Shown piece after piece: positions 1 to 64,000 of a stretch of 64,000 bases of DNA. The position numbers and the translations under genes are program-made. Where the stretch lies: contig CAJIYM010000003.1 of assembly GCA_905181635.1 (NCBI GenBank), positions 62,001 to 126,000 of the forward strand. The letters run 5' to 3'. The number at the start of each line of letters is the position of its first letter. Position 1 is the first letter of the stretch. The notes beneath the pieces were generated by a model. That model searched no databases and was not told the DNA's origin. It saw nothing but the letters and a program-made list of their open reading frames with translations. This DNA is from an uncultured Flavobacteriales bacterium. Lineage in GTDB: Bacteria > Bacteroidota > Bacteroidia > Flavobacteriales > BACL11.

Positions 1-2
1 AT

Positions 3-857
3 TTAGATAATGATGATACTTTAGATTTTGTTTACTCAACAGATAATTATGGAGCTTTAATTCTAGATGCTAATGGAGATGCACACGTATTTTATGGTAT
101 AATGAGATATATAGATGACGATCTTTCTGATGCATCATCATCATGGTTTCCAGCAACTAATGGTATTGCCTACTGGAATGAAAGTTTTGGAGAAGATACA
201 ACTCCAGCAACAATGCATCCAGGAGACACCTCTTTATGGTACAGTGATATGATGAATGATCACTGGGTTATTGAAGCCCCAGACTTAAATGGAGATGGAA
301 TAGTCTCTGGAGTGGATTCAACTGGCGGATATGCTCTTTATTATGCTTCTTATGCTTCTATGCCAAGTGCTGGACTTGATGCCTCTGGAAATATATGGTT
401 ATCCTTTTCTGGATATACAGAAAATGCGGATAATGGCGCACAAGTATTTAGACATATATACATTACTAAATCAGAAGATGGTGGTATAACTTGGAAAACT
501 CCTGTAAATGTAACTCCCCACGATATGTGGAATGGAATGCAAGAATGCGTATTTGGATCAATGTCACCAGTAGTAAACGATAAAATAAGTATTATATATC
601 AATTAGACTTTGAACCAGGTTTATCCGTAAGAGGAGATGAAGATTTAGTTGATAATAATGATATTGTTTATTTGGAGATAGATACAGTTGGATTATTTGA
701 CAATATCCCTTCATCTATTATTGAAACAAATTATATTAATCACGACAAAGAAGTAAGAATATTTGATGTTTTAGGTAGAGAATGGAAATCATCATTTGCA
801 GACCTTCCAAAAGGAATTTATATTATTGATGGCAAGAAAATATTTAAAACTAAATAG
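3..857 (+). CDS. Secreted Asp-box protein, C-terminal part, with T9SS-like tail (5' truncated)
   Basis: The reading frame is open to the left edge of the window, so the N-terminus lies outside; the first ATG in the window (102) is only an internal methionine. An Asp-box (BNR) motif, SEDGGITW, is visible, as found on beta-propeller blades of sialidase-like and other secreted proteins. The last ~45 residues (VRIFDVLGRE ... LPKGIYII ... KIFKTK) look like the second half of a type IX secretion (Por) C-terminal sorting domain; the usual leading YPNP strand is not evident, so the domain is short or divergent. The inferred role is a cell-surface or secreted protein of unknown substrate. A strong terminator follows directly. 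Confidence 0.75.
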   Translation, partial: LDNDDTLDFVYSTDNYGALILDANGDAHVFYGIMRYIDDDLSDASSSWFPATNGIAYWNESFGEDTTPATMHPGDTSLWYSDMMNDHWVIEAPDLNGDGIVSGVDSTGGYALYYASYASMPSAGLDASGNIWLSFSGYTENADNGAQVFRHIYITKSEDGGITWKTPVNVTPHDMWNGMQECVFGSMSPVVNDKISIIYQLDFEPGLSVRGDEDLVDNNDIVYLEIDTVGLFDNIPSSIIETNYINHDKEVRIFDVLGREWKSSFADLPKGIYIIDGKKIFKTK

Positions 858-873
858 TCTTTAAATAAAAAAT

Positions 874-903
874 AAAAAGCCGAGCATCTGCTCGGCTTTT
901 TTT
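874..903 (+). terminator. Intrinsic terminator between convergent genes
   Basis: A GCCGAGC / GCTCGGC stem (879-885 and 890-896) with a four-base ATCT loop is flanked by A-runs on the left and T-runs on the right. It can act in both directions, ending the plus-strand Asp-box gene and the minus-strand bshB1 transcript. Confidence 0.93.
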
Positions 904-921
904 ATTTATATTTATTAAAAA

Positions 922-1623
922 CTACTTAATATCCAATAAAGTATTAACCTTAGGCATTTGATGCGCTAAGAATCCTTCAGCATATTCGCAGTTGGATTGC
1001 CTTCCTAAATCTTTTGCTCTATAGCTTACACTATCCAAAAAACCTTGAGAGGAGATAATAGTTTCGGATTCGTTACTTTCTGGATTAAAAAACTGAGTAC
1101 TATAGGCTTTTACTGCATTTAACTTAACTTCCATTTCTGCAGAAATATCAACAACTACATCTGGTGTTAAATAATTAAATTGTATGTAATGATAAATAGC
1201 TCTTGGTCGCCATATATTCTGCCCTGTTTCTATCTTTTCAAGTCCTGCTAAAAAACAAGCATCAACTGTAATCTCAGCACCTCTACCATGATCTGGATGA
1301 CGATCAGAAACTGCATTTGTGATTACAATTTCCGGCTTATACTTTCTTATCTTTTTAATTAAAGCTAATTTGTGAACTTCATCATCTTTAAAAAATCCAT
1401 CTTTAAAATCCATGTTTTCTCGAACAATAACACCCATAATATCAGAAGCTAATTTAGTTTCAGAATTTCTAGCATCAACAGTCCCTCTAGTCCCTAGTTC
1501 ACCCCTCGTCAAATCAATAACCCCAACTCTCTTGCCAGCTTTAATTTCCTTAATTACAGTTCCACCACAACCTAATTCAACATCATCAGGATGAGCACCA
1601 AAAACTAAAATATCTAATTTCAT
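922..1623 (-). CDS. bshB1: Bacillithiol biosynthesis deacetylase BshB1
   Basis: LmbE/PIG-L family zinc deacetylase, 233 residues. The N-terminal GAHPDD motif and the later HPDHGRGAE motif are the metal-site signatures, and DLTRGELGTRG near residue 38 is typical of BshB1 rather than of other LmbE proteins. The enzyme removes the acetyl group from GlcNAc-malate, the second step of bacillithiol synthesis in the cytoplasm. Its ATG overlaps the stop of the upstream ccsBA-like gene as TAATG, implying translational coupling. bshA lies in the same window near 60 kb; bshC is not seen here. Confidence 0.93.
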   Translation of the reverse strand: MKLDILVFGAHPDDVELGCGGTVIKEIKAGKRVGVIDLTRGELGTRGTVDARNSETKLASDIMGVIVRENMDFKDGFFKDDEVHKLALIKKIRKYKPEIVITNAVSDRHPDHGRGAEITVDACFLAGLEKIETGQNIWRPRAIYHYIQFNYLTPDVVVDISAEMEVKLNAVKAYSTQFFNPESNESETIISSQGFLDSVSYRAKDLGRQSNCEYAEGFLAHQMPKVNTLLDIK

Positions 1624-4600
1624 TAATAATGTTTTTTATAATTAAATTTAGCAATAATGGAAGTAATAATAGTTACAGCCACCAAATAATACACAAAAAC
1701 AGGAATAGGCATAGGGTCACCAGCTGCATAAGAATGTAGGCCTGACAAATAATAATTAACACCAAAATATGTCATAATAATAGCCCATATGGCTACCAAA
1801 GAAGCAACACTAAACACATACTTACTTTTTAATGATGGAATAAAACGCATATGCAATACAAAAGCATAAACCAATATACTTGCTAAAGCCCAAGTCTCCT
1901 TAGGGTCCCACCCCCAATATCTACCCCAAGATTCATTTGCCCAAACACCACCCAAGAAGGTTCCAATTGTAAGCATAAATAAACCAACTTCTAATGTTTT
2001 TTCATTTATAATAGTTAATTCTGTTAGTGTATCCTTTAATTTTAACTTATTATATTTAGTGGTAAAAATAATAAGCCCTAAAGAAATAAAGCCCAGAATT
2101 GCTCCCAAAGCTAGAAAACCATAACTCGCCACAATAATCGCTACATGTATCATCAACCAATAAGATTTTAATACAGGAACTAAATTTGTTATTTCAGGAT
2201 CAAGCCAGTTTAAATGAGCAACCATTAATATCATTGCAGAAACAATAGCTGTAGCAGCCAGAGAAAGCAAAGACCTTCTACTAAAAATTAAGCCTGCAAA
2301 TATTGTTGCCCATGCAATATAAATCATTGATTCATATCCATTACTCCAAGGTGCATGTTCAGAAATAATCCATCTCATAATTAAACCACAAGTATGCGCT
2401 AAAAATCCTAAAATAATTAACCATTTAAAAGCTGTAACTAGAGTATGAACAAATTTTGTATTTTTAAATAATTGCACAATAAGTGAAATGAGTAAAATTA
2501 AACCGACCAAACTGTAATACATAAATAATTTCGAAAACAATCCTAACTTATTATAGATTATTTCCAACTTCAGCTTAGATTCAGTAGGCATTACCTCTGC
2601 TCCATATCTATTTTGAAACTTACTAATGTAACCTACAATGCTGTCAGCAGAAGCCCAACTACTATCATTTAAGGCACTAGTTACCGACCTGAAGTACATT
2701 GGTATAATGTTAGCTACAAAAAGAGAATCATTTTCTGAAAACTTGGCATGTTCAGTATAAGAAAGCCAAGTATTATTAGAATCGCTAGCTAAAGGGAAGA
2801 ATCTAAATATTCCACCACTAAAAACAGCAAAACAAATATTTACTCTTTCATCTACCTTAATAATTTCCTTTTCATATTCCGTACGTTTTGCTGGTAATTT
2901 AGCATAAGAATCCTCCACTAATTTTGCTAAAAGATAATTCCCATTTTCTTCAAAAAAACTATTAAAAGAAGTTCTAATATATTTTGATTTCAAATCAGTA
3001 GATCCTAGTAAAGCTCTTACATTAGGATGTGAAATTTTTACTAAATCCTTTTTACCCCAAGTAACAGGGTCATTCATCATACCTAAAATTACCTGAGTAG
3101 CTGATAAATTAATAAATCTATCCTTACCATATATTTTTCTTAAGAACTCAGAACATAAAGTATGGGCAGGCTTTAACCTACCTCCATTATCCTGAACCAC
3201 TAAACTTTCAAATCGAGCAGCATGATCTGCATTAATCACCTCACCTGCTTGTGCAGAAAGTGAAAAGAATAATGGAATAAAAAGAATAACCAATTTATTT
3301 TTCAGCTTATTTAATTTTTTAGTTAAAGCATTAAACCTAGTCTTTTTAGTAAGAAAAACCAATATCATCCCCAAAGTCATTAAAGCATAGCCTATGTAAG
3401 TGATAAGCGTACCCCACCAATCATGATTTACTGAAAGGATTGTTCCTTTTTCATCTTTATCATAAGAAGATTGAAACAAACGAAAGCCACCATGCTGCAA
3501 TACATTATTCATGAAAATTCTATGTTGAGATTCAGAATCATTTTCTAAAATACTAATTTCAGCAGCATATGAGGATGGACTCATAGATCCTGCATATCTG
3601 TCCAACTGAAAATCACGTAGTTTAACATCAAAAGGAACTGAGTAATATTTAGAACCATAGGACAGCTTAAAATTTAAATTATTTATAGCAAATACTTCAC
3701 TATCACCTTGATAACCTTTACCGCCATAAAGAGTAACTATCTTTTCCTCCCCATCAGCATTTATTTTCACAATTAAAGCATCCTCAGCTCCATCATTCAT
3801 AACATTAGATGGACTTATTGGCATCAATTTAGCGCTTTCTAACACTTCTTTTAATACAAAATTTAGACCATTAGACGTATGCAAAGTTCTTCTATTTAAA
3901 GCGAAATCATCTAAGCCATCATGATTATCGGTATCTCTAGTATCCATACTCATAGCTGTAACAGGATATGGAGAGTTACAAAAAATCAAATCACCTTTAC
4001 CATAACTCAAATTTATTGCTCCTTCAGTAGGATTATTAAAGGTAAACACCTCGCCTTTAATTACTCTCTGCTCCTTATCTTTTAAATATTCAGATTGCAT
4101 GCCATTATCTCCAGGAACAACAATATGTAACATATTACTTCCAAGTGCAACATTCGTAAATAGTGAATCCTTTACATTAGGCAAAAAGTCCACACCTTCA
4201 ATTTTAATATCATAATCTTTAAAATCTAATTTTAAAGAAAAATTATTATTTGTAATTCCTGATAAGTACAATTTTTCATCATGATTAAGTTGATGAACTT
4301 TATCATTAATATGGATTTGAAAAAAGGTGTCATCAGAAATGAACTTATTTGTACTTTCTCCCTCACGAATATGCATCATCCCTTCATAAGAAATATAACG
4401 AGTAATTCCAGATCCGATCAGAATGAGAATAAAAGACAAATGAAAAGTAAGTGAGGCAATCTTTTCTATTCGAAACAACCTATGTTTAATAACATTATTT
4501 ATCAAGCTATACGTAAGTAGGATTAATATCATTTCGAACCACCAAGCATTATAAATTAATGCCTTTGCTGATGTTCTTCCAAAATCGTTTTCAATGAAGG

Positions 4601-4688
4601 TTGCATAACCAATTGAAAAAGCAAATAATAAGATAAGCATACTCATTAATTGCATGGAGGAAAGAAACTTTATTAATCTGATTATCAT
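1623..4688 (-). CDS. Fused ResB-CcsA cytochrome c biogenesis protein
   Basis: A 1021-residue membrane protein. The first ~460 residues carry ResB/Ccs1-type transmembrane helices and a long periplasmic part; the C-terminal ~300 residues are a CcsA/CcmC-type multi-helix domain with the tryptophan-rich heme-handling motif WGRYWGWDPKETWA. Such fused System II proteins transport heme and attach it to apocytochromes c at the periplasmic face, and the Bacteroidota forms are about this length. A middle segment starting with a second signal-like hydrophobic stretch ending SAQA separates the halves. It is the first gene of a two-gene transcript with bshB1, with a TAATTTTG motif 17 bases upstream of the ATG. 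Confidence 0.93.
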   Translation of the reverse strand: MIIRLIKFLSSMQLMSMLILLFAFSIGYATFIENDFGRTSAKALIYNAWWFEMILILLTYSLINNVIKHRLFRIEKIASLTFHLSFILILIGSGITRYISYEGMMHIREGESTNKFISDDTFFQIHINDKVHQLNHDEKLYLSGITNNNFSLKLDFKDYDIKIEGVDFLPNVKDSLFTNVALGSNMLHIVVPGDNGMQSEYLKDKEQRVIKGEVFTFNNPTEGAINLSYGKGDLIFCNSPYPVTAMSMDTRDTDNHDGLDDFALNRRTLHTSNGLNFVLKEVLESAKLMPISPSNVMNDGAEDALIVKINADGEEKIVTLYGGKGYQGDSEVFAINNLNFKLSYGSKYYSVPFDVKLRDFQLDRYAGSMSPSSYAAEISILENDSESQHRIFMNNVLQHGGFRLFQSSYDKDEKGTILSVNHDWWGTLITYIGYALMTLGMILVFLTKKTRFNALTKKLNKLKNKLVILFIPLFFSLSAQAGEVINADHAARFESLVVQDNGGRLKPAHTLCSEFLRKIYGKDRFINLSATQVILGMMNDPVTWGKKDLVKISHPNVRALLGSTDLKSKYIRTSFNSFFEENGNYLLAKLVEDSYAKLPAKRTEYEKEIIKVDERVNICFAVFSGGIFRFFPLASDSNNTWLSYTEHAKFSENDSLFVANIIPMYFRSVTSALNDSSWASADSIVGYISKFQNRYGAEVMPTESKLKLEIIYNKLGLFSKLFMYYSLVGLILLISLIVQLFKNTKFVHTLVTAFKWLIILGFLAHTCGLIMRWIISEHAPWSNGYESMIYIAWATIFAGLIFSRRSLLSLAATAIVSAMILMVAHLNWLDPEITNLVPVLKSYWLMIHVAIIVASYGFLALGAILGFISLGLIIFTTKYNKLKLKDTLTELTIINEKTLEVGLFMLTIGTFLGGVWANESWGRYWGWDPKETWALASILVYAFVLHMRFIPSLKSKYVFSVASLVAIWAIIMTYFGVNYYLSGLHSYAAGDPMPIPVFVYYLVAVTIITSIIAKFNYKKHY

Positions 4689-4705
4689 ATGTAAAATTTA
4701 TACTG

Positions 4706-4713
4706 CAAAATTA
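4706..4713 (-). promoter_or_regulatory. -7 promoter motif for the ccsBA-like gene
   Basis: TAATTTTG on the minus strand matches the Bacteroidota TAnnTTTG consensus and ends 17 bases before the start codon at 4688. No clear -33 TTTG box was found. Confidence 0.55.
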
Positions 4714-4724
4714 CGAATTATTAT

Positions 4725-4732
4725 TAAGTTTG
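4725..4732 (+). promoter_or_regulatory. -7 promoter motif for the DUF2520 gene
   Basis: TAAGTTTG on the plus strand fits TAnnTTTG and lies 17 bases before the ATG at 4750. With the minus-strand motif at 4706 it forms a compact divergent promoter region. Confidence 0.55.
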
Positions 4733-4749
4733 TATTGAAATAATTTGAA

Positions 4750-5505
4750 ATGAAAAATATAATTTTAATAGGTTCAGGAAATGTCGCTACACACATAGGT
4801 ATTGCATTAAAAAATAGCAATTTTGCTATATTACAAGTATACAGTAAAAGCATACAAAATGCAAAAGCACTTGCTAAAAAATTAGATACTCATTTCACAA
4901 ATGATTTATCTAAATTAAAATCTGCAGATTTAATAATTGTAAGCGTAAATGATGATGCGATTTCAATTGTATTATCACAAATCAAAAACACTGCAATAGT
5001 TCACACTTCTGGAAGTATTGGATTAAATGTATTTAGAGGAAACTTTTCTAGCTACGGAGTATTTTACCCTCTACAAACTTTTAACAAAGAAGTTGATCTA
5101 AATATTTCAGAAATTCCATTTTGCATAGAAGGAAATTCATTGGAATTTGAAAATCAACTATTTAAAATTGCAAAAATACTTTCCAATAATGTTGTTAAAA
5201 TGAATTCTAAACAGAGGAGGAAATTACATATTGCTGCTGTATTTGCTTGTAATTTCAGCAATCATATGTATAGTATTGCTAATCAATTGCTAGAAAAAAA
5301 CGACATTGATTTTAAAATTTTATTACCACTAATAAAAAAAACTATTACTAACCTTGAAAAAAAGAAGCCTAAAGAAGTGCAAACAGGTCCAGCAAAAAGA
5401 AATGACAAAGTTATAATTCGGGAACATATAGATACAATTAAAGAAAAAGAAATTAAAGAATTATATCAAAAAATTAGCGCCAATATCATAAAATTCCATG
5501 AGTAG
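4750..5505 (+). CDS. Rossmann-fold/DUF2520 domain protein
   Basis: 251 residues. The N-terminus (IILIGSGNVATHIG) is a GxGxxA/G-type dinucleotide-binding turn of a Rossmann fold resembling F420-dependent NADP oxidoreductases and ProC. The C-terminal half corresponds to DUF2520, with a conserved helical region containing HIAAVFACNFSNHMY. The biochemical role is not established for the family. Its end overlaps the next gene (UbiA) by 8 bases, so the two are probably co-translated. In many Flavobacteria a KdsC-type phosphatase lies between these genes; it is absent here. Confidence 0.85.
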   Translation: MKNIILIGSGNVATHIGIALKNSNFAILQVYSKSIQNAKALAKKLDTHFTNDLSKLKSADLIIVSVNDDAISIVLSQIKNTAIVHTSGSIGLNVFRGNFSSYGVFYPLQTFNKEVDLNISEIPFCIEGNSLEFENQLFKIAKILSNNVVKMNSKQRRKLHIAAVFACNFSNHMYSIANQLLEKNDIDFKILLPLIKKTITNLEKKKPKEVQTGPAKRNDKVIIREHIDTIKEKEIKELYQKISANIIKFHE

Positions 5506-6460
5506 TATAATTTCTTTTTTAAAATTAATTAGATTAAAAAATTTAATAATTGTTGCACTTACGCAACTTGTAATCAAGTTTAGTTTAATTAATCCTTTTG
5601 TAAACAATTTCATGCTTTCTGACAACCAGTTTTATCTTCTAATACTCTCCACTGTATTCATCACTGCATCAGGTTACATTATCAATGATATCTATGACGT
5701 AAAAACAGATAAAGTAAATAAAGAAGAAAGCAGAATTATTGGCAAATCAATAACATCAAGAAACGCTATTAGCTGGTATATTATTTTCAATTTTTTAGGT
5801 TTAGGATTAGGTATTTATATTGCATATATTGTCAAACAACCATATTATAGTTTAGTTTTTATTTATTGTATTTTTAGTCTTTGGACCTATTCAAAGAGAA
5901 TGAAAACTTCTTTTCTTTTTGGCAACCTACAAGTTTCACTATTAACTGCACTTAGCATTTTTAATGTTGCTTTGTTTGATATAATTTCAAACGGAATAAA
6001 TAAAAATACTGGAGAAATGATGATTTTTAAAATCATCATATTTTATAGTGCTTTTGCTTTTATAACCACATTTATTCGTGAAATAATAAAAGATTTAGAA
6101 GATATTGAAGGAGATAAAAAAATACAAGCAAAAACACTAGCAATAACTTACGGAATTGAAAAAACAAAATGGGTTTCACTAATTTTTACAATTTTCACTT
6201 TCTTAGGAATTGCTTATTTTCAATACTTTCAATACAGTATAGCTAATAGTAAATTTGAATTTGATATTTCTATTTGGGGTGTAAATAAAATAGCTATCAT
6301 ATATGTCATTTTTATTCAACTCCTATTCTTATTTTTAGGTTTTAAGATTTATAATTCTAAATTAAAAAATGACTTTTATTTTATTAGCCAACTTAGTAAG
6401 ATTATTATGATAGTAGGCATATTATCTATACCCCTTTTCACATACCTACAGCTGAAATAA
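5498..6460 (+). CDS. UbiA-family prenyltransferase (geranylgeranylglycerol-phosphate geranylgeranyltransferase-like)
   Basis: A 320-residue polytopic membrane protein. It carries both aspartate-rich UbiA motifs: NDIYDVKTDK near residue 63 and the second one at REIIKDLEDIEGDK, which bind Mg and the prenyl diphosphate. Bacteroidota homologues are usually annotated as geranylgeranylglycerol-phosphate geranylgeranyltransferases, but the true acceptor in Bacteroidota is uncertain; a lipid or quinone precursor are both possible. The gene overlaps DUF2520 upstream and its stop abuts the maf start (TAAATG), giving a three-gene operon. Confidence 0.85.
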   Translation: MSSIISFLKLIRLKNLIIVALTQLVIKFSLINPFVNNFMLSDNQFYLLILSTVFITASGYIINDIYDVKTDKVNKEESRIIGKSITSRNAISWYIIFNFLGLGLGIYIAYIVKQPYYSLVFIYCIFSLWTYSKRMKTSFLFGNLQVSLLTALSIFNVALFDIISNGINKNTGEMMIFKIIIFYSAFAFITTFIREIIKDLEDIEGDKKIQAKTLAITYGIEKTKWVSLIFTIFTFLGIAYFQYFQYSIANSKFEFDISIWGVNKIAIIYVIFIQLLFLFLGFKIYNSKLKNDFYFISQLSKIIMIVGILSIPLFTYLQLK

Positions 6461-7045
6461 ATGTTAAAAAATTTGTCTGAAAAATATAACATAATTCTAG
6501 GATCAGCATCTCCTAGAAGAAAAGAACTTTTATTAGATCTTGACTTAAAATTCAGTATTCAGACTACTGACAAAGAAGAAACTTTCTCTTGTTCACTAAT
6601 TGAAGAAGAAATAGCAGAGTTTTTAGCCAAACAAAAATCAAAATTTCTGTCAGAAAAATTACAACAAAATGACTTATTGATAACAGCAGATACTATAGTT
6701 TCTTTCAAGAATGAATTATTAAACAAACCAAAAAACAAAGAAGAAGCATTTGAAACACTGAGCAAACTTTCAAAAAACACTCATAAAGTAATAACAGGCG
6801 TTTGCTTGAAATCCAAAAATAAAGAGATTATTTTTTCAGTGACTACAATGGTGACTTTTAAAGAATTATCAAAAGATGAAATATATCATTACATAGACAA
6901 ATACAACCCTCATGATAAAGCAGGAGCTTATGGAATTCAGGACTGGATTGGGAAAATTGGAATTAATAACATTAATGGTTCCTACACAAATGTTGTTGGG
7001 TTACCTATTTCAGAGCTATACCAACACTTAAAATTATTTATTTAG
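6461..7045 (+). CDS. maf: Maf-family nucleoside triphosphate pyrophosphatase
   Basis: 194 residues, normal family length. Seen: the N-terminal LGSASPRRKELL signature, TADTIV in the middle, and DKAGAYGIQDW towards the C-terminus, which together form the Maf active site. Maf proteins hydrolyse non-canonical or modified nucleoside triphosphates (dTTP/UTP or m7GTP types). The third motif with D-K-A-G-A-Y-G-I-Q suits the YhdE/dTTP-UTP type. The start codon directly follows the UbiA stop codon. Confidence 0.92.
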   Translation: MLKNLSEKYNIILGSASPRRKELLLDLDLKFSIQTTDKEETFSCSLIEEEIAEFLAKQKSKFLSEKLQQNDLLITADTIVSFKNELLNKPKNKEEAFETLSKLSKNTHKVITGVCLKSKNKEIIFSVTTMVTFKELSKDEIYHYIDKYNPHDKAGAYGIQDWIGKIGINNINGSYTNVVGLPISELYQHLKLFI

Positions 7046-7058
7046 AAAGTAAATTTCT

Positions 7059-7066
7059 TATCTTTG
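7059..7066 (+). promoter_or_regulatory. -7 promoter motif for the polysaccharide export genes
   Basis: TATCTTTG, a match to TAnnTTTG, lies 16 bases before the ATG at 7083. It suggests that the export lipoprotein and kinase are transcribed separately from maf. Confidence 0.6.
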
Positions 7067-7082
7067 CACCAAAACCAACTAA

Positions 7083-7862
7083 ATGTCAATATCAAAAATT
7101 GTATTTTTCTTAAAAATATTTCTAATATTAATAGTAATTCAAAGTTGTACTCCCATAAGTAAAATTACTTACTTAAATGACAGCCAACTTGGTGAATGGG
7201 ATGTTTCACCAGTACCGCCGAAGCATCATTTAGAAATTGGGGATATTTTAATGGTTAAAGTAATCAGTAGAAATGAAGAATCAAATGATTTATTTAACAT
7301 AGAAAATAATACCAATAGTGCGAACCCAACTCTTACTGCAGCTAATCTTTATTTAAATGGATTTAGTATTAGTCAAGAAGGAACTATTGACATACCTAAT
7401 GTTGGAAAGATTTTTATACTTAATCAAAGCTTAGACGAAGCAAAAGAAACAATATTAGAAAAAGCGAAGGAGTACCTAATCAACCCTTTTGTAGTTGTAA
7501 AACTAGCAAATTTTGAATTTACTATTTTAGGAGAAATAAATATTCCGGGTAACTACCCTGTTCATAAAGAGGGTTTAACTATTTACGATGCTATTGCTAT
7601 GGCTGGAGATATAACTGATTATGGTAATTTATCAAAAGTTAAGATTATTCGTTCTTACAAGAATAAAAAACAAGTCTATCATATAAATTTAACAAATACT
7701 AATGTGCTAGCTTCTGATTTTTACTATTTAAGAAACAATGACTTAATCTATGTGCAACCTTTGCGATTCAAAGGATTTAGAAAATCACAATCGCAAGTAC
7801 TACTCTCAACATTAACAACCATAGCAGTACTGTTTAATGTTTACCTTAAAATATCTGAATAA
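7083..7862 (+). CDS. Polysaccharide export outer-membrane lipoprotein (Wza-like)
   Basis: 259 residues. A lipoprotein signal peptide ends at IQSC, so Cys22 is the likely lipidated residue. The central region has the Poly_export domain (HHLEIGDILMVKV ... GTIDIPNVGKIF) followed by a SLBB-type domain (FTILGEINIPGNYPVHKEGLTIYDAIAMAGD). A hydrophobic C-terminal segment precedes the end. Such proteins form the outer-membrane pore for capsule or exopolysaccharide export. The kinase-type co-polymerase gene starts 2 bases after the stop. No glycosyltransferases lie alongside, so the polysaccharide synthesis locus must be elsewhere. Confidence 0.92.
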   Translation: MSISKIVFFLKIFLILIVIQSCTPISKITYLNDSQLGEWDVSPVPPKHHLEIGDILMVKVISRNEESNDLFNIENNTNSANPTLTAANLYLNGFSISQEGTIDIPNVGKIFILNQSLDEAKETILEKAKEYLINPFVVVKLANFEFTILGEINIPGNYPVHKEGLTIYDAIAMAGDITDYGNLSKVKIIRSYKNKKQVYHINLTNTNVLASDFYYLRNNDLIYVQPLRFKGFRKSQSQVLLSTLTTIAVLFNVYLKISE

Positions 7863-7864
7863 AA

Positions 7865-10261
7865 ATGCAGGAAAACCAATCACCTCAAGAAGAAACAATT
7901 GACATAAAAGCACTCATTCTAAAATATGCTCAGTATTGGTATGTATTTATAATATCGATTTTATTTTTTGGCTGCATTGCTTTTTTAAACAACCGATATA
8001 CAGTGCCTGAATATAGTGTGTCAACGACTCTTTTAATAAGAGACGACAATAACACTCAATTGGGTGCTGAAAACCTATTAGAAGGATTAGAGTTGTTTAG
8101 TGGGAAAAAGAATTTAAAGAATGAAATTGTAATACTTAGATCATATAGTCTTTTTAATAAAGTAATAGAGGAACTTAATCTTGGTATTTCATACTATCAA
8201 CACGGTTTTTTGCAAACAAATGAGCTATTTGGGACATCACCATTTGAAGTAGAGGTTGACTCTTCTCACATTCAGCTTACTGGACTTAATTTTCAAATTA
8301 TTTCTTTGAACAATGAAGAATTTACACTTTCAGTATCAGCAAGTGATCAGTTCCCTTATAACATTTTAAGTGGAAGACTTGAAAAATCTTTAACAGCAGA
8401 TTTAGATATTGAAAAAAAATATGCTTTTAACTCAGTTATAGAAACAGAATTTTTCTCTTTTAAAGTAAATAAATCAATTCATTTTAATTTAGAAAAAATT
8501 ATTGCAAGTGAGAAATATTTTTCTTTTAAATTTCATCAAATAGATAAATTAGCAAACAAACTCATTGAAGAAGTAATTATTAACCCTATAAATAAAGAAA
8601 CCTCAATACTTAAACTAAACTTAAGAGAAAGAAATCCCAGAAAAAGTATTCATATTTTAAATAAAATAACTGAAATTTATATTAGAGGTGGATTAAATGA
8701 GAAAAACTTAATGGCTATAAATACCATTCATTTTATTGATGATCAATTGACAATTATTCAAGATTCTTTATCTCAAATTGAAAGTAAATTAGAGTTATTT
8801 AAAACCAAACATCCAAATTTAGAAATAGTTGACAAAGAATATGGAACTTATTTTCAAAAACAAAAGTTAGATAATTCATTATCAGAGCAGTCAGTAAACA
8901 TTAAGTACTATAAATCACTACTCTCATACTTGAAAAATGAGAAAAATACAAATAGTATTGTCTCACCTACATCTATGGGCATAAGTAACCCTGAACTAAA
9001 TAACCTAATTAACCAATTATTACAATTGTATGCTAAAAAAGGGGAATTACAACTAACAACTACTAACAAAAACCCTAACTATATAGCTATTTTATCACAA
9101 ATAAATCATACTAAAAAAACAATTATAGAAAATGTAAATAATCTTATATCATCAGCTTCAATTTATGAAGTAGATTTAATTGATAGGATTACAACTTTTG
9201 ATAAAAAAATCAACAAACTACCAGAAGCTGAAAAAGATTATCTTATTCTAAGAAGGGAGTACGAATACAATGAACAAACTGCTATTTATTTGCAACAAAA
9301 AAGATATGAAGCATCATTAGCCAGAGCAGGTACAGAATCAGACCATAAAGTAATTGACTTTGCAAGGCTAGATAGTGAGGAACCAATAAGTCCAAGAAAA
9401 AGTTTAACTTATTTTATTTCAATACTCATTGGTTTACTATTACCTCTTACCATTATATCATTAAGAGATTTTTTTAGTGATACCATAAAAAGTAAATCTG
9501 ATTTAATAAACAGTACAAACATCCCTATACTTGGACTTGTAGGGCATAGTGATAACGCAAGAAGCTTAGTTGTTCCAAATGCATCTAAATCAATTATTGC
9601 AGAATCTTTCCGAGCTCTAAGAACAAACATACAGTATTTAGCCGCTGATAAACAAAAAAAAATAATTACAGTTACTTCTTCAATTGGAGGAGAAGGTAAA
9701 ACATTTACTACTATGAATCTAGCAGCTATTTTTGCTCTTTCTGGTCACAAAACAGTTCTTATTGGAGGAGATTTAAGAAAACCAAAATTGCATGAGGACT
9801 TTAAAGTTAACACTTCAAAAGGACTAAGTAGTTACCTTATTAATAAATCAAATTTGTCAGAAGTAATTGAAAAAACTGATATTGATACACTTGATGTTAT
9901 CGCTTCAGGACCTACTCCACCAAACCCAGCTGAACTTTTAGACAGCAAGAAAATGAAAGATTTAATAATAGATTTAAACAAAACATATGATTATGTAATT
10001 ATTGACACCCCACCTATTGGTTTAGTTACTGACGGAGTTATATTGATGCAAAATGCAGACGTAAACCTTTATGTAGTAAGGCATAATTACTCAAAGTCAG
10101 GAGCGCTTAATGTAATCAACAACTTATATCAACAAAAACAAGTAAAAAATGTTCACATCATTATAAATGACTTTAAACATACCTCTTCTGGTTATGGATA
10201 CGGATACGGATATGGATACGGATCTTCTGGATACGGTTACTATGAAAATGAAGAGGATTAA
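7865..10261 (+). CDS. Polysaccharide co-polymerase with BY-kinase domain (Wzc-like tyrosine autokinase)
   Basis: 798 residues. The N-terminal Wzz domain has a first transmembrane helix near residues 25-47, then a long periplasmic coiled-coil region and a second helix near 515-535. The cytoplasmic BY-kinase domain has the Walker A region TSSIGGEGKTFTTMNLA, Walker A' (LIGGDLRKPKLH) and Walker B (YVIIDTPPIGL). The tail is a tyrosine cluster of repeated Gly-Tyr pairs ending ENEED, the autophosphorylation site used to cycle chain-length control. It is co-transcribed with the export lipoprotein. The tail is encoded by a hexanucleotide repeat, noted separately. Confidence 0.94.
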   Translation: MQENQSPQEETIDIKALILKYAQYWYVFIISILFFGCIAFLNNRYTVPEYSVSTTLLIRDDNNTQLGAENLLEGLELFSGKKNLKNEIVILRSYSLFNKVIEELNLGISYYQHGFLQTNELFGTSPFEVEVDSSHIQLTGLNFQIISLNNEEFTLSVSASDQFPYNILSGRLEKSLTADLDIEKKYAFNSVIETEFFSFKVNKSIHFNLEKIIASEKYFSFKFHQIDKLANKLIEEVIINPINKETSILKLNLRERNPRKSIHILNKITEIYIRGGLNEKNLMAINTIHFIDDQLTIIQDSLSQIESKLELFKTKHPNLEIVDKEYGTYFQKQKLDNSLSEQSVNIKYYKSLLSYLKNEKNTNSIVSPTSMGISNPELNNLINQLLQLYAKKGELQLTTTNKNPNYIAILSQINHTKKTIIENVNNLISSASIYEVDLIDRITTFDKKINKLPEAEKDYLILRREYEYNEQTAIYLQQKRYEASLARAGTESDHKVIDFARLDSEEPISPRKSLTYFISILIGLLLPLTIISLRDFFSDTIKSKSDLINSTNIPILGLVGHSDNARSLVVPNASKSIIAESFRALRTNIQYLAADKQKKIITVTSSIGGEGKTFTTMNLAAIFALSGHKTVLIGGDLRKPKLHEDFKVNTSKGLSSYLINKSNLSEVIEKTDIDTLDVIASGPTPPNPAELLDSKKMKDLIIDLNKTYDYVIIDTPPIGLVTDGVILMQNADVNLYVVRHNYSKSGALNVINNLYQQKQVKNVHIIINDFKHTSSGYGYGYGYGYGSSGYGYYENEED
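10190..10243 (+). repeat. In-frame GGNTAY hexanucleotide repeat encoding the tyrosine tail
   Basis: Consecutive Gly-Tyr codon pairs (GGT TAT, GGA TAC, GGA TAC, GGA TAT, GGA TAC) are followed after two serines by further Gly-Tyr codons. The unit is six bases, so slippage would change the number of tyrosines without breaking the frame. Confidence 0.85.
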
Positions 10262-10357
10262 CACTTAAACAACAATCTAAAGTAGAATGAAAAATAATTG
10301 GTATTATTCTTTTTATAATTATTTTATTTTTATCAGTTCTACAGAAAAATTATAAAC

Positions 10358-11566
10358 ATGAGCAATAAAAAAGGAAAACCAGCAAATAAAATACAAGATC
10401 TACAGTTTTTTGGTGAATATGGAGGTGTAAATCCATCCATAGCAGATTCATCAACATTTACCTATTTAGCAGGGAAAACTATGGGAGATGTTTTTGAGGG
10501 GACACAAGAAGGATGTTATCTTTATTCTCGTCATACAAACCCGTCTACATCATATTTAGGGCAAGCAATTGCCGAAATGGAGTATACTAAAGGCGCTATC
10601 CTTTCAGGATCAGGAATGGGAGCTATTACTACAACTCTTTTGCAATTATGTAGTTCTGGAGACGAAATAATTAGTAGCCGTACAATTTATGGTGGTACTT
10701 ACGCTTTTATGAAAAACTATTTACCAAAATTTAACATTAAAACAACTTTTGTAAATACAACAAAGCTTGAAGAAATTCAAGCTGCAATAACTAAAAACAC
10801 AAAAGTAATTTATTGCGAAACTATGAGCAATCCTTTACTTGAGGTTTCTGATATTAATGCAATTTCAGAAGTTGCCAAGAAAAATGGAATTAAATTTGTG
10901 GTTGATAACACTTTTACTCCTATGATTTTTTCTCCTTCAAAAATGGGTGCTGATGTTGTCATTCATTCCTTAACAAAGTTTATTAATGGCACGTCTGATA
11001 CAGTTGGCGGAGTTGTTTGTTCTGATGAAGACTTTATTGCTAGCATGATTGATGTAAATTCAGGAAGTGCTATGTTACTTGGTCCTGTAATGGATTCTAT
11101 TCGTGCTTCAAGCATCCTTAAAAACACACGTACTTTACACTTAAGAATGAAAAAACATTCTGAAAATGCTATGTACTTATCAAATGCTTTCAAAAAAGAT
11201 GGGCTCAGAATAATTTACCCTGGATTAGAGGAGCATCCTCAACATGAAATGATGAAGAATTGCATGAACGATGGTTTTGGTTTTGGCGGTATGCTTGTTA
11301 TAGACACTAAAACTAAAGAGAAAGGTAATGCACTTATGGAAGAAATGCAAAACAGTAACTTAGGTTATTTAGCTGTAAGTTTAGGGTTCTACAAAACATT
11401 ATTCTCTGCACCTGGATTATCTACTTCGTCTGAAATTCCAGAAGAAGAAAGAAAAACAATGGGGCTTTCTGATGGCTTAGTACGTATTTCAATTGGATTA
11501 GATAATGATATTGAAAGAACCTACAATACTATGGTTGACTGCATGAAAAAAGTAGGTGTCCTCTAA
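10358..11566 (+). CDS. Cys/Met metabolism PLP enzyme (methionine gamma-lyase-like)
   Basis: 402 residues, fold-type I PLP enzyme of the trans-sulfuration family. The PLP lysine is K207 in HSLTKFING, and YSRHTNPS and the aspartate in VVDNT are the usual cofactor contacts. Overall sequence and context suggest methionine or cystathionine gamma-lyase. The loop that reads Y-G-C in characterised methionine gamma-lyases reads Y111-G-G here, so the substrate-contacting cysteine is replaced by glycine; cystathionine lyase or another beta/gamma-elimination is therefore possible. An NhaC-type carrier follows 44 bases downstream. Confidence 0.82.
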   Translation: MSNKKGKPANKIQDLQFFGEYGGVNPSIADSSTFTYLAGKTMGDVFEGTQEGCYLYSRHTNPSTSYLGQAIAEMEYTKGAILSGSGMGAITTTLLQLCSSGDEIISSRTIYGGTYAFMKNYLPKFNIKTTFVNTTKLEEIQAAITKNTKVIYCETMSNPLLEVSDINAISEVAKKNGIKFVVDNTFTPMIFSPSKMGADVVIHSLTKFINGTSDTVGGVVCSDEDFIASMIDVNSGSAMLLGPVMDSIRASSILKNTRTLHLRMKKHSENAMYLSNAFKKDGLRIIYPGLEEHPQHEMMKNCMNDGFGFGGMLVIDTKTKEKGNALMEEMQNSNLGYLAVSLGFYKTLFSAPGLSTSSEIPEEERKTMGLSDGLVRISIGLDNDIERTYNTMVDCMKKVGVL

Positions 11567-11610
11567 AAAATACTTTTTTATCTTTACAAATCTAATTCTA
11601 AACATTTAAG

Positions 11611-13077
11611 ATGACTGATAACAAGATTCCTTATTTACTAGCATTATGCCCAATTCTACTGCTTATAATATTACTTAGTGTTAATGTAGTTATATATGAC
11701 AATGCTATCGGAGGATCTAATCAATTAGCATTATTGTTTTCAGGATCATTAGCAGCTATAATTGGAATTCTCTACGGAAGTAAATGGAAAGGCATTATTG
11801 AAGGAATTAGCAATAGTATTAAATCCATAGTACCTGCTATTATTATGCTACTACTTATTGGTTCATTAGCTGGTACTTGGTTAATATCTGGAGTTATTCC
11901 AACAATGATTTATTATGGTTTAAAAATTATAAATCCAACAATTTTTCTATTTGCTACAGCAATAATTACAGCTATTGTATCACTTTCAACAGGAAGTTCT
12001 TGGAGCACTATAGCAACTGTAGGAATAGCTCTTTTAGGAATTGGCACAGCTATAGGATTACCATTAGGATTAATTGGTGGATCTATTATTTCTGGGGCAT
12101 ACTTTGGAGATAAAATGTCTCCATTATCAGAAACAACTAATATGGCTGCTGCAATAAGTGGGGTAGATTTATTTGATCACATAAAATATATGATGTATAC
12201 TACCATTCCCTCATTTATAATCACTTTAATCTTATTTTTAGTAATAGGATTCTATTTTCCAACTGATGTCTCATCAGAACAAATTGAACAAGCTTTAGCT
12301 ATTATTTCTAATAAATTTTTCATTAGCCCATGGTTATTTTCCGTTCCTATTTTAGTAATTGCAATGATCATAAAAAAGGTACAAGCTATTCCTGCACTTT
12401 TTTTTGGCACTTTATTAGGCGGTATATTTGCAATATTATTTCAGCCAGAAATAGTTTTAGAAGTATCAGGATCATCAATAGACAGCATCAGTTCTTATTA
12501 TATGGGTGTTCTAAATGCTATGATTGGAGATATTAACTTCTCTGAAGTAAATTCAAGCATAAATGACGTATTTAATGTGGCAGCAGCAGATAGGTCAGAC
12601 TTACTAAAATCTGGTGGAATGTATGGAATGCTTAATACACTACTACTTATATTTTGTGCTATGACATTCAGTGGATCAGTAGAGGCAACTGGATTATTAT
12701 CAAGAATAGCTGAACCAATTGTAAAATATGCTCAAAATACAGGAAGTCTAATAGCAACTACAGCTTGTACTTGTATTTTCTTTAACGTAACTACTTCCGA
12801 TCAATATATGAGCCTTGTAGTGCCTGGACGTATGTTCGCAGATACTTATAAAGAAAAAGGGTTAGCCGCTGAAAATCTTAGTAGAACATTAGAAGATAGT
12901 GGAACTGTTACTTCAGTTCTTATCCCATGGAATTCTTGTGGAGCTACACAATCAGCAATATTAGGTGTAGCAACCTTAGCATATTTACCTTTCTGTTTTT
13001 TTAATATTATTTCGCCATTAATGACAATTGCTTATGGTTATTTTGGAATTAAAATTAAGAAAACTTATTCTGCGTAA
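11611..13077 (+). CDS. NhaC-family Na+/H+ antiporter or Na+-coupled amino-acid carrier
   Basis: A 488-residue polytopic protein with roughly eleven to thirteen hydrophobic segments. Family signatures seen include STGSSWSTIATVGIALLGIG and GAYFGDKMSPLSETTN, typical of COG1757 NhaC proteins. Known relatives exchange Na+/H+ or malate/lactate, and one branch (MetT-like) has been linked to methionine uptake. Placement directly after a methionine gamma-lyase-like gene on the same strand makes sulfur amino-acid transport a reasonable inference, but antiport cannot be excluded. A TATCTTTA sequence at 11580-11587 could serve as a separate weak promoter. Confidence 0.85.
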   Translation: MTDNKIPYLLALCPILLLIILLSVNVVIYDNAIGGSNQLALLFSGSLAAIIGILYGSKWKGIIEGISNSIKSIVPAIIMLLLIGSLAGTWLISGVIPTMIYYGLKIINPTIFLFATAIITAIVSLSTGSSWSTIATVGIALLGIGTAIGLPLGLIGGSIISGAYFGDKMSPLSETTNMAAAISGVDLFDHIKYMMYTTIPSFIITLILFLVIGFYFPTDVSSEQIEQALAIISNKFFISPWLFSVPILVIAMIIKKVQAIPALFFGTLLGGIFAILFQPEIVLEVSGSSIDSISSYYMGVLNAMIGDINFSEVNSSINDVFNVAAADRSDLLKSGGMYGMLNTLLLIFCAMTFSGSVEATGLLSRIAEPIVKYAQNTGSLIATTACTCIFFNVTTSDQYMSLVVPGRMFADTYKEKGLAAENLSRTLEDSGTVTSVLIPWNSCGATQSAILGVATLAYLPFCFFNIISPLMTIAYGYFGIKIKKTYSA

Positions 13078-13087
13078 AACATAACAC

Positions 13088-14221
13088 TTAATTAAAAAGA
13101 CATTTTAGCTTTTCAATTACGTAATCAATCTCATCCTTTGTATTATATTTACTAAAAGAAAAACGAACTCCTGGACGCTTACTATCAGGTGCAATACCCA
13201 AAAGAACATGAGATCCTATATCACTACCTGAAGAACAAGCAGAACCACTACTACAAGCAATACCCATAATATCTAGATTAAATAATAGCATTTCTGCCAT
13301 ATCGGTTTCTGGAAAGCTACAACTTAACAATGTATATAAACTATTATCTAAATCTTTACATTTTCCATAAAACTGAACATCTTTAATTGCTGACTGCAAT
13401 TGATCTATCATGTACTGCTTTAATCCTTTGATAAATACAACTTCTTTTTCCAAATTCTTATAAGCCATTTCCATAGCCATAGCCATAGCAGAAATTCCGT
13501 AAACATTTTCAGTTCCTGCGCGCATATTTCTTTCTTGACCACCACCTCTTAGAAAAGGTTTTATTTGCATGTCTTCTGAAACATATATAAAACCAACACC
13601 TTTTGGACCGTGAAATTTATGTGCTGAAGCAGTTATAAAATCAATATTTAATTCTTGCATATTAAAAGGAAAGTGTGCAATAGTCTGTACAGTATCTGAA
13701 TGAAAAATGGCATTATAATGCCTGCAAATATCTCCAATTTGTTTGATATCCTGTATAGTTCCAATTTCATTATTTGCATGCATTATAGACACAAATGTCC
13801 TATCGTTATCTTTTAATAACTCTTTTAAGTGAGCAAGCGAAATCTCTCCATTTTCATCTATATTAATATAAGATAGTTTTATCTTTCCTGCAGCTGCTAA
13901 ATCTTCCAAAGGCAACAAAACAGCCAGATGAGAAATTTTTGAAGTAATTGCATGCCTAATGTTATTATCATTTATTCCACACTTAATTGCCATGTTGTCA
14001 GCTTCAGTTCCTCCTGAAGTAAAAAATATTGAACCAGGTGATGTATTAAGTAAATTAGCAATAGTTTTACGTGCATTTTCAACCACTATTTTCGACTCTC
14101 TACCAAAGGAATGTACAGAAGATGGATTAGCATAAGTTGTCTTCATCATTTCAGTCATCATTTCAATAATTTCTGGCGCTATTGGTGTAGTTGAAGCATT
14201 ATCTAAATAGACTCTTTTCAT
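13088..14221 (-). CDS. Cysteine desulfurase (IscS/NifS-like)
   Basis: 377 residues, class V aminotransferase fold. Visible: VYLDNASTTP at the N-terminus, the PLP lysine in ITASAHKFHGPKGVGF, GGGQERNMRAGTEN, and the catalytic cysteine loop GIACSSGSACSSGS. It takes sulfur from L-cysteine and forms an enzyme persulfide for Fe-S clusters and tRNA thiolation. The ATG overlaps the glmM stop as TAATG. The only 10 bases between this gene and the convergent NhaC gene leave no room for a separate terminator. Confidence 0.93.
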   Translation of the reverse strand: MKRVYLDNASTTPIAPEIIEMMTEMMKTTYANPSSVHSFGRESKIVVENARKTIANLLNTSPGSIFFTSGGTEADNMAIKCGINDNNIRHAITSKISHLAVLLPLEDLAAAGKIKLSYINIDENGEISLAHLKELLKDNDRTFVSIMHANNEIGTIQDIKQIGDICRHYNAIFHSDTVQTIAHFPFNMQELNIDFITASAHKFHGPKGVGFIYVSEDMQIKPFLRGGGQERNMRAGTENVYGISAMAMAMEMAYKNLEKEVVFIKGLKQYMIDQLQSAIKDVQFYGKCKDLDNSLYTLLSCSFPETDMAEMLLFNLDIMGIACSSGSACSSGSDIGSHVLLGIAPDSKRPGVRFSFSKYNTKDEIDYVIEKLKCLFN

Positions 14222-15600
14222 TAAATAAATTTCTTAATTTCTTTAATCATATTTTCTGCTAAAGCATTTGCTTTATCTTCTCCTTTACTTTCTGCATATA
14301 CTCTAATAATAGGCTCAGTATTCGATTTCCTAAGGTGTATCCAACCTTCTTTAAAATCAATTTTCAACCCATCAATACTAGTGATTTTTTCTTTCTTATA
14401 TTTATCTTTTAAATCTGATAAAATTTTATCAACATTTATTTCAGGAGTTAATTGAATTTTATTTTTTGAAATAAAATAATTAGGATACGAATCTCTCAAT
14501 TCTCTAACTGATATCTTTCGTTCAGCTAATTGTGTTAGGAATAAAGCAATTCCTATCAAGGCATCTCTACCATAATGCATCTCAGGATAAATAACCCCTC
14601 CATTTCCTTCTCCTCCAATAATGGAATTAGTTGCTTTCATCTTTTCTACTACATTTACTTCTCCAACTGCTGAGGCCTGATAACTTCCATTATGCTTATT
14701 TGTAATATCCCTTAAAGCTCTAGTTGATGAAAGATTAGAAACTGTATTGCCTGGCGTTTTACTTAAAACATAATCTGCCACTGCAACTAAAGTATATTCT
14801 TCCCCAAACATTGTCCCATCTTCACAAACCATGGCTAACCTATCTACATCAGGATCCACTACGATTCCAAAATCAGCACCTTCACGAACTACCAACTTTG
14901 ATATTTCCATCAAATTCTCTGGTAAGGGCTCAGGATTATGCGGAAAATGTCCATTAGGATCACAAAATAATTTAATACACTCCACTCCCATTTTTTCTAG
15001 TAAATTAGGAACCATAAAACCTCCTGTTGAATTTACAGCATCTACAACAACTTTAAAGCCTGCTGATTTTACCAAATCAACATTTACTAGATCCAATTTC
15101 AGAATTTCTGCAATATGTTTATCATTAAAGCTATCATCAAAAGTGTAATCTCCTAAATCATCTACCTCTGAAAATGTAAAATCATCTTTTTCAGCTAAAT
15201 TTAAAATATACTCTCCATCAGCTGCTGATAAAAATTCGCCTTTAGAGTTTAATAATTTCAAAGCATTCCATTCTTTGGGGTTATGGCTAGCTGTTATTAT
15301 GATTCCACCTGCACTTTTATTCAATTGAACTGCAACCTCAATACTAGGGGTTGTCGAAAGGCCTACATCCAAAACATCAAAACCACAACCGATTAAAGTT
15401 CCTGAGACAATATTACTTACCATCTCCCCAGAAATACGAGCATCACGACCAATAACTATCGTATTAGAGCTAAAACATTCATTTCTTATAAAAGAAGCAT
15501 AAGATGCGGTAAAACGCACAATATCCAAAGGAGTAAGTGCATCTCCAACTTTACCTCCAATTGTTCCTCTAATACCTGAAATTGATTTGATTAATGTCAT
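14221..15600 (-). CDS. glmM: Phosphoglucosamine mutase (GlmM-type)
   Basis: 459 residues, alpha-D-phosphohexomutase family. The catalytic serine is S105 in TASHNPKEWNALK, the Mg site is DPDVDRLAM, the sugar-binding loop is GEGNGG, and the C-terminal phosphate loop is RKSNTEPIIRVYAE. It converts glucosamine-6-phosphate to glucosamine-1-phosphate for UDP-GlcNAc, feeding peptidoglycan, LPS and also bacillithiol (via BshA). Phosphomannomutase activity is the main alternative. It has its own -7 motif 20 bases upstream and heads the transcript with the cysteine desulfurase. Confidence 0.9.
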   Translation of the reverse strand: MTLIKSISGIRGTIGGKVGDALTPLDIVRFTASYASFIRNECFSSNTIVIGRDARISGEMVSNIVSGTLIGCGFDVLDVGLSTTPSIEVAVQLNKSAGGIIITASHNPKEWNALKLLNSKGEFLSAADGEYILNLAEKDDFTFSEVDDLGDYTFDDSFNDKHIAEILKLDLVNVDLVKSAGFKVVVDAVNSTGGFMVPNLLEKMGVECIKLFCDPNGHFPHNPEPLPENLMEISKLVVREGADFGIVVDPDVDRLAMVCEDGTMFGEEYTLVAVADYVLSKTPGNTVSNLSSTRALRDITNKHNGSYQASAVGEVNVVEKMKATNSIIGGEGNGGVIYPEMHYGRDALIGIALFLTQLAERKISVRELRDSYPNYFISKNKIQLTPEINVDKILSDLKDKYKKEKITSIDGLKIDFKEGWIHLRKSNTEPIIRVYAESKGEDKANALAENMIKEIKKFI

Positions 15601-15619
15601 TTATTTTATTTTTGAGGAA

Positions 15620-15627
15620 CAAAACTA
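15620..15627 (-). promoter_or_regulatory. -7 promoter motif for glmM
   Basis: TAGTTTTG on the minus strand fits TAnnTTTG, 20 bases before the glmM ATG, and faces away from the comA promoter motif. Confidence 0.55.
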
Positions 15628-15659
15628 CATAATTAAATTAGTGTTCACTTAAGGATTAC

Positions 15660-15667
15660 TATCTTTG
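15660..15667 (+). promoter_or_regulatory. -7 promoter motif for the comA operon
   Basis: TATCTTTG on the plus strand, 18 bases before the ATG at 15686, is the same octamer seen upstream of the polysaccharide export genes. Confidence 0.6.
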
Positions 15668-15685
15668 TTTTTGATTTTATAAGCC

Positions 15686-16447
15686 ATGAAAGAAATATTA
15701 AAACAAATTCCCGAGAGAAGTCCAAAACCTAGAAAAATAGGATTAACAATGATGATGGATAAAGGACTTAGCATAAGAGAGGCTGAAAATTTTCTTGAAA
15801 CATGCTATGAACATACCGATATCGTTAAACTAGGATTTGGAACAAGTATCCTTACTCCAAATATTGCTGAAAAAATTAAATTGTATAAAGATAATGGGAT
15901 GCTTGTTTACCCAGGAGGCACACTTTTTGAGGCCTTTGCAATAAGAAATCAATTAGCAGATTATAAAAAATATCTTAACAAAACTGGATTAAATATGCTT
16001 GAGATATCAGACGGATCTATGTTTATGGATCACAAATTAAAATGTAGTTATATTCAGGAATTTGCCAAAGACTTTAAAGTAATTAGTGAAGTTGGTTCAA
16101 AAGATTCCAGTGTGGAAATAAGTTCTGAAAATTGGATAAAATGGATGAGAAATGAACTTGAGGCTGGTAGCTGGAAAGTAATTGCTGAGGCAAGAGAAGG
16201 AGGGAATGTTGGTGTTTTTGATGGAGATGGAGGGATAAAATCAGAACTAATTAAAGAGATCACGCAACATATTTCTGATTCAGATATATTATGGGAAGCA
16301 CCAAATAAAAATCAGCAAATTTGGTTTATTGAACAGTTTGGAGTAAATGTAAACTTAGGTAATATTTCTCCTAATAGCGTTATTCCTTTAGAATGCTTGC
16401 GTCTTGGACTAAGAGGAGATACATTTCATACCTTCTTAAAAAAATGA
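15686..16447 (+). CDS. comA: Phosphosulfolactate synthase (ComA family)
   Basis: 253 residues, TIM-barrel ComA family. The sequence RKIGLTMMMDKGLSIREAE, then VKLGFGTS, YPGGTLFE and EISDGSMFM are the expected family blocks. The enzyme adds sulfite to phosphoenolpyruvate to give phosphosulfolactate. In methanogens this starts coenzyme M synthesis; in Bacteroidota the product plausibly feeds sulfolactate or cysteate for sulfonolipids, which is inference here. It overlaps the downstream DUF368 gene as ATGA, so the two are translationally coupled. Confidence 0.9.
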   Translation: MKEILKQIPERSPKPRKIGLTMMMDKGLSIREAENFLETCYEHTDIVKLGFGTSILTPNIAEKIKLYKDNGMLVYPGGTLFEAFAIRNQLADYKKYLNKTGLNMLEISDGSMFMDHKLKCSYIQEFAKDFKVISEVGSKDSSVEISSENWIKWMRNELEAGSWKVIAEAREGGNVGVFDGDGGIKSELIKEITQHISDSDILWEAPNKNQQIWFIEQFGVNVNLGNISPNSVIPLECLRLGLRGDTFHTFLKK

Positions 16448-17346
16448 AGCACTTCTTTATACTTTTTATAAAAGGAATGAGTATGGGAATCGCCAATGTA
16501 ATTCCTGGAGTTTCAGGAGGAACAATTGCCTTAATAACGGGCATATATGAGGATTTAATAAATTCACTTAAATCATTCGACAATAAATCTTTAAAACTAA
16601 TTATATCAATTGATATTAAAGGGTTTATAAAACACACCAACTTATACTTTTTAATAGCAATTTTTGGAGGAAGTATTGTAAGTGTATTCAGTATTGCTAG
16701 CTTATTTAAATACTTATTTATTCACTATCCAATTCTAATTTGGGCGTTCTTTTTCGGACTTATTATTGCATCAATCTATTTTGTAGGGAAACGGATTACT
16801 AAATGGAATACTTCCACTGTCTTCAGCTTAGCAATAGGCGCTCTAATTGCTATATCGCTCAGCTTTGTAACGCCAGCTAGCGAAAATGATAATCTATTTT
16901 TTGTATTTATCTGTGGTATTATAGGTATAAGCGGAATGATGTTGCCAGGGCTATCAGGGTCTTTTATATTGATTCTAATGGGGAATTACGAATTACTCAT
17001 GGTTACAGCGATAACAGAACTTAATGTTATTTTATTAAGTATTTTCTTTCTAGGATCAGTATTTGGGCTTATTAGCTTTTCTCACATACTTTCCTGGGTA
17101 TTTAAGCATTACAAAAACCAAACACTTGCTCTACTTACAGGATTTATACTTGGATCATTAAGTATAATTTGGCCATGGAAAGAGGTAGCCGAAAGTATAA
17201 TCATAAAAGGAAAAGAAAAAATAATTGCCTACAACTGGTACTTTCCAAATGAACTAAATACAGAAACTATACTAGCCATTTTTCTTATCTTATCAGGAAT
17301 ATTAAGCGTATATACGCTAGAAAATTTTGCTGAACATAAAAAATAA
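16444..17346 (+). CDS. DUF368 family polyprenyl-phosphate transporter
   Basis: 300 residues counted from the ATG at 16444; a longer in-frame extension to 16393 lies within comA and is unlikely. The N-terminus has the family hallmark KGMSMGIANVIPGVSGGTIA, and a second related block MMLPGLSGSFILILMG gives the inverted-repeat structure. About eight membrane segments are visible. DUF368 proteins have been shown to recycle undecaprenyl phosphate across the cytoplasmic membrane (PopT). The stop codon directly abuts the aroE start. Confidence 0.9.
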   Translation: MKHFFILFIKGMSMGIANVIPGVSGGTIALITGIYEDLINSLKSFDNKSLKLIISIDIKGFIKHTNLYFLIAIFGGSIVSVFSIASLFKYLFIHYPILIWAFFFGLIIASIYFVGKRITKWNTSTVFSLAIGALIAISLSFVTPASENDNLFFVFICGIIGISGMMLPGLSGSFILILMGNYELLMVTAITELNVILLSIFFLGSVFGLISFSHILSWVFKHYKNQTLALLTGFILGSLSIIWPWKEVAESIIIKGKEKIIAYNWYFPNELNTETILAIFLILSGILSVYTLENFAEHKK

Positions 17347-18063
17347 ATGAATACCTTCGGATTAATTGGGAAAAACCTATCACACTCATTTTCAAAAAAA
17401 TATTTTAATAAAAAATTCCATAACGAAGATATTAAAAACTGTGAATACAAAAATTTTGAGCTAAGCGATATCTCAGAAATTAAAGATTTAATTAGTCAAA
17501 TTAAGCTCTCAGGACTAAATGTAACTATTCCATATAAGGAAAGTGTCATTCCATTTTTGGATGAACTAACACCACAAGCAAAAGCTATTGGAGCAGTAAA
17601 CACAATAGAGTTTAAAGGCAATAAATCAATAGGACATAATACTGATATAATCGGTTTTTCACAAAGCATACATCCCATACTAAATGGAAGAGAAAAAGCC
17701 CTAATTCTGGGTAATGGTGGAGCTTCAAAAGCCATACAACATGCATTAAAAAAACTAAATATTGAATATAAAATAGTTAGCAGAAATTCATCATTTGATT
17801 ACTCAGATATAAGCATTCAATCAATTTATTATCATGATATTATAATAAACACAACACCTTTAGGCACATATCCTCTTATTTCTGATTGTCCACAAATACC
17901 TTACAAAAAATTAAATGAAAGTCATTTACTATTTGACCTCATTTATAATCCAATAGAAAGCCAATTTCTACGATTTGGAAAAAAAAGAAATTGCATCATT
18001 AAGAACGGATTAGAAATGCTAGAAATTCAAGCTGAATCATCTTGGAACATTTGGAATAGTTAA
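17347..18063 (+). CDS. aroE: Shikimate dehydrogenase AroE
   Basis: 238 residues, slightly shorter than many AroE proteins but complete. Seen: the N-terminal GLIGKNLSHSFSKKYF substrate block with conserved Ser pair, NVTIPYKE with the catalytic lysine, the aspartate in GHNTDIIGF, and the nucleotide-binding turn LGNGGASKA. It reduces 3-dehydroshikimate with NADPH in the aromatic amino-acid pathway. TAAATG joins it directly to DUF368. Confidence 0.92.
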   Translation: MNTFGLIGKNLSHSFSKKYFNKKFHNEDIKNCEYKNFELSDISEIKDLISQIKLSGLNVTIPYKESVIPFLDELTPQAKAIGAVNTIEFKGNKSIGHNTDIIGFSQSIHPILNGREKALILGNGGASKAIQHALKKLNIEYKIVSRNSSFDYSDISIQSIYYHDIIINTTPLGTYPLISDCPQIPYKKLNESHLLFDLIYNPIESQFLRFGKKRNCIIKNGLEMLEIQAESSWNIWNS

Positions 18064-18078
18064 ATCGTTAAATATTAG

Positions 18079-18086
18079 TAAATTTG
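18079..18086 (+). promoter_or_regulatory. -7 promoter motif for the DUF349-uvrB pair
   Basis: TAAATTTG matches TAnnTTTG. It overlaps the TTG that could be read as an upstream start codon, which argues that translation starts further down, at GTG 18105. Confidence 0.55.
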
Positions 18087-18104
18087 CAATCAAATACAAG
18101 AAAA

Positions 18105-19892
18105 GTGAACGAAAAGAAAGAAAAAGAAACTATTGAAGAAGTAATCTCAACTTCATCTTTTAAGAAAACAATAGTTAACAATACTGACCTAGAGATTGAG
18201 CAGGTAATTGAAAAAATTAATTTACTTTCTCATAATCAAAACCCCTACTCAGTTTCAAAAGAGATAGAAGAATTAAAATCTATTTTTTACATTAAACTTA
18301 AAGAAAAAACTCAGAAAATAATAATTCTTGAGGAAACACCAAATTCAGAAAAAAGTGATTCCCCTCTCGAAAAAATAAAAGAAAATACGCTGCACCCGCT
18401 AGAAATTAACTTCAAAGCATGCTACGGGAAATTTAAAAAATTAAAATTTGAATATCGCAAAAAAAGAGATGGACAGGAATTAAATAACCTTAAAACTAAG
18501 CAGCAAATAATTACTGACATTGATAAATTAACACAAGAAGATGAGTCTGTTAAAAAGACTTTTGAGCACTTTAGAATCCTTCAGGAACAATGGAAGAAAA
18601 CAGGACATGTACCTCAAAGTAAAAACAATAACTTGTGGCAGTCATATCACCATCATGTTGAATTATTTTATGACTACATAAAATTAAATAATGACTTGAG
18701 AGATTTAGATTTCACCAGAAACCTAGAAGAGAAAACAATTATATACGAAAAAGCTAAAGCATTATTAAATCAGAAATCATTTAATAAAATGCATAGCACC
18801 TTACAAGAACTTCATGAGCACTGGAAAAATGTTGGCCCTGTTAAGAGAGAGTTAAGAGAAGAACTATGGGAGCGCTTTCAAAACATAAGTAAAACACTAA
18901 ACAAAAAACGTAATGATTACTTCTTAAAAGAGAAAGAGAAAGATCAGGAAAAGCTTATTAAGAAAGAAAAAATCTGCAGAAAAATTACTGATTTAACTTC
19001 AGAAACATTAACCTCACATAAGTCATGGCAAGAAAACACTAATAAATGCTCTATTCTTGAAAAAGAATGGAAAGATATTGGTCGATTAAATAAAGCTGAA
19101 AACAGCATTGCATGGAAAAGATTAAGAACAGTTTTAAATAGCTTTTATGATAAAAAGAATACTTATTATAAACAGAAAAAAGAAGAAGCTAAAGTTGTAT
19201 TAAAAGCAAAAATTATCATTTGTGAAAAATCAGAAGAATTACAAAACAGTACAGATTGGCAGGAAACAGGAAAGAAATTAATTACACTTCAAAACGATTG
19301 GAAAAATGCAGGTTTTTCTAATGCTGATCAATCAAATAAAATATGGAAACGATTTAAGGCTGCTTGTGATACTTTTTTTAATGCTAGAAAAAAATATTAT
19401 AAAGCTATGGATAAAGAGAAAGAAATGGCTTTAAAAGACAAAGAAAAAATTCTTCTCAAACTTAAAGAATTTAAATCTTCTGCAAATTCAAAAGACGATA
19501 TTAAACAGCTTAAAGAATTTTCTAATGAATGGAAAAAAGCAGGACATATTGCTAGAGAAAAAATCAAAATAAATGATGAGTTTTTTAATATAATTAATTC
19601 TAAATTTGAAGAACTTGGACTAAGCAAAAAAGTATTAGCAGAAGAACAATATCAAAACAAAGTTAACTCTATTAAAGGAAATGATAAAGCCATTAGTAGC
19701 GAAAAACAGTTCTTAAGATTAAAAATAGATTCCCTTAAAAAAGAAATTTCTCAATACGAGAACAATATATCATTCTTTGGAAGAAATAAAGGTACTGAGC
19801 CTCTAAAGAAGCAAGTTGAAGGCAAAATTACTAAAGCAAATACTGAAATTGAAGCTCTAAAACAAAAACTTCAAATCCTTAATAAAGGGTAA
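18105..19892 (+). CDS. DUF349 repeat protein
   Basis: 595 residues from the GTG at 18105; a TTG at 18084 would add seven residues but lies inside the probable promoter. The protein is highly charged, lysine/glutamate-rich and predicted mostly helical. At least five DUF349 units of ~70 residues are visible, each with a W-K-x-x-G block, for example EQWKKTGHVP, EHWKNVGPV, KEWKDIGRL, NDWKNAGF and NEWKKAGH. The C-terminal ~70 residues form a coiled coil. The molecular function of DUF349 is not established. The stop codon abuts the uvrB ATG. Confidence 0.88.
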   Translation: MNEKKEKETIEEVISTSSFKKTIVNNTDLEIEQVIEKINLLSHNQNPYSVSKEIEELKSIFYIKLKEKTQKIIILEETPNSEKSDSPLEKIKENTLHPLEINFKACYGKFKKLKFEYRKKRDGQELNNLKTKQQIITDIDKLTQEDESVKKTFEHFRILQEQWKKTGHVPQSKNNNLWQSYHHHVELFYDYIKLNNDLRDLDFTRNLEEKTIIYEKAKALLNQKSFNKMHSTLQELHEHWKNVGPVKRELREELWERFQNISKTLNKKRNDYFLKEKEKDQEKLIKKEKICRKITDLTSETLTSHKSWQENTNKCSILEKEWKDIGRLNKAENSIAWKRLRTVLNSFYDKKNTYYKQKKEEAKVVLKAKIIICEKSEELQNSTDWQETGKKLITLQNDWKNAGFSNADQSNKIWKRFKAACDTFFNARKKYYKAMDKEKEMALKDKEKILLKLKEFKSSANSKDDIKQLKEFSNEWKKAGHIAREKIKINDEFFNIINSKFEELGLSKKVLAEEQYQNKVNSIKGNDKAISSEKQFLRLKIDSLKKEISQYENNISFFGRNKGTEPLKKQVEGKITKANTEIEALKQKLQILNKG

Positions 19893-21890
19893 ATGCAATT
19901 TAAACTTGAATCAGAATTTTCACCTACAGGCGATCAACCATCAGCAATAAAACAATTAGTTGACGGACTAAATGATGGAGAGGATTTTCAGACTTTATTA
20001 GGAGTTACCGGATCAGGGAAAACATTTACAATTGCAAATGTGATTAAAAAGGTTAATCGCCCTACCCTTGTATTAAGCCATAACAAAACACTTGCAGCGC
20101 AACTCTTTAGTGAATTTAAGCAATTCTTTCCTGATAATGCAGTGGAGTATTTTGTTTCTTACTACGATTACTATCAACCAGAGGCTTATATTCCTAGCAC
20201 AGGAACTTATATTGAAAAAGATTTATCTATAAATGAAGAAATTGAAAAATATAGACTGAATACAACTTCCTCACTACTTTCTGGAAGAAAAGATGTGATT
20301 GTAGTTGCCTCCGTAAGTTGTATTTACGGAATAGGAAATCCTGAAGATTTTCATAATGGAATAATTGATATTGCTCAAGGAGATATTATTAGTAGAGATC
20401 AGTTTTTACAAAAACTTGTCCTTGCACTTTACAGCCGTACAACTGCAGAATTTACTAGAGGAAATTTCAGAGTAAAAGGAGATACAGTTGATGTATTTTT
20501 AGCACATAATGATATTGCCTATCGTTTTCATTTCTTTGGAAATGAAATTGAAGAAATTGAGAGCTTTAATCCTGAAAACGGGAAGATAATTGATTCCCTT
20601 GAAGAAGTTAAAGTTTATCCTGCCAGCATCTTTGTTGCCTCAAAAGAAAAAATATACGGTGCTATCGCAGCTATACAAGATGACTTAAGAAAACAAGTCG
20701 ATTATTTTCAGGAAATCGGGCTTTCTAACGAAGCAAAACGATTAGATGAACGCACCAACTTTGATCTAGAAATGATTAAAGAACTAGGGTATTGCTCAGG
20801 AATTGAAAACTATTCTAGGTATTTTGATGGCAGAAATGAAGGAAGTCGACCTTTCTGTTTATTAGATTATTTTCCAGCTGATTTTATTACTGTAATTGAT
20901 GAAAGCCATGTAACCCTACCACAAATTCGTGCCATGTATGGCGGAGATAAATCAAGAAAAATCAACTTAGTAGAACACGGATTTCGTTTACCTGCCGCAA
21001 TGGATAACAGACCACTTAAGTTTGAAGAATTTGAAACAATAAACAATCAAACTATCTATGTAAGTGCTACTCCTGCAGATTATGAACTAGAAAAATCTGA
21101 AGGTATAATAGCAGAACAAATTATTCGCCCAACAGGATTACTTGAACCTATAATTAACGTGAGACCTTCTAAAAATCAAATAGATAACCTTCTAGAAGAG
21201 ATTAGAATACGAATTGAAAAAAGAGAACGAATACTTGTTACTACACTTACCAAAAGAATGGCTGAAGAATTCAGTAAATACCTTACAAAATTTAGTATTA
21301 AATGTCGCTATATCCATTCAGATGTTGACACGCTAGAAAGAGTAGAAATATTAAACGGATTAAAGGAGGGAGAATTTGATGTATTAATTGGGGTAAACTT
21401 ATTAAGAGAAGGGCTGGACTTACCTCAAGTAAGTTTAGTTGCTATTATGGATGCTGATAAAGAAGGATTTTTAAGATCAGAAAGAGCATTAACACAGACT
21501 GCTGGAAGGGCTTCTCGAAACATTAACGGACTTGTAATTATGTATGCAGATAGAATTACCAACTCAATGAGAAAGACTATTGATGAAACTAATAGAAAAA
21601 GAGAAAAACAACAAGCCTACAATAAAAAAAATAGCTTAACACCTCAACCTTTACTTCAGAAAAAAGGAAATTCATTAACTGATAGTTTAAATCCTTATAA
21701 AATTACAGGACCAAGTACTAATAAAAATATTCCAAATATTGAAAATGCTAATAGCGATCAATTAAAAAAGATGATTAGTCATACAAAAAGAGAAATGCAG
21801 CGCATGGCAAAAAATCTAAATTTTATGGAAGCTACACATTTGCGAGACGAATTGCAAGAACTAGAAGAAAAGTTAAAAAATAAGGCATAA
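19893..21890 (+). CDS. uvrB: UvrABC excinuclease subunit B
   Basis: 665 residues, normal length. Seen: N-terminal SPTGDQPSAIKQL, Walker A GVTGSGKTFT, the beta-hairpin VSYYDYYQPEAYIP, DEAD-type motif VIDESHVTLPQ, helicase motifs VSATPADYE and TQTAGRASRNING, and the C-terminal UVR domain that contacts UvrC. It verifies DNA lesions in nucleotide excision repair. It ends the comA-uvrB run and is followed by a strong terminator. Confidence 0.97.
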   Translation: MQFKLESEFSPTGDQPSAIKQLVDGLNDGEDFQTLLGVTGSGKTFTIANVIKKVNRPTLVLSHNKTLAAQLFSEFKQFFPDNAVEYFVSYYDYYQPEAYIPSTGTYIEKDLSINEEIEKYRLNTTSSLLSGRKDVIVVASVSCIYGIGNPEDFHNGIIDIAQGDIISRDQFLQKLVLALYSRTTAEFTRGNFRVKGDTVDVFLAHNDIAYRFHFFGNEIEEIESFNPENGKIIDSLEEVKVYPASIFVASKEKIYGAIAAIQDDLRKQVDYFQEIGLSNEAKRLDERTNFDLEMIKELGYCSGIENYSRYFDGRNEGSRPFCLLDYFPADFITVIDESHVTLPQIRAMYGGDKSRKINLVEHGFRLPAAMDNRPLKFEEFETINNQTIYVSATPADYELEKSEGIIAEQIIRPTGLLEPIINVRPSKNQIDNLLEEIRIRIEKRERILVTTLTKRMAEEFSKYLTKFSIKCRYIHSDVDTLERVEILNGLKEGEFDVLIGVNLLREGLDLPQVSLVAIMDADKEGFLRSERALTQTAGRASRNINGLVIMYADRITNSMRKTIDETNRKREKQQAYNKKNSLTPQPLLQKKGNSLTDSLNPYKITGPSTNKNIPNIENANSDQLKKMISHTKREMQRMAKNLNFMEATHLRDELQELEEKLKNKA

Positions 21891-21921
21891 AAAAAACGGG
21901 CATTAAGCCCGTTTTGTTTTT
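21891..21921 (+). terminator. Intrinsic terminator between uvrB and the cold-shock gene
   Basis: AAAACGGGC (21893-21901) pairs with GCCCGTTTT (21907-21915) around an ATTAA loop, with T-runs on both strands. It serves both convergent genes. Confidence 0.93.
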
Positions 21922-21938
21922 ATATTATATTATGCTAA

Positions 21939-22136
21939 TTAAGCGTTTACAATATTTTTAGCTACTGGGCCTTTTTCACCATCTCCTGGCTCAAAAGATA
22001 CCGCTGAACCTTCTTTTAAAGTTTTGTAACCTTCAATTTGAATTTCTTGGAAATGCGCAAAGTAATCAGTTCCGTCTGAACCTTCGATGAAACCATAACC
22101 TTTACTTGCATTAAACCATTTTACTGTTCCTTCCAT
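21939..22136 (-). CDS. Cold-shock domain protein (Csp family)
   Basis: 65 residues from the ATG at 22136 ([19 protein letters not shown]). A longer frame to 22181 would add 15 residues that are not part of the fold, so the shorter start is preferred. RNP1 (KGYGFIE) and RNP2-like (DYFAHFQEI) motifs bind single-stranded RNA or DNA. The 5' leader is about 50 bases and begins with a hairpin, as is common for cold-inducible csp transcripts. It is monocistronic by its own promoter motif and terminator. Confidence 0.93.
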
Positions 22137-22165
22137 AATTGTTTTTTTAAATTTTATTAATACTA

Positions 22166-22181
22166 GTGGGAACAACCCCAC
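22166..22181 (-). promoter_or_regulatory. 5' leader hairpin of the cold-shock gene
   Basis: On the minus strand a GTGGG / CCCAC stem encloses a six-base loop near the inferred 5' end of the transcript, ~30 bases before the ATG. Role in mRNA stability or cold response is inference. Confidence 0.5.
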
Positions 22182-22191
22182 AAAACTTCGG

Positions 22192-22199
22192 CAAATATA
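22192..22199 (-). promoter_or_regulatory. -7 promoter motif for the cold-shock gene
   Basis: TATATTTG on the minus strand fits TAnnTTTG and lies 55 bases before the chosen ATG, giving an unusually long leader for this genome segment. Confidence 0.55.
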
Positions 22200-22207
22200 G
22201 TAAATAT

Positions 22208-23086
22208 TTAATATAAATTACTTTTTGATGATAATAATGTGTTTTTTAATAACATAGCAATGGTCATAGGTCCCACTCCACCTGGTACAGGAGTAATAAA
22301 ATTACACTTATTTTTAACTCCTTTAAAATCAACATCTCCTAATAATTTCCAACCACTTTTTGTTTTGTCTGACTTAATTCTTGTTATTCCAACATCAATA
22401 ATAACAACCCCATCCTTGACCATGTTGGCTGTAACAAACTCAGCTTTCCCCAAAGCAACAATTAAAATATCAGCTGTTTTGGTGATTTTATTAAGGTTTT
22501 TTGTCCTGCTATGAGTAAGTGTAACAGTACAGTTTCCAGGATTAGTGTTTCTTGCCATTAAGATACTCATTGGAGAACCTACAATATGACTTCTTCCAAT
22601 TACTACACAATGTTTTCCTGATGTCTCTACCTTATACCTTGATAATAACTCTAAAATTCCCGCAGGAGTTGCAGGCAGATAAGTAGGTAAATTTAAAGCC
22701 ATTTTACCAATATTAGTTGGATGAAAACCATCAACATCTTTTGATGGCAAAATAGATTCAGTCACTTTCATTTCATCAATATGAAAAGGTAAAGGCAATT
22801 GCACAATCAATCCATCAATATCAGAATTAATATTAATTTTTTCTACTTCAGCAAGTAATTGATCTTGCGTAACAGATGTATCCAAACGAACCAATGTAGA
22901 ATTAAATCCAACCTCAAAACAAGCTTTTACTTTTGCATTTACATAAGTTTCACTCGCACCATTATCTCCAATAAGTATTGCTGCTAAATGTGGTTTTTTG
23001 CCACCATTAGCAACTAATTGAGAAACCTCACTAGCAATCTCATCTTTAATATCATTTGATGTTTTTTTTCCGTCAAGTAAAATCAT
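22208..23086 (-). CDS. folD: Methylenetetrahydrofolate dehydrogenase/cyclohydrolase FolD
   Basis: 292 residues from the ATG at 23086 ([10 protein letters not shown]); an upstream ATG at 23110 would add eight lysine/asparagine-rich residues outside the family core. Visible are YVNAKVKAC with the catalytic lysine region, [32 protein letters not shown] and the NADP-binding [17 protein letters not shown]. It interconverts 5,10-methylene-, methenyl- and 10-formyl-tetrahydrofolate. Same-strand neighbour ffh lies 65 bases upstream. Confidence 0.95.
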
Positions 23087-23151
23087 TGTTCTTTTATTTT
23101 CTTTGTTCAAATCTTTTAATGTGAAGATCTACTGTTAAGAATACAGGACCT

Positions 23152-24498
23152 CTAATTAGGCCCAGCAATACCTCCCTGGCTCTTCATCATTTGCATCATT
23201 TGCTTCGCACCACCACCTTGCATCATCTTCATCATTTTGCCCATTTGGCTAAACTGTTTAATTAACTGATTAACCTCAACTACTGAAGTTCCACTTCCAT
23301 TAGCAATTCTTTTCTTTCTACTTCCATTGAGTAACTTAGGATTTTCACGCTCTTGTTTGGTCATAGAATGTATAATTGCTTCAATTCCTTTAAATGCATC
23401 ATCCTCAACATCTACTCCCTTCATAGCCTTACCCATTCCAGGAATCATACCCATCAAATCCTTCATGTTTCCCATCTTTTTTACTTGCTGAATTTGCTTT
23501 AAAAAATCATCAAAACCAAATTGGTTTTTAGCAATTTTTTTCTGCACTTGCCTAGCCTCCTCTTCATCAAACTGTTGCTGAGCACGCTCCACTAAGGAAA
23601 TAACATCTCCCATTCCTAAAATACGGCTTGCCATTCTATCAGGATAGAATACATCAAGCCCATCCATTTTTTCGGAAGTTCCAATAAATTTAATTGGTTT
23701 ATCTACAACTGAACGAATAGTAAGTGCAGCACCACCTCTTGTATCACCATCTAATTTGGTAAGGACTACTCCATCAAAATTTAGTTTATCGTTAAAGGAT
23801 TTTGCTGTATTGACAGCATCTTGCCCTGTCATGGAATCCACAACAAATAAAATTTCCTGAGGATTAATAGCCTTCTTAATAGCGGCTATTTCACTCATCA
23901 TAGCTTCATCAACTGCCAAACGACCAGCAGTATCAATAATTACGACATTATGTCCATTTGTTTTAGCATGCTTAATTGCATTTTGAGCAATCACTACAGG
24001 ATTTTTATTTTCTCTATCCTGAAAAACATCAACACCAACTTGCTCAGCTAACACACCAATTTGATCAATTGCAGCAGGACGATATACATCACAAGCTACC
24101 AATAAAGGACGTTTACTTTTATTATTTTTAAGATGTAATGCTAGCTTTCCAGAAAAAGTGGTTTTACCACTTCCTTGCAAACCTGCAATAAGAATTACTG
24201 TTGGCGAACCCTCTAAGGAAATTTCAGACTGACTACTCCCCATGAGTTCAGCCAATTCATCCTTCATTATTTTAGTAAGCAATTGTCCTGGATCAATAGC
24301 GGTAAGCACTTTTTCTCCTAAAGCTTTTTGCTGAACCTTTGCTGTAAAGGACTTAGCTGTTTTAAAATCAACATCAGCTGAAAGTAATGCCTTACGGATT
24401 TCTTTCATTGTTTGAGCAACATTAATTTCGGAAATACTGCCCTGCCCTTTTAAAACTTTAAATGCCTTGTCTAGTTTTTCTGATAAATTTTCAAACAT
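23152..24498 (-). CDS. ffh: Signal recognition particle protein Ffh (SRP54)
   Basis: 448 residues. N domain first, then the G domain with P-loop GLQGSGKTTFSGKLA, DTAGRLAVDE, and TKLDGDTRGGA; the methionine-rich M domain (PGMGKAMKG ... MGKMMKMMQ) at the C-terminus binds signal sequences and 4.5S RNA. It targets nascent membrane proteins to FtsY, whose gene lies ~1.4 kb upstream in the same direction beyond rimO. Confidence 0.97.
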   Translation of the reverse strand: MFENLSEKLDKAFKVLKGQGSISEINVAQTMKEIRKALLSADVDFKTAKSFTAKVQQKALGEKVLTAIDPGQLLTKIMKDELAELMGSSQSEISLEGSPTVILIAGLQGSGKTTFSGKLALHLKNNKSKRPLLVACDVYRPAAIDQIGVLAEQVGVDVFQDRENKNPVVIAQNAIKHAKTNGHNVVIIDTAGRLAVDEAMMSEIAAIKKAINPQEILFVVDSMTGQDAVNTAKSFNDKLNFDGVVLTKLDGDTRGGAALTIRSVVDKPIKFIGTSEKMDGLDVFYPDRMASRILGMGDVISLVERAQQQFDEEEARQVQKKIAKNQFGFDDFLKQIQQVKKMGNMKDLMGMIPGMGKAMKGVDVEDDAFKGIEAIIHSMTKQERENPKLLNGSRKKRIANGSGTSVVEVNQLIKQFSQMGKMMKMMQGGGAKQMMQMMKSQGGIAGPN

Positions 24499-24599
24499 AG
24501 TTACTGCCCTATTTTTAATTTCTTGTTAGTAGAATGTTGTGCGAAAATAACGAAAAGAAAGCATACTTTAAAAGTAAAAGCATTATCAATTATTTTCTG

Positions 24600-25913
24600 C
24601 TAATCAACTACGACACCATACAAATCAAAATGATCGGTCTTTTCAATAAGCACATTAGCAAAATCACCCATTCTTATATAAGTATCATTAGCTTTTACCA
24701 ACACCTCATTATCGACATCAGGACTGTCAAACTCAGTACGCCCAATAAAATAATCTCCCTCCTTACGGTCGAACAATACTTTAAAAGTTTTTCCTATTTT
24801 TTCTTGATTTAACTCCCAAGAAATATGCGTTTGCAAATCCATAATTTCTTCTTGCCTTGCTTTTTTCACTTCATCAGAAATATCATCATCCAGAACGTGA
24901 GCAGAAGTATTTTCTTCATGAGAATAAGTAAACACTCCCAATCTATCAAATTTTGTATCCTGAACCCATTGTCTTAATTCTTGGAATCTTTCTTCTGTTT
25001 CACCAGGATAACCTACTATCAATGTAGTACGAATAGCCATATTTGGTACTTTTACCCTAAATGCTTTTAACAAATCATCTGTCTTCTGATGAGAAGTTCC
25101 TCTTTTCATAGATTTCAGAATCTCATCATTTATGTGCTGTAAAGGAATATCAATATAATTACACACTTTATCATTCTCTCTAATTACATCTAACACATCT
25201 TGTGGAAAGCCTGTTGGGAAAGCGTAATGCAATCGAATCCATTCAATTCCCTCTACCTTAGATAACTCAATCAATAAGTCAGCCAATCTTCTTTTTTTAT
25301 AAATATCCAATCCATAAAAAGTTAAATCCTGAGCAATAAGTATCAATTCCTTAACCCCATTTTTTGCTAAATTTTTAGCTTCAATAACTAATTTTTCAAT
25401 AGGAGTAGATTTGTGTTTACCTCTCATAAGCGGAATAGCACAAAATGAACAAGGTCTATCGCAGCCTTCAGCAATTTTAAGGTAGGCATAATGCTTAGGT
25501 GTAGTAGTTAATCGTTCACCTAGTAACTCATGCTTATAGTCTGCACCTAAAACTTTTAATAGTTTTGGTAAATCAGTTGTTCCAAAATACTGATCAACAT
25601 TAGTAATCTCTCTCTCTAAATCTGGCTTATAGCGTTCAGACAAGCAACCTGTAACATACAATTTATCAATCTCACCTGCCTGTTTGCGTTCTGCATGTTC
25701 TAATATCGTATTAATGGATTCCTCCTTTGCGTTATCAATAAACCCACAAGTATTTATCACAACAATATTGGAATCATCCTTTTCCGATTCATGTTCCACC
25801 TCCATATTATTGGCGACCAATTGACCCATCAAAACCTCAGAATCATACACATTCTTAGAACAGCCTAAAGTGATGACATTAATTTTGTTTTTCTTTGTTG
25901 ATTTTGTTCTCAT
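24600..25913 (-). CDS. rimO: Ribosomal protein uS12 methylthiotransferase RimO
   Basis: 437 residues. An N-terminal UPF0004 domain (NVITLGCSKNVYDSEVLMGQL) with its own cluster cysteines, the radical-SAM CxxxCxxC motif in CDRPCSFCAI, and a C-terminal TRAM domain. It adds a methylthio group to the conserved aspartate of ribosomal protein S12. The ATG immediately follows the ftsY stop, so the two are co-translated. About 100 bases separate it from ffh. Confidence 0.95.
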   Translation of the reverse strand: MRTKSTKKNKINVITLGCSKNVYDSEVLMGQLVANNMEVEHESEKDDSNIVVINTCGFIDNAKEESINTILEHAERKQAGEIDKLYVTGCLSERYKPDLEREITNVDQYFGTTDLPKLLKVLGADYKHELLGERLTTTPKHYAYLKIAEGCDRPCSFCAIPLMRGKHKSTPIEKLVIEAKNLAKNGVKELILIAQDLTFYGLDIYKKRRLADLLIELSKVEGIEWIRLHYAFPTGFPQDVLDVIRENDKVCNYIDIPLQHINDEILKSMKRGTSHQKTDDLLKAFRVKVPNMAIRTTLIVGYPGETEERFQELRQWVQDTKFDRLGVFTYSHEENTSAHVLDDDISDEVKKARQEEIMDLQTHISWELNQEKIGKTFKVLFDRKEGDYFIGRTEFDSPDVDNEVLVKANDTYIRMGDFANVLIEKTDHFDLYGVVVD

Positions 25914-26846
25914 TTAGTTAAATAGTGAATCTATAAATTCATTTTTATTAAAGACTTGTAAATCTTCCACCCCCTCTCCAACACCAATATAACGAACTGG
26001 AATCTGAAACTGATCAGAAATACCAATTACCACCCCTCCTTTTGCCGTACCATCCAACTTGGTAAGCGCTAAAGAATTTACTTTAGTGGCTTTTGTAAAC
26101 TGAGTTGCCTGTTCAATAGCATTTTGTCCTGTTGAAGCATCTAACACCAACATTACATCATGCGGTGCTTCAGGAATAACTTTAGCCATTACATTCTTTA
26201 TCTTAGTCAATTCGTTCATTAAATTGATTTTATTATGTAATCTTCCTGCAGTATCAATAATTACTACATCAGCATCACTTGCTTTTGCTGATTGTAAAGT
26301 ATCAAAACAAACTGAAGCAGGATCAGATCCCATATCTTGTTTTACAATTGCAACTCCAGCTCTATCTGCCCAAATAACTAACTGATCAACTGCTGATGCA
26401 CGAAAAGTATCAGCTGCACCTAATACAACTTTTTTACCCTGCTGCTTAAATTGATGTGCTAATTTTCCGATTGTAGTTGTTTTACCTACGCCATTAACAC
26501 CAACAACCATAATTACATAAGGACCATCAACTTCAGGAATTTCTTCATAACCCTCCTTCATTAATAAGGAAATTTCTGCTTTTAAGAAATCATTTAATTC
26601 AGAAGTATTGATGTATTTATCTTTTGCTACTCTTTCCTCTAATTTCTCAATAATTTTAAGTGTTGTCTCGACACCAATATCTGAAGTGATTAAGGCCTCT
26701 TCAATATCATCAAGCGCCAACTCATCAATAATTGATTTACCTGCAACAGCACGTGAGAGTTTATTAAAAACATTTTCCTTAGTTTTCTCTAAACCTTTAT
26801 CAAGTTTAACTTTTTTATCTTTTGAAAAAAAACCGAATATTCCCAT
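25914..26846 (-). CDS. ftsY: Signal recognition particle receptor FtsY
   Basis: 310 residues from the ATG at 26846 (MGIFGFFSKDKK); an upstream ATG at 26870 would add eight residues overlapping the terminator hairpin and is less likely. It has a short N-terminal lysine-rich membrane-contact region instead of the long acidic A domain, then the NG domain with VNGVGKTTTIGKLA, DTAGRLHNK and TKLDGTAKGG. It docks SRP-ribosome complexes at the membrane. The -7 motif lies in the loop of the preceding gene's terminator. Confidence 0.96.
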   Translation of the reverse strand: MGIFGFFSKDKKVKLDKGLEKTKENVFNKLSRAVAGKSIIDELALDDIEEALITSDIGVETTLKIIEKLEERVAKDKYINTSELNDFLKAEISLLMKEGYEEIPEVDGPYVIMVVGVNGVGKTTTIGKLAHQFKQQGKKVVLGAADTFRASAVDQLVIWADRAGVAIVKQDMGSDPASVCFDTLQSAKASDADVVIIDTAGRLHNKINLMNELTKIKNVMAKVIPEAPHDVMLVLDASTGQNAIEQATQFTKATKVNSLALTKLDGTAKGGVVIGISDQFQIPVRYIGVGEGVEDLQVFNKNEFIDSLFN

Positions 26847-26867
26847 AATTATTTGCTTTAATAAACA

Positions 26868-26905
26868 CAAAAAGCTCCTTTCAAAGATAGAAAGAAGCTT
26901 TTGTT
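26868..26905 (-). terminator. Terminator hairpin after DUF4295 with a promoter motif in its loop
   Basis: AAAAGCT (26870-26876) pairs with AGCTTTT (26896-26902), then after a C-A mismatch CTTTC pairs with GAAAG, leaving a seven-base loop. T-rich sequence follows on the minus strand. The loop contains the ftsY -7 motif. Confidence 0.8.
26882..26889 (-). promoter_or_regulatory. -7 promoter motif for ftsY inside a terminator loop
   Basis: TATCTTTG on the minus strand: seven bases occupy the hairpin loop and the final G closes the stem. It lies 35 bases before the ftsY ATG. Confidence 0.55.
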
Positions 26906-26921
26906 TGCGTATAATTAAATA

Positions 26922-27074
26922 CTATTTTTTTGCAAAGAATTCTTTTACTTTATCCTTTGGTACAATTTCACTTTTAAAAGAGTATGATCCACTTGCTGTT
27001 TTAACCATTTTCACAGCTTTAGTAAAAGCTTTTGCTCCTTTTTTCTGTAATGATGCTACTGTCTTTTTTGCCAT
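26922..27074 (-). CDS. DUF4295 small basic protein
   Basis: 50 residues, starting MAKKTVASLQKKGAK and ending EFFAKK; rich in lysine and with no acidic core. This matches DUF4295, a short protein found almost only in Bacteroidota immediately after rpmG, where it is suspected to be a ribosome-associated protein. The start is 6 bases after the rpmG stop. Function is unproven. Confidence 0.9.
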   Translation of the reverse strand: MAKKTVASLQKKGAKAFTKAVKMVKTASGSYSFKSEIVPKDKVKEFFAKK

Positions 27075-27080
27075 TTCTTA

Positions 27081-27263
27081 TTATTTTATTTCTTTATGAA
27101 CAGTCATTTTCTTCATGATAGCGTTGAATTTTTTCAATTCCATTCTATCTGGAGTGTTCTTTTTATTCTTAGTTGTAATGTGACGAGATGTTCCTGGTAA
27201 TCCGCTTGCTTTATGTTCAGTACATTCTAAAATAACTTGAACTCTATTTCCTTTCTTTGCCAT
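27081..27263 (-). CDS. rpmG: Ribosomal protein bL33
   Basis: 60 residues starting [18 protein letters not shown], with the L33 blocks [20 protein letters not shown] (split over residues 26-45). The zinc-ribbon cysteines of the C+ form are absent apart from one, so it is a C-minus type. It is normally adjacent to rpmB in Bacteroidota, but here 2.4 kb separate the two. Confidence 0.96.
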
Positions 27264-27285
27264 TTTCTTATAATTTATTGGGCTG

Positions 27286-27293
27286 CAAATTTA
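27286..27293 (-). promoter_or_regulatory. -7 promoter motif for rpmG
   Basis: TAAATTTG on the minus strand, 22 bases before the rpmG ATG, so rpmG-DUF4295 has its own promoter downstream of the inserted peptidase gene. Confidence 0.6.
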
Positions 27294-27320
27294 ATTAAAT
27301 AATCTAAACTTAAACACTAT

Positions 27321-28970
27321 TTATTGCTTTTTAATATCAATAAAGAATAAGTCATCTCTTACCTTAAAATCATGCTTATCAAAGCCTCCTAAATCTTGCT
27401 CCTTCCACTCCGTATTAGGGTATATCCAAAAATCCTTACTTCCTGTATTTATCAAAATAGGCATGTCAAATTCAGGGATTGCTTCCCATCTATATACTAA
27501 GGTGTAATTTCTACCTTCTTTCTGCAAATTATATTGAAACTCGGGAATATCCTTATTCTTCAAATATTGATTAAAGAAATCAGTGAAATCTTTTCCTGAT
27601 TTTTTATTGATATAGTTAATGATTTCTTGCCCATCAACTGTTTCATGTTTAAAATCATTAGCAATTCCTTTTATCATTTCAAACCACAGCTTATCATCCT
27701 CAATCAAACTTCTAAGCGTATGCAACATTAACGACCCTTTATTATACATGTCAGAACTTCCTTCTGCATTCACATGATAAGGACCGATAACAGACTTGTC
27801 ATTTCTGACACTTCCTTTTTGATTATTTACATAGCTTAACATTGCATCATATCCATACATACATTCAACATATAACACCTCAGAATAAGTGCAAAAACCT
27901 TCATGCACCCACATATCAGCAATATCATTAGTAGTGATAGAATTACCCCACCATTCATGTCCACTTTCATGCACAATTATAAAATCAAAATTTAGTCCAT
28001 CAATAAAGCGAGTATTTCCATGATAACCTGGTAGATAATCATTTCCATAAGCGATAGCTGACTGATGCTCCATTCCTAAGTAAGGTGTTTCAACTAAAGC
28101 ATAACCATCATTCCAAAAAGGATATGCCCCAAAATATTTTTCGAAACATTCCATCATAGGCTTTACCTGTTTAAAATGTTCTTTTGCTTTCTCTAAATTA
28201 TCATGTAAGACATAATAATCCATACGCAAAGTATCTTTTTCCGAAATAAACGCTTCAGAAAAATGCTCATAATCTCCAATATTTAGCGTTACATTATAAT
28301 TATTAATAGGATAGGAAACAAACCATTCACTAACATTTACCATAGAATTAAAATACTGATTCCATTCTGTAGTATCTTTTCTTAAATCACCATTTGAAAT
28401 TATTTTTGAAGGATACCGAGCCGTACAGGTAATACGCATACTATCTGGCTCATCAGATTGATGGTCCTTACATGGCCACCAAACACTAGCCCCTAATCCT
28501 TGACAAGAAACTCCAATCCAAGGATTTCCATTATCATCTTTTTTCCATGAAAAACCCCCGTCCCATGGTGCATTTACTGCTTCCTTAGGATAGCCACTAT
28601 ACCAAATCTTTACATTTGCATGTTCTGACTTTTTAAGCACTCTTGGAAAATCAATATAAATTGCATCAAACTCACGACTATACTCAAGTTGGACTCCTTC
28701 AAATTGAATAAGCAAAACTTCCATATTAAATGCCAAGTCAATTTGCATCTTATCAAAATCAGAAACAACTGTAAAATGAATAATATTGTAAGATTTTTCT
28801 AAAGATTTTTCCTGATGATCAATCATTACAAATAAGTCATAAAAAGTTACATCATAGCATGTTCTCATTAAAGAAAGACCTCCTCTTAGACTATCTTTAC
28901 GACTAAATGGCTGAGAAACTACTAATAACACACAGCAAAATGCAGCAACAAAGAGTATTAACTTTCTCAT
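27321..28970 (-). CDS. M1-family zinc metallopeptidase, secreted
   Basis: 549 residues with an N-terminal signal peptide (hydrophobic stretch at residues 3-19). The zinc site is HESGHEWWG, with the third ligand glutamate in WVHEGF, and a GMEH block in place of GAMEN binds the substrate N-terminus. It is shorter than full M1 aminopeptidases and lacks the large C-terminal helical domain, as is common for Bacteroidota periplasmic M1 proteins. It likely trims peptides in the periplasm. It follows the lipoprotein gene by 21 bases, and both are inserted between rpmB and rpmG. Confidence 0.92.
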   Translation of the reverse strand: MRKLILFVAAFCCVLLVVSQPFSRKDSLRGGLSLMRTCYDVTFYDLFVMIDHQEKSLEKSYNIIHFTVVSDFDKMQIDLAFNMEVLLIQFEGVQLEYSREFDAIYIDFPRVLKKSEHANVKIWYSGYPKEAVNAPWDGGFSWKKDDNGNPWIGVSCQGLGASVWWPCKDHQSDEPDSMRITCTARYPSKIISNGDLRKDTTEWNQYFNSMVNVSEWFVSYPINNYNVTLNIGDYEHFSEAFISEKDTLRMDYYVLHDNLEKAKEHFKQVKPMMECFEKYFGAYPFWNDGYALVETPYLGMEHQSAIAYGNDYLPGYHGNTRFIDGLNFDFIIVHESGHEWWGNSITTNDIADMWVHEGFCTYSEVLYVECMYGYDAMLSYVNNQKGSVRNDKSVIGPYHVNAEGSSDMYNKGSLMLHTLRSLIEDDKLWFEMIKGIANDFKHETVDGQEIINYINKKSGKDFTDFFNQYLKNKDIPEFQYNLQKEGRNYTLVYRWEAIPEFDMPILINTGSKDFWIYPNTEWKEQDLGGFDKHDFKVRDDLFFIDIKKQ

Positions 28971-28991
28971 TAGAAATATTTAATTTCAATA

Positions 28992-29630
28992 TTATTTAGA
29001 AAGGGTAATATAACATGCAGAACTAAATGCAGTCGGTAAACCTGGAATAAGATCAATCTCACCTGAAAATGTTAAATTCATATATCCAGAATTTTCTGTT
29101 TCAATTTTTCCTGATCCATAAATTTGAACTGGAATTGGAAATCCAAAACCAGCATCTATTGAAGCAGTTTGTTCTGAAATTAATATGCTACCAAAATAAT
29201 CAATAGTTGCAGAAACTTGTGCATCACCTATATATATAAATAATGTTTCTTCTACAGTTCCTTGAACATCAATAGATTCAGGCAATTGATCGTCAAGTAA
29301 AATAACTTGACCTAAAACATCTATCTCTTCACAATCAGGATTTATATTCCAAACTCCTAAAGCTATATCGAAAGCGTATAAACAAGTACTATCATCAGAA
29401 TTCGCAATTGACGAATAATTAATTGCTAAAACATCCATACATCCTAATGTCGCTGGAATACATGAACCATCATTAGTATTAGCTAATGGATTGAAGTTTA
29501 TAGCAGTTAAATCTGTACACCCCATTAGAATTTGTGTAGCCAACGGAGATTCATCCTCTTTTTTACATGAAGAAATCACCATAATGACAGCCAATAATAA
29601 AATGGTAGATATTTTAAATATATTTTTCAT
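28992..29630 (-). CDS. Lipoprotein with two GCxDxxAxN cysteine repeats
   Basis: 212 residues. The signal peptide ends ISSC, giving a lipidated cysteine at residue 22. Two repeats follow: GCTDLTAINFNPLANTNDGSC and a second with GCMDVLAINYSSIANSDDSTC (the first is residues 38-58). Such calcium-like aspartate/cysteine repeats are frequent in secreted proteins of marine Bacteroidota. The C-terminal ~120 residues are beta-rich with no recognised family. Its promoter motif sits in the loop of the rpmB terminator. Function unknown. Confidence 0.82.
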   Translation of the reverse strand: MKNIFKISTILLLAVIMVISSCKKEDESPLATQILMGCTDLTAINFNPLANTNDGSCIPATLGCMDVLAINYSSIANSDDSTCLYAFDIALGVWNINPDCEEIDVLGQVILLDDQLPESIDVQGTVEETLFIYIGDAQVSATIDYFGSILISEQTASIDAGFGFPIPVQIYGSGKIETENSGYMNLTFSGEIDLIPGLPTAFSSACYITLSK

Positions 29631-29654
29631 TTTGATTATAATTAGTTATTAAAC

Positions 29655-29687
29655 AAAAAAGTTGCCATCAAAGATAGCAACTTTTTT
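29655..29687 (-). terminator. Terminator of rpmB with a promoter motif in its loop
   Basis: A perfect 11-bp stem, AAAAAAGTTGC (29655-29665) with GCAACTTTTTT (29677-29687), encloses an 11-base loop. A T-run follows on the minus strand. The loop contains TATCTTTG reading towards the lipoprotein gene. Confidence 0.88.
29669..29676 (-). promoter_or_regulatory. -7 promoter motif inside the rpmB terminator loop
   Basis: TATCTTTG on the minus strand lies wholly within the loop and 38 bases before the lipoprotein ATG at 29630. Confidence 0.55.
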
Positions 29688-29708
29688 ATTTAAAAATATA
29701 TTTTGTGA

Positions 29709-29948
29709 TTAAACAAGCACATTGCCGTTTGCTTTAGCCTCAGCTAAAACTGCAGCAATTCCTTTTTTATCAATTGTTCTTAACGCATTTGCTGAAACTT
29801 TTAAAATAACTGTTTCACCAGTTTCAGGAATAAAAAACTTTTTTGTTTGTAAATTCGGGTAGAATTTTCTTTTTGTTCTATTCTTAGCGTGAGAAACATT
29901 ATTCCCAACCATTACTTTCTTTCCTGTTATTTGGCAAATTCTTGACAT
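29709..29948 (-). CDS. rpmB: Ribosomal protein bL28
   Basis: 79 residues beginning MSRICQITGKKVMVGNNVSH, with the family blocks NRTKRKFYPNLQ and FIPETGETVILKVSANALRTID. It is a large-subunit protein. It is transcribed alone: a -7 motif lies 20 bases upstream and a strong terminator follows. Confidence 0.97.
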   Translation of the reverse strand: MSRICQITGKKVMVGNNVSHAKNRTKRKFYPNLQTKKFFIPETGETVILKVSANALRTIDKKGIAAVLAEAKANGNVLV

Positions 29949-29968
29949 ATCTTCTTAATTTAGGGCTG

Positions 29969-29976
29969 CAAATATA
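29969..29976 (-). promoter_or_regulatory. -7 promoter motif for rpmB
   Basis: TATATTTG on the minus strand, 20 bases before the rpmB ATG. Confidence 0.6.
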
Positions 29977-30001
29977 CAATCTAATCTAAATAAATTAAAA
30001 T

Positions 30002-30478
30002 TTAATACTGTTTTTTTATCTCAGTCAAAAGCAAGCTCAAAGCACTTTCAGATGCTTGATTAACAATAGATTGCCTATTTCCCAAAAAAATAAAGCAACT
30101 GACAGCTACATCAACTTCACTTGCAATAGCAATAAAAACAGTTCCAATTGGATTTTTATTTGTCCCACCATTAGGGCCAGCATATCCACTTGTCGCTATA
30201 GAAAAGTCTGTATTAAATTTTTCCAAAATACTTTTAGCCATCTGTATAACAACATCGGAACTTACCTCAGTTTTTTCATCAATAATTGATTGACTAACTG
30301 CTAGAAATTTTGTTTTAATTTCATTCTGATAGGCCACAATACCTCCTTTAAAATAAGAAGAACTTCCTGAAAGAGTAGTTAATTTTGAAGCAATTATTCC
30401 TGAAGTACAACTCTCAGCAACTGCAACACTTACTCCTTTTGCAATACATAATTTGTGTAAATTGTATAGAGATGACAT
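30002..30478 (-). CDS. pncC: CinA C-terminal family protein (nicotinamide-nucleotide amidase)
   Basis: 158 residues consisting only of the CinA C-terminal domain. Seen: VAVAESCTSGIIASKLT with the catalytic serine region, YFKGGIVAYQNEIK, and SGYAGPNGG. PncC-type enzymes deamidate nicotinamide mononucleotide to nicotinate mononucleotide in NAD recycling. The N-terminal molybdopterin-like domain of full CinA is absent. It starts 2 bases after the universal stress gene. Confidence 0.9.
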   Translation of the reverse strand: MSSLYNLHKLCIAKGVSVAVAESCTSGIIASKLTTLSGSSSYFKGGIVAYQNEIKTKFLAVSQSIIDEKTEVSSDVVIQMAKSILEKFNTDFSIATSGYAGPNGGTNKNPIGTVFIAIASEVDVAVSCFIFLGNRQSIVNQASESALSLLLTEIKKQY

Positions 30479-30480
30479 TT

Positions 30481-31362
30481 TTAGAATGCAATTGTTGGTC
30501 CTGTTAAATGCTTTTGTTCCTTAGGGCGAATACTCATCACAGGAATTTCAGAATTATTAATAATATACCTAGCTGTCACACTTATGTTATTAGACAATGT
30601 TAATTCTTCCTTTTTAGTCATTATCATAATTAAATCCGCATCAAAACTCTTTTCATATTTAAAAACAAAATCACCTAAAGTTTGTTTTTTTTCTCCTTCA
30701 ACCAAATCAGCAGTACATTTCACTCCAGCATCAGTAATAAATTTTTTTACTTGATTAATATTTTTAACTAGCTTATTTCTTACCTCTTGATTATTTCTAA
30801 GCACTACCGAAACTAATCGAATAGTTGCATTCCAATATCTAGCATATTCTAAAGCATAAGTAACCTTTTCTTTTGTTTGTTTTTCCAAATCAAGCGGAAG
30901 AATAATATTCTTACAACCGTCGCTATGATTCTTACCCTTAATAGTAATAACAGGACAATGTGCTAAACTTACTACACGCTCAGCATTAGAACCCATTATT
31001 TTTTTTAGAGAACCATCTGAACCATCAGTTCCCATTACAATTAAGTCGGCAGAAATCATTTCTGCAACTTTATTAATTTGGCTATATATTTTTCCTTTGG
31101 CTACCAAAGACTCAACGTGAACACCATACTTATCACCATACTCCTCACCAATTTGATGAAGCTTCTGATTTACCTTTAACTGTAATTCATGACTTTTATC
31201 ATCTAAAAACAAAGACTGCATCATGCTTTGCTCTTCTACTACTGATAGTAATACTACTTTAGATTTTTTAATTTTCGCTAAATTAAAAGCTTGAACTAGA
31301 GCAATCATTGATTGTTCTGAGAAACCGATAGGAACTAATATTTTACTTGATGATATTGACAT
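30481..31362 (-). CDS. Universal stress protein with two UspA modules
   Basis: 293 residues in two ~140-residue modules. The first has ILVPIGFSEQSMIAL and the ATP-loop block MGTDGSDGSLKKIMGSNAERV followed by CPVITI (the block is residues 112-133). The second keeps the fold but has lost the glycine-rich nucleotide loop. Tandem Usp proteins are common stress-related proteins in Bacteroidota; no partner is visible. It precedes the pncC-like gene with 2 bases between. Confidence 0.9.
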   Translation of the reverse strand: MSISSSKILVPIGFSEQSMIALVQAFNLAKIKKSKVVLLSVVEEQSMMQSLFLDDKSHELQLKVNQKLHQIGEEYGDKYGVHVESLVAKGKIYSQINKVAEMISADLIVMGTDGSDGSLKKIMGSNAERVVSLAHCPVITIKGKNHSDGCKNIILPLDLEKQTKEKVTYALEYARYWNATIRLVSVVLRNNQEVRNKLVKNINQVKKFITDAGVKCTADLVEGEKKQTLGDFVFKYEKSFDADLIMIMTKKEELTLSNNISVTARYIINNSEIPVMSIRPKEQKHLTGPTIAF

Positions 31363-31370
31363 ATTATATA

Positions 31371-31378
31371 TATATTTG
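31371..31378 (+). promoter_or_regulatory. -7 promoter motif for the nucleoside phosphorylase
   Basis: TATATTTG on the plus strand, 23 bases before the ATG at 31402, interleaved with the divergent motif for the universal stress gene. Confidence 0.5.
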
Positions 31379-31384
31379 ATAATA

Positions 31385-31392
31385 CAAAATTA
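31385..31392 (-). promoter_or_regulatory. -7 promoter motif for the universal stress gene
   Basis: TAATTTTG on the minus strand, 22 bases before the ATG at 31362. The two opposing motifs are six bases apart, so they are likely to compete. Confidence 0.5.
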
Positions 31393-31401
31393 CATATTTA
31401 T

Positions 31402-32265
31402 ATGAATATAATAGCAGAGACAGAATTAATACTTACTCCAGAAAATAAAATTTATCACCTCAATTTAAATAAAGATGAAATTGCTGACACCATAATACTT
31501 GTTGGAGATCCTGAAAGAGTAACTATAATTTCAAATAAATTTGACAGTATTGAACATAAAACACAGAACAGAGAGTTTATTACACATACAGGAACTTTAA
31601 ATGGAAAAAGAATTAGCGCAATATCAACTGGAATTGGTACTGATAATATTGATATTGTTGTTAATGAACTTGATGCGTTAGTGAATATTGATTTCAAAAC
31701 ACGAACAATAAATAAAAAAAAGAAAATCTTAAACCTTATTCGTCTAGGAACTTCAGGAGCCTTACAGAAAGATATTGAAGTTGACTCTTTTCTAGTTTCA
31801 TTTTTTGGATTAGGATTTGACAACATTGCACATTTCTATCAAACAGAAGAAATAATTGAACATGAAATGAGTAATAAATACAAGCAACATGCTAGTTGGC
31901 CAGAAAATTTATCGCATCCATATGCTGTAAAAGCATCAGACAATTTACTTTCACTTTTTCCTGATATAAAAACAGGAATAACAGCAACTGCACCAGGTTT
32001 TTATGGGCCTCAAGGAAGAACATTAAGACTTAACCCACTTATTACCAACTTACATGAAAAAATGGAAAGCTTTAATTTCAAGGAGAATAGAATTACAAAT
32101 TTTGAAATGGAAACTTCTGCTCTATATTATTTAGGACAATCACTTGGACATAATACTTTAACAATGTGTGCTATTATAGCAAACCGATTTACAAAAGAGT
32201 ATAGTAAAAACTATAAAAAAACGGTAGAAGAAATGATAATTCTAGTACTTAAAAGAATCTGCTAA
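31402..32265 (+). CDS. Nucleoside phosphorylase (uridine/purine phosphorylase family)
   Basis: 287 residues, PNP/UDP family. Visible: the phosphate-binding VGDPERVTIIS, the block ISTGIGTDNIDIVVNEL, RLGTSGALQ, and NFEMETSALYYLGQ carrying the ribose-contacting Met-Glu. It cleaves nucleosides with phosphate for salvage. Uridine versus inosine specificity cannot be fixed by eye. Its stop codon is interlocked with the stop of the convergent aquaporin gene (CTAA shared), so no terminator separates them. Confidence 0.9.
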   Translation: MNIIAETELILTPENKIYHLNLNKDEIADTIILVGDPERVTIISNKFDSIEHKTQNREFITHTGTLNGKRISAISTGIGTDNIDIVVNELDALVNIDFKTRTINKKKKILNLIRLGTSGALQKDIEVDSFLVSFFGLGFDNIAHFYQTEEIIEHEMSNKYKQHASWPENLSHPYAVKASDNLLSLFPDIKTGITATAPGFYGPQGRTLRLNPLITNLHEKMESFNFKENRITNFEMETSALYYLGQSLGHNTLTMCAIIANRFTKEYSKNYKKTVEEMIILVLKRIC

Positions 32266-32924
32266 CAGTTATCGCAACATTTATTAGATTGCACTAATTT
32301 ACATGAGTAAACAGCAAAAATAGATCCAAGAATTGCTGCTACAATATACAGCCATAAATAAGTCAAGTCTCCTGAAAAAATTGCAGGAGCTATAGATCGG
32401 GCCGGATTCATAGAAGCACCACTGATAGGTCCTGCAAAAGTAGCCTCAAAAGCAACTACTCCCCCAACAGCTAAAGCAGCAGTAATTCCCTTTTCCTTTG
32501 ACCCAGTTGAAACATTCAGAATCACAAACATTAAAATAAAGGTTAAAATAAACTCCAATATAAAGGACTGTACCCAAGCTTCCTTTAAAGGTAAGGTTTC
32601 TCCCATGGTATTTGATTCAGGGAAAATAAAAAATAAGCTTGCTGATGCCAAAATTGCACCTACCAACTGAAAAGAAATGTAAGGTAAAATCTGATTTTTG
32701 GGGAGTCGTTTTGCTACTGCAAAGGCAATAGTTACTGCTGGATTAATATGTGCTCCCGATATATCACCAATTGCATATATCATAGCCATTACAACTAATC
32801 CAAATGAGAGCCCAATTCCTAAATGACTTATTTCACCACCAGTAATTTCATTAATCATAATCGCGCCTGTACCTACAAACACCAAAATGTAGGTGCCAAA
32901 TAATTCTGCCCAATACTTTTTCAT
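32262..32924 (-). CDS. MIP-family channel, NIP/AqpZ-like aquaporin
   Basis: 220 residues, six membrane segments with two NPA boxes: GAHINPAVTIAFA and GASMNPARSIAPA. The stretch before the second box (AGPISGASMNPARS) resembles plant-type NIPs and their bacterial relatives more than E. coli AqpZ; the AqpZ selectivity-filter histidine of helix 5 aligns with alanine, implying a wider pore for small uncharged solutes. The C-terminus ends with a cysteine cluster, KCCDNC, unusual for water channels. It overlaps the upstream thioesterase as ATGA. Confidence 0.88.
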   Translation of the reverse strand: MKKYWAELFGTYILVFVGTGAIMINEITGGEISHLGIGLSFGLVVMAMIYAIGDISGAHINPAVTIAFAVAKRLPKNQILPYISFQLVGAILASASLFFIFPESNTMGETLPLKEAWVQSFILEFILTFILMFVILNVSTGSKEKGITAALAVGGVVAFEATFAGPISGASMNPARSIAPAIFSGDLTYLWLYIVAAILGSIFAVYSCKLVQSNKCCDNC

Positions 32925-33328
32925 AATAATTTTTCTTTTAATTTATTCATAATTACTTTAGGAGCAGAACAAGGGTTACCTGTTTTTTTATTTATAAAAA
33001 CCAAAATGACTTGACCAACATTCAAAAGCTCTCTCTTTTCATTTAAAGTTTCATAATGAAAAGTAATTTTTGCAGATGGTAATTCTTTAATAGTAGTTTT
33101 TATAGTAAGCTCATCATCATAAAAAGCAGGTTTTTTATAATTAATATTCATATTTACGACAGGAAGCGCAAAGCCCATTGCTTCAATTTCTTTATATGAA
33201 AGCCCCAAAGAACGCAGAAGCTCTACTCTTCCTACTTCATAATACTGAGCATATACGCCATAGTATACAAAACTCATTTGATCTGTTTCGCCATACCTCA
33301 CTCTAATTTTTGTTTCAAAAGAATACAT
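32921..33328 (-). CDS. Acyl-CoA thioesterase, hotdog fold (YbgC/FadM type)
   Basis: 135 residues from the ATG at 33328 (MYSFETKIRVRYGETDQ); an ATG at 33343 would add five residues and overlap the likely promoter region. The RVRYGETDQMSFVYYGVYAQYYEVGRVE region (residues 9-36) has the catalytic aspartate and the helix of 4-hydroxybenzoyl-CoA thioesterase-like proteins. It hydrolyses acyl-CoA or acyl-ACP thioesters; the substrate is unknown. It is translationally coupled to the aquaporin gene, with no evident functional link. Confidence 0.9.
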   Translation of the reverse strand: MYSFETKIRVRYGETDQMSFVYYGVYAQYYEVGRVELLRSLGLSYKEIEAMGFALPVVNMNINYKKPAFYDDELTIKTTIKELPSAKITFHYETLNEKRELLNVGQVILVFINKKTGNPCSAPKVIMNKLKEKLL

Positions 33329-33375
33329 GCTGCAATAATACACACAATATTTTTATTTCTTAATATTGTAGCCTT

Positions 33376-34086
33376 ATGAAATTAAAAAAACACACTATAT
33401 ATTTAGGAATGCTTTTAATTTTTTCGTGCACCTCAACCTACAATTTACAATCGTTTGATAGCAATACAATTGAGATAAAGGCAAGTGCGGATACGATTGC
33501 ATTAGCTATTATAGCTCCTTATCAAAAAGGAATAGAAACAGAAATGAATGAGGTAATTAGCTATTCAAAAAATAGCTTAACAAAAAAAGGTGCCGAGTCC
33601 TTATTAGGAAATTTTGTTACCGACCTATGCCTTAACTATTCTGATGCACACATGTGTGTAATGAATAATGGAGGACTAAGAAGCATAATAGATAAAGGCC
33701 CTATTACTAGAGGTGAAATATACGAACTAATGCCTTTTGAGAATGAATTAGTAGTACTAGAATTAAACAAAGAAGATTACTTAGGCCTCTTAAATTATAT
33801 CTGCAAAAGAAGTGGTGAACCTTTTTCAGGTATCAAAATAACTATGAATAAAGAAGGACGTGTAATAACTAATTCCTGGCCAGTAAACTTTGAAGAGAAT
33901 GAGAAAGTCAAAGTTCTTACCTCAGATTATCTAGCAAATGGAGGGGATAAGATGAGTTTTTTTCAAAATAAAGAACAATATAAATTGGGTCTAAAACTGA
34001 GAGATGCAATTATTGATCACTGCGAAAAAAATGATACAATCACAGCAAATCTTGACGGAAGGATAAAAGTAATTGACAATGAATAA
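33376..34086 (+). CDS. 5'-nucleotidase C-terminal domain lipoprotein
   Basis: 236 residues. A lipoprotein signal ends IFSC (Cys18). The body is a 5'-nucleotidase C-terminal domain with MNNGGLRSIIDKGPITRGEIY, LMPFENELVVLEL and DYLANGGDKMSFF, the parts that bind the nucleotide base. The metallophosphatase half is a separate downstream gene, so enzyme activity would need both. This split, with the C-terminal domain encoded first, is a Bacteroidota arrangement rather than a broken gene. Confidence 0.9.
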   Translation: MKLKKHTIYLGMLLIFSCTSTYNLQSFDSNTIEIKASADTIALAIIAPYQKGIETEMNEVISYSKNSLTKKGAESLLGNFVTDLCLNYSDAHMCVMNNGGLRSIIDKGPITRGEIYELMPFENELVVLELNKEDYLGLLNYICKRSGEPFSGIKITMNKEGRVITNSWPVNFEENEKVKVLTSDYLANGGDKMSFFQNKEQYKLGLKLRDAIIDHCEKNDTITANLDGRIKVIDNE

Positions 34087-35002
34087 TAGAAGAAACTTTA
34101 TAAAAAAAAGCGGATTAGGAGCTATTGGACTCTCGTTAATCCCACAACTTTCCTTTGGTAAAAATAATGACACAAAACTCACTATCTTACACACGAATGA
34201 CATGCATAGCCATATACACCCATTTACAAGCGGAAGAAATAAAGGCTTAGGAGGAATGGCACAAAGAGCAGCACTAATTAAACAAATAAGAAAACAAGAA
34301 GAACATGTTCTGCTATTAGATGCAGGAGATGTTTTTCAAGGAACACCTTACTTTAATGTTTATGGAGGGGAGCTAGAGTTCAAACTTATGAGTGAAATGA
34401 AATATGATGCTGTAACTTTAGGTAATCATGATTTTGATAATGGCTTAGAAGGGCTAAAAGAACAACTTCCTCACGCTAACTTTCCTTTTTTAATTGCAAA
34501 CTATGATTTTTCAGATACCATATTAAAAAATACTTTTAAGCCCTATAAAGTATTTCGAAAAGGAAATTTAAAAATAGGAGTTTTCGGAATTGGTATAGAA
34601 TTAGAAGGTCTTGTGCCAAAAAAGTTGTATCAAAATACTGTATATCAAAATCCTATATCAACAGCTAATCGTTATGCAAATATTTTAAAACAAAAAGAAA
34701 AATGCGATTTAGTTATTTGCCTTTCTCATTTAGGCTTCAAATATAAAGAAGAAAAAATATCAGATTTGACCTTTGCAAGTCAAACGCGTGATATTGATTT
34801 AATTATAGGAGGACATACACATACCTTCTTAAAAAAGCCTGTCAAGCAGCTTAACATAGATAAAAAAGAAGTGCTAATAAACCAAGTTGGATGGGCAGGA
34901 ATTAACATTGGCAAGGTTGATTATCATTTTAGTCAAAATGATAGTTTAAAAAAAGTTTATGGAAGATCAATATTTATTAAAAATGACTATGAAAACGCAT
35001 AA
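34079..35002 (+). CDS. Tat-exported metallophosphatase (5'-nucleotidase N-terminal domain)
   Basis: 307 residues from the ATG at 34079, which overlaps the end of the preceding gene by eight bases; a TTG at 34073 is the alternative. The N-terminus MNNRRNFIKKSGLGAIGLSL is a twin-arginine signal. The five metallophosphatase motifs are present: ILHTNDMHSH, LLDAGDVFQGT, GNHDFDNG, and GGHTHTFL among them. It would supply the dimetal catalytic site acting with the upstream base-binding lipoprotein in periplasmic nucleotide or UDP-sugar hydrolysis. Confidence 0.9.
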   Translation: MNNRRNFIKKSGLGAIGLSLIPQLSFGKNNDTKLTILHTNDMHSHIHPFTSGRNKGLGGMAQRAALIKQIRKQEEHVLLLDAGDVFQGTPYFNVYGGELEFKLMSEMKYDAVTLGNHDFDNGLEGLKEQLPHANFPFLIANYDFSDTILKNTFKPYKVFRKGNLKIGVFGIGIELEGLVPKKLYQNTVYQNPISTANRYANILKQKEKCDLVICLSHLGFKYKEEKISDLTFASQTRDIDLIIGGHTHTFLKKPVKQLNIDKKEVLINQVGWAGINIGKVDYHFSQNDSLKKVYGRSIFIKNDYENA

Positions 35003-35188
35003 TAATATGACTTTTAAAAAGTTTTAAACAAAATCTCTTCTCTGATAATCCTGCTCTGTAAAAAAAAATATAAAGTCAAGTACAAATTTTCTTTTTTATT
35101 AACGATAAGTTCTTCATATTTGCTCAAACCTAAAAGCAAAAGACTAAAACTTAAAACGAATTACTAAAAGACAAATCAAGACCACAAA
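35003..35188 (+). other. AT-rich intergenic region upstream of dnaA
   Basis: 186 bases, very AT-rich. A CATATTTG sequence (35116-35123) is a near match to the -7 consensus. No clear DnaA box (TTATNCACA) was found, so there is no direct support for oriC here. The rest holds no recognisable gene. Confidence 0.5.
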
Positions 35189-36619
35189 ATGCAAGAAAAA
35201 AGTTATCAAGACGTTTGGAATAACTGCCTAACTATCATCAGAGACAATGTAACCGCACAAAACTTTAAGACCTGGTTCAAGCCAATTAAAGCAGTTGCAC
35301 TTGAAAGAAAAACACTTACCATACAGGTTCCTAGTCAGTTTTGTTTTGAATGGTTAGAAAAGCATTATCTTACTCTTATGAAAAAAACAATCATGAGAGA
35401 AATAGGAAAAGATGCGAAATTAGAATACAATATCTTACTTGAAAATTCTTCAGACAAGAAACCTTACATATCTAAAGTACCAAGTAGTGGACAAGCTGAT
35501 GTAAAAAACAATCCTATTAGCATACCTATGAGTATGAATAGCTCTTCAATAAGGAATCCTTTTATAATTCCTGGTTTACAAAAAATAAATATAAACCCTC
35601 AATTAAACGAGTCATACACCTTTGACGCTTACATTGAAGGTGAATGTAATCGTTTAGCTCGCTCTGCAGGATTTGCTGTTTCACAAAACCCTGGAGGAAC
35701 ATCTTTCAATCCTCTATTTATATATGGATCAGGAGGACTTGGAAAAACTCACTTAGCCAATGCTATTGGTATTGAGGTGAAAAATAATCATCCTGAAAAA
35801 ATTGTATTATATGTCTCTGCTGACAAATTCTTAACACAATTTGTTGACGCAATTAAGGACAACAAGAGAAATGACTTTGTTCACTTTTACCAATCTATTG
35901 ATGTATTAATTATTGATGATGTACAATTCCTCTGTGGAAAAGAAAAAACACAAGATGTTTTCTTTCATATTTTTAATCATCTACACCAAAACAAGAAACA
36001 AGTTATCTTAACCTCCGACAAAGCTCCTGTCGATATTATTGGGATGGAACAAAGATTATTATCTCGTTTTAAATGGGGTCTTTCGGCTGATTTACAGTCA
36101 CCTGACCTAGAAACAAGATTAGCTATCTTAAAAAAGAAAATTAAAAAAGATGGTATAGACATACCATATGAAGTAGTAGAATATATTGCTTACTCTATCA
36201 CTACTAATGTTAGAGAATTGGAAGGTGCATTAATTTCATTATTAGCCCAATCCTCTTTAAATAGAAAGGAAATTACAATTGATCTAGCAAAAAATATGCT
36301 TGATAAATTTGTAAAAAATACTGTAAGAGAAGTTTCTATTGATTACATCCAAAAAGTTGTTTGTGATTATTTTGACATTCCTATTGAAACTATGAAATCA
36401 AAAACTAGGAAAAGAGAAATTGTACAATGTCGTCAATTAGCAATGTATTTTTCTAAGCAAATGACTAAAAACTCTTTAGCAATGATAGGAAAACACTGCG
36501 GTAACAAAGACCATGCTACTGTATTACATGCCTGTAAAACAGTCAACAACTTAGCAGACACTGATAAACGTTTTAAGGGATACATTTCTGATATTGAGAA
36601 AAAGTTAACGCTTTCATAA
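35189..36619 (+). CDS. dnaA: Chromosomal replication initiator DnaA
   Basis: 476 residues. Domain I spans about 1-85; a variable linker follows; the AAA+ domain has Walker A GSGGLGKT (residues 180-187), Walker B VLIIDDVQFL, and the arginine-finger region LLSRFKWG; domain IV has the DnaA-box binding signature CGNKDHATVLHACKTV. It opens the replication origin. It is followed after 3 bases by a phosphatase gene. Confidence 0.97.
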   Translation: MQEKSYQDVWNNCLTIIRDNVTAQNFKTWFKPIKAVALERKTLTIQVPSQFCFEWLEKHYLTLMKKTIMREIGKDAKLEYNILLENSSDKKPYISKVPSSGQADVKNNPISIPMSMNSSSIRNPFIIPGLQKININPQLNESYTFDAYIEGECNRLARSAGFAVSQNPGGTSFNPLFIYGSGGLGKTHLANAIGIEVKNNHPEKIVLYVSADKFLTQFVDAIKDNKRNDFVHFYQSIDVLIIDDVQFLCGKEKTQDVFFHIFNHLHQNKKQVILTSDKAPVDIIGMEQRLLSRFKWGLSADLQSPDLETRLAILKKKIKKDGIDIPYEVVEYIAYSITTNVRELEGALISLLAQSSLNRKEITIDLAKNMLDKFVKNTVREVSIDYIQKVVCDYFDIPIETMKSKTRKREIVQCRQLAMYFSKQMTKNSLAMIGKHCGNKDHATVLHACKTVNNLADTDKRFKGYISDIEKKLTLS

Positions 36620-36622
36620 ACT

Positions 36623-37072
36623 ATGAAAATCCTAATGGTTTGTTTGGGAAATATTTGCCGTTCACCACTTGCAGAGGGAATACTCAGCTCTAAAGGAAAA
36701 CATCTTAATCTAAAAGTAGACTCAGCTGGAACAGCCGCATATCACGTCGGGAAACAACCCGACATCAGATCCATTGATATTGCTAAAAAATATGATATTG
36801 ACCTAAGCAAACAAAGAGCTAGACAGTTCAGTAGAGCCGATTTTGATGAATTTGATATCATCTACGCTATGGATACCAATAATTATGCTCACCTTATTAG
36901 CTTAGCTTCTTGTGAGACAGAACGGAATAAAATAATAATGATTTTGAACAAAATTAATCCAAATTCTTACCAGTCAGTTCCAGACCCATATTACGGCGGG
37001 AAAAACGGATTTCAAGAAGTGTATAACATGCTTGACAAAGCATGTGAAAAAATAATACAAAACATTGAATAA
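36623..37072 (+). CDS. Low-molecular-weight protein tyrosine phosphatase
   Basis: 149 residues. The P-loop CLGNICRS starts at Cys7 with Arg13 completing the CX5R motif, and the acid motif DPYYGG lies near residue 121. It dephosphorylates phosphotyrosine proteins; the Wzc-like kinase 27 kb away is a plausible partner, but a dnaA-linked copy is usual in Bacteroidota and may have another role. It overlaps the next gene by 8 bases. Confidence 0.93.
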   Translation: MKILMVCLGNICRSPLAEGILSSKGKHLNLKVDSAGTAAYHVGKQPDIRSIDIAKKYDIDLSKQRARQFSRADFDEFDIIYAMDTNNYAHLISLASCETERNKIIMILNKINPNSYQSVPDPYYGGKNGFQEVYNMLDKACEKIIQNIE

Positions 37073-37769
37073 AGGCAAACTATATCTAATACCAACAGTT
37101 TTAAGTGACGACACACAAGAATCAGTTTTACCAACTATCATCACTAATCACATTAAGGAAATTAACGTTTTTATTGTTGAAAACATAAGAACAGCTAGAA
37201 GACATATTAAAAAAATATATAGAGAAAAAGATATTAATCACACAACTTTCTATTCATACGGGAAACATGATAAACTTAACTTAGAAGAGGATTTTCTACC
37301 ACATATTTTAAATGGTGAAAATATCGGAATACTTTCAGAAGCTGGTTTACCATGTATTGCTGATCCTGGGTCAAAAATTGTAGCATATGCTCATGATTTC
37401 CATATTGATATAGTACCTTTAGTTGGCCCATCATCTATATTACTTGCGTTAATGAGCTCTGGCATGAATGGACAAAGTTTTGCATTTACAGGGTACTTGC
37501 CAATTGATAAAGGAGAACGCAAAAAAGTAATTCGTAATTTAGAAAATGCTGCAAAAAAGAATGGACAAACTCAAATTTTCATGGAGACTCCTTATAGAAA
37601 CAATCAATTATTAGATACTTTAAAAGCACAATGCAATAACAAAACAAGATTATGTATTGCCACAAATATTACTTCAAAAAATGAATTTATTCAAACTAAA
37701 ACTATTGAAGAATGGAAACAAACAAAATTAGACATACACAAACAACCAACTATATTTCTAATCTCTTAA
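37065..37769 (+). CDS. SAM-dependent methyltransferase, tetrapyrrole methylase fold (RsmI-related)
   Basis: 234 residues. It starts KLYLIPTVLSDD and contains GILSEAGLPCIADPGSKIVAYAH and LVGPSSILLALMSSGMNGQSFAFTGYLP, which are the RsmI-like blocks (residues ~90-145). It is clearly related to RsmI (16S rRNA C1402 ribose methylation) but shorter and divergent, forming a Bacteroidota subgroup; whether it is the true RsmI is unclear. It is co-translated with the phosphatase. Confidence 0.85.
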   Translation: MNKGKLYLIPTVLSDDTQESVLPTIITNHIKEINVFIVENIRTARRHIKKIYREKDINHTTFYSYGKHDKLNLEEDFLPHILNGENIGILSEAGLPCIADPGSKIVAYAHDFHIDIVPLVGPSSILLALMSSGMNGQSFAFTGYLPIDKGERKKVIRNLENAAKKNGQTQIFMETPYRNNQLLDTLKAQCNNKTRLCIATNITSKNEFIQTKTIEEWKQTKLDIHKQPTIFLIS

Positions 37770-37822
37770 ACAAGAATTTTTATTCCCACAATTTAGCGTA
37801 AGTAATTTTCTATCTTTACCAA

Positions 37823-38140
37823 ATGGATAGAATACAATATATAATTAAAAAACTTCCAAAACCCTTAAGAAATAAATACCTTATTATCTTTCTATTTTTT
37901 ATTTTATGGATCATATTTATAGATGATTATAATTTAATTAATCAAAGTAAAATCAAGAATACAGTTGATGAATTAAAAAGTCAAAAAGAGTTCTATATTA
38001 ATGAAATCAAATCAGATAGTACTGAATTATATCTACTACTAAATGATCCTGCTGAGCAGGAAAGATTTGCTAGAGAAAAGTTCTTAATGAAAAAAGAAAA
38101 TGAAGATATATTTATTATAAGAGAAAAAGAAAATGAGTAA
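37823..38140 (+). CDS. FtsB/DivIC septum formation initiator-like protein
   Basis: 105 residues: a basic N-terminus, a single transmembrane helix around residues 23-38, then a coiled coil ([20 protein letters not shown]) and the family end block [21 protein letters not shown]. It belongs to the divisome FtsB-FtsL-FtsQ group. It overlaps the methylmalonyl-CoA mutase gene by 8 bases, an association also common in other Bacteroidota. Confidence 0.9.
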
Positions 38141-41100
38141 ATTATTTTCAGCATTTAATGCTGTAACAAAAACAGATTGGACTGAGAAAATCACTACTGA
38201 CCTTAAAGGAGCTAACTATAATGAAAAATTAGCTTCAAAAATCCAAGGAATTGAGATTTCTCCAATGTATCATGCTAATGATAATATTCCTATTTTCAAT
38301 AGCTCTTTTCCTGAAGATTGGGAATGCTATCAACTTATTAATGCCAAAAACCCAAAAGAAGGAAATAAAAGAGCATTAGAAGCCTTACAAAATGATGTAA
38401 GTGGCTTGTGCTTTACTAATCCAAACAGCCTAGAAGTTTTACTAAAAGATATTGAAATAGAATACATAAGAATTGATTTTAAAGATTATGATGCCACATT
38501 TATAAATCAATGGGAGAAATACTCAAAAGGAAAAAAGATTAAAGGAGCTTTTCACGGAACAGAAAATACATCTCTATTAAGCACCATTTTTGGGGAAGGA
38601 AATTCAGCTAAAGAAGAGGTATCCTCAGCTTTTAAAAAAGGAATTAATAATAATAATAAACAATTTCAATTTCACTTTGAAATAAATAGCAACTATTTTT
38701 TAGAGATTGCAAAATTAAAAGCATTTAGAATACTCTGGGAACAAAAAACAGGAACTACTCCATTTATTTTCGCTTCAAGTTCGCAAAGTAATAAAGAACA
38801 AAAATATGCTTACAACAATATCCTTAGAAGCACTACAGAATGTATGTCAGCAATTTTTGGAGGAGCCGATGCAATTATGATTAATTCATACAATCATAGC
38901 TTTGAAATGGCAACAGAGTTTTCCGAAAGAATTGCAAGAAACCAGCAGACTATACTCAGGCAAGAAAGTTATTTAGATAAAGTAAGTGATCCTACAAAAG
39001 GTGCATATTATATTGATTATTTAGTAAATGAATTATTAAAAGATTATAACTTAGAAAACAATAAAGAAGAAGAAATTAACAACAAGCCAAGCTGGATAAG
39101 CCCTGAGAAAATTAAGATTAAAAGTCAATATACAAAACAAGATGTTAAAGAAGTTGAACACCAAAATTTTGTTGCTGGCATAGCACCAAATTTAAGGGGC
39201 CCTTATTCTACTATGTATGTCATGCGACCATGGACAATCAGACAATATGCAGGTTTTTCAACTGCAGAAGCATCAAATAATTTTTACAGAAAAAACTTAG
39301 CTGCTGGTCAAAAAGGACTTTCGGTAGCTTTTGATTTAGCAACTCATAGAGGATATGATTCCGACCATGAAAGAGTAGTAGGTGATGTGGGTATGGCAGG
39401 AGTTGCCATTGATTCTGTTGAAGATATGAAAATTCTATTCAATCATATTCCACTTGATAAAATGTCTGTCTCTATGACTATGAATGGAGCAGTTTTACCC
39501 ATTTTAGCTTTTTATATTGTAGCAGCACAGGAACAGGGAATAAACTTAGAGAAACTTTCAGGAACTATTCAAAATGATATTCTAAAAGAATTTATGGTGC
39601 GTAATACCTATATCTATCCACCAAAACATTCTATGCGTATTATTTCTGATATATTTGAATATACTTCAAATAATATGCCAAAATTTAATAGTATTTCTAT
39701 TTCAGGCTATCATATGCAGGAAGCAGGAGCAACAGCTGATATTGAGTTAGCTTACACTCTTGCTGATGGATTAGAATATATAAGAACAGGAATTGATTCA
39801 GGAATGGAAATTGATACGTTTGCTCCAAGATTATCTTTCTTTTGGGGAATAGGAATGAATCACTTTATGGAGATTGCAAAGATGAGAGCAGCAAGAATGC
39901 TTTGGGCAAAAATGGTAAAAGAATTCAATCCAAAGAATCCGAAATCATTAGCCTTACGTACACATTGCCAAACTAGTGGCTGGAGTTTAACAGAGCAAGA
40001 TCCGTTTAATAATATTACTAGAACATGTGTTGAAGCAATGGCAGCTGTAATGGGTGGAACACAAAGCTTACACACCAATGCATTAGATGAGGCTATTGCA
40101 TTACCAACTGATTTTTCAGCAAAAATTGCTAGAGACACTCAAATATATTTACAGAAAGAAACAGGAATTTGCAATACAGTTGACCCTTGGGGAGGCTCTT
40201 ACTATGTTGAGAAATTAACACAGGAAATAGCTGAAAAATCTTGGAAACATATTCAGGAGATAGAAGAACTTGGTGGTATGACAAAAGCTATCGAGACAGG
40301 AATTCCAAAGATGAGAATCGAACAAGCTGCTGCAAGAAAACAAGCAAGAATTGATAGTGGTAAGGATATTATTGTTGGTGTAAATACAAATCGCTTATCC
40401 AAAGAAGATAAAGAGCTTGAAATATTGGAAGTTGACAATACTATTGTTAGAAAATTACAAATTGAAAGGCTATATAGCATAAAAGCAAGTAGAAATAGCG
40501 AAAAGGTGAAATCATCCTTAACCGCAATAATTTCAGCTTGTAAAAACAACTCTGGAAACTTATTGGAACTGGCAGTAACAGCAGCAAGAGAAAGGGCAAC
40601 ACTAGGAGAAATATCGGATGCTATGGAAACAGTGTTCGGAAGATATATTGCAAAAAATCAAACTATTTCAGGAGTATATAAAATGGAAATACAAAATAAC
40701 GAAACCTTTAAAAAAGCCCTTGCCTTGTCGGATGAGTTTGCAATAAAGAAAGGAAGAAGACCAAGAATTATGATTGCCAAAATGGGACAAGACGGACACG
40801 ACAGAGGAGCAAAAGTAATAGCAACTTCATTTGCTGACTTAGGTTTTGATGTTGATGTTGGACCTCTTTTTCAAACCCCAAAGGAAGCAGCTAAACAAGC
40901 AGTTGAAAATGACGTTCACATTCTAGGAATATCCTCATTAGCAGCAGGACACAAAACATTAGTTCCGCAAGTAATTGCAGCTCTAAAAGAATATGGTCGT
41001 GATGATATTTTAGTGATTGCAGGAGGTGTAATTCCCCAGCAAGATTATGATTACCTATACAATGCTGGAGTAAGTGGCGTGTTTGGCCCCGGTACAGTAA

Positions 41101-41141
41101 TTGCAGAATCTGCAATAGATATTATAAATAAAATGATGTAA
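38133..41141 (+). CDS. Fused methylmalonyl-CoA mutase (truncated MutA + MutB)
   Basis: A single continuous 1002-codon frame. Residues ~1-300 match the small subunit MutA (TIM-barrel part, from MSKLFSAFN to [16 protein letters not shown]) and stop where the ~110-residue MutA tail would normally follow. After a charged linker (~301-330), residues ~335-1002 are a full large subunit Mut[35 protein letters not shown], and the cobalamin-binding DGHDRG with cobalt-ligand His889. It interconverts methylmalonyl-CoA and succinyl-CoA. Normally two genes encode an alpha-beta heterodimer; here both are one polypeptide. Confidence 0.9.
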
Positions 41142-41168
41142 AAAGATTGAAAAAACTTCCTTTAAAAA

Positions 41169-41540
41169 TTAATCAGGCTTTTTCAATTGAAATTTTTTAA
41201 CTTTTGGCTTTGTAAAATCAAGACTTTGACAGCAATTAGGTAAAGCATTATGAGCACTCTCATTTGCCATTACATCATCAGCATTATAACCAAGATTTGA
41301 AATAATTTTTCTAATATTCTCAACTGAGTTCTTTTTCGTTTTAAAAGTAACCGTTAAAACTTGACTTTCTATATCCAAATTTACTGCAGTAACTCCTTTT
41401 GTAAACTGCATTTCTTCTTCAATCCTATCTTTACAACAATTAGCAACACATTCTGCTGAAGTTTTAATCTGTACTGTTTCTTTTTGTGCCCAAGCATTTA
41501 TAGTTAAAATACTAAATACGGCAATGAATATTTTTTTCAT
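41169..41540 (-). CDS. Periplasmic HMA-domain metal-binding protein
   Basis: 123 residues with a signal peptide ending NAWAQ. The HMA fold follows with the metal site at TSAECVANCCKDRIE: cysteines at 31, 35 and 36 (CxxxCC) in place of the usual CxxC, plus a second CC pair (LPNCCQ) near the C-terminus. It is likely a copper or other soft-metal chaperone. The TonB receptor gene lies 19 bases upstream in the same transcript. Confidence 0.88.
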   Translation of the reverse strand: MKKIFIAVFSILTINAWAQKETVQIKTSAECVANCCKDRIEEEMQFTKGVTAVNLDIESQVLTVTFKTKKNSVENIRKIISNLGYNADDVMANESAHNALPNCCQSLDFTKPKVKKFQLKKPD

Positions 41541-41559
41541 GTTATTATTTATTTAATTA

Positions 41560-43764
41560 TTATTTAATTTTAAATCTAAATCCTGCATATATCATTCGTC
41601 CATTTATTGGCGCATAAATTAATGACGCATCAAAAGCTGATGAAGATGAAGTTGGATTTTCAGAATCAATTATTGGGTTATCTTGAGTATAACCCAGTAA
41701 ATTCTCTGCTCCTAGATATACATCAAATTTCCGGAACTTTTTAGTTATTTGAGCATTGTAAAGATAAAAAGATTCAGAATACTTTTTTGCTATATACTTA
41801 TGTTCAGGAATCCTACTCTCACCTATATAGTTAGCCGTAACATCAAATATCCATTTATCAAAATTAGTAGCATAAGCAAGATTCAATAATGCCCTATCTT
41901 TTGGAGTAAGCGGAGTTTCTTTAGTTTCTCCACCTCCAGAATACGTACTTTTCACATCATTTATCTTATAGGCCATCTTTACATCAAAACGATCAAACAA
42001 TTCATAAGCAAAATCCAATTGCATACTAGTTGCATAGGACTCTCCTTCTAAATTATAAAACGATAACTCATTTTGATTTTCAATATCAACCACAATTTGA
42101 TTCTCAAAATCAGTACGGTAGGCATCTGCATTAATTGTACCTTCTCTTCCAAAGAGATAAAAACAATAGGTAATGTTCGCACCATAATTCCAAGCTATTT
42201 CAGGATTTAAATTGCCAACTGAAATTTCTCTATTAGATGCTAAAAATGAAGCATTTTCAACAAATACATTAGCTACACGAAAAGCCTTTCCTGCTGAAAA
42301 ACGAATTGCCATTTTTTCTGTTGGATTGTATTTCATATTTAACCTTGGTAGATAATTTATTTCTTCAGAATTATTATAATAATCTGCACGCATTCCAGCT
42401 GTCAGATTAAAACTTTCACCCCATTTGTAAGAATACTCTGAAAAAACACCTGTCATCAAATCTACTCTTACGTTATCCGTAAAAGCAGTATCAATATGGC
42501 CTGAAAAACTTTCGGTATATCTATCCGCATAATAACTTGTTCCATATTTCAATTTATGGTTAGTACTGCCAATATAAGTTTGTCTGATAAGATTAAAATA
42601 TGCACTTTCCTGTAAACCTTTATAATTATTTTCTCCAAAAATAGCTGTTTGATTATGCCTTCTGAAAGACGTTTGCAAACCTGCACTTTTACCAGGAGAG
42701 TTTGGCTGAATAGCTCCTGTTTTTGATGTAAATTCTAATAAGTCATTATGAATATTAACTACATATGGATTATTATCAACTCTTTCTTTAACAGTACCTC
42801 CTTCCCTATCTTCAGTTAGTGCTCTTGCCGTAAAGCCAATATGATAATTTTTATCCTTATATTCCCATCTATTAAGCACATTGACTTGAGTTACTTTTGG
42901 CAAATCTAAGAACCCATCCTTATTATTATCAAGCTCTTTATCAAAATAATCAACATGTGTAAAAAGATTACTCTTCCAAGCTCCCGATTTTTTAGCAAAC
43001 AATAAATTATTTTCTAGTTTTCCATGACCATTAGTATAACCATTCCAAAATAATTTAGGAGCTGATTCTGGCTTATAATATTCTAAATTAATCTGCCCGG
43101 CAAAGGATTCAAAACCATTCACAACTGAACCACTTCCCTTTATAATCTGAATCGATTCTATCCAAGTACCTGGCACATAACTTAAACCATAAGCAGAGGA
43201 AATTCCTCTTATTAATGGCATGTTTTCTTGGGTTATCTGAGTATAAGTACCATCCAAACCTAACATTTGTATTTTTTTTGCTCCCGAGACAGCATCAGTA
43301 AAATTAACATCAACTGTAGCGTTAGTACTAAAACTTTCAGAAAGATTGCAACAGGCAGCCTTTTCTAGCTCTCCAGTTGAAAGTGTTTGCATGTTAATAG
43401 AGTTAACTGTAGAAAACTTAGTTGTATTGACCTTACCCTTTACTTTTACCTCTTTCATTTCAAGGGATGGAGTAAGGTATATCTGAAGTTGAGTATTAGC
43501 CTCTATAAGCTGAGTGTATTGTTGATAGCCCACAAAACTCACTACTATAGTTGAAGGAAATACAGTTGGTTCAACAATTGAGAAATTTCCATCTCCCTGA
43601 GTAGCCGCACCGATTGTAGTGCCTTCCCAATACACATTAGCTCCAGGAATTGGAAGTTCTGATCCATCCTTTACTATTTCAACTACCTTTCCAATTATTT
43701 GATTTTGTGCTTTTGTATTTAAACTTGCAATAAACACTATTGCAATAATTATTATCTTTTTCAT
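41560..43764 (-). CDS. TonB-dependent receptor with carboxypeptidase-regulatory-like domain (metal-associated)
   Basis: 734 residues: signal peptide ending TKAQN, a CarboxypepD_reg-like domain to about residue 110, then a plug and 22-strand barrel. The plug starts with a dicysteine region, LEKAACCNLSESFSTNATVDV, and QMLGLDGTYTQI, blocks that recur in Bacteroidota receptors encoded beside HMA proteins. It therefore probably imports copper or a metal chelate through the outer membrane. The barrel ends with a typical aromatic-terminated strand. It lies between the cysteine-rich protein and the HMA gene. Confidence 0.9.
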   Translation of the reverse strand: MKKIIIIAIVFIASLNTKAQNQIIGKVVEIVKDGSELPIPGANVYWEGTTIGAATQGDGNFSIVEPTVFPSTIVVSFVGYQQYTQLIEANTQLQIYLTPSLEMKEVKVKGKVNTTKFSTVNSINMQTLSTGELEKAACCNLSESFSTNATVDVNFTDAVSGAKKIQMLGLDGTYTQITQENMPLIRGISSAYGLSYVPGTWIESIQIIKGSGSVVNGFESFAGQINLEYYKPESAPKLFWNGYTNGHGKLENNLLFAKKSGAWKSNLFTHVDYFDKELDNNKDGFLDLPKVTQVNVLNRWEYKDKNYHIGFTARALTEDREGGTVKERVDNNPYVVNIHNDLLEFTSKTGAIQPNSPGKSAGLQTSFRRHNQTAIFGENNYKGLQESAYFNLIRQTYIGSTNHKLKYGTSYYADRYTESFSGHIDTAFTDNVRVDLMTGVFSEYSYKWGESFNLTAGMRADYYNNSEEINYLPRLNMKYNPTEKMAIRFSAGKAFRVANVFVENASFLASNREISVGNLNPEIAWNYGANITYCFYLFGREGTINADAYRTDFENQIVVDIENQNELSFYNLEGESYATSMQLDFAYELFDRFDVKMAYKINDVKSTYSGGGETKETPLTPKDRALLNLAYATNFDKWIFDVTANYIGESRIPEHKYIAKKYSESFYLYNAQITKKFRKFDVYLGAENLLGYTQDNPIIDSENPTSSSSAFDASLIYAPINGRMIYAGFRFKIK

Positions 43765-43808
43765 TCTTATTTTATAAAATTAAAACTCTAGTTAAACAAG
43801 AGTTAATG

Positions 43809-44267
43809 TTATAGTAAAAATGATTGTATTTGAGCTAATGTAGGTTTGTTTAGTTTTGGTGGTGGTATACCACTAAAATAATGATTAACTTTTACAAAAT
43901 ATGATTTACTGTCATAAGAATTGAAAAAAGAAAATAAAATAGTTTTCTCAGAAAAATCAAGTTCAAAAACAGTTAATATAGTTTCAAAATCATAATGAAT
44001 ATTTTGGGTGCTACTTGCACAGGATTCATCATTAGTTTCAGGGCAACATGATTTTTGAATTTCAATCATACAACAAGTTACTTTCTCTTGCTCCTTATTA
44101 CAAACCACTTCATGTTCCTCACTACAAGAAGGTACATCAATACCTAGATACACGCTTCCATCTTCATCACAATTCATTTTGGAAATATTCATTCCCATTG
44201 AAACAGACAGTATAAATACGGCCATCACAATAGAAAAAACTATTTTGAATATTTCTTTCAACTTCAT
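43809..44267 (-). CDS. Cysteine-rich small exported protein (HYC_CC_PP-like)
   Basis: 152 residues. One N-terminal hydrophobic segment acts as signal or anchor, followed by cysteine-rich stretches (VPSCSEEHEVVC, VTCCMIEIQKSCCPE) and a C-terminal PPPKLNKPTL motif. The pattern resembles the small 'HYC_CC_PP' proteins found beside TonB/HMA pairs in Bacteroidota, though the HYC part reads KMNC here. It probably binds metal in the periplasm or at a membrane. It starts 1 base after the upstream T9SS gene, so it is tightly coupled. Confidence 0.68.
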   Translation of the reverse strand: MKLKEIFKIVFSIVMAVFILSVSMGMNISKMNCDEDGSVYLGIDVPSCSEEHEVVCNKEQEKVTCCMIEIQKSCCPETNDESCASSTQNIHYDFETILTVFELDFSEKTILFSFFNSYDSKSYFVKVNHYFSGIPPPKLNKPTLAQIQSFLL

Positions 44268-44268
44268 G

Positions 44269-46290
44269 TTAATATTTTATAAATTTTGATTTGACACCAT
44301 CTATATCAATAAAGTAAACTCCTTCATTCAACATACTAACATCAATAGCTTTTATATTATTGTTTGCTGATAAAATTAACTTACCATTTAAGTCAAATAT
44401 TTCCACAAAAGTAGCATTTTTTGTAAAATGTAAGGTATTTAAAACCGGATTGGGAAAAATACGATTTCCATTTAAAACCAATTGACTTTCTTCAACATCT
44501 GAAATAATAGTTAAAGGCTCAATTTTAACAACCTTATTTAAAGCTGCATTAGCATACCAAAGCTTTCCATTAGGACCTATTACAGCACCCATAATCCCTG
44601 GCTCATTAGTTTGTATTCTTCCAATTTCAGTTGCAGGAATAGTATTTACATCATAAAAAACAATATCACCATTACTATGGTCAGTAACGACTAACTTATC
44701 GTCAATAATATCAATTCCTGCTGGCTGAACTAAACCTGTTATTACTACTTCCTCCCAAGTAAAACCAGTCATCTTTTGATATTCAGCTAGAGTTTCTTGC
44801 AGTAAAAATGAAGATGGTGCTGGAATAGCTGTTCCATTCGTAATATCTAATCGTAATACTCTTTGATTCCCTCCATCTACAAAATATAACCACTTTTTAT
44901 CTTCATCTAATACTAAATGATTTACAATAGTATGATTAATTGCACTAAGCCCCATTCCTTGATATCTTATTAACTCTCCATCATCATGATCAGAATTACC
45001 AGGACCATGATCCTCTGCAAAATCATAACGAACTATATCATTACTATAATCATCATAAACCCAAAAAATATTATCTTTTTCAGAAGCAATTCCCATGGAG
45101 TATGGACTTGCATGTAACATATCTAAATGAGATCCATTAGTTCCAGGACCTGCATCTTTAGCATAAATTAAAGGATCTGACGACCATAATGTAGGACCAG
45201 TAAATTGATTTCCGCCATGATTAGCATCTAAAACAGATGTTGAAGTTGCAAAATTACCATTATCACTAAAGGCAATTGCTGAAGGTAAAGACATAAAGTG
45301 CCATGCATTTCCATCTTGTTCCCAAAGTGAACTTTGAGAAGTCATCGCAGGATTTGTCACTTTTACCGTACTACCTCCTGAGTTTTCAGTTCCTGTATTT
45401 ATTACCCAAAGATCTCCATTAGGATGAAAATCTAAATCTCTTGGCTGATTAATTTGATTACTAGAGTTCACTATCACATCATATGTGAAAGTATTATTAA
45501 CTAAAGTATAAGATGGAATAATGTTTGGAATAGGATCTTTAACATTAATTGTTTTTATCAAATTATCATTAGAAGGGACTGCATCTACTCCTTGACCATT
45601 AATATTGGAAATCCATAATTCAACAGAGTAAACTCCAGTTGCAGCAGGAATCCAAGCTGTAGGATGAGTTAAATCATATGATGTAAGCGCATAAATATTT
45701 AATCCTGATAAATTTTGAACAATAGTAGCCCCACCATTAACTGTATAGTTAAAATCTATAGAATTAATAGTACTAGAACCCAAATTCTTAATTTTTGCTT
45801 CTAAACTAATGTTTCCAGCTAAAATGTAGGATGGAGTTTTAATTTGCAACATTGCTCCATCAATTGCAGGAGGAGGGACTACGGAAAAAGTAAAAGTTTC
45901 ACTAGCTGAACCTGCAGTGAAATTGTACATGGGCCAAGAACCAATATTAGTCACAAAATTAGCACCTCCATCACCATAACCATCACGTGATATAATATCA
46001 TAACTAGCTCCATCCGTTAAGCACCAAGGACCTTCATAAATTACAGTATTATCAGCATATCCAGCAGAAGTATTATTGACTGCATTACATCCGACTCCAG
46101 TATTTCCCCCGCTAAAAATTGTTGCAATACTTCCGCATGTATTTCCTGTTAGAGCTAATTCCCAATAAATTTCTTCTCCCCAATTATCTGTACCTACATC
46201 AATAGTTACTTCAGTTTGCCCTGTTGGACATTGCGCAAAAGCAAAAAAGTATAGTATTGATAGCCCTACTGTGAAATATAACTTCTTCAT
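44269..46290 (-). CDS. T9SS-exported NHL/beta-propeller protein
   Basis: 673 residues from the ATG at 46290 (MKKLYFTVGLSILYFFAFAQC); an upstream ATG at 46332 would overlap the promoter motif. After the signal peptide, an N-terminal disulfide-type domain (CPTGQTEVTID ... GPWCLTDGASYD) is followed by a CARDB-like Ig domain (~residues 145-255), a beta-propeller with NHL-like blades (PRDLDFHPNGDLWVIN; PAGIDIIDDKLVVTDHSNG), and a type IX C-terminal sorting domain (NRIFPNPVLNTLHF ... GVYFIDIDG). It is the first gene of the putative metal operon. Its role there is unknown. Confidence 0.85.
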   Translation of the reverse strand: MKKLYFTVGLSILYFFAFAQCPTGQTEVTIDVGTDNWGEEIYWELALTGNTCGSIATIFSGGNTGVGCNAVNNTSAGYADNTVIYEGPWCLTDGASYDIISRDGYGDGGANFVTNIGSWPMYNFTAGSASETFTFSVVPPPAIDGAMLQIKTPSYILAGNISLEAKIKNLGSSTINSIDFNYTVNGGATIVQNLSGLNIYALTSYDLTHPTAWIPAATGVYSVELWISNINGQGVDAVPSNDNLIKTINVKDPIPNIIPSYTLVNNTFTYDVIVNSSNQINQPRDLDFHPNGDLWVINTGTENSGGSTVKVTNPAMTSQSSLWEQDGNAWHFMSLPSAIAFSDNGNFATSTSVLDANHGGNQFTGPTLWSSDPLIYAKDAGPGTNGSHLDMLHASPYSMGIASEKDNIFWVYDDYSNDIVRYDFAEDHGPGNSDHDDGELIRYQGMGLSAINHTIVNHLVLDEDKKWLYFVDGGNQRVLRLDITNGTAIPAPSSFLLQETLAEYQKMTGFTWEEVVITGLVQPAGIDIIDDKLVVTDHSNGDIVFYDVNTIPATEIGRIQTNEPGIMGAVIGPNGKLWYANAALNKVVKIEPLTIISDVEESQLVLNGNRIFPNPVLNTLHFTKNATFVEIFDLNGKLILSANNNIKAIDVSMLNEGVYFIDIDGVKSKFIKY

Positions 46291-46312
46291 TATTATAAAA
46301 TTTAGTTCTTTA

Positions 46313-46320
46313 CAAAAATA
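46313..46320 (-). promoter_or_regulatory. -7 promoter motif for the metal-module operon
   Basis: TATTTTTG on the minus strand, 22 bases before the ATG at 46290. It would drive the T9SS protein, cysteine-rich protein, TonB receptor and HMA genes. Confidence 0.55.
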
Positions 46321-46371
46321 TAACAATATCAATGTTATTTATCTATTTTAACCAATAAAAAAAATTAATTC

Positions 46372-46980
46372 TTATTCGTTCATCCTTTTAAAGACTGAAA
46401 ATATAAAATTCTGGTACGTTCCATATGGGGTTAGATGGTTGTACTTAAAGGAGCGTATCATTCTGAAACTAACAGAAAAAAAAGCTTGAATATCCTGTTT
46501 AGCATAGTTGCAAATTTCCAATCCGCTACACTTATTTGGCCCCTGATCTGAGAAAGTAGCTAAAATAAAATAACCGCTAACAGCTGTATTCAGTAATTTA
46601 CGATAATTTTCTTTGTCTTGCTGCTCCGTTAAGAAATGAAACACTGCTCTATCATGCCAAATGACATACTCTTTATTAGGAACAAATTCATTAATGTCAG
46701 CTACTATCCATTTTACTTTTTCAGCCAACTTACCTAATCGTTTTTTTGCTCTATCAATTGCATTTTTGGAAATATCTAAAACTGTAATATCAGTATACCC
46801 TAATACAAGTAAATTATCAACCAAAAATCCATCACCACCTCCAATATCAATAATTGCATCCTTCTTATTTAAAGCAACTTGATTAATTAATTCCAACGAA
46901 GTTGTAGGAACCTTTTGAAACCAACTTACTTCATTCATACCTTTAGTTGCGTATATATTTTCCCAATGTTCCTTACCCAT
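46372..46980 (-). CDS. Class I SAM-dependent methyltransferase
   Basis: 202 residues. The SAM-binding motif is IIDIGGGDGFLVDNLL, followed by VLDISKNAIDRAKKRL and a family-specific WHDRAVFHFLTEQ and GPNKCSGLE. This group is widespread but its substrate is not settled. Its placement as the last gene of a persulfide/rhodanese operon suggests a sulfur-containing acceptor, which is inference. It begins 6 bases after the CstB-like gene. Confidence 0.85.
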   Translation of the reverse strand: MGKEHWENIYATKGMNEVSWFQKVPTTSLELINQVALNKKDAIIDIGGGDGFLVDNLLVLGYTDITVLDISKNAIDRAKKRLGKLAEKVKWIVADINEFVPNKEYVIWHDRAVFHFLTEQQDKENYRKLLNTAVSGYFILATFSDQGPNKCSGLEICNYAKQDIQAFFSVSFRMIRSFKYNHLTPYGTYQNFIFSVFKRMNE

Positions 46981-46986
46981 ACTTTA

Positions 46987-48387
46987 TCAAGTTGTAGGAC
47001 AGATAAAATCCGATAAAGGAATAGCTGTTTCTTTAATAGCACCAAAACCTCCCTCAATATTAATTACGTTGTTAATTCCTTGTTTTTTTAGCAATGAACC
47101 AGCAATAACCGATCGGTAACCTGCTGCACAGTGCACAAAATTTTCATTTATTGAAGTAAATTTATCGTGCTGCTTATCCAAGTTACCTAAAGGAGCCAAT
47201 TGAGCACCGCTAATATGCTGACTATTGTATTCGCTCGCTTTACGTACATCAACAATATGAATAGCATTATCATTCTTATAAATACTTGCAAAATTTTCAG
47301 ATGAAATAGATTTCATAGTGTCTAAATCATTTACATCCCAAGCATTAATACCACCCTGCAAATGTCCAAGTATATTATCAAAACCTACACGTGATAATCG
47401 AGTAGCTGTTTCTTGCAACCTATCCTTATCACATACCAATAAAATTGATGTATCAACAGTTTTAATAATGGCCCCTACCCAAGGAGCAAAAGCTCCATCA
47501 ATTCCAATAAAAATAGAATTTGGAATAAAACCTTTTACAAATTCTTTTTGATGACGAACATCTAAAATAATTGTATTTTTATTTGATAAAATTTTTTTAA
47601 AATCCGATAAAGCAAGAGGCTTTAAAGCTCTTTTAATAACCATATCAACAGACGAAGGTCCTTGAATATTCAACCTGACATTTTGAGAAAAATAAGCTGG
47701 TGGAGGTAAAATACCATCCAATAATTCATCTATAAACTCTTGCTTATTCATATCAGAACGCAAAGCATAATTAGTCGCTTTCTCATGCCCAATTGTTCCT
47801 ATTGTTTCCGTACTCATTTTTTTTCCACAAGCCGAACCAGCTCCATGCCCAGGATAAACAATTACATCATCAGATAATGAGATTATTTTTGTTCTCAAGC
47901 TATCAAATAAATTTTCTGCTAAATCTTGCTTAGTTAGTTCTGAATTCTGTGCTAAATCAGGCCTACCTACATCTCCTAAAAATAAGGTGTCTCCTGTAAA
48001 AATAGCTTTATTTTCTCCTTGTTCATCACTTAATAAATAACAAGAACTTTCCATAGTGTGCCCTGGTGTATGCAAGACTTTAATGCTTATATTTCCTATT
48101 TCAAATATTTGATTATCTTTAGCAATAATAGCTTCAAAATCAGTTTTTGCTGTAGGCCCAAATACAATTTGAGCACCTGTTTGTTTTGCCAAGCTAAGAT
48201 GTCCGCCCACAAAATCTGCATGAAAATGCGTTTCAAAAACATATTTAATTTTAGCTCCTCTTTCTGACGCCATTTCAATATATGAATCCACTTCTCGTAA
48301 AGGATCAATTATAGCAGCCTGGCCATTACTTTCAATATAATAAGCACCCTGCGATAAACAATTCGTATAAATCTGTTTAACTTTCAT
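46987..48387 (-). CDS. CstB-like persulfide dioxygenase-rhodanese fusion
   Basis: 466 residues from the ATG at 48387 (MKVKQIYTNCLSQGAYY); an ATG at 48420 lies within the upstream gene and is not preferred. The N-terminal metallo-beta-lactamase domain has the mononuclear-iron motif HFHADFVGGH (54-63), TPGHTMESSC and YPGHGAGSACG. Two rhodanese domains follow: the first (~262-345) lacks a proper active-site loop (VCDKDRLQ), the second has HCAAGYRS. This PDO-pseudorhodanese-rhodanese order is that of S. aureus CstB, which converts low-molecular-weight persulfides to thiosulfate. Confidence 0.9.
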   Translation of the reverse strand: MKVKQIYTNCLSQGAYYIESNGQAAIIDPLREVDSYIEMASERGAKIKYVFETHFHADFVGGHLSLAKQTGAQIVFGPTAKTDFEAIIAKDNQIFEIGNISIKVLHTPGHTMESSCYLLSDEQGENKAIFTGDTLFLGDVGRPDLAQNSELTKQDLAENLFDSLRTKIISLSDDVIVYPGHGAGSACGKKMSTETIGTIGHEKATNYALRSDMNKQEFIDELLDGILPPPAYFSQNVRLNIQGPSSVDMVIKRALKPLALSDFKKILSNKNTIILDVRHQKEFVKGFIPNSIFIGIDGAFAPWVGAIIKTVDTSILLVCDKDRLQETATRLSRVGFDNILGHLQGGINAWDVNDLDTMKSISSENFASIYKNDNAIHIVDVRKASEYNSQHISGAQLAPLGNLDKQHDKFTSINENFVHCAAGYRSVIAGSLLKKQGINNVINIEGGFGAIKETAIPLSDFICPTT

Positions 48388-48389
48388 TT

Positions 48390-48665
48390 TTATTTTTTCT
48401 GGGAAGCAACCATTTCCCAACCTCCTCCATTATGCACATCATTACAACCCTGTGCTTGCAAAAAATCTGTAGCTTGACCACTTCTTCCTCCAGAAAGACA
48501 ACATAAAACTAAAGGCTGCATTGCTTTTAACTCCATGATTCTATCAACTACTTCATTTAAAGGAATATTTATAGAACCATTTACATTCCCTTCTAAAAAT
48601 TCAGCTTCTGTTCTTACATCCACAATAGTGGTTGCCTTGTCATTAATTAATTCTTGTATATTCAT
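48390..48665 (-). CDS. Single-domain rhodanese sulfurtransferase
   Basis: 91 residues, one rhodanese domain: TIVDVRTEAEFLEGNVNGSIN and the active loop LCCLSGGRSGQA with the persulfide-forming cysteine. Cytoplasmic, as no signal peptide is present. It transfers sulfane sulfur, probably to or from the CstB-like protein encoded 2 bases downstream. Its ATG overlaps the kinase stop (TAATG). Confidence 0.92.
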   Translation of the reverse strand: MNIQELINDKATTIVDVRTEAEFLEGNVNGSINIPLNEVVDRIMELKAMQPLVLCCLSGGRSGQATDFLQAQGCNDVHNGGGWEMVASQKK

Positions 48666-49906
48666 TATTTATTTTTAAAAACTATTTTAAATTGATGTTC
48701 ACTAATATAACTATAAGTAATTTTAAAAGTATATAACTCACAAATCCTCTGAACAATTGAAAGTCCAATACCTAGATTTTTTTTGCTATTCTCACTTCTA
48801 ACAAACCTTTTAAATATGTCATTTTTAGAAAAAGAAAGTGGAAATCCACTATTAGAAATAATCAAAATATCACCACTTAAGTGAACACGCAAAACACCTC
48901 CACTTATATTATGTATAATAGCATTTTTAATTAGGTTGATTATTAAGGTTTCTGCCAAATAAGGATTCATGTAAACATGATTAATCTCTAACAAATCCAA
49001 ATCTAAACTTAAATTCTTTTCTTGAATTGCAGCATCAAAAAGATGCAGCTTTTCTTTAATTAAATCATTTAAAGAAAAGGAAATACCCTGATTATAGAAA
49101 CGATTATCAATTTTAGTAAGGAAAATAAGTGCTTGATTGATTTTTGAAAGTCGGTTGGTTGTTTCCAAAAGTAGCGCCAATTGCTCCATCTGTTCTTTAG
49201 AAAGATTATCTGCTTGCATTAGCTCATCTGCTTTGGAGCTAATAATTGCTAAAGGTGTTTGTAATTCATGTGATACATTTTCAGTGTATTCTTTTTGCGC
49301 TTCAAAGTCATTATAAATTTGAGTAGCCATTTTCTCAAATACTTCATTCAGTTTTTTTATTTCCTGCACCTCAGCAGTCTCAAGAGATAAAGTTTGTAAT
49401 TTACTAAGCTCAAAATCTTCTAACTTACGGATAGTACTGTAGAAAACACTAAGTGCACTTTTAATAGAATGCCTATTTACAAAAAACATAATTATAAAAA
49501 AGAGCATAGCAAAACCTACATTCATAATTACAATTTTCTTAATAAGTGAATCGCTTTGACTTTGGTTTTGCAAAATACTTACATTGTAATATTGTTTGTC
49601 TAATAAATAAGAGAATTGTAATTTTCGATAAAGAATATAAGAATCATTTATGATTAAGACAGTATCAGAAAAAGAATAGTCTATTTCTTTATCAGTAATC
49701 TGAATAAATACTAACTTGGAAGTTAGATCAGAAATTTTATTTTTATCCGCATTATTAAAAAACTCCTTTTGCTGTTGTAATAATCGGTTTTGCAAATCCT
49801 CAGCAATAATGTTACGTACTGAAAAATACATAGTAACACTTCCTACAAGAAAGAAAATGACTGAAGCAGAAATAAAATTAAGAGAAGTTTTAGTTAATAA
49901 TTTCAT
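48665..49906 (-). CDS. Sensor histidine kinase
   Basis: 413 residues with two membrane segments (about 8-30 and 124-143) flanking a ~90-residue periplasmic sensor with no recognised domain. A HAMP-like linker leads to the HisKA dimerisation helix with phospho-acceptor His213 in NVSHELQTPLAI, then an HATPase domain with NLIKNAI (N box) and NLGIGLSIVQ (G box). It overlaps the response regulator as ATGA. The downstream sulfur genes in the same transcript suggest the signal is a sulfur species, which is inference. Confidence 0.92.
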   Translation of the reverse strand: MKLLTKTSLNFISASVIFFLVGSVTMYFSVRNIIAEDLQNRLLQQQKEFFNNADKNKISDLTSKLVFIQITDKEIDYSFSDTVLIINDSYILYRKLQFSYLLDKQYYNVSILQNQSQSDSLIKKIVIMNVGFAMLFFIIMFFVNRHSIKSALSVFYSTIRKLEDFELSKLQTLSLETAEVQEIKKLNEVFEKMATQIYNDFEAQKEYTENVSHELQTPLAIISSKADELMQADNLSKEQMEQLALLLETTNRLSKINQALIFLTKIDNRFYNQGISFSLNDLIKEKLHLFDAAIQEKNLSLDLDLLEINHVYMNPYLAETLIINLIKNAIIHNISGGVLRVHLSGDILIISNSGFPLSFSKNDIFKRFVRSENSKKNLGIGLSIVQRICELYTFKITYSYISEHQFKIVFKNK

Positions 49907-50592
49907 GATACTGTAAATTTATAACCTACACCGTAAACATTTTTGATATAATCATCTCCACCACTATTTGTAATTTTCTTTTTCAAATTTTTAATGTGTG
50001 TATAAACTAAATCATCAGTAAAACCGTAGTCTACATAGCTAGAAGTCATAAACTCTCCTAAAGTAGTTTTGGAAATCACTCTATTAGGATTAGAAAAAAA
50101 GTATAAAAGCAAACCAAACTCTTTACCTGTTAAATCAACAATTTTTCCATGAATTAATGTTCGCATTTCTTCAGGAAACAAAGTGATTTCATTAATGGTT
50201 AGCTGCTGATTATCCTCTAAATTAAATCTTCTTATCACTGACTTTAGACGAGCATTCAGTTCAGAAAAAAAGAAAGGTTTGGTAAGATAATCATCTGCTC
50301 CTAACTCTAAAGCTTGTACTTTTTTTTCTAAAACATCTTTGGCTGAAACAATAATTAAGCCAATTTCAATTTCAGTACTTTTTATTTCTTTTATCAAAGA
50401 TATCCCATCTCCATCTGGCAAACCTAAATCTAAAAGTACTGCAGTAAATCTCTCTTGCCTCAAAAACTTCTTTGCAGTCTTTAAATTCTTAGCATGGAAA
50501 GGAAGAAATCCATTTTCTTTCAAAGAAGAAACAGTTGACTTCGCTAATTCTAATTCATCCTCAATTATTAATATTTTATGTTTTTTAAGCAT
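49903..50592 (-). CDS. OmpR/PhoB-family response regulator
   Basis: 229 residues. The receiver has IIEDE, the phospho-acceptor D55 in LLDLGLPDGDG, and the lysine in YLTKPF; the C-terminal winged helix DNA-binding domain ends with YIKNVYGVGYKF. Its start overlaps the 4-TM membrane gene by 8 bases and its end overlaps the kinase by 4, so all three are co-translated. Confidence 0.94.
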   Translation of the reverse strand: MLKKHKILIIEDELELAKSTVSSLKENGFLPFHAKNLKTAKKFLRQERFTAVLLDLGLPDGDGISLIKEIKSTEIEIGLIIVSAKDVLEKKVQALELGADDYLTKPFFFSELNARLKSVIRRFNLEDNQQLTINEITLFPEEMRTLIHGKIVDLTGKEFGLLLYFFSNPNRVISKTTLGEFMTSSYVDYGFTDDLVYTHIKNLKKKITNSGGDDYIKNVYGVGYKFTVS

Positions 50593-51028
50593 TCCTAAAC
50601 ATATTCATAGTGATTGAAATAAAGATAAGCACAAATGATAAGCCGAAATACAAAAGGTTCTTTTTAAACTTCTGACCAACATCTTCCAAATTCTTTGCAT
50701 AAACTAATCCCAAATGCCCAAATATTATAGCAAATAGCATAAGAATAGTATGTTCAACTGCCCAAAAACGAGCCGAGAAATAAGCATTAGCATTCTCTTG
50801 ATTTATTAAAACTTCCAATTTATTAATATAAATAGCATACAGAAGAACACCTAAAATAAGCTCCAAATACAAAAATATAACTGCAATAATGGGTATATTT
50901 ATATCATAAAATACAGAAAAATTAACTCTCCCTAAAACCCCAAAAAGAGAACGCAATACTATATAAATCGCCAATAAAATTAGTAAAATACTAATAACAA
51001 TATGTGAAATAAGAATAGCTGAATACAT
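50585..51028 (-). CDS. Four-helix membrane protein, first gene of the sulfur operon
   Basis: 147 residues with four hydrophobic segments and conserved histidines on them (ILISHIVISIL; VEHTILMLFAIIFGHLG). Bacteroidota homologues are sometimes annotated as cytochrome b-like, and the histidines could bind heme, but no family assignment is secure. It overlaps the response-regulator gene and so heads the six-gene operon. A function as a sensor accessory or redox protein is speculation. Confidence 0.65.
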   Translation of the reverse strand: MYSAILISHIVISILLILLAIYIVLRSLFGVLGRVNFSVFYDINIPIIAVIFLYLELILGVLLYAIYINKLEVLINQENANAYFSARFWAVEHTILMLFAIIFGHLGLVYAKNLEDVGQKFKKNLLYFGLSFVLIFISITMNMFRNA

Positions 51029-51061
51029 GTTGTAAAAATACGAAAGAAAATGGTTTGTCTA

Positions 51062-51292
51062 TTATTCCAACAAAAAGCCTTTATGGGGCTTTAAACTGTG
51101 TCGCAAGTCATTTACAAATTCTCTTTCTACAATCATAAAAGACACTGCAGTGAATTCAGTTTGTAGTTCTGTTCCAAATTCTATAACATCAACTTTCTCT
51201 CTTTTTGAATACTCCTTTAAATGGATAAGGTGATGTTCGGCAATTTTCAAGGCCCCTTCCCCACTAAAACTCCATACTAATTTAGCTTTCAT
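51062..51292 (-). CDS. Small conserved-looking protein, unknown function
   Basis: 76 residues from the ATG at 51292 (MKAKLVWSFSGEGALKIAEHH), chosen because it overlaps the upstream stop as TAATG. No signal peptide or membrane segment; mixed alpha/beta with several histidines (EHHLIHLKEY). No family recognised. Coupled to the small membrane protein upstream. Confidence 0.7.
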   Translation of the reverse strand: MKAKLVWSFSGEGALKIAEHHLIHLKEYSKREKVDVIEFGTELQTEFTAVSFMIVEREFVNDLRHSLKPHKGFLLE

Positions 51293-51480
51293 TATATTAC
51301 CAATTTGACAGTTTCGTAGCCAATAATTAACCAAAATATCCCTTTAACTAAAAAGAATAAAAATAAATATATAAATATTTTCCATCCACCTTCATTAACA
51401 ACTCCCTTATAACCTTGCTCTTTATAAATTTGAGTATATTTACTAAAAAACTTTGATTTAAATAAATTTTTGATTGCCAT
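51292..51480 (-). CDS. Small single-pass membrane protein
   Basis: 62 residues: a basic N-terminal half and one hydrophobic helix at about residues 34-55 (KIFIYLFLFFLVKGIFWLIIG). No recognised family. It shares a TAATG junction with the next gene and has a -7 motif in the loop of the HmuY-like gene's terminator. Confidence 0.65.
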   Translation of the reverse strand: MAIKNLFKSKFFSKYTQIYKEQGYKGVVNEGGWKIFIYLFLFFLVKGIFWLIIGYETVKLVI

Positions 51481-51500
51481 AAGAATATTTTATTAAAACA

Positions 51501-51534
51501 ATTAAGGACTCGCAAAAATAAGCAAGTCCTTAAT
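51501..51534 (-). terminator. Terminator of the HmuY-like gene with a promoter motif in its loop
   Basis: A perfect 10-bp stem (ATTAAGGACT, 51501-51510, with AGTCCTTAAT, 51525-51534) encloses a 14-base loop; a T-rich run follows on the minus strand. The loop contains TATTTTTG pointing at the next gene. Confidence 0.87.
51513..51520 (-). promoter_or_regulatory. -7 promoter motif inside a terminator loop
   Basis: TATTTTTG on the minus strand lies within the loop, 32 bases before the ATG at 51480. Confidence 0.5.
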
Positions 51535-51548
51535 TTTTACTTCAATTT

Positions 51549-52184
51549 TTAGAAATTAATTTCTCCTGTTGATTGATAAACATAGTTAAAGGTATAATAT
51601 CCACCAATATCTCCACTTCCTGTATTTGGATTAAGGCTGTTATAAAAATAAATAATCTCCATTTTAGCATATTTATTATTATGAGTTCTGAACACTAGTA
51701 CTCTTCCTGCTCTTGGAGAAAATAAGTGGGTGCTAAAACTATATGAAGCCCAACCTTGACCAGACACACCTAAATCATCTATCATAATATTATTAAGAAT
51801 TGCCGAACCAGAACTATTATCTTGTAATAACCTATTAGTATCTACACTGTTTATTTCTGACATACTTCCAGTGGCAATATAAACAGCAGCATCACCCGTG
51901 CGACCAGGCTGATCATTATTAGCTTTATCACCACCATTTACAATAAGAGTAGTACCTCTAAAAGCAACATCCCAATCTTCATTAGTTACAATGCTTCCCT
52001 CAGAGAAACTAAACTTAATAAAATCTCCTGTTGCTGATGTATCAGCAATATTAAGCTCAAAATCACTTGCATCTAATTCTATAACATCAGCATTATGCCA
52101 CCAAAGAATTTCCTCAGGACTACTCTTTTCACAAGCAGTAAATAAAAAAAGACTAAACAGAAAAAAGAAACTAGTGGATTTCAT
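51549..52184 (-). CDS. hmuY: HmuY-family heme-binding lipoprotein
   Basis: 211 residues from the ATG at 52184 (MKSTSFFFLFSLFLFTACEKS); Cys18 is the lipidation site. The body fits HmuY: WDVAFRGTTLIVNGG, then RVLVFRTHNNKYAKMEIIYFY and YYTFNYVYQ near the end. HmuY proteins take heme from host or environmental carriers and pass it to the HmuR TonB receptor, whose homologue is encoded 0.6 kb upstream in the same operon. Substrate specificity is inferred from the family. Confidence 0.87.
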   Translation of the reverse strand: MKSTSFFFLFSLFLFTACEKSSPEEILWWHNADVIELDASDFELNIADTSATGDFIKFSFSEGSIVTNEDWDVAFRGTTLIVNGGDKANNDQPGRTGDAAVYIATGSMSEINSVDTNRLLQDNSSGSAILNNIMIDDLGVSGQGWASYSFSTHLFSPRAGRVLVFRTHNNKYAKMEIIYFYNSLNPNTGSGDIGGYYTFNYVYQSTGEINF

Positions 52185-52188
52185 ACTA

Positions 52189-52692
52189 TTATTTGCAATC
52201 ATTCCAATTTGGATTTGAAGCTATATCATTAGCAGATCCAGCTAAAATAAGCATCTCAGTTGACGGATCTAACACTAATCCTGTAGTATCATTTATATAA
52301 TTTGCTATATGTGTCTGAAAATTATAGATATATGATTGATGACAAACACCGCAAGAATCTATTACTGCTACTCCATTTTCAATTCCATTACAATCGTATA
52401 CGACAGAAGTAATACAACCAGAATTCCAATATACGTTTCCAGCATCTTCAGGCATTACAAGCATTGTTGTTCCTTCTAATGTAATGTTCGAAGTGTCGTC
52501 TAATAATATTACTTCATGACTTACATAATTATAAATATAAGCCTGTTGACAATCACCACAAGAATCTATTACTGCTACTCCATTTTCAATTCCATTACAA
52601 TCTAAAACTGGTTCTGGATTTATAGCATCTTTTTTACATGCCGAAAATATCAATGTTAAGGCACAAATTGATACTACTAATTTTGTTTTCAT
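52189..52692 (-). CDS. Lipoprotein with a duplicated DCNG..DSCGxC unit and a CXXCH motif
   Basis: 167 residues from the ATG at 52692 (MKTKLVVSICALTLIFSAC); an in-frame ATG at 52710 is an alternative. Lipid site at Cys19. Two ~69-residue units follow, each starting DCNGIENGVAVIDSCG and continuing C-x-Q-x-YIYN. The second unit reads CGVCHQ, a CXXCH heme c-type motif; the first reads CGDCQQ and lacks the histidine. It sits between the HmuR-like receptor and HmuY, so a heme-relay role is plausible but untested. The DNA of the repeats is nearly identical. Confidence 0.8.
   Translation of the reverse strand: MKTKLVVSICALTLIFSACKKDAINPEPVLDCNGIENGVAVIDSCGDCQQAYIYNYVSHEVILLDDTSNITLEGTTMLVMPEDAGNVYWNSGCITSVVYDCNGIENGVAVIDSCGVCHQSYIYNFQTHIANYINDTTGLVLDPSTEMLILAGSANDIASNPNWNDCK
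52352..52395 (-). repeat. 44-bp direct repeat, copy A
   Basis: Identical over 44 bases to 52559-52602, 207 bases (69 codons) apart, both in the same frame of the lipoprotein gene. It encodes the CNGIENGVAVIDSCG segment. Confidence 0.93.
52559..52602 (-). repeat. 44-bp direct repeat, copy B
   Basis: Second copy of the exact 44-base repeat within the same gene. Synonymous positions are also conserved, so the duplication is recent or maintained by recombination. Confidence 0.93.
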
Positions 52693-52744
52693 TTTTTTTT
52701 TGGTTTTCATTTTTTTTTGTTGTTGTTATTATTATTAATTGATT

Positions 52745-54811
52745 TTATTTAAAATTGATTTTTACACTCATGTAATATAACCTACCTGTTATATTACTTA
52801 TATACTCGGGATTTATAAATCCAAAAATGTTTTTCACCCCAATTTGAAAAGATCTAAGTAAGCTAATTTGATGCGTAATACCTACATCACATAAACTATA
52901 CCCTTCTATAAATTTATCATATGCATCTAAAATGTCATTGCCATTAGAATCTGAAAGCGCATACTTACTTCTATAAGTAATCATAGCATTCAAGTCTGTT
53001 TTATTATTTAGATGATAGTTAAGTTTAATATTACCCATATGTCTGGATCTATTAAAAAGTCCAAAGTAATCATCTTTATTAAGCTTAGTGCTTGTTAATG
53101 TTTCTGTATCCAAAGCGTAATAATCACTATCATCTTTTTCAATATCCTTCACTACTTCTGTATCATATGCATAAAGCAATTGGTATCCAAATTTAATCTC
53201 CCAATTATCTGTTTTTTTATAACTAGCGTTAAATTCTAGCCCTTTGGTTTCAACTTGATTTACATTGAAATAACTGTAAATATTTGTATTGTTTTGATAC
53301 TTAGCTACTAATTTCCATTCAATCAAATCATACACCTTATTATTAAATAAGTTAAAATCAAAAGAAAGATTATTTGCTGGATTATATTTTACACCAAAAT
53401 TAATATTTAGTGAAGTTTCAGACTTTAATGGAGAGCTTAATTCTGAAAAAGGCACTACCTCCTGTACATTCTGCATAGCCTCTAGTCTATCAACAGCGAC
53501 ATCTCTTCCAAGTACTATATAACCAATAGTTGAGTTAGTAAAATCAAAATACTTTTGTCTAAAATCAGGTGTCTTAAAACCTGTACCCACTGAACCATTA
53601 ATCTGAATCTTATTGGTAACAGAAAATCCTAAAGCTAATTTATTAGAAACAACTGGAGTATAATTAGTGTAATTATCATATCTACTACCTAATATAATAT
53701 TCACTTTATTAAAAGCAGTTGCATCCAATTGTCCGTAAATAAACTTTAAATCTTGCTCTGGGTTATTTGAGAAATCTCTTCTGGATAACTCTTCTTTTGT
53801 TATACCAAATCCTACTATACTATTTAATCCTTTGTAAGTGAAATATGATTTCATCTCAGATTGCAATAATGTATGATCAAAATAATTATCTTCATATAAC
53901 ACTCCATCCTCAGTATTTAAAAACTCATCAGTTCTATAATTAGTTTTATAAATCTCTAGCTGTTGATAAAAATTAGAATTCATCAAATATTTTGCAGAAG
54001 TCCCAAAACTCCATTCTTTGATATTACTCTCTCCTTTTAATAAAGAACTTGAATCAGTAGCAATATTTATTTGTTCTTGTTTATAATAATGCCCATTTGC
54101 ATTTAACAACAGTTTATCAGAAAGCTCATATCGTACATTAGACCTAAATGTGTAATTAGAATAAGGGTTAACAGTACTAAGCACATCAGAATCTATTAAA
54201 TCATAACCGTCTGTTTTATAATAATCAAAAGAATTTGAAATCTGAAAAGTTCCCTCTTTGTATTTATAAATTAAACTCGAGTGAGTTGTATTATGAGAAG
54301 CATGTTTTAATGAGGTATTAATTATTGGACCATCATCAATCTGCTTCTTACTAATGAGATTGATAACACCTCCTAAAGCATTAGAGCCATATAGGCTTGA
54401 AGAAGGTCCTTTAACAACTTCAATGCTCTCTATATCTGATACAGAAATTCTATTTAAATCTAAGGCTCCAAATGACCTTCCAATAATTGGAAAACCATCA
54501 ATAAGGATAGTGGTAAATGAGGCATCTAAACCTTGCATCTGCAATCCCTCAGTTCCTGTTTTTGTAGTAACACTTACAATACCCGTTTGCTTAGTAATTA
54601 CATCATATAATTTACTTGCACTAAATTCTTGAATTTCTTTTTCGGAAATTATTGTTATAGGAATAGGTAATTCATCTATTGATTTTGATGTTTTTGTAGC
54701 AGAGATAGTTACTTCTTCTAACTTTCTGTCAAATACAATAGTATCCTTTTGATTCTGAGAAAAAGAAAAATAGGCAGAAAGCATAAAAAATATAATTACA
54801 AAGTTTTTCAC
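52745..54811 (-). CDS. TonB-dependent receptor, HmuR-like
   Basis: 688 residues with a signal peptide ending SFSQN. The plug has PIPITIISEKEIQEFSASKLYDVITKQTGIVSV (residues ~48-80), QMQGLDASFTTILIDG and SSLYGSNALGGVINLIS; the barrel ends in the aromatic-tipped strand YYMSVKINFK. Unlike SusC proteins it lacks a carboxypeptidase-like N-terminal domain. Adjacent HmuY-type lipoprotein genes point to heme import. Key HmuR histidines cannot be assigned by eye. Confidence 0.88.
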   Translation of the reverse strand: MKNFVIIFFMLSAYFSFSQNQKDTIVFDRKLEEVTISATKTSKSIDELPIPITIISEKEIQEFSASKLYDVITKQTGIVSVTTKTGTEGLQMQGLDASFTTILIDGFPIIGRSFGALDLNRISVSDIESIEVVKGPSSSLYGSNALGGVINLISKKQIDDGPIINTSLKHASHNTTHSSLIYKYKEGTFQISNSFDYYKTDGYDLIDSDVLSTVNPYSNYTFRSNVRYELSDKLLLNANGHYYKQEQINIATDSSSLLKGESNIKEWSFGTSAKYLMNSNFYQQLEIYKTNYRTDEFLNTEDGVLYEDNYFDHTLLQSEMKSYFTYKGLNSIVGFGITKEELSRRDFSNNPEQDLKFIYGQLDATAFNKVNIILGSRYDNYTNYTPVVSNKLALGFSVTNKIQINGSVGTGFKTPDFRQKYFDFTNSTIGYIVLGRDVAVDRLEAMQNVQEVVPFSELSSPLKSETSLNINFGVKYNPANNLSFDFNLFNNKVYDLIEWKLVAKYQNNTNIYSYFNVNQVETKGLEFNASYKKTDNWEIKFGYQLLYAYDTEVVKDIEKDDSDYYALDTETLTSTKLNKDDYFGLFNRSRHMGNIKLNYHLNNKTDLNAMITYRSKYALSDSNGNDILDAYDKFIEGYSLCDVGITHQISLLRSFQIGVKNIFGFINPEYISNITGRLYYMSVKINFK

Positions 54812-54838
54812 TTCAAAAATTTATGTAAAAATAAGTTT

Positions 54839-54857
54839 GAAATCTGTAGGAAATCTG
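54839..54857 (-). promoter_or_regulatory. Tandem GAAATCTG repeat upstream of the HmuR-like gene
   Basis: Two GAAATCTG octamers (54839-54846 and 54850-54857) are spaced exactly 11 bases, one helical turn, 28 bases before the receptor ATG. A regulator-binding site is possible; no known Fur box was recognised. Confidence 0.35.
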
Positions 54858-54873
54858 AATTTTTACTTCAAAT

Positions 54874-56085
54874 TTAAAAAGAAAGAATAGTCTTTTTAAT
54901 GATAGCAATACACTCCATTAATTGCTCTTCAGTAATTACCAAAGGAGGTGCAAAACGAATGATGTCACCATGAGTTGGCTTAGCTAGTAATCCGTTATCT
55001 CTTAATTTCAAACAAACATCCCATGCTTCTTTCCCACCTTTAGGTTTTATCACTATGGCATTGAGCAATCCTTTACCCCTAACGAGGGAAATCATATCGT
55101 TATCAAAATCTCGCAGTTCTTTTCTAAATATTTTTCCTAATCGATATGCATTTTCAGAAAGATTCTCATCAATTACTACTTCAAGTGCAGCTTGTGCTAC
55201 TTTACAAGCAAGAGGATTACCTCCAAATGTAGAACCGTGCTCTCCAGGCTGGATACAAAGCATAATTTCATCATCAGCTAATACAGCAGATACAGGGAAA
55301 ACTCCTCCAGAAATAGCTTTTCCAAGAATTAATAAATCTGGTCGGGCATCTTCATAATCACAAGCAAGCATCTTACCTGTCCGGGCAATACCAGTTTGAA
55401 CTTCATCTGCAATAAATAAGACATTATATTTATCACACAATTTTCTAACACCTGCCAAATATCCTTCATCAGGAACAACTACTCCTGCCTCTCCTTGAAT
55501 TGGTTCAACCATAAAAGCACAAACATTAAAATCTTTAAGCTCTTTTTCTAGTGCATCAAGATCATTATATGGAATCAAATCATATCCAGGCATAAAAGGA
55601 CCAAAACCTTCATAAGAAGATGGGTCATCAGAGCTAGAAATTGCAGCGAGTGTTCTTCCCCAAAAATTTCCTTTGGCAAAAATAATTCTAGCTTTATTTT
55701 TTTCAATACCTTTTTTCATATAACCCCATTTTCGGGCTAATTTATTAGCAGTCTCTCCTCCTTCAACTCCAGTGTTCATTGGTAAAACCTTATCATAACC
55801 AAAAAGTTTAGTTACAAATTCTTCATACTGACCTAATACATCATTATGAAATGCTCTAGACGTAAGTGTTAAAGTATCAGCTTGAAGTTTAAGTGCAGCT
55901 ACAATTTTAGGATGGCAATGGCCTTGATTTACTGCAGAGTAAGAAGACAAAAAATCATAATATTTTTCACCTTCTACATCCCATACAAAAACACCCACTC
56001 CTTTTGCCAAAACAACAGGTAATGGGTGATAATTATGCGCTCCATATTTGTCTTCTAATGCTATGTATTCTTCTGATGATTTCAT
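54874..56085 (-). CDS. rocD: Ornithine aminotransferase
   Basis: 403 residues, class III aminotransferase. It opens [19 protein letters not shown], has [16 protein letters not shown], the PLP aspartate in [14 protein letters not shown], and the PLP lysine in ILGKAISGG. It converts ornithine and 2-oxoglutarate to glutamate semialdehyde and glutamate in arginine/proline metabolism. Its -7 motif lies 20 bases upstream, divergent from rlmD. Confidence 0.94.
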
Positions 56086-56105
56086 TTCTTAAATTTTAGG
56101 AAGTG

Positions 56106-56113
56106 CAAATATA
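56106..56113 (-). promoter_or_regulatory. -7 promoter motif for rocD
   Basis: TATATTTG on the minus strand, 20 bases before the rocD ATG. Confidence 0.6.
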
Positions 56114-56135
56114 GTAGAATTAATTAGTAAATCTC

Positions 56136-56143
56136 TACTTTTG
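56136..56143 (+). promoter_or_regulatory. -7 promoter motif for rlmD
   Basis: TACTTTTG on the plus strand ends only 4 bases before the rlmD ATG, so the transcript would be leaderless or nearly so. Confidence 0.5.
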
Positions 56144-56147
56144 CCGA

Positions 56148-57560
56148 ATGGGAAGACAAAAAAGAAGAGAGCCTATTTTAATAGAAAATATTGAAATAAT
56201 TGATACTGCCAACAAAGGGAAATCAGTAGCTAAACATGAAGGTAGAGCCATTTTTGTTCAAGGCGGAGTGCCAGGAGATATTTGTGATATTACGGTTTTC
56301 AAAAGAAGAAAGAAATTTTGGGAAGCCCGAATTGATAAAATACACTACTATTCTAAAAGAAGAACAGAACCTAAATGCGAACATTTTGGCACTTGTGGTG
56401 GTTGTAAATGGCAAAATATGAAATACGCATCTCAGTTGGAGTTTAAACAAAATGAGGTACTCAACAACCTACAAAGAATTGGAGGAATAGAACTGTTACC
56501 TCATTCAGAAATATTAAGAAGTGAAAACGAATATTTTTACAGAAACAAAATGGAATTTACTTTTTCCAACAAAAGATGGTTAACATCAGAAGAAGTACAA
56601 TCAAAAGCAGAAATAGAAGATAAAGATGCCCTTGGATTTCATGTTCCTGGCATGTTTGATAAAGTAATTAACCTTAACAATTGCCACTTACAAAAAGAAC
56701 CCTCTAACGCTATTCGTTTATCGATAAAGCGATTTACTGACAAAAAAAAACTAACTTATTTCGACATTAGAAACCAAGAAGGGTTATTGAGAAACTTAAT
56801 GATTAGGACTTCTTCCACCAATGATTTGATGGTATTAGTTCAGTTTTATGAAAATGACATAAAGAATATCAATCTATTAATGGAACACATCAAAAACTCT
56901 TTCCCTGAAATTACTTCATTACTTTATATTATAAACCAAAAAGCAAATAATACCATGTATGATCAAGATGTCATTTGCTATAATGGAGAAAATCATATCA
57001 TGGAAGAGATGGATGGATTACATTTTAAAATTGGAGCGAAATCCTTTTTCCAAACCAATAGTGAACAAGCAAAAATATTATATCGAAAAACAAAAGAACT
57101 TGCCCAAATCACTGAAAATGATTTAGTGTATGATCTATATACCGGTACTGGAACCATTGCACAATATCTGGCTACATCAGCAAAAAAAGTTGTAGGTATT
57201 GATTCTATTGAAGAAGGAATAAAAGCAGCATATGAAAATGCTGATCGAAACAATATTAAAAACTGTACCTTTTACACTGGGGACATGAAAGAAATTTTCA
57301 CAGATGATTTTATTATAAAAAATGGGACTCCTGATGTAATAATTACTGACCCACCAAGAGATGGAATGCACAAAAAAGTAGTGGAACAAATACTAAAAAT
57401 TAGTGCTAAAAGAATTGTCTACGTAAGTTGTAACTCTGCAACACAAGCCCGCGACTTAGCATTAATGGATGAAAAATATAAAGTAATCCAAATTCAACCA
57501 GTTGATATGTTCCCACAAACTCATCATGTAGAAAATATTATCGTACTGGAATTAAAATAA
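56148..57560 (+). CDS. rlmD: 23S rRNA (uracil-5-)-methyltransferase RlmD
   Basis: 470 residues. An N-terminal TRAM domain (IIDTANKGKSVAKHEGRAIF) precedes the iron-sulfur cysteines CEHFGTCGGCKW; the methyltransferase domain has VYDLYTGTGTIAQYL for SAM and the catalytic VSCNSATQARDL. It methylates U1939 or the equivalent of 23S rRNA. A RumB/TrmA paralogue is the main alternative. Confidence 0.92.
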   Translation: MGRQKRREPILIENIEIIDTANKGKSVAKHEGRAIFVQGGVPGDICDITVFKRRKKFWEARIDKIHYYSKRRTEPKCEHFGTCGGCKWQNMKYASQLEFKQNEVLNNLQRIGGIELLPHSEILRSENEYFYRNKMEFTFSNKRWLTSEEVQSKAEIEDKDALGFHVPGMFDKVINLNNCHLQKEPSNAIRLSIKRFTDKKKLTYFDIRNQEGLLRNLMIRTSSTNDLMVLVQFYENDIKNINLLMEHIKNSFPEITSLLYIINQKANNTMYDQDVICYNGENHIMEEMDGLHFKIGAKSFFQTNSEQAKILYRKTKELAQITENDLVYDLYTGTGTIAQYLATSAKKVVGIDSIEEGIKAAYENADRNNIKNCTFYTGDMKEIFTDDFIIKNGTPDVIITDPPRDGMHKKVVEQILKISAKRIVYVSCNSATQARDLALMDEKYKVIQIQPVDMFPQTHHVENIIVLELK

Positions 57561-57598
57561 TATGCATCTAAATTACTAATTATTTTTATTTTTACAGA

Positions 57599-57931
57599 AT
57601 GAGATTATACTTAACTTTAGCATCTATTTTAATTACGACTCATATTTTTGCACAAAAAGTACATTCAGTAGAGTTTGTTAGCCAGGCAGATGTTAAAGTA
57701 TTTGTTGTAGAATATGAAAGCCAAACAGATTTAAGTGTGTTTAAGGTAGAATATTCCTCACTAGCAGGAAAGAATGATGGGAAATGGTTTTTTGTAGAAT
57801 ACGCCTCACAGGCTGATAAGAAAATATTTTTCACAGAATATTCTAGTCAGGCAGATTTACTGATTTATTTTACAAAATATGCTAGCCAAGCTAAATGGGA
57901 AAATAAAGAAAAAATGTATCTCTTATATTAA
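57599..57931 (+). CDS. DUF6150-like small repeat protein, exported
   Basis: 110 residues. A signal peptide ends IFAQK. The mature part repeats a ~17-residue unit about five times, each with E-Y-x-S-Q-A/T-D (for example VEFVSQADVKVFVVEYESQ). This matches the DUF6150 pattern, with no known function. The repeated aromatic/valine pattern suggests a regular beta-structure. It starts 38 bases after rlmD. Confidence 0.75.
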   Translation: MRLYLTLASILITTHIFAQKVHSVEFVSQADVKVFVVEYESQTDLSVFKVEYSSLAGKNDGKWFFVEYASQADKKIFFTEYSSQADLLIYFTKYASQAKWENKEKMYLLY

Positions 57932-57945
57932 AAAAATCTAAAATT

Positions 57946-58326
57946 ATGAAAAACCAAATTCTCATATATTTTTGTTTGATTCTCTTTCTCAACTCATGTA
58001 TTAGAACTGAATGTGAAAATTGTACTAAGTTACTTGACACACAATTCTCTAATTCGCAATTAGACCTTATCGTGCAAGAGTTAGTAAATAACTCTTCTAT
58101 TGACTCAGTTAATTATCAAAATTGGAATGAATTTATTACTGTTAACTTTCCTGATTTAAATTTCACTTTTGAAAAGTGCAGTAAATATGGGGGCATGGTT
58201 TCTGTTGATCCTTTAGGTGACACAAAGGATTTTAGACAAGTGTGGTATTCCGATGGATCTAGTGATGTACTTCCTCTTTATGATAGTGTTTTTGAAATTG
58301 GGACTATATTTTATGATTGCGAATAA
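57946..58326 (+). CDS. Small lipoprotein, unknown function
   Basis: 126 residues. A lipoprotein signal ends LNSC at Cys17, followed by CENC; further cysteines (KCSKYGG, YDCE) are present. No family recognised. It lies 14 bases after the DUF6150-like gene and may be co-transcribed. Confidence 0.68.
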   Translation: MKNQILIYFCLILFLNSCIRTECENCTKLLDTQFSNSQLDLIVQELVNNSSIDSVNYQNWNEFITVNFPDLNFTFEKCSKYGGMVSVDPLGDTKDFRQVWYSDGSSDVLPLYDSVFEIGTIFYDCE

Positions 58327-58478
58327 ATCTACTCAGAACTATTTCTTATTTACTTTACCTTACTGTTACAGGTCATAATCAAAGTATAAATATAGATGGA
58401 ATATAGAAAGAGGAAACTTTAAGGATATATGAATAGAAAAAATTAACAATAAGGTTAAATTTCTATTTTAAAGTAGTT
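58327..58478 (+). other. Intergenic stretch without recognised features
   Basis: AT-rich sequence between the lipoprotein and a small membrane-protein ORF. No hairpin terminator, tRNA or consensus promoter is clear in it. Confidence 0.5.
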
Positions 58479-58637
58479 ATGATATTACAAAAAAGAAGAA
58501 TTAAAAATGAGATAGTAATGAAAAATATTTGGGAGAAATTAAAAGAACTATATGATCAGAATCCGACTCTTTTTGGAATTCTATTATTTATTGATTTGAC
58601 AATACTCTATTTTATTATACAATATATTATTTTATAA
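58479..58637 (+). CDS. Very short membrane protein upstream of tsaC
   Basis: 52 residues from ATG 58479, or 39 from ATG 58518 (MKNIWEKLKELYDQNPTLFG). A basic/amphipathic start is followed by one strongly hydrophobic helix to the C-terminus. The stop codon overlaps the tsaC ATG as TAATG, the same junction used by real gene pairs elsewhere in the window, which supports its being translated. No family recognised. Confidence 0.5.
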   Translation: MILQKRRIKNEIVMKNIWEKLKELYDQNPTLFGILLFIDLTILYFIIQYIIL

Positions 58638-59257
58638 TGTTATTACGCATATACTCTGAAAACCCAAACCCTAAGGAAATTCAAAAAGTAGTAGAATGCC
58701 TAAAAAATGGTGGTGTTATTATTTATCCAACTGATACCGTTTATGGAATTGGTTGTGATGTAAATAATAAAAAAGCTATGGAAAGAGTATGCCGTATAAA
58801 AGGTTTAGACCTAAAAAAACATAACCTTTCCTTTGTGTGTTATGACTTAAGCCATATTGCTTTTTTTACAAAGCAATTAGCAACCTCAACATACAAATTA
58901 ATGAAAAGAACATTACCCGGCCCCTACACCTTTATCTTGGAAGCTAGTAATTCAATTCCTAAGTTATTTAAAAACTCAAAAAAAGAAATTGGAATTCGTA
59001 TTCCTGACAATAATATACCTAGGGAAATTGTAAAAGAATTAGGAAATCCAATAGTGACAACATCAGTAAAAGATAAAGATATGCTAATAGAATATAGCAC
59101 AGACCCAGAACTGATTTACGAGCACTTTAAGAAGCTTGTAGACATTGTAATTGATGGAGGTCATGGAGAGAGTATTGCCTCTACTATTGTAGATTGCACT
59201 AAAAATAATCCTGAAATAATTCGTAAAGGAAAAGGAGATATTACTCCATTTCTTTAA
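58637..59257 (+). CDS. tsaC: L-threonylcarbamoyladenylate synthase (TsaC/YrdC/Sua5 type)
   Basis: 206 residues, YrdC-domain only. The block VIIYPTDTVYGIGCDVNNKKA, then KRTLPGPYTFILEA and IGIRIPDN, are the ATP/threonine-bicarbonate site features. It makes the intermediate for t6A modification of ANN-decoding tRNAs. No Sua5 C-terminal domain is present. The last 17 bases overlap the convergent coaE gene. Confidence 0.92.
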   Translation: MLLRIYSENPNPKEIQKVVECLKNGGVIIYPTDTVYGIGCDVNNKKAMERVCRIKGLDLKKHNLSFVCYDLSHIAFFTKQLATSTYKLMKRTLPGPYTFILEASNSIPKLFKNSKKEIGIRIPDNNIPREIVKELGNPIVTTSVKDKDMLIEYSTDPELIYEHFKKLVDIVIDGGHGESIASTIVDCTKNNPEIIRKGKGDITPFL

Positions 59258-59816
59258 GAATCTTTACAAGTTGAGGAAGCAATAACTGCTCTTCATTATT
59301 TACAATAATAAAATCAGCTAACTCTTCTTTTTCAGCTTGAGGCATTTGTTTTTTCATTCTGTCTATTATCTCATAATAAGAGTATCCATCTCGCTTATTT
59401 ACTCTTTCAATTCTCAAGCTTTCTGGTGCACTTACACAAACAACTGCATCTAAGCCCAAGTGAGCACCTGATTCAAACAAAATAGCAGCTTCTTTAATTA
59501 CTATAGATGTAGATTTCTCACTACACCAATCCTCAAATTTTTGTTTAACTATTGGGTGAACCAAAGAATTTAACTTTGCTAAAGCTTCATTATTTTTAAA
59601 TACAATTTTTGCTAATGCTTCTTTTTGAAGAACTCCTTTTAAATACATATTTTCTCCGAAAGCCAATTTTACAGCAACCACTAAATTTACATCTTCAATC
59701 ATACATTTTTTAGCCTGATCATCTGCATTAAAAATAGGGATGCCCATTTGCTTAAAAATCTTACTTACATATGTTTTTCCAACTCCTATACCACCAGTTA
59801 ACCCTATTTTTTTCAT
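59241..59816 (-). CDS. coaE: Dephospho-CoA kinase CoaE
   Basis: 191 residues, P-loop GLTGGIGVGKTYVSKIF at the N-terminus, NADDQAKKCM and LFESGAHLGLDAVVCV in the core. It phosphorylates dephospho-CoA in the last step of CoA synthesis. It overlaps bshA as ATGA upstream and tsaC by 17 bases at its convergent end. Confidence 0.94.
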   Translation of the reverse strand: MKKIGLTGGIGVGKTYVSKIFKQMGIPIFNADDQAKKCMIEDVNLVVAVKLAFGENMYLKGVLQKEALAKIVFKNNEALAKLNSLVHPIVKQKFEDWCSEKSTSIVIKEAAILFESGAHLGLDAVVCVSAPESLRIERVNKRDGYSYYEIIDRMKKQMPQAEKEELADFIIVNNEEQLLLPQLVKILKEME

Positions 59817-60958
59817 TTTTTTATTTTACAAGAAAGATCTTGATAAATAGCCTCATACTGTGGGAGTATATTTGGTAAGTCAAAAGTTTTAGCATGTGCT
59901 AAAGCATTATTTTTAAACTCATTTAACTTATCAGTATCTTTTAATAAGTGAATAGTATCATTTGCCATTTTATTTAAATCACCTACATCAGACAAAAAAC
60001 CTGTTTTATCATCAATATTAACTTCTGGCAATCCTCCACTATTAGTAGATATTACAGCCACCTTACTTGCCATCGCTTCAAGAGCAACTAGTCCAAAACT
60101 TTCTGTTTCAGAAGGCAACACAAATACATCAGCTATAGAAAGTATTTTTTCAATACCTTTTAATTTTCCTAAAAACTTTACTTGTCTATCAATTCCTAAT
60201 TTTCGGCATAACTGCTCTGCCTTTAAGCGCTCAGGACCATCTCCAATCATTAATAATTTTGAGGGAACTTGTGCATTTACCTTTTCAAAAATCTTTACAA
60301 CATCCTGCACTCTTTTGACTCTTCTAAAATTAGAGATATGCACAAGAATTGCTTCATCTTTTATTGCAAATTTATTACGCAATGATTTATTACACTCTTG
60401 ATTATACAAACTCATATCAATAAAATTAGGAATTGCTTTTATCTCATTCTTAATATTAAAGTTTTCTAAGGTTTCAGCTTTTAAATTTTCAGAAACAGCT
60501 GTAACAGAATCCGATTGATTAATAGCGTATTCGATCACTGGTTTAAATGATTTATCCTTACCCAAGAGAGTTATATCTGTACCATGTAAAGTAGTTACAA
60601 TAGGAATATGAATACCATAAGTTGCTAATATCTGTTTGGCATTTACTGCTGCTGAAGCATGAGGTATTGCATAATGAACATGTAATATATTGAGCTTCTC
60701 ATGTAAAGCTACATCAACTAATTTACTTGTAAGATTTAGCTCATAAGGAGCATATTCAAACAAAGGGTAATTAGGGACGTTTACCTGATGAAAATATATA
60801 TTTTCAGAATATAAATCCAATCGAAATGGCTGATCATAAGAAATAAAATGAACTTCATGACCTTTATCAGCTAGAGCAATACCTAATTCGGTAGCTACCA
60901 CTCCACTTCCCCCATAAGTAGGGTAACAAACAATGCCTATTTTTAAATGTTTAGTCAT
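59813..60958 (-). CDS. bshA: N-acetyl-alpha-D-glucosaminyl L-malate synthase BshA
   Basis: 381 residues, GT4 glycosyltransferase. The N-terminus IGIVCYPTYGGSGVVATELG and HVHYAIPHASAA, HISNFRRVKRV and LPSETESFGLVALEAMA are the BshA pattern. It couples UDP-GlcNAc to L-malate, the first step of bacillithiol synthesis, and precedes the bshB1 reaction. It overlaps the GH3 gene by 8 bases and coaE by 4. Confidence 0.94.
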   Translation of the reverse strand: MTKHLKIGIVCYPTYGGSGVVATELGIALADKGHEVHFISYDQPFRLDLYSENIYFHQVNVPNYPLFEYAPYELNLTSKLVDVALHEKLNILHVHYAIPHASAAVNAKQILATYGIHIPIVTTLHGTDITLLGKDKSFKPVIEYAINQSDSVTAVSENLKAETLENFNIKNEIKAIPNFIDMSLYNQECNKSLRNKFAIKDEAILVHISNFRRVKRVQDVVKIFEKVNAQVPSKLLMIGDGPERLKAEQLCRKLGIDRQVKFLGKLKGIEKILSIADVFVLPSETESFGLVALEAMASKVAVISTNSGGLPEVNIDDKTGFLSDVGDLNKMANDTIHLLKDTDKLNEFKNNALAHAKTFDLPNILPQYEAIYQDLSCKIKK

Positions 60959-63890
60959 TAATACTTTTAAAAATTATATCCATAATATTGGTGCGCACAT
61001 TCATAGTTAACAATTTTTTATTTGTTGCATCAGGATGAATTCTATTGGATAAAAATACATAAACAATTTGAGTCTTTGGATCAGCCCAAACTAATGTTCC
61101 TGTAAAACCTGTATGACCAAAACCTCTCTTACTTGCATTTTCACTTGCAGGACCTCCCTTTTGATCAGCTAAAGCAGGCTTATCAAAACCAGCTCCTCTC
61201 CTATTTTTATTATCCGGAAATTGGCATTTAGTGAATTCCTTTACTACTTCTTTTGAGAAAAATCTTTCGCCAGCATATTCTCCATTTTGCAAATATAACT
61301 GCATCAATTTTCCTAAATCATTAGCATTAGAAAAAAGTCCTGCATGACCGCCAGAACCTCCTTGCATAGCCGCTCCCATATCATGCACATAACCTTTTAA
61401 TAACTGACTCCTAAACAAAAAATCATTCTCTGTTGGAACTATTCTATCTTCCATAAGCCGAACTAAAGGTAAATAGCCTAAGTTCTCCATTCCTATTTTT
61501 GTGTAAAAATTATTAGAAGCAATTTTACTAATAGATGTTCCATACTTATCTTCAATAATTTGCTTTAACAAATAATATCCCAAATCAGAATATCTATATT
61601 CTTTCTTCTCTAATAGTTCTGAGGCTATAATTTGCTTTATTATACTATCAGGGTATGAATAATGAAGATAAATATCATCTGACACTTTAAAAGGAAATTT
61701 CTTACTGAATTCTTCACTGTAAAGAGTATCTCTTAGTTGCATTAAACCTGAAACGGAATCCTTAACTAAAGTTTGCTGGTAAAAAGGAATCCAAGGATAA
61801 AGGCCTGCTTGGTGCGCTAAAATTTCACGAATAATTAAATATTCTTTATTAGTTGAATCTAATTCCAAATATCTTCCTAATTCATCATCCAAATTTAAAT
61901 CTCCTTCATCTACCATTTTCATTAAAATCGGAACAGTACTTGCAATTTTAGTGATGGATGCTATATCATATACATCAGAGTTTTTTACTACTATTTTTTT
62001 ATCATAAGTATGATAACCATATGATTTGTTAAAGAATATTTTACCCTCTTTTGCTATAAGAACCTGACAACCAGGAATTGCTTTTTCAGAAATAGCATTT
62101 TCAGCAATACTATCTATTTGATAAAGAAATTCAGTGTTTAAACCTATTTCTTCAGCACTCACATAATTCATCCTTACTGCTTTTGTATTTATTCCTAAAT
62201 TTATTTCATAATGTTTAGTTGTTACTGGTATTTTACCACTTATTCCTATTCCTCCAAAAATTGCTTGTGCAACTTGTTCTTGTGCAATCTTAGAATTTTG
62301 ATATCCTAACAAAATAGCATCAAAATTATTAGTAAACAAAAAGGAATTTATACTATAAGGATTGGCAAAAATTGGCACAATTACTTTAGATTGCAAAGCA
62401 ATTGATTGCAAAAGAATATCAGCTTTTTTATTAATTTCGTAAGCTTTCCAAGCATTTGCATTAGACTTATGCACACTGGCTATCACTAAATTATATTTTG
62501 ATAATTTACTCAATAGAACTGCTTGCTGACCTATAGATGCTTTTTCAGAAATTGTAAAATGAGTAATAGAAGAATAATTACTTAACATATTTTGAAAATC
62601 AATGGATTCCCCTCCAATACCTACTGAAGCAATTCTTAAAGTATCTAAGCGTTTTAGTGGTACTATATTATCATAATTTTGCAATAATGTTATTGAAGAT
62701 TTTACTAATTTTTTATCTAATAGCTTTGTTTCAACAGTAATAATCTCATCTTCTACTTTGCTTACATCAATAGCCTTATAATGATCCAATCCCATCCATT
62801 TTTTTGCCATTAATATCTTATGGCACCTAGCATCAATTTCGGTTTGTGAGATTTTATTTTCTTTAATTGCTCTCTTTATTTCCTCAATTGCTTTAGGTAC
62901 ATTTTCAGCAAAAAGTAACACATCATTTCCAGCTAATAATGCTTTTACATCAACCTCTCCTGGCTCATAAAACTGACTTACTCCCTGCATATTTAGTGCA
63001 TCAGTAATTGTAAGACCAGTAAATCCCATTTCATTTTTCAGCAATCCATTAACAACATTAGGCGATAAGGATACTGATAAATCTTTAGTGTCATCCAATA
63101 CTGGGATATTAATGTGAGCTACCATAATAGAACCCAAACCATTATTAATTAATTTTTTAAAGGGGACTAACTCAACTTTATCCAAACGATACCTCAAATG
63201 TTTAACAACAGGTAATGTTTTATGTGAATCAGCATCCGTATCTCCATGACCAGGGAAATGTTTAGCACAAGCTAACACATGATTATCTTGCATTCCGTTC
63301 ATGTAAGCCATTCCCATTTGAGCCACTTTATAAGGATTCTCACCAAAAGAACGATTATTAATAATTGGATTTTTAGGATTAGAATTTACATCCACAACAG
63401 GAGCAAAATTAATGTGAACACCTAAAAGTTTACATTGTCGAGCAACCTCTACTCCCATTTCATAAATCAAAGCAGTATCCTCAATTGCTCCAAGAGTCAT
63501 TTGCCAAGGAAAACGTAAAGCCGAATCTAGACGCATAGACACCCCCCACTCTGCATCAATTGCAATCATTAATGGAACTTTAGCATGCTGCTGCAAATAA
63601 TTTGTAAAATGAGCTTGCCTTGACGGACCCCCTTGTAAAAACATTACTCCACCAATTTTATAATTCTTAACTAAATCAGTAATTTTTTGCTTATGCAATT
63701 CATCTTTATTAGAATAAGCTGCAACCATGAAAAGCTGAGCAATACGCTCATCAATAGAAAGAGTAGCTATTAAACTATCAGCCCATTGAGTAGAATCACT
63801 TAAAAAAACAGCTTTATTTTGTGCCTGTAAAACATTAGAAAGGCTAATAAAAATACTAGTAAAAATAATTAGAAATAATATTTTTCTCAT
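60951..63890 (-). CDS. Secreted GH3 N-acetylglucosaminidase-like protein fused to a beta-lactamase-fold serine hydrolase
   Basis: 979 residues with a signal peptide ending LQAQN. The GH3 domain (~30-370) has AIDAEWGVSMRL, the NagZ-type loop KHFPGHGDTDADSHKTLP and the nucleophile aspartate in LTITDALNM. A GH3 C-terminal-like domain follows. Residues ~590-979 are a class C beta-lactamase/esterase-like domain with the catalytic SITK tetrad. Both halves suggest peptidoglycan or muropeptide processing in the periplasm. The same architecture is frequent in Bacteroidota. It heads the GH3-bshA-coaE transcript. Confidence 0.92.
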   Translation of the reverse strand: MRKILFLIIFTSIFISLSNVLQAQNKAVFLSDSTQWADSLIATLSIDERIAQLFMVAAYSNKDELHKQKITDLVKNYKIGGVMFLQGGPSRQAHFTNYLQQHAKVPLMIAIDAEWGVSMRLDSALRFPWQMTLGAIEDTALIYEMGVEVARQCKLLGVHINFAPVVDVNSNPKNPIINNRSFGENPYKVAQMGMAYMNGMQDNHVLACAKHFPGHGDTDADSHKTLPVVKHLRYRLDKVELVPFKKLINNGLGSIMVAHINIPVLDDTKDLSVSLSPNVVNGLLKNEMGFTGLTITDALNMQGVSQFYEPGEVDVKALLAGNDVLLFAENVPKAIEEIKRAIKENKISQTEIDARCHKILMAKKWMGLDHYKAIDVSKVEDEIITVETKLLDKKLVKSSITLLQNYDNIVPLKRLDTLRIASVGIGGESIDFQNMLSNYSSITHFTISEKASIGQQAVLLSKLSKYNLVIASVHKSNANAWKAYEINKKADILLQSIALQSKVIVPIFANPYSINSFLFTNNFDAILLGYQNSKIAQEQVAQAIFGGIGISGKIPVTTKHYEINLGINTKAVRMNYVSAEEIGLNTEFLYQIDSIAENAISEKAIPGCQVLIAKEGKIFFNKSYGYHTYDKKIVVKNSDVYDIASITKIASTVPILMKMVDEGDLNLDDELGRYLELDSTNKEYLIIREILAHQAGLYPWIPFYQQTLVKDSVSGLMQLRDTLYSEEFSKKFPFKVSDDIYLHYSYPDSIIKQIIASELLEKKEYRYSDLGYYLLKQIIEDKYGTSISKIASNNFYTKIGMENLGYLPLVRLMEDRIVPTENDFLFRSQLLKGYVHDMGAAMQGGSGGHAGLFSNANDLGKLMQLYLQNGEYAGERFFSKEVVKEFTKCQFPDNKNRRGAGFDKPALADQKGGPASENASKRGFGHTGFTGTLVWADPKTQIVYVFLSNRIHPDATNKKLLTMNVRTNIMDIIFKSIND

Positions 63891-64000
63891 AGACGGTAAA
63901 GGTAAAAATTGTTTGTTAGTTTTAAAACAATTCTCAATTTGAAAATCATTACTTATTAACGAAAATTATTAAAACCATTTTCTTTATTTTCGCATTATGC
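63891..64000 (-). other. Upstream region of the GH3 gene; window edge
   Basis: The 110 bases hold an inverted repeat (AATTGTTT 63907-63914 with AAACAATT 63925-63932) in the presumed GH3 leader, and an ATG at 63997-63999 after TATTTTCG that may start a divergent gene beyond the window. Neither can be confirmed from what is visible. Confidence 0.4.

Follow-up and report, generated by a model that had tools for sequence, protein, structure and literature searches.

The rpmG-DUF4295 to ftsY boundary

The window analysed here is a stretch of 64,000 nucleotides from an uncultured Flavobacteriales bacterium, the source assembly of which comprises 1.09 Mb at 32% GC and is 70% complete. On the minus strand of the window, a DUF4295 gene (26922..27074; Pfam PF14128, 1.6e-16) is the last gene of a transcript shared with rpmG, whose identity is supported by Pfam, and is followed in the same direction by ftsY (25914..26846; Pfam SRP54, 2.3e-75). 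Genes for a lipoprotein-like product and an M1 peptidase (27321-29582) separate rpmB from rpmG, whereas most other families of the order have the two directly in succession, rpmG after rpmB, with a gap of about 6 to 30 bases.

Between DUF4295 and ftsY, the minus-strand sequence from 26902 to 26870 is AAAAGCTTCTTTC-TATCTTT-GAAAGGAGCTTTT, then TGTGTTTATT. This forms a hairpin of 13 pairs with the loop TATCTTT and a folding energy of -15.0 kcal/mol, which was also picked up by a mechanical terminator scan. About 20 bases separate the stop codon of DUF4295 from the beginning of the hairpin, and 23 bases lie between its end and the ATG of ftsY; a T-rich tract (26861..26873, minus strand) follows the stem core. 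A stable stem-loop with a T-rich tract directly after it is the arrangement expected of an intrinsic terminator, and 26870..26902 is the predicted intrinsic terminator of rpmG-DUF4295, with both stem and loop conserved across the family.

The initial annotation described this hairpin as holding a TAnnTTTG promoter motif in its loop, with the last G in the stem and the motif aimed at ftsY, and this description is borne out. The -7 box TATCTTTG occupies 26882..26889 on the minus strand and is made up of the loop and the first G of the stem. The ftsY ATG at 26846 lies 35 bases beyond the box, as was originally noted, and this is a normal promoter distance, as the genome-wide 10-90% range is 5 to 80 bases with a median of 24. 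The hairpin, the motif and its orientation are directly seen; actual termination, actual initiation and the exact start site are inferred.

The TAnnTTTG box and further sites in the genome

Statistically, TAnnTTTG is the promoter box of this genome. Its density is 3.77/kb on the sense strand of co-directional gaps and 5.26/kb in divergent gaps, compared with 0.87/kb antisense and 0.88/kb genome-wide. In F. psychrophilum, 5'-end RNA-seq has placed this box at -12 to -5 from the start, and dRNA-seq of B. thetaiotaomicron shows it to be canonical there too. Among 305 intergenic -7 sites of the genome, there is no signal for a TTTG/TTG box at -33, so the lack of a clear -33 box, remarked on in the initial annotation, is uninformative. 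A sigma-70 promoter scan is likewise uninformative here, with 90 promoters found and 89.4 expected. In promoters of this genome, T is enriched 4 to 5 bases before the box and C is the commonest base directly after TTTG (47%); at the ftsY and rpmB sites the following base is A.

Four terminators in the 1.09 Mb assembled carry the box in their loop, three inside the window and one outside, and all four lie between co-directional genes with every box pointing downstream. The two further sites in the window are those at which the layout had been said to recur. The first of these is the terminator of rpmB (L28; 29709..29948, minus strand; Pfam PF00830, 3.5e-28), at 29655..29687 on the minus strand, which has TATCTTTG across its loop (box 29676-29669) and a stem that reaches over the T-tract; its motif is found in 9 of 12 family genera. 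The next, at 51500..51535 on the minus strand, lies between an HmuY-like gene and a 62-aa gene, carries TATTTTTG in its loop (box 51520-51513), and is restricted to the same genus (6/52 family genomes). The fourth element sits beyond the window at a co-directional boundary, C3:298218-298241. The stems of the four sites are mutually unrelated. Near 874-901 and 21889-21919, the loops of the convergent terminators are AGAT and TTAAT (minus strand) and, in agreement with the initial annotation, are free of the motif.

Also observed was a family of repeated terminators, ACCCACTCnnnnGAGTGGGT, each with the conserved block (T)TTTTGGTGGGCCTTACGGTCCTAAGTTCGAAC behind it, in eight copies that lie mostly near contig ends (L002:393, L004:10068, and L028:2271-5734, on contigs C1 and C3). 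Genes ahead of these terminators often end in sequence like GAGAAGAAAATAATTCTTGAATAA.

Frequency of the box at co-directional and convergent terminators

Gene boundaries and terminators in the statistics come from home-made callers, and many of the genomes are incomplete metagenome assemblies. The genome itself contributed 54 co-directional and 36 convergent terminators, the wider scan covered about 3.9 Mb, and the set of family relatives 800 kb. The box occurs in the loop at 4/54 co-directional and 0/36 convergent terminators of the genome (Fisher p 0.12), and in the family relatives at 6/38 and 0/36 (p 0.015), some of these sites being orthologous to those of the genome so that the counts are not independent. 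Pooled, with identical stems removed, the figures are 9/139 and 1/92 (p 0.044). The bias toward co-directional boundaries put forward in the initial annotation is weak and not significant in the genome alone and reaches significance among relatives and in the pooled set. Across the order outside the compact families, the counts of 1/59 and 1/63 give no enrichment and indicate that the loop layout does not hold for Flavobacteriales in general. Expressed as density, TAnnTTTG occurs in loops at 9.9/kb at co-directional boundaries and at 0 at convergent ones, against the genome-wide 0.88/kb. In a set of 450 permuted motifs that includes the real one, 9 reached the loop-box count of the genome, as did 6 of 400 loop shuffles. 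The shuffles gave a mean of 1.66 compared with the 4 observed; significance in both tests is only moderate, since shuffling or permuting in T-rich loops readily yields the motif again. Taken by themselves the counts are modest evidence, and it is comparative genomics that carries the case for a terminator-promoter.

The loop layout is the minority form of a broader habit, in which the -7 box sits on the T-tract or immediately behind it. This arrangement occurs at 16/54 co-directional and 2/36 convergent terminators of the genome (p 0.004) and at 25/139 and 3/92 in the pooled set with identical stems removed (p 0.0004). At co-directional boundaries of the genome, the TTT of the box is often supplied by the T-tract. 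Ahead of the hairpin, the motif is about as dense as in the background; the ascending arm has none, and from the loop onward the density climbs. This profile fits a rule by which a promoter must start its RNA past the ascending arm, since its own transcript would otherwise be terminated, and the loop is the extreme allowed position for a -7 box near a terminator.

Conservation of the box and of the hairpin

Most genera share an identical TATCTTTG at the rpmB boundary, even though outside the genus four-fold synonymous identity to the genome has fallen to 0.34-0.60. Three genera keep the box without a terminator hairpin: g12 and g4, both with TATATTTG, and g9 with TACATTTG; their gaps give weak folds unlike the terminator. 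As g12 is nested among hairpin-bearing genera on the tree, the hairpin was lost there and the box retained. The converse is seen in g3 and g7, where the hairpin is retained and the final G of the box is lost. Conservation of the motif and its decoupling from the hairpin are thus both directly seen.

Across 12 family genera at the ftsY boundary, the stem GCTTCTTTC/GAAAGRAGC is largely kept, while the bases on either side of the hairpin diverge, and four-fold synonymous identity to the genome is 0.48-0.75 outside the genus. The loop is TATCTTT or TATTTTT plus G in 7 of the 12 family genera sampled, and the same loop is found in another family (f14). Families f3, f4, and f5 and one f7 genome have a terminator at the same position with a loop that lacks the box; 11 of these gaps hold TAnnTTTG downstream of the hairpin, mostly within about 20 bases. 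No genome with a loop box has a second exact box in the ftsY gap. With the box either in the loop or after the T-tract and no second copy, the ftsY promoter is probably old, having shifted only in its placement relative to the hairpin. The hairpin is kept and an exact box is absent from the gap in g6, g8, g10, the g4/g14 group, one g2 genome, and family f8, and in such lineages ftsY must depend on read-through or on a divergent promoter. In records L070-L073, L077-L079, and L092-L097, apart from L096, neither the loop of the ftsY terminator nor the gap holds an exact -7 box.

At C3:298218, all 12 pairs of the stem stay paired in 15 distinct hairpins, with double compensatory changes at two outer pairs and several pairs alternating between T-A and T-G. 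The loop is TATTTTTG or TACTTTTG in 14 of the 15, with one TACTTTTG, which fits the box, and one TGTTTTTG, which does not. The next ATG, presumably the true start given its conserved MRI/MKK-type frame, comes within a few bases of the T-tract in many records, and a promoter would have little space between the two.

When orthologous terminators of the genome and its relatives are compared, the loop box is retained in 6 of 7 cases, the changes being only at an n position or an outright loss (g3). As controls, convergent loops are identical in none of 13 orthologous pairs, even between species of one genus, and co-directional loops without the box in 2 of 11. Many genera whose synonymous sites are largely randomised still have the loop motif, which varies mostly at its two n positions. 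Judged by this comparison, the loop-box sequence is under constraint, unlike other loops in these genomes.

Proposed mechanism and alternative explanations

Given these data, the element is very probably an overlapping terminator-promoter. At a co-directional boundary, the predicted terminator and the predicted next promoter share DNA, which at the level of sequence is what such an overlap consists of. The proposal in the initial annotation, that the end of one transcript and the start of the next are combined in a compact element, gains support from the conservation of the loop, the decoupling of motif and hairpin, the strand and neighbour bias, and the post-T-tract box elsewhere. A polymerase finishing rpmG-DUF4295 would copy both arms, allowing the RNA hairpin to form and the U-tract to release the transcript. 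The DNA between the arms would double as the -7 box of a housekeeping promoter for ftsY, with initiation predicted about 5 bases past the final G, in the descending arm near 26877 (minus strand), if the box is placed as in F. psychrophilum. An RNA starting in the descending arm would have no ascending arm, so the terminator could not refold, and the old T-tract would become the 5' leader of the ftsY RNA. With its box in the loop, a promoter would be about as near to a terminator as it can come and still escape being stopped there. Predicted folds are consistent with this proposal: full transcripts fold at -19.5 (ftsY), -23.1 (rpmB), and -15.7 kcal/mol (C3:298218), and RNA from the predicted starts at -4.4, -1.5, and -0.6 kcal/mol, respectively. 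Such weak folds suggest that the element would stop polymerases arriving from upstream and stay silent for those that start within it.

It is conceivable, if unlikely, that the element is a coupling device that does more than save space. A polymerase released at the T-tract could be handed to the overlapping -7 box and re-initiate, so that downstream output would follow how often the ribosomal-protein transcript is terminated; alternatively, a box held single-stranded in the loop of an extruded cruciform could open more easily under supercoiling.

The terminator could instead be an ordinary one with a chance match in an AT-rich loop, ftsY being expressed by read-through. Loops are short and T-rich, shuffled loops often recreate the motif, the Fisher test in the genome alone falls short, and some lineages have no exact box at all. 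Chance would not explain why this loop is kept across genera where ordinary loops change completely, why the box outlives loss of the hairpin, or why variation falls mostly at the n positions, and we regard a chance match as distinctly improbable. Conservation of loop and stem in sequence, and the position of two sites after ribosomal-protein genes or their operon, could also be read as signs of an RNA element, such as a protein-binding or stability loop at the 3' end of ribosomal-protein mRNAs, with no promoter involved. Against this, the motif persists without a terminator hairpin at rpmB in g12, g4, and g9 and lies outside the hairpin in other families; moreover, the third and fourth sites are not behind ribosomal genes, and the convergent terminators of the family lack the motif. 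This makes an RNA element very improbable. Alternatively, the inverted repeat may be an operator, a transcription-factor site laid over a promoter, with its likeness to a terminator secondary. Stem conservation within the family does exceed what pairing needs, but the four sites have unrelated stems, the one at C3:298218 varies by G-U wobble and compensatory pairs, and every site has a T-tract just after a stop codon, so an operator is the least probable of these explanations. An overlapping terminator-promoter remains the reading that we prefer.

Implications and comparison with known systems

The boundary offers a natural case, backed by comparative genomics, in which signals for termination and initiation would be nested within about 33 bases. 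If this is true, some promoters of compact genomes are overlooked by standard annotation, in which terminators and promoters are handled as separate intervals. Overlap of this kind bears on the recycling of polymerase after intrinsic termination, which has been studied in single-molecule work (PMC6978380, PMC6978322), and on why some operons remain adjacent (PMC7055797).

The element has features of two familiar signals. Like an intrinsic (Rho-independent) terminator, it has a GC-bearing stem, a short loop, a T-tract after a stop codon, and, at C3:298218, compensatory changes, but its loop is under sequence constraint. With the Bacteroidota housekeeping promoter (sigma-ABfr / sigma-A) it shares the TAnnTTTG box, but there is no -33 signal in this genome and the box lies inside a terminator loop. 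A phrase search with partial coverage of the literature turned up no earlier account of a terminator loop that holds a -7 or -10 box, and the Salmonella overlaps were the only precedent that it returned.

Terminator-promoter overlap is itself already known from Salmonella, where inter-operon overlaps occur at tufB-secE, secE-rpoBC, and S10-spc-alpha (Brandis, Cao and Hughes 2019, as described in PMC7055797), and where, by the same description, interrupting the tufB-secE overlap lowers both expression and fitness. As far as that description goes, the resemblance holds in outline: an operon's terminator and the promoter of the co-directional operon behind it overlap, ribosomal and translation genes are involved, and the arrangement is conserved. 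The Salmonella overlaps are those of sigma-70 enterobacteria; the box here is the Bacteroidota -7 box and lies in the loop of the hairpin. The present element would be a variant of the known overlaps, with another sigma class and with the core promoter box in the terminator loop.
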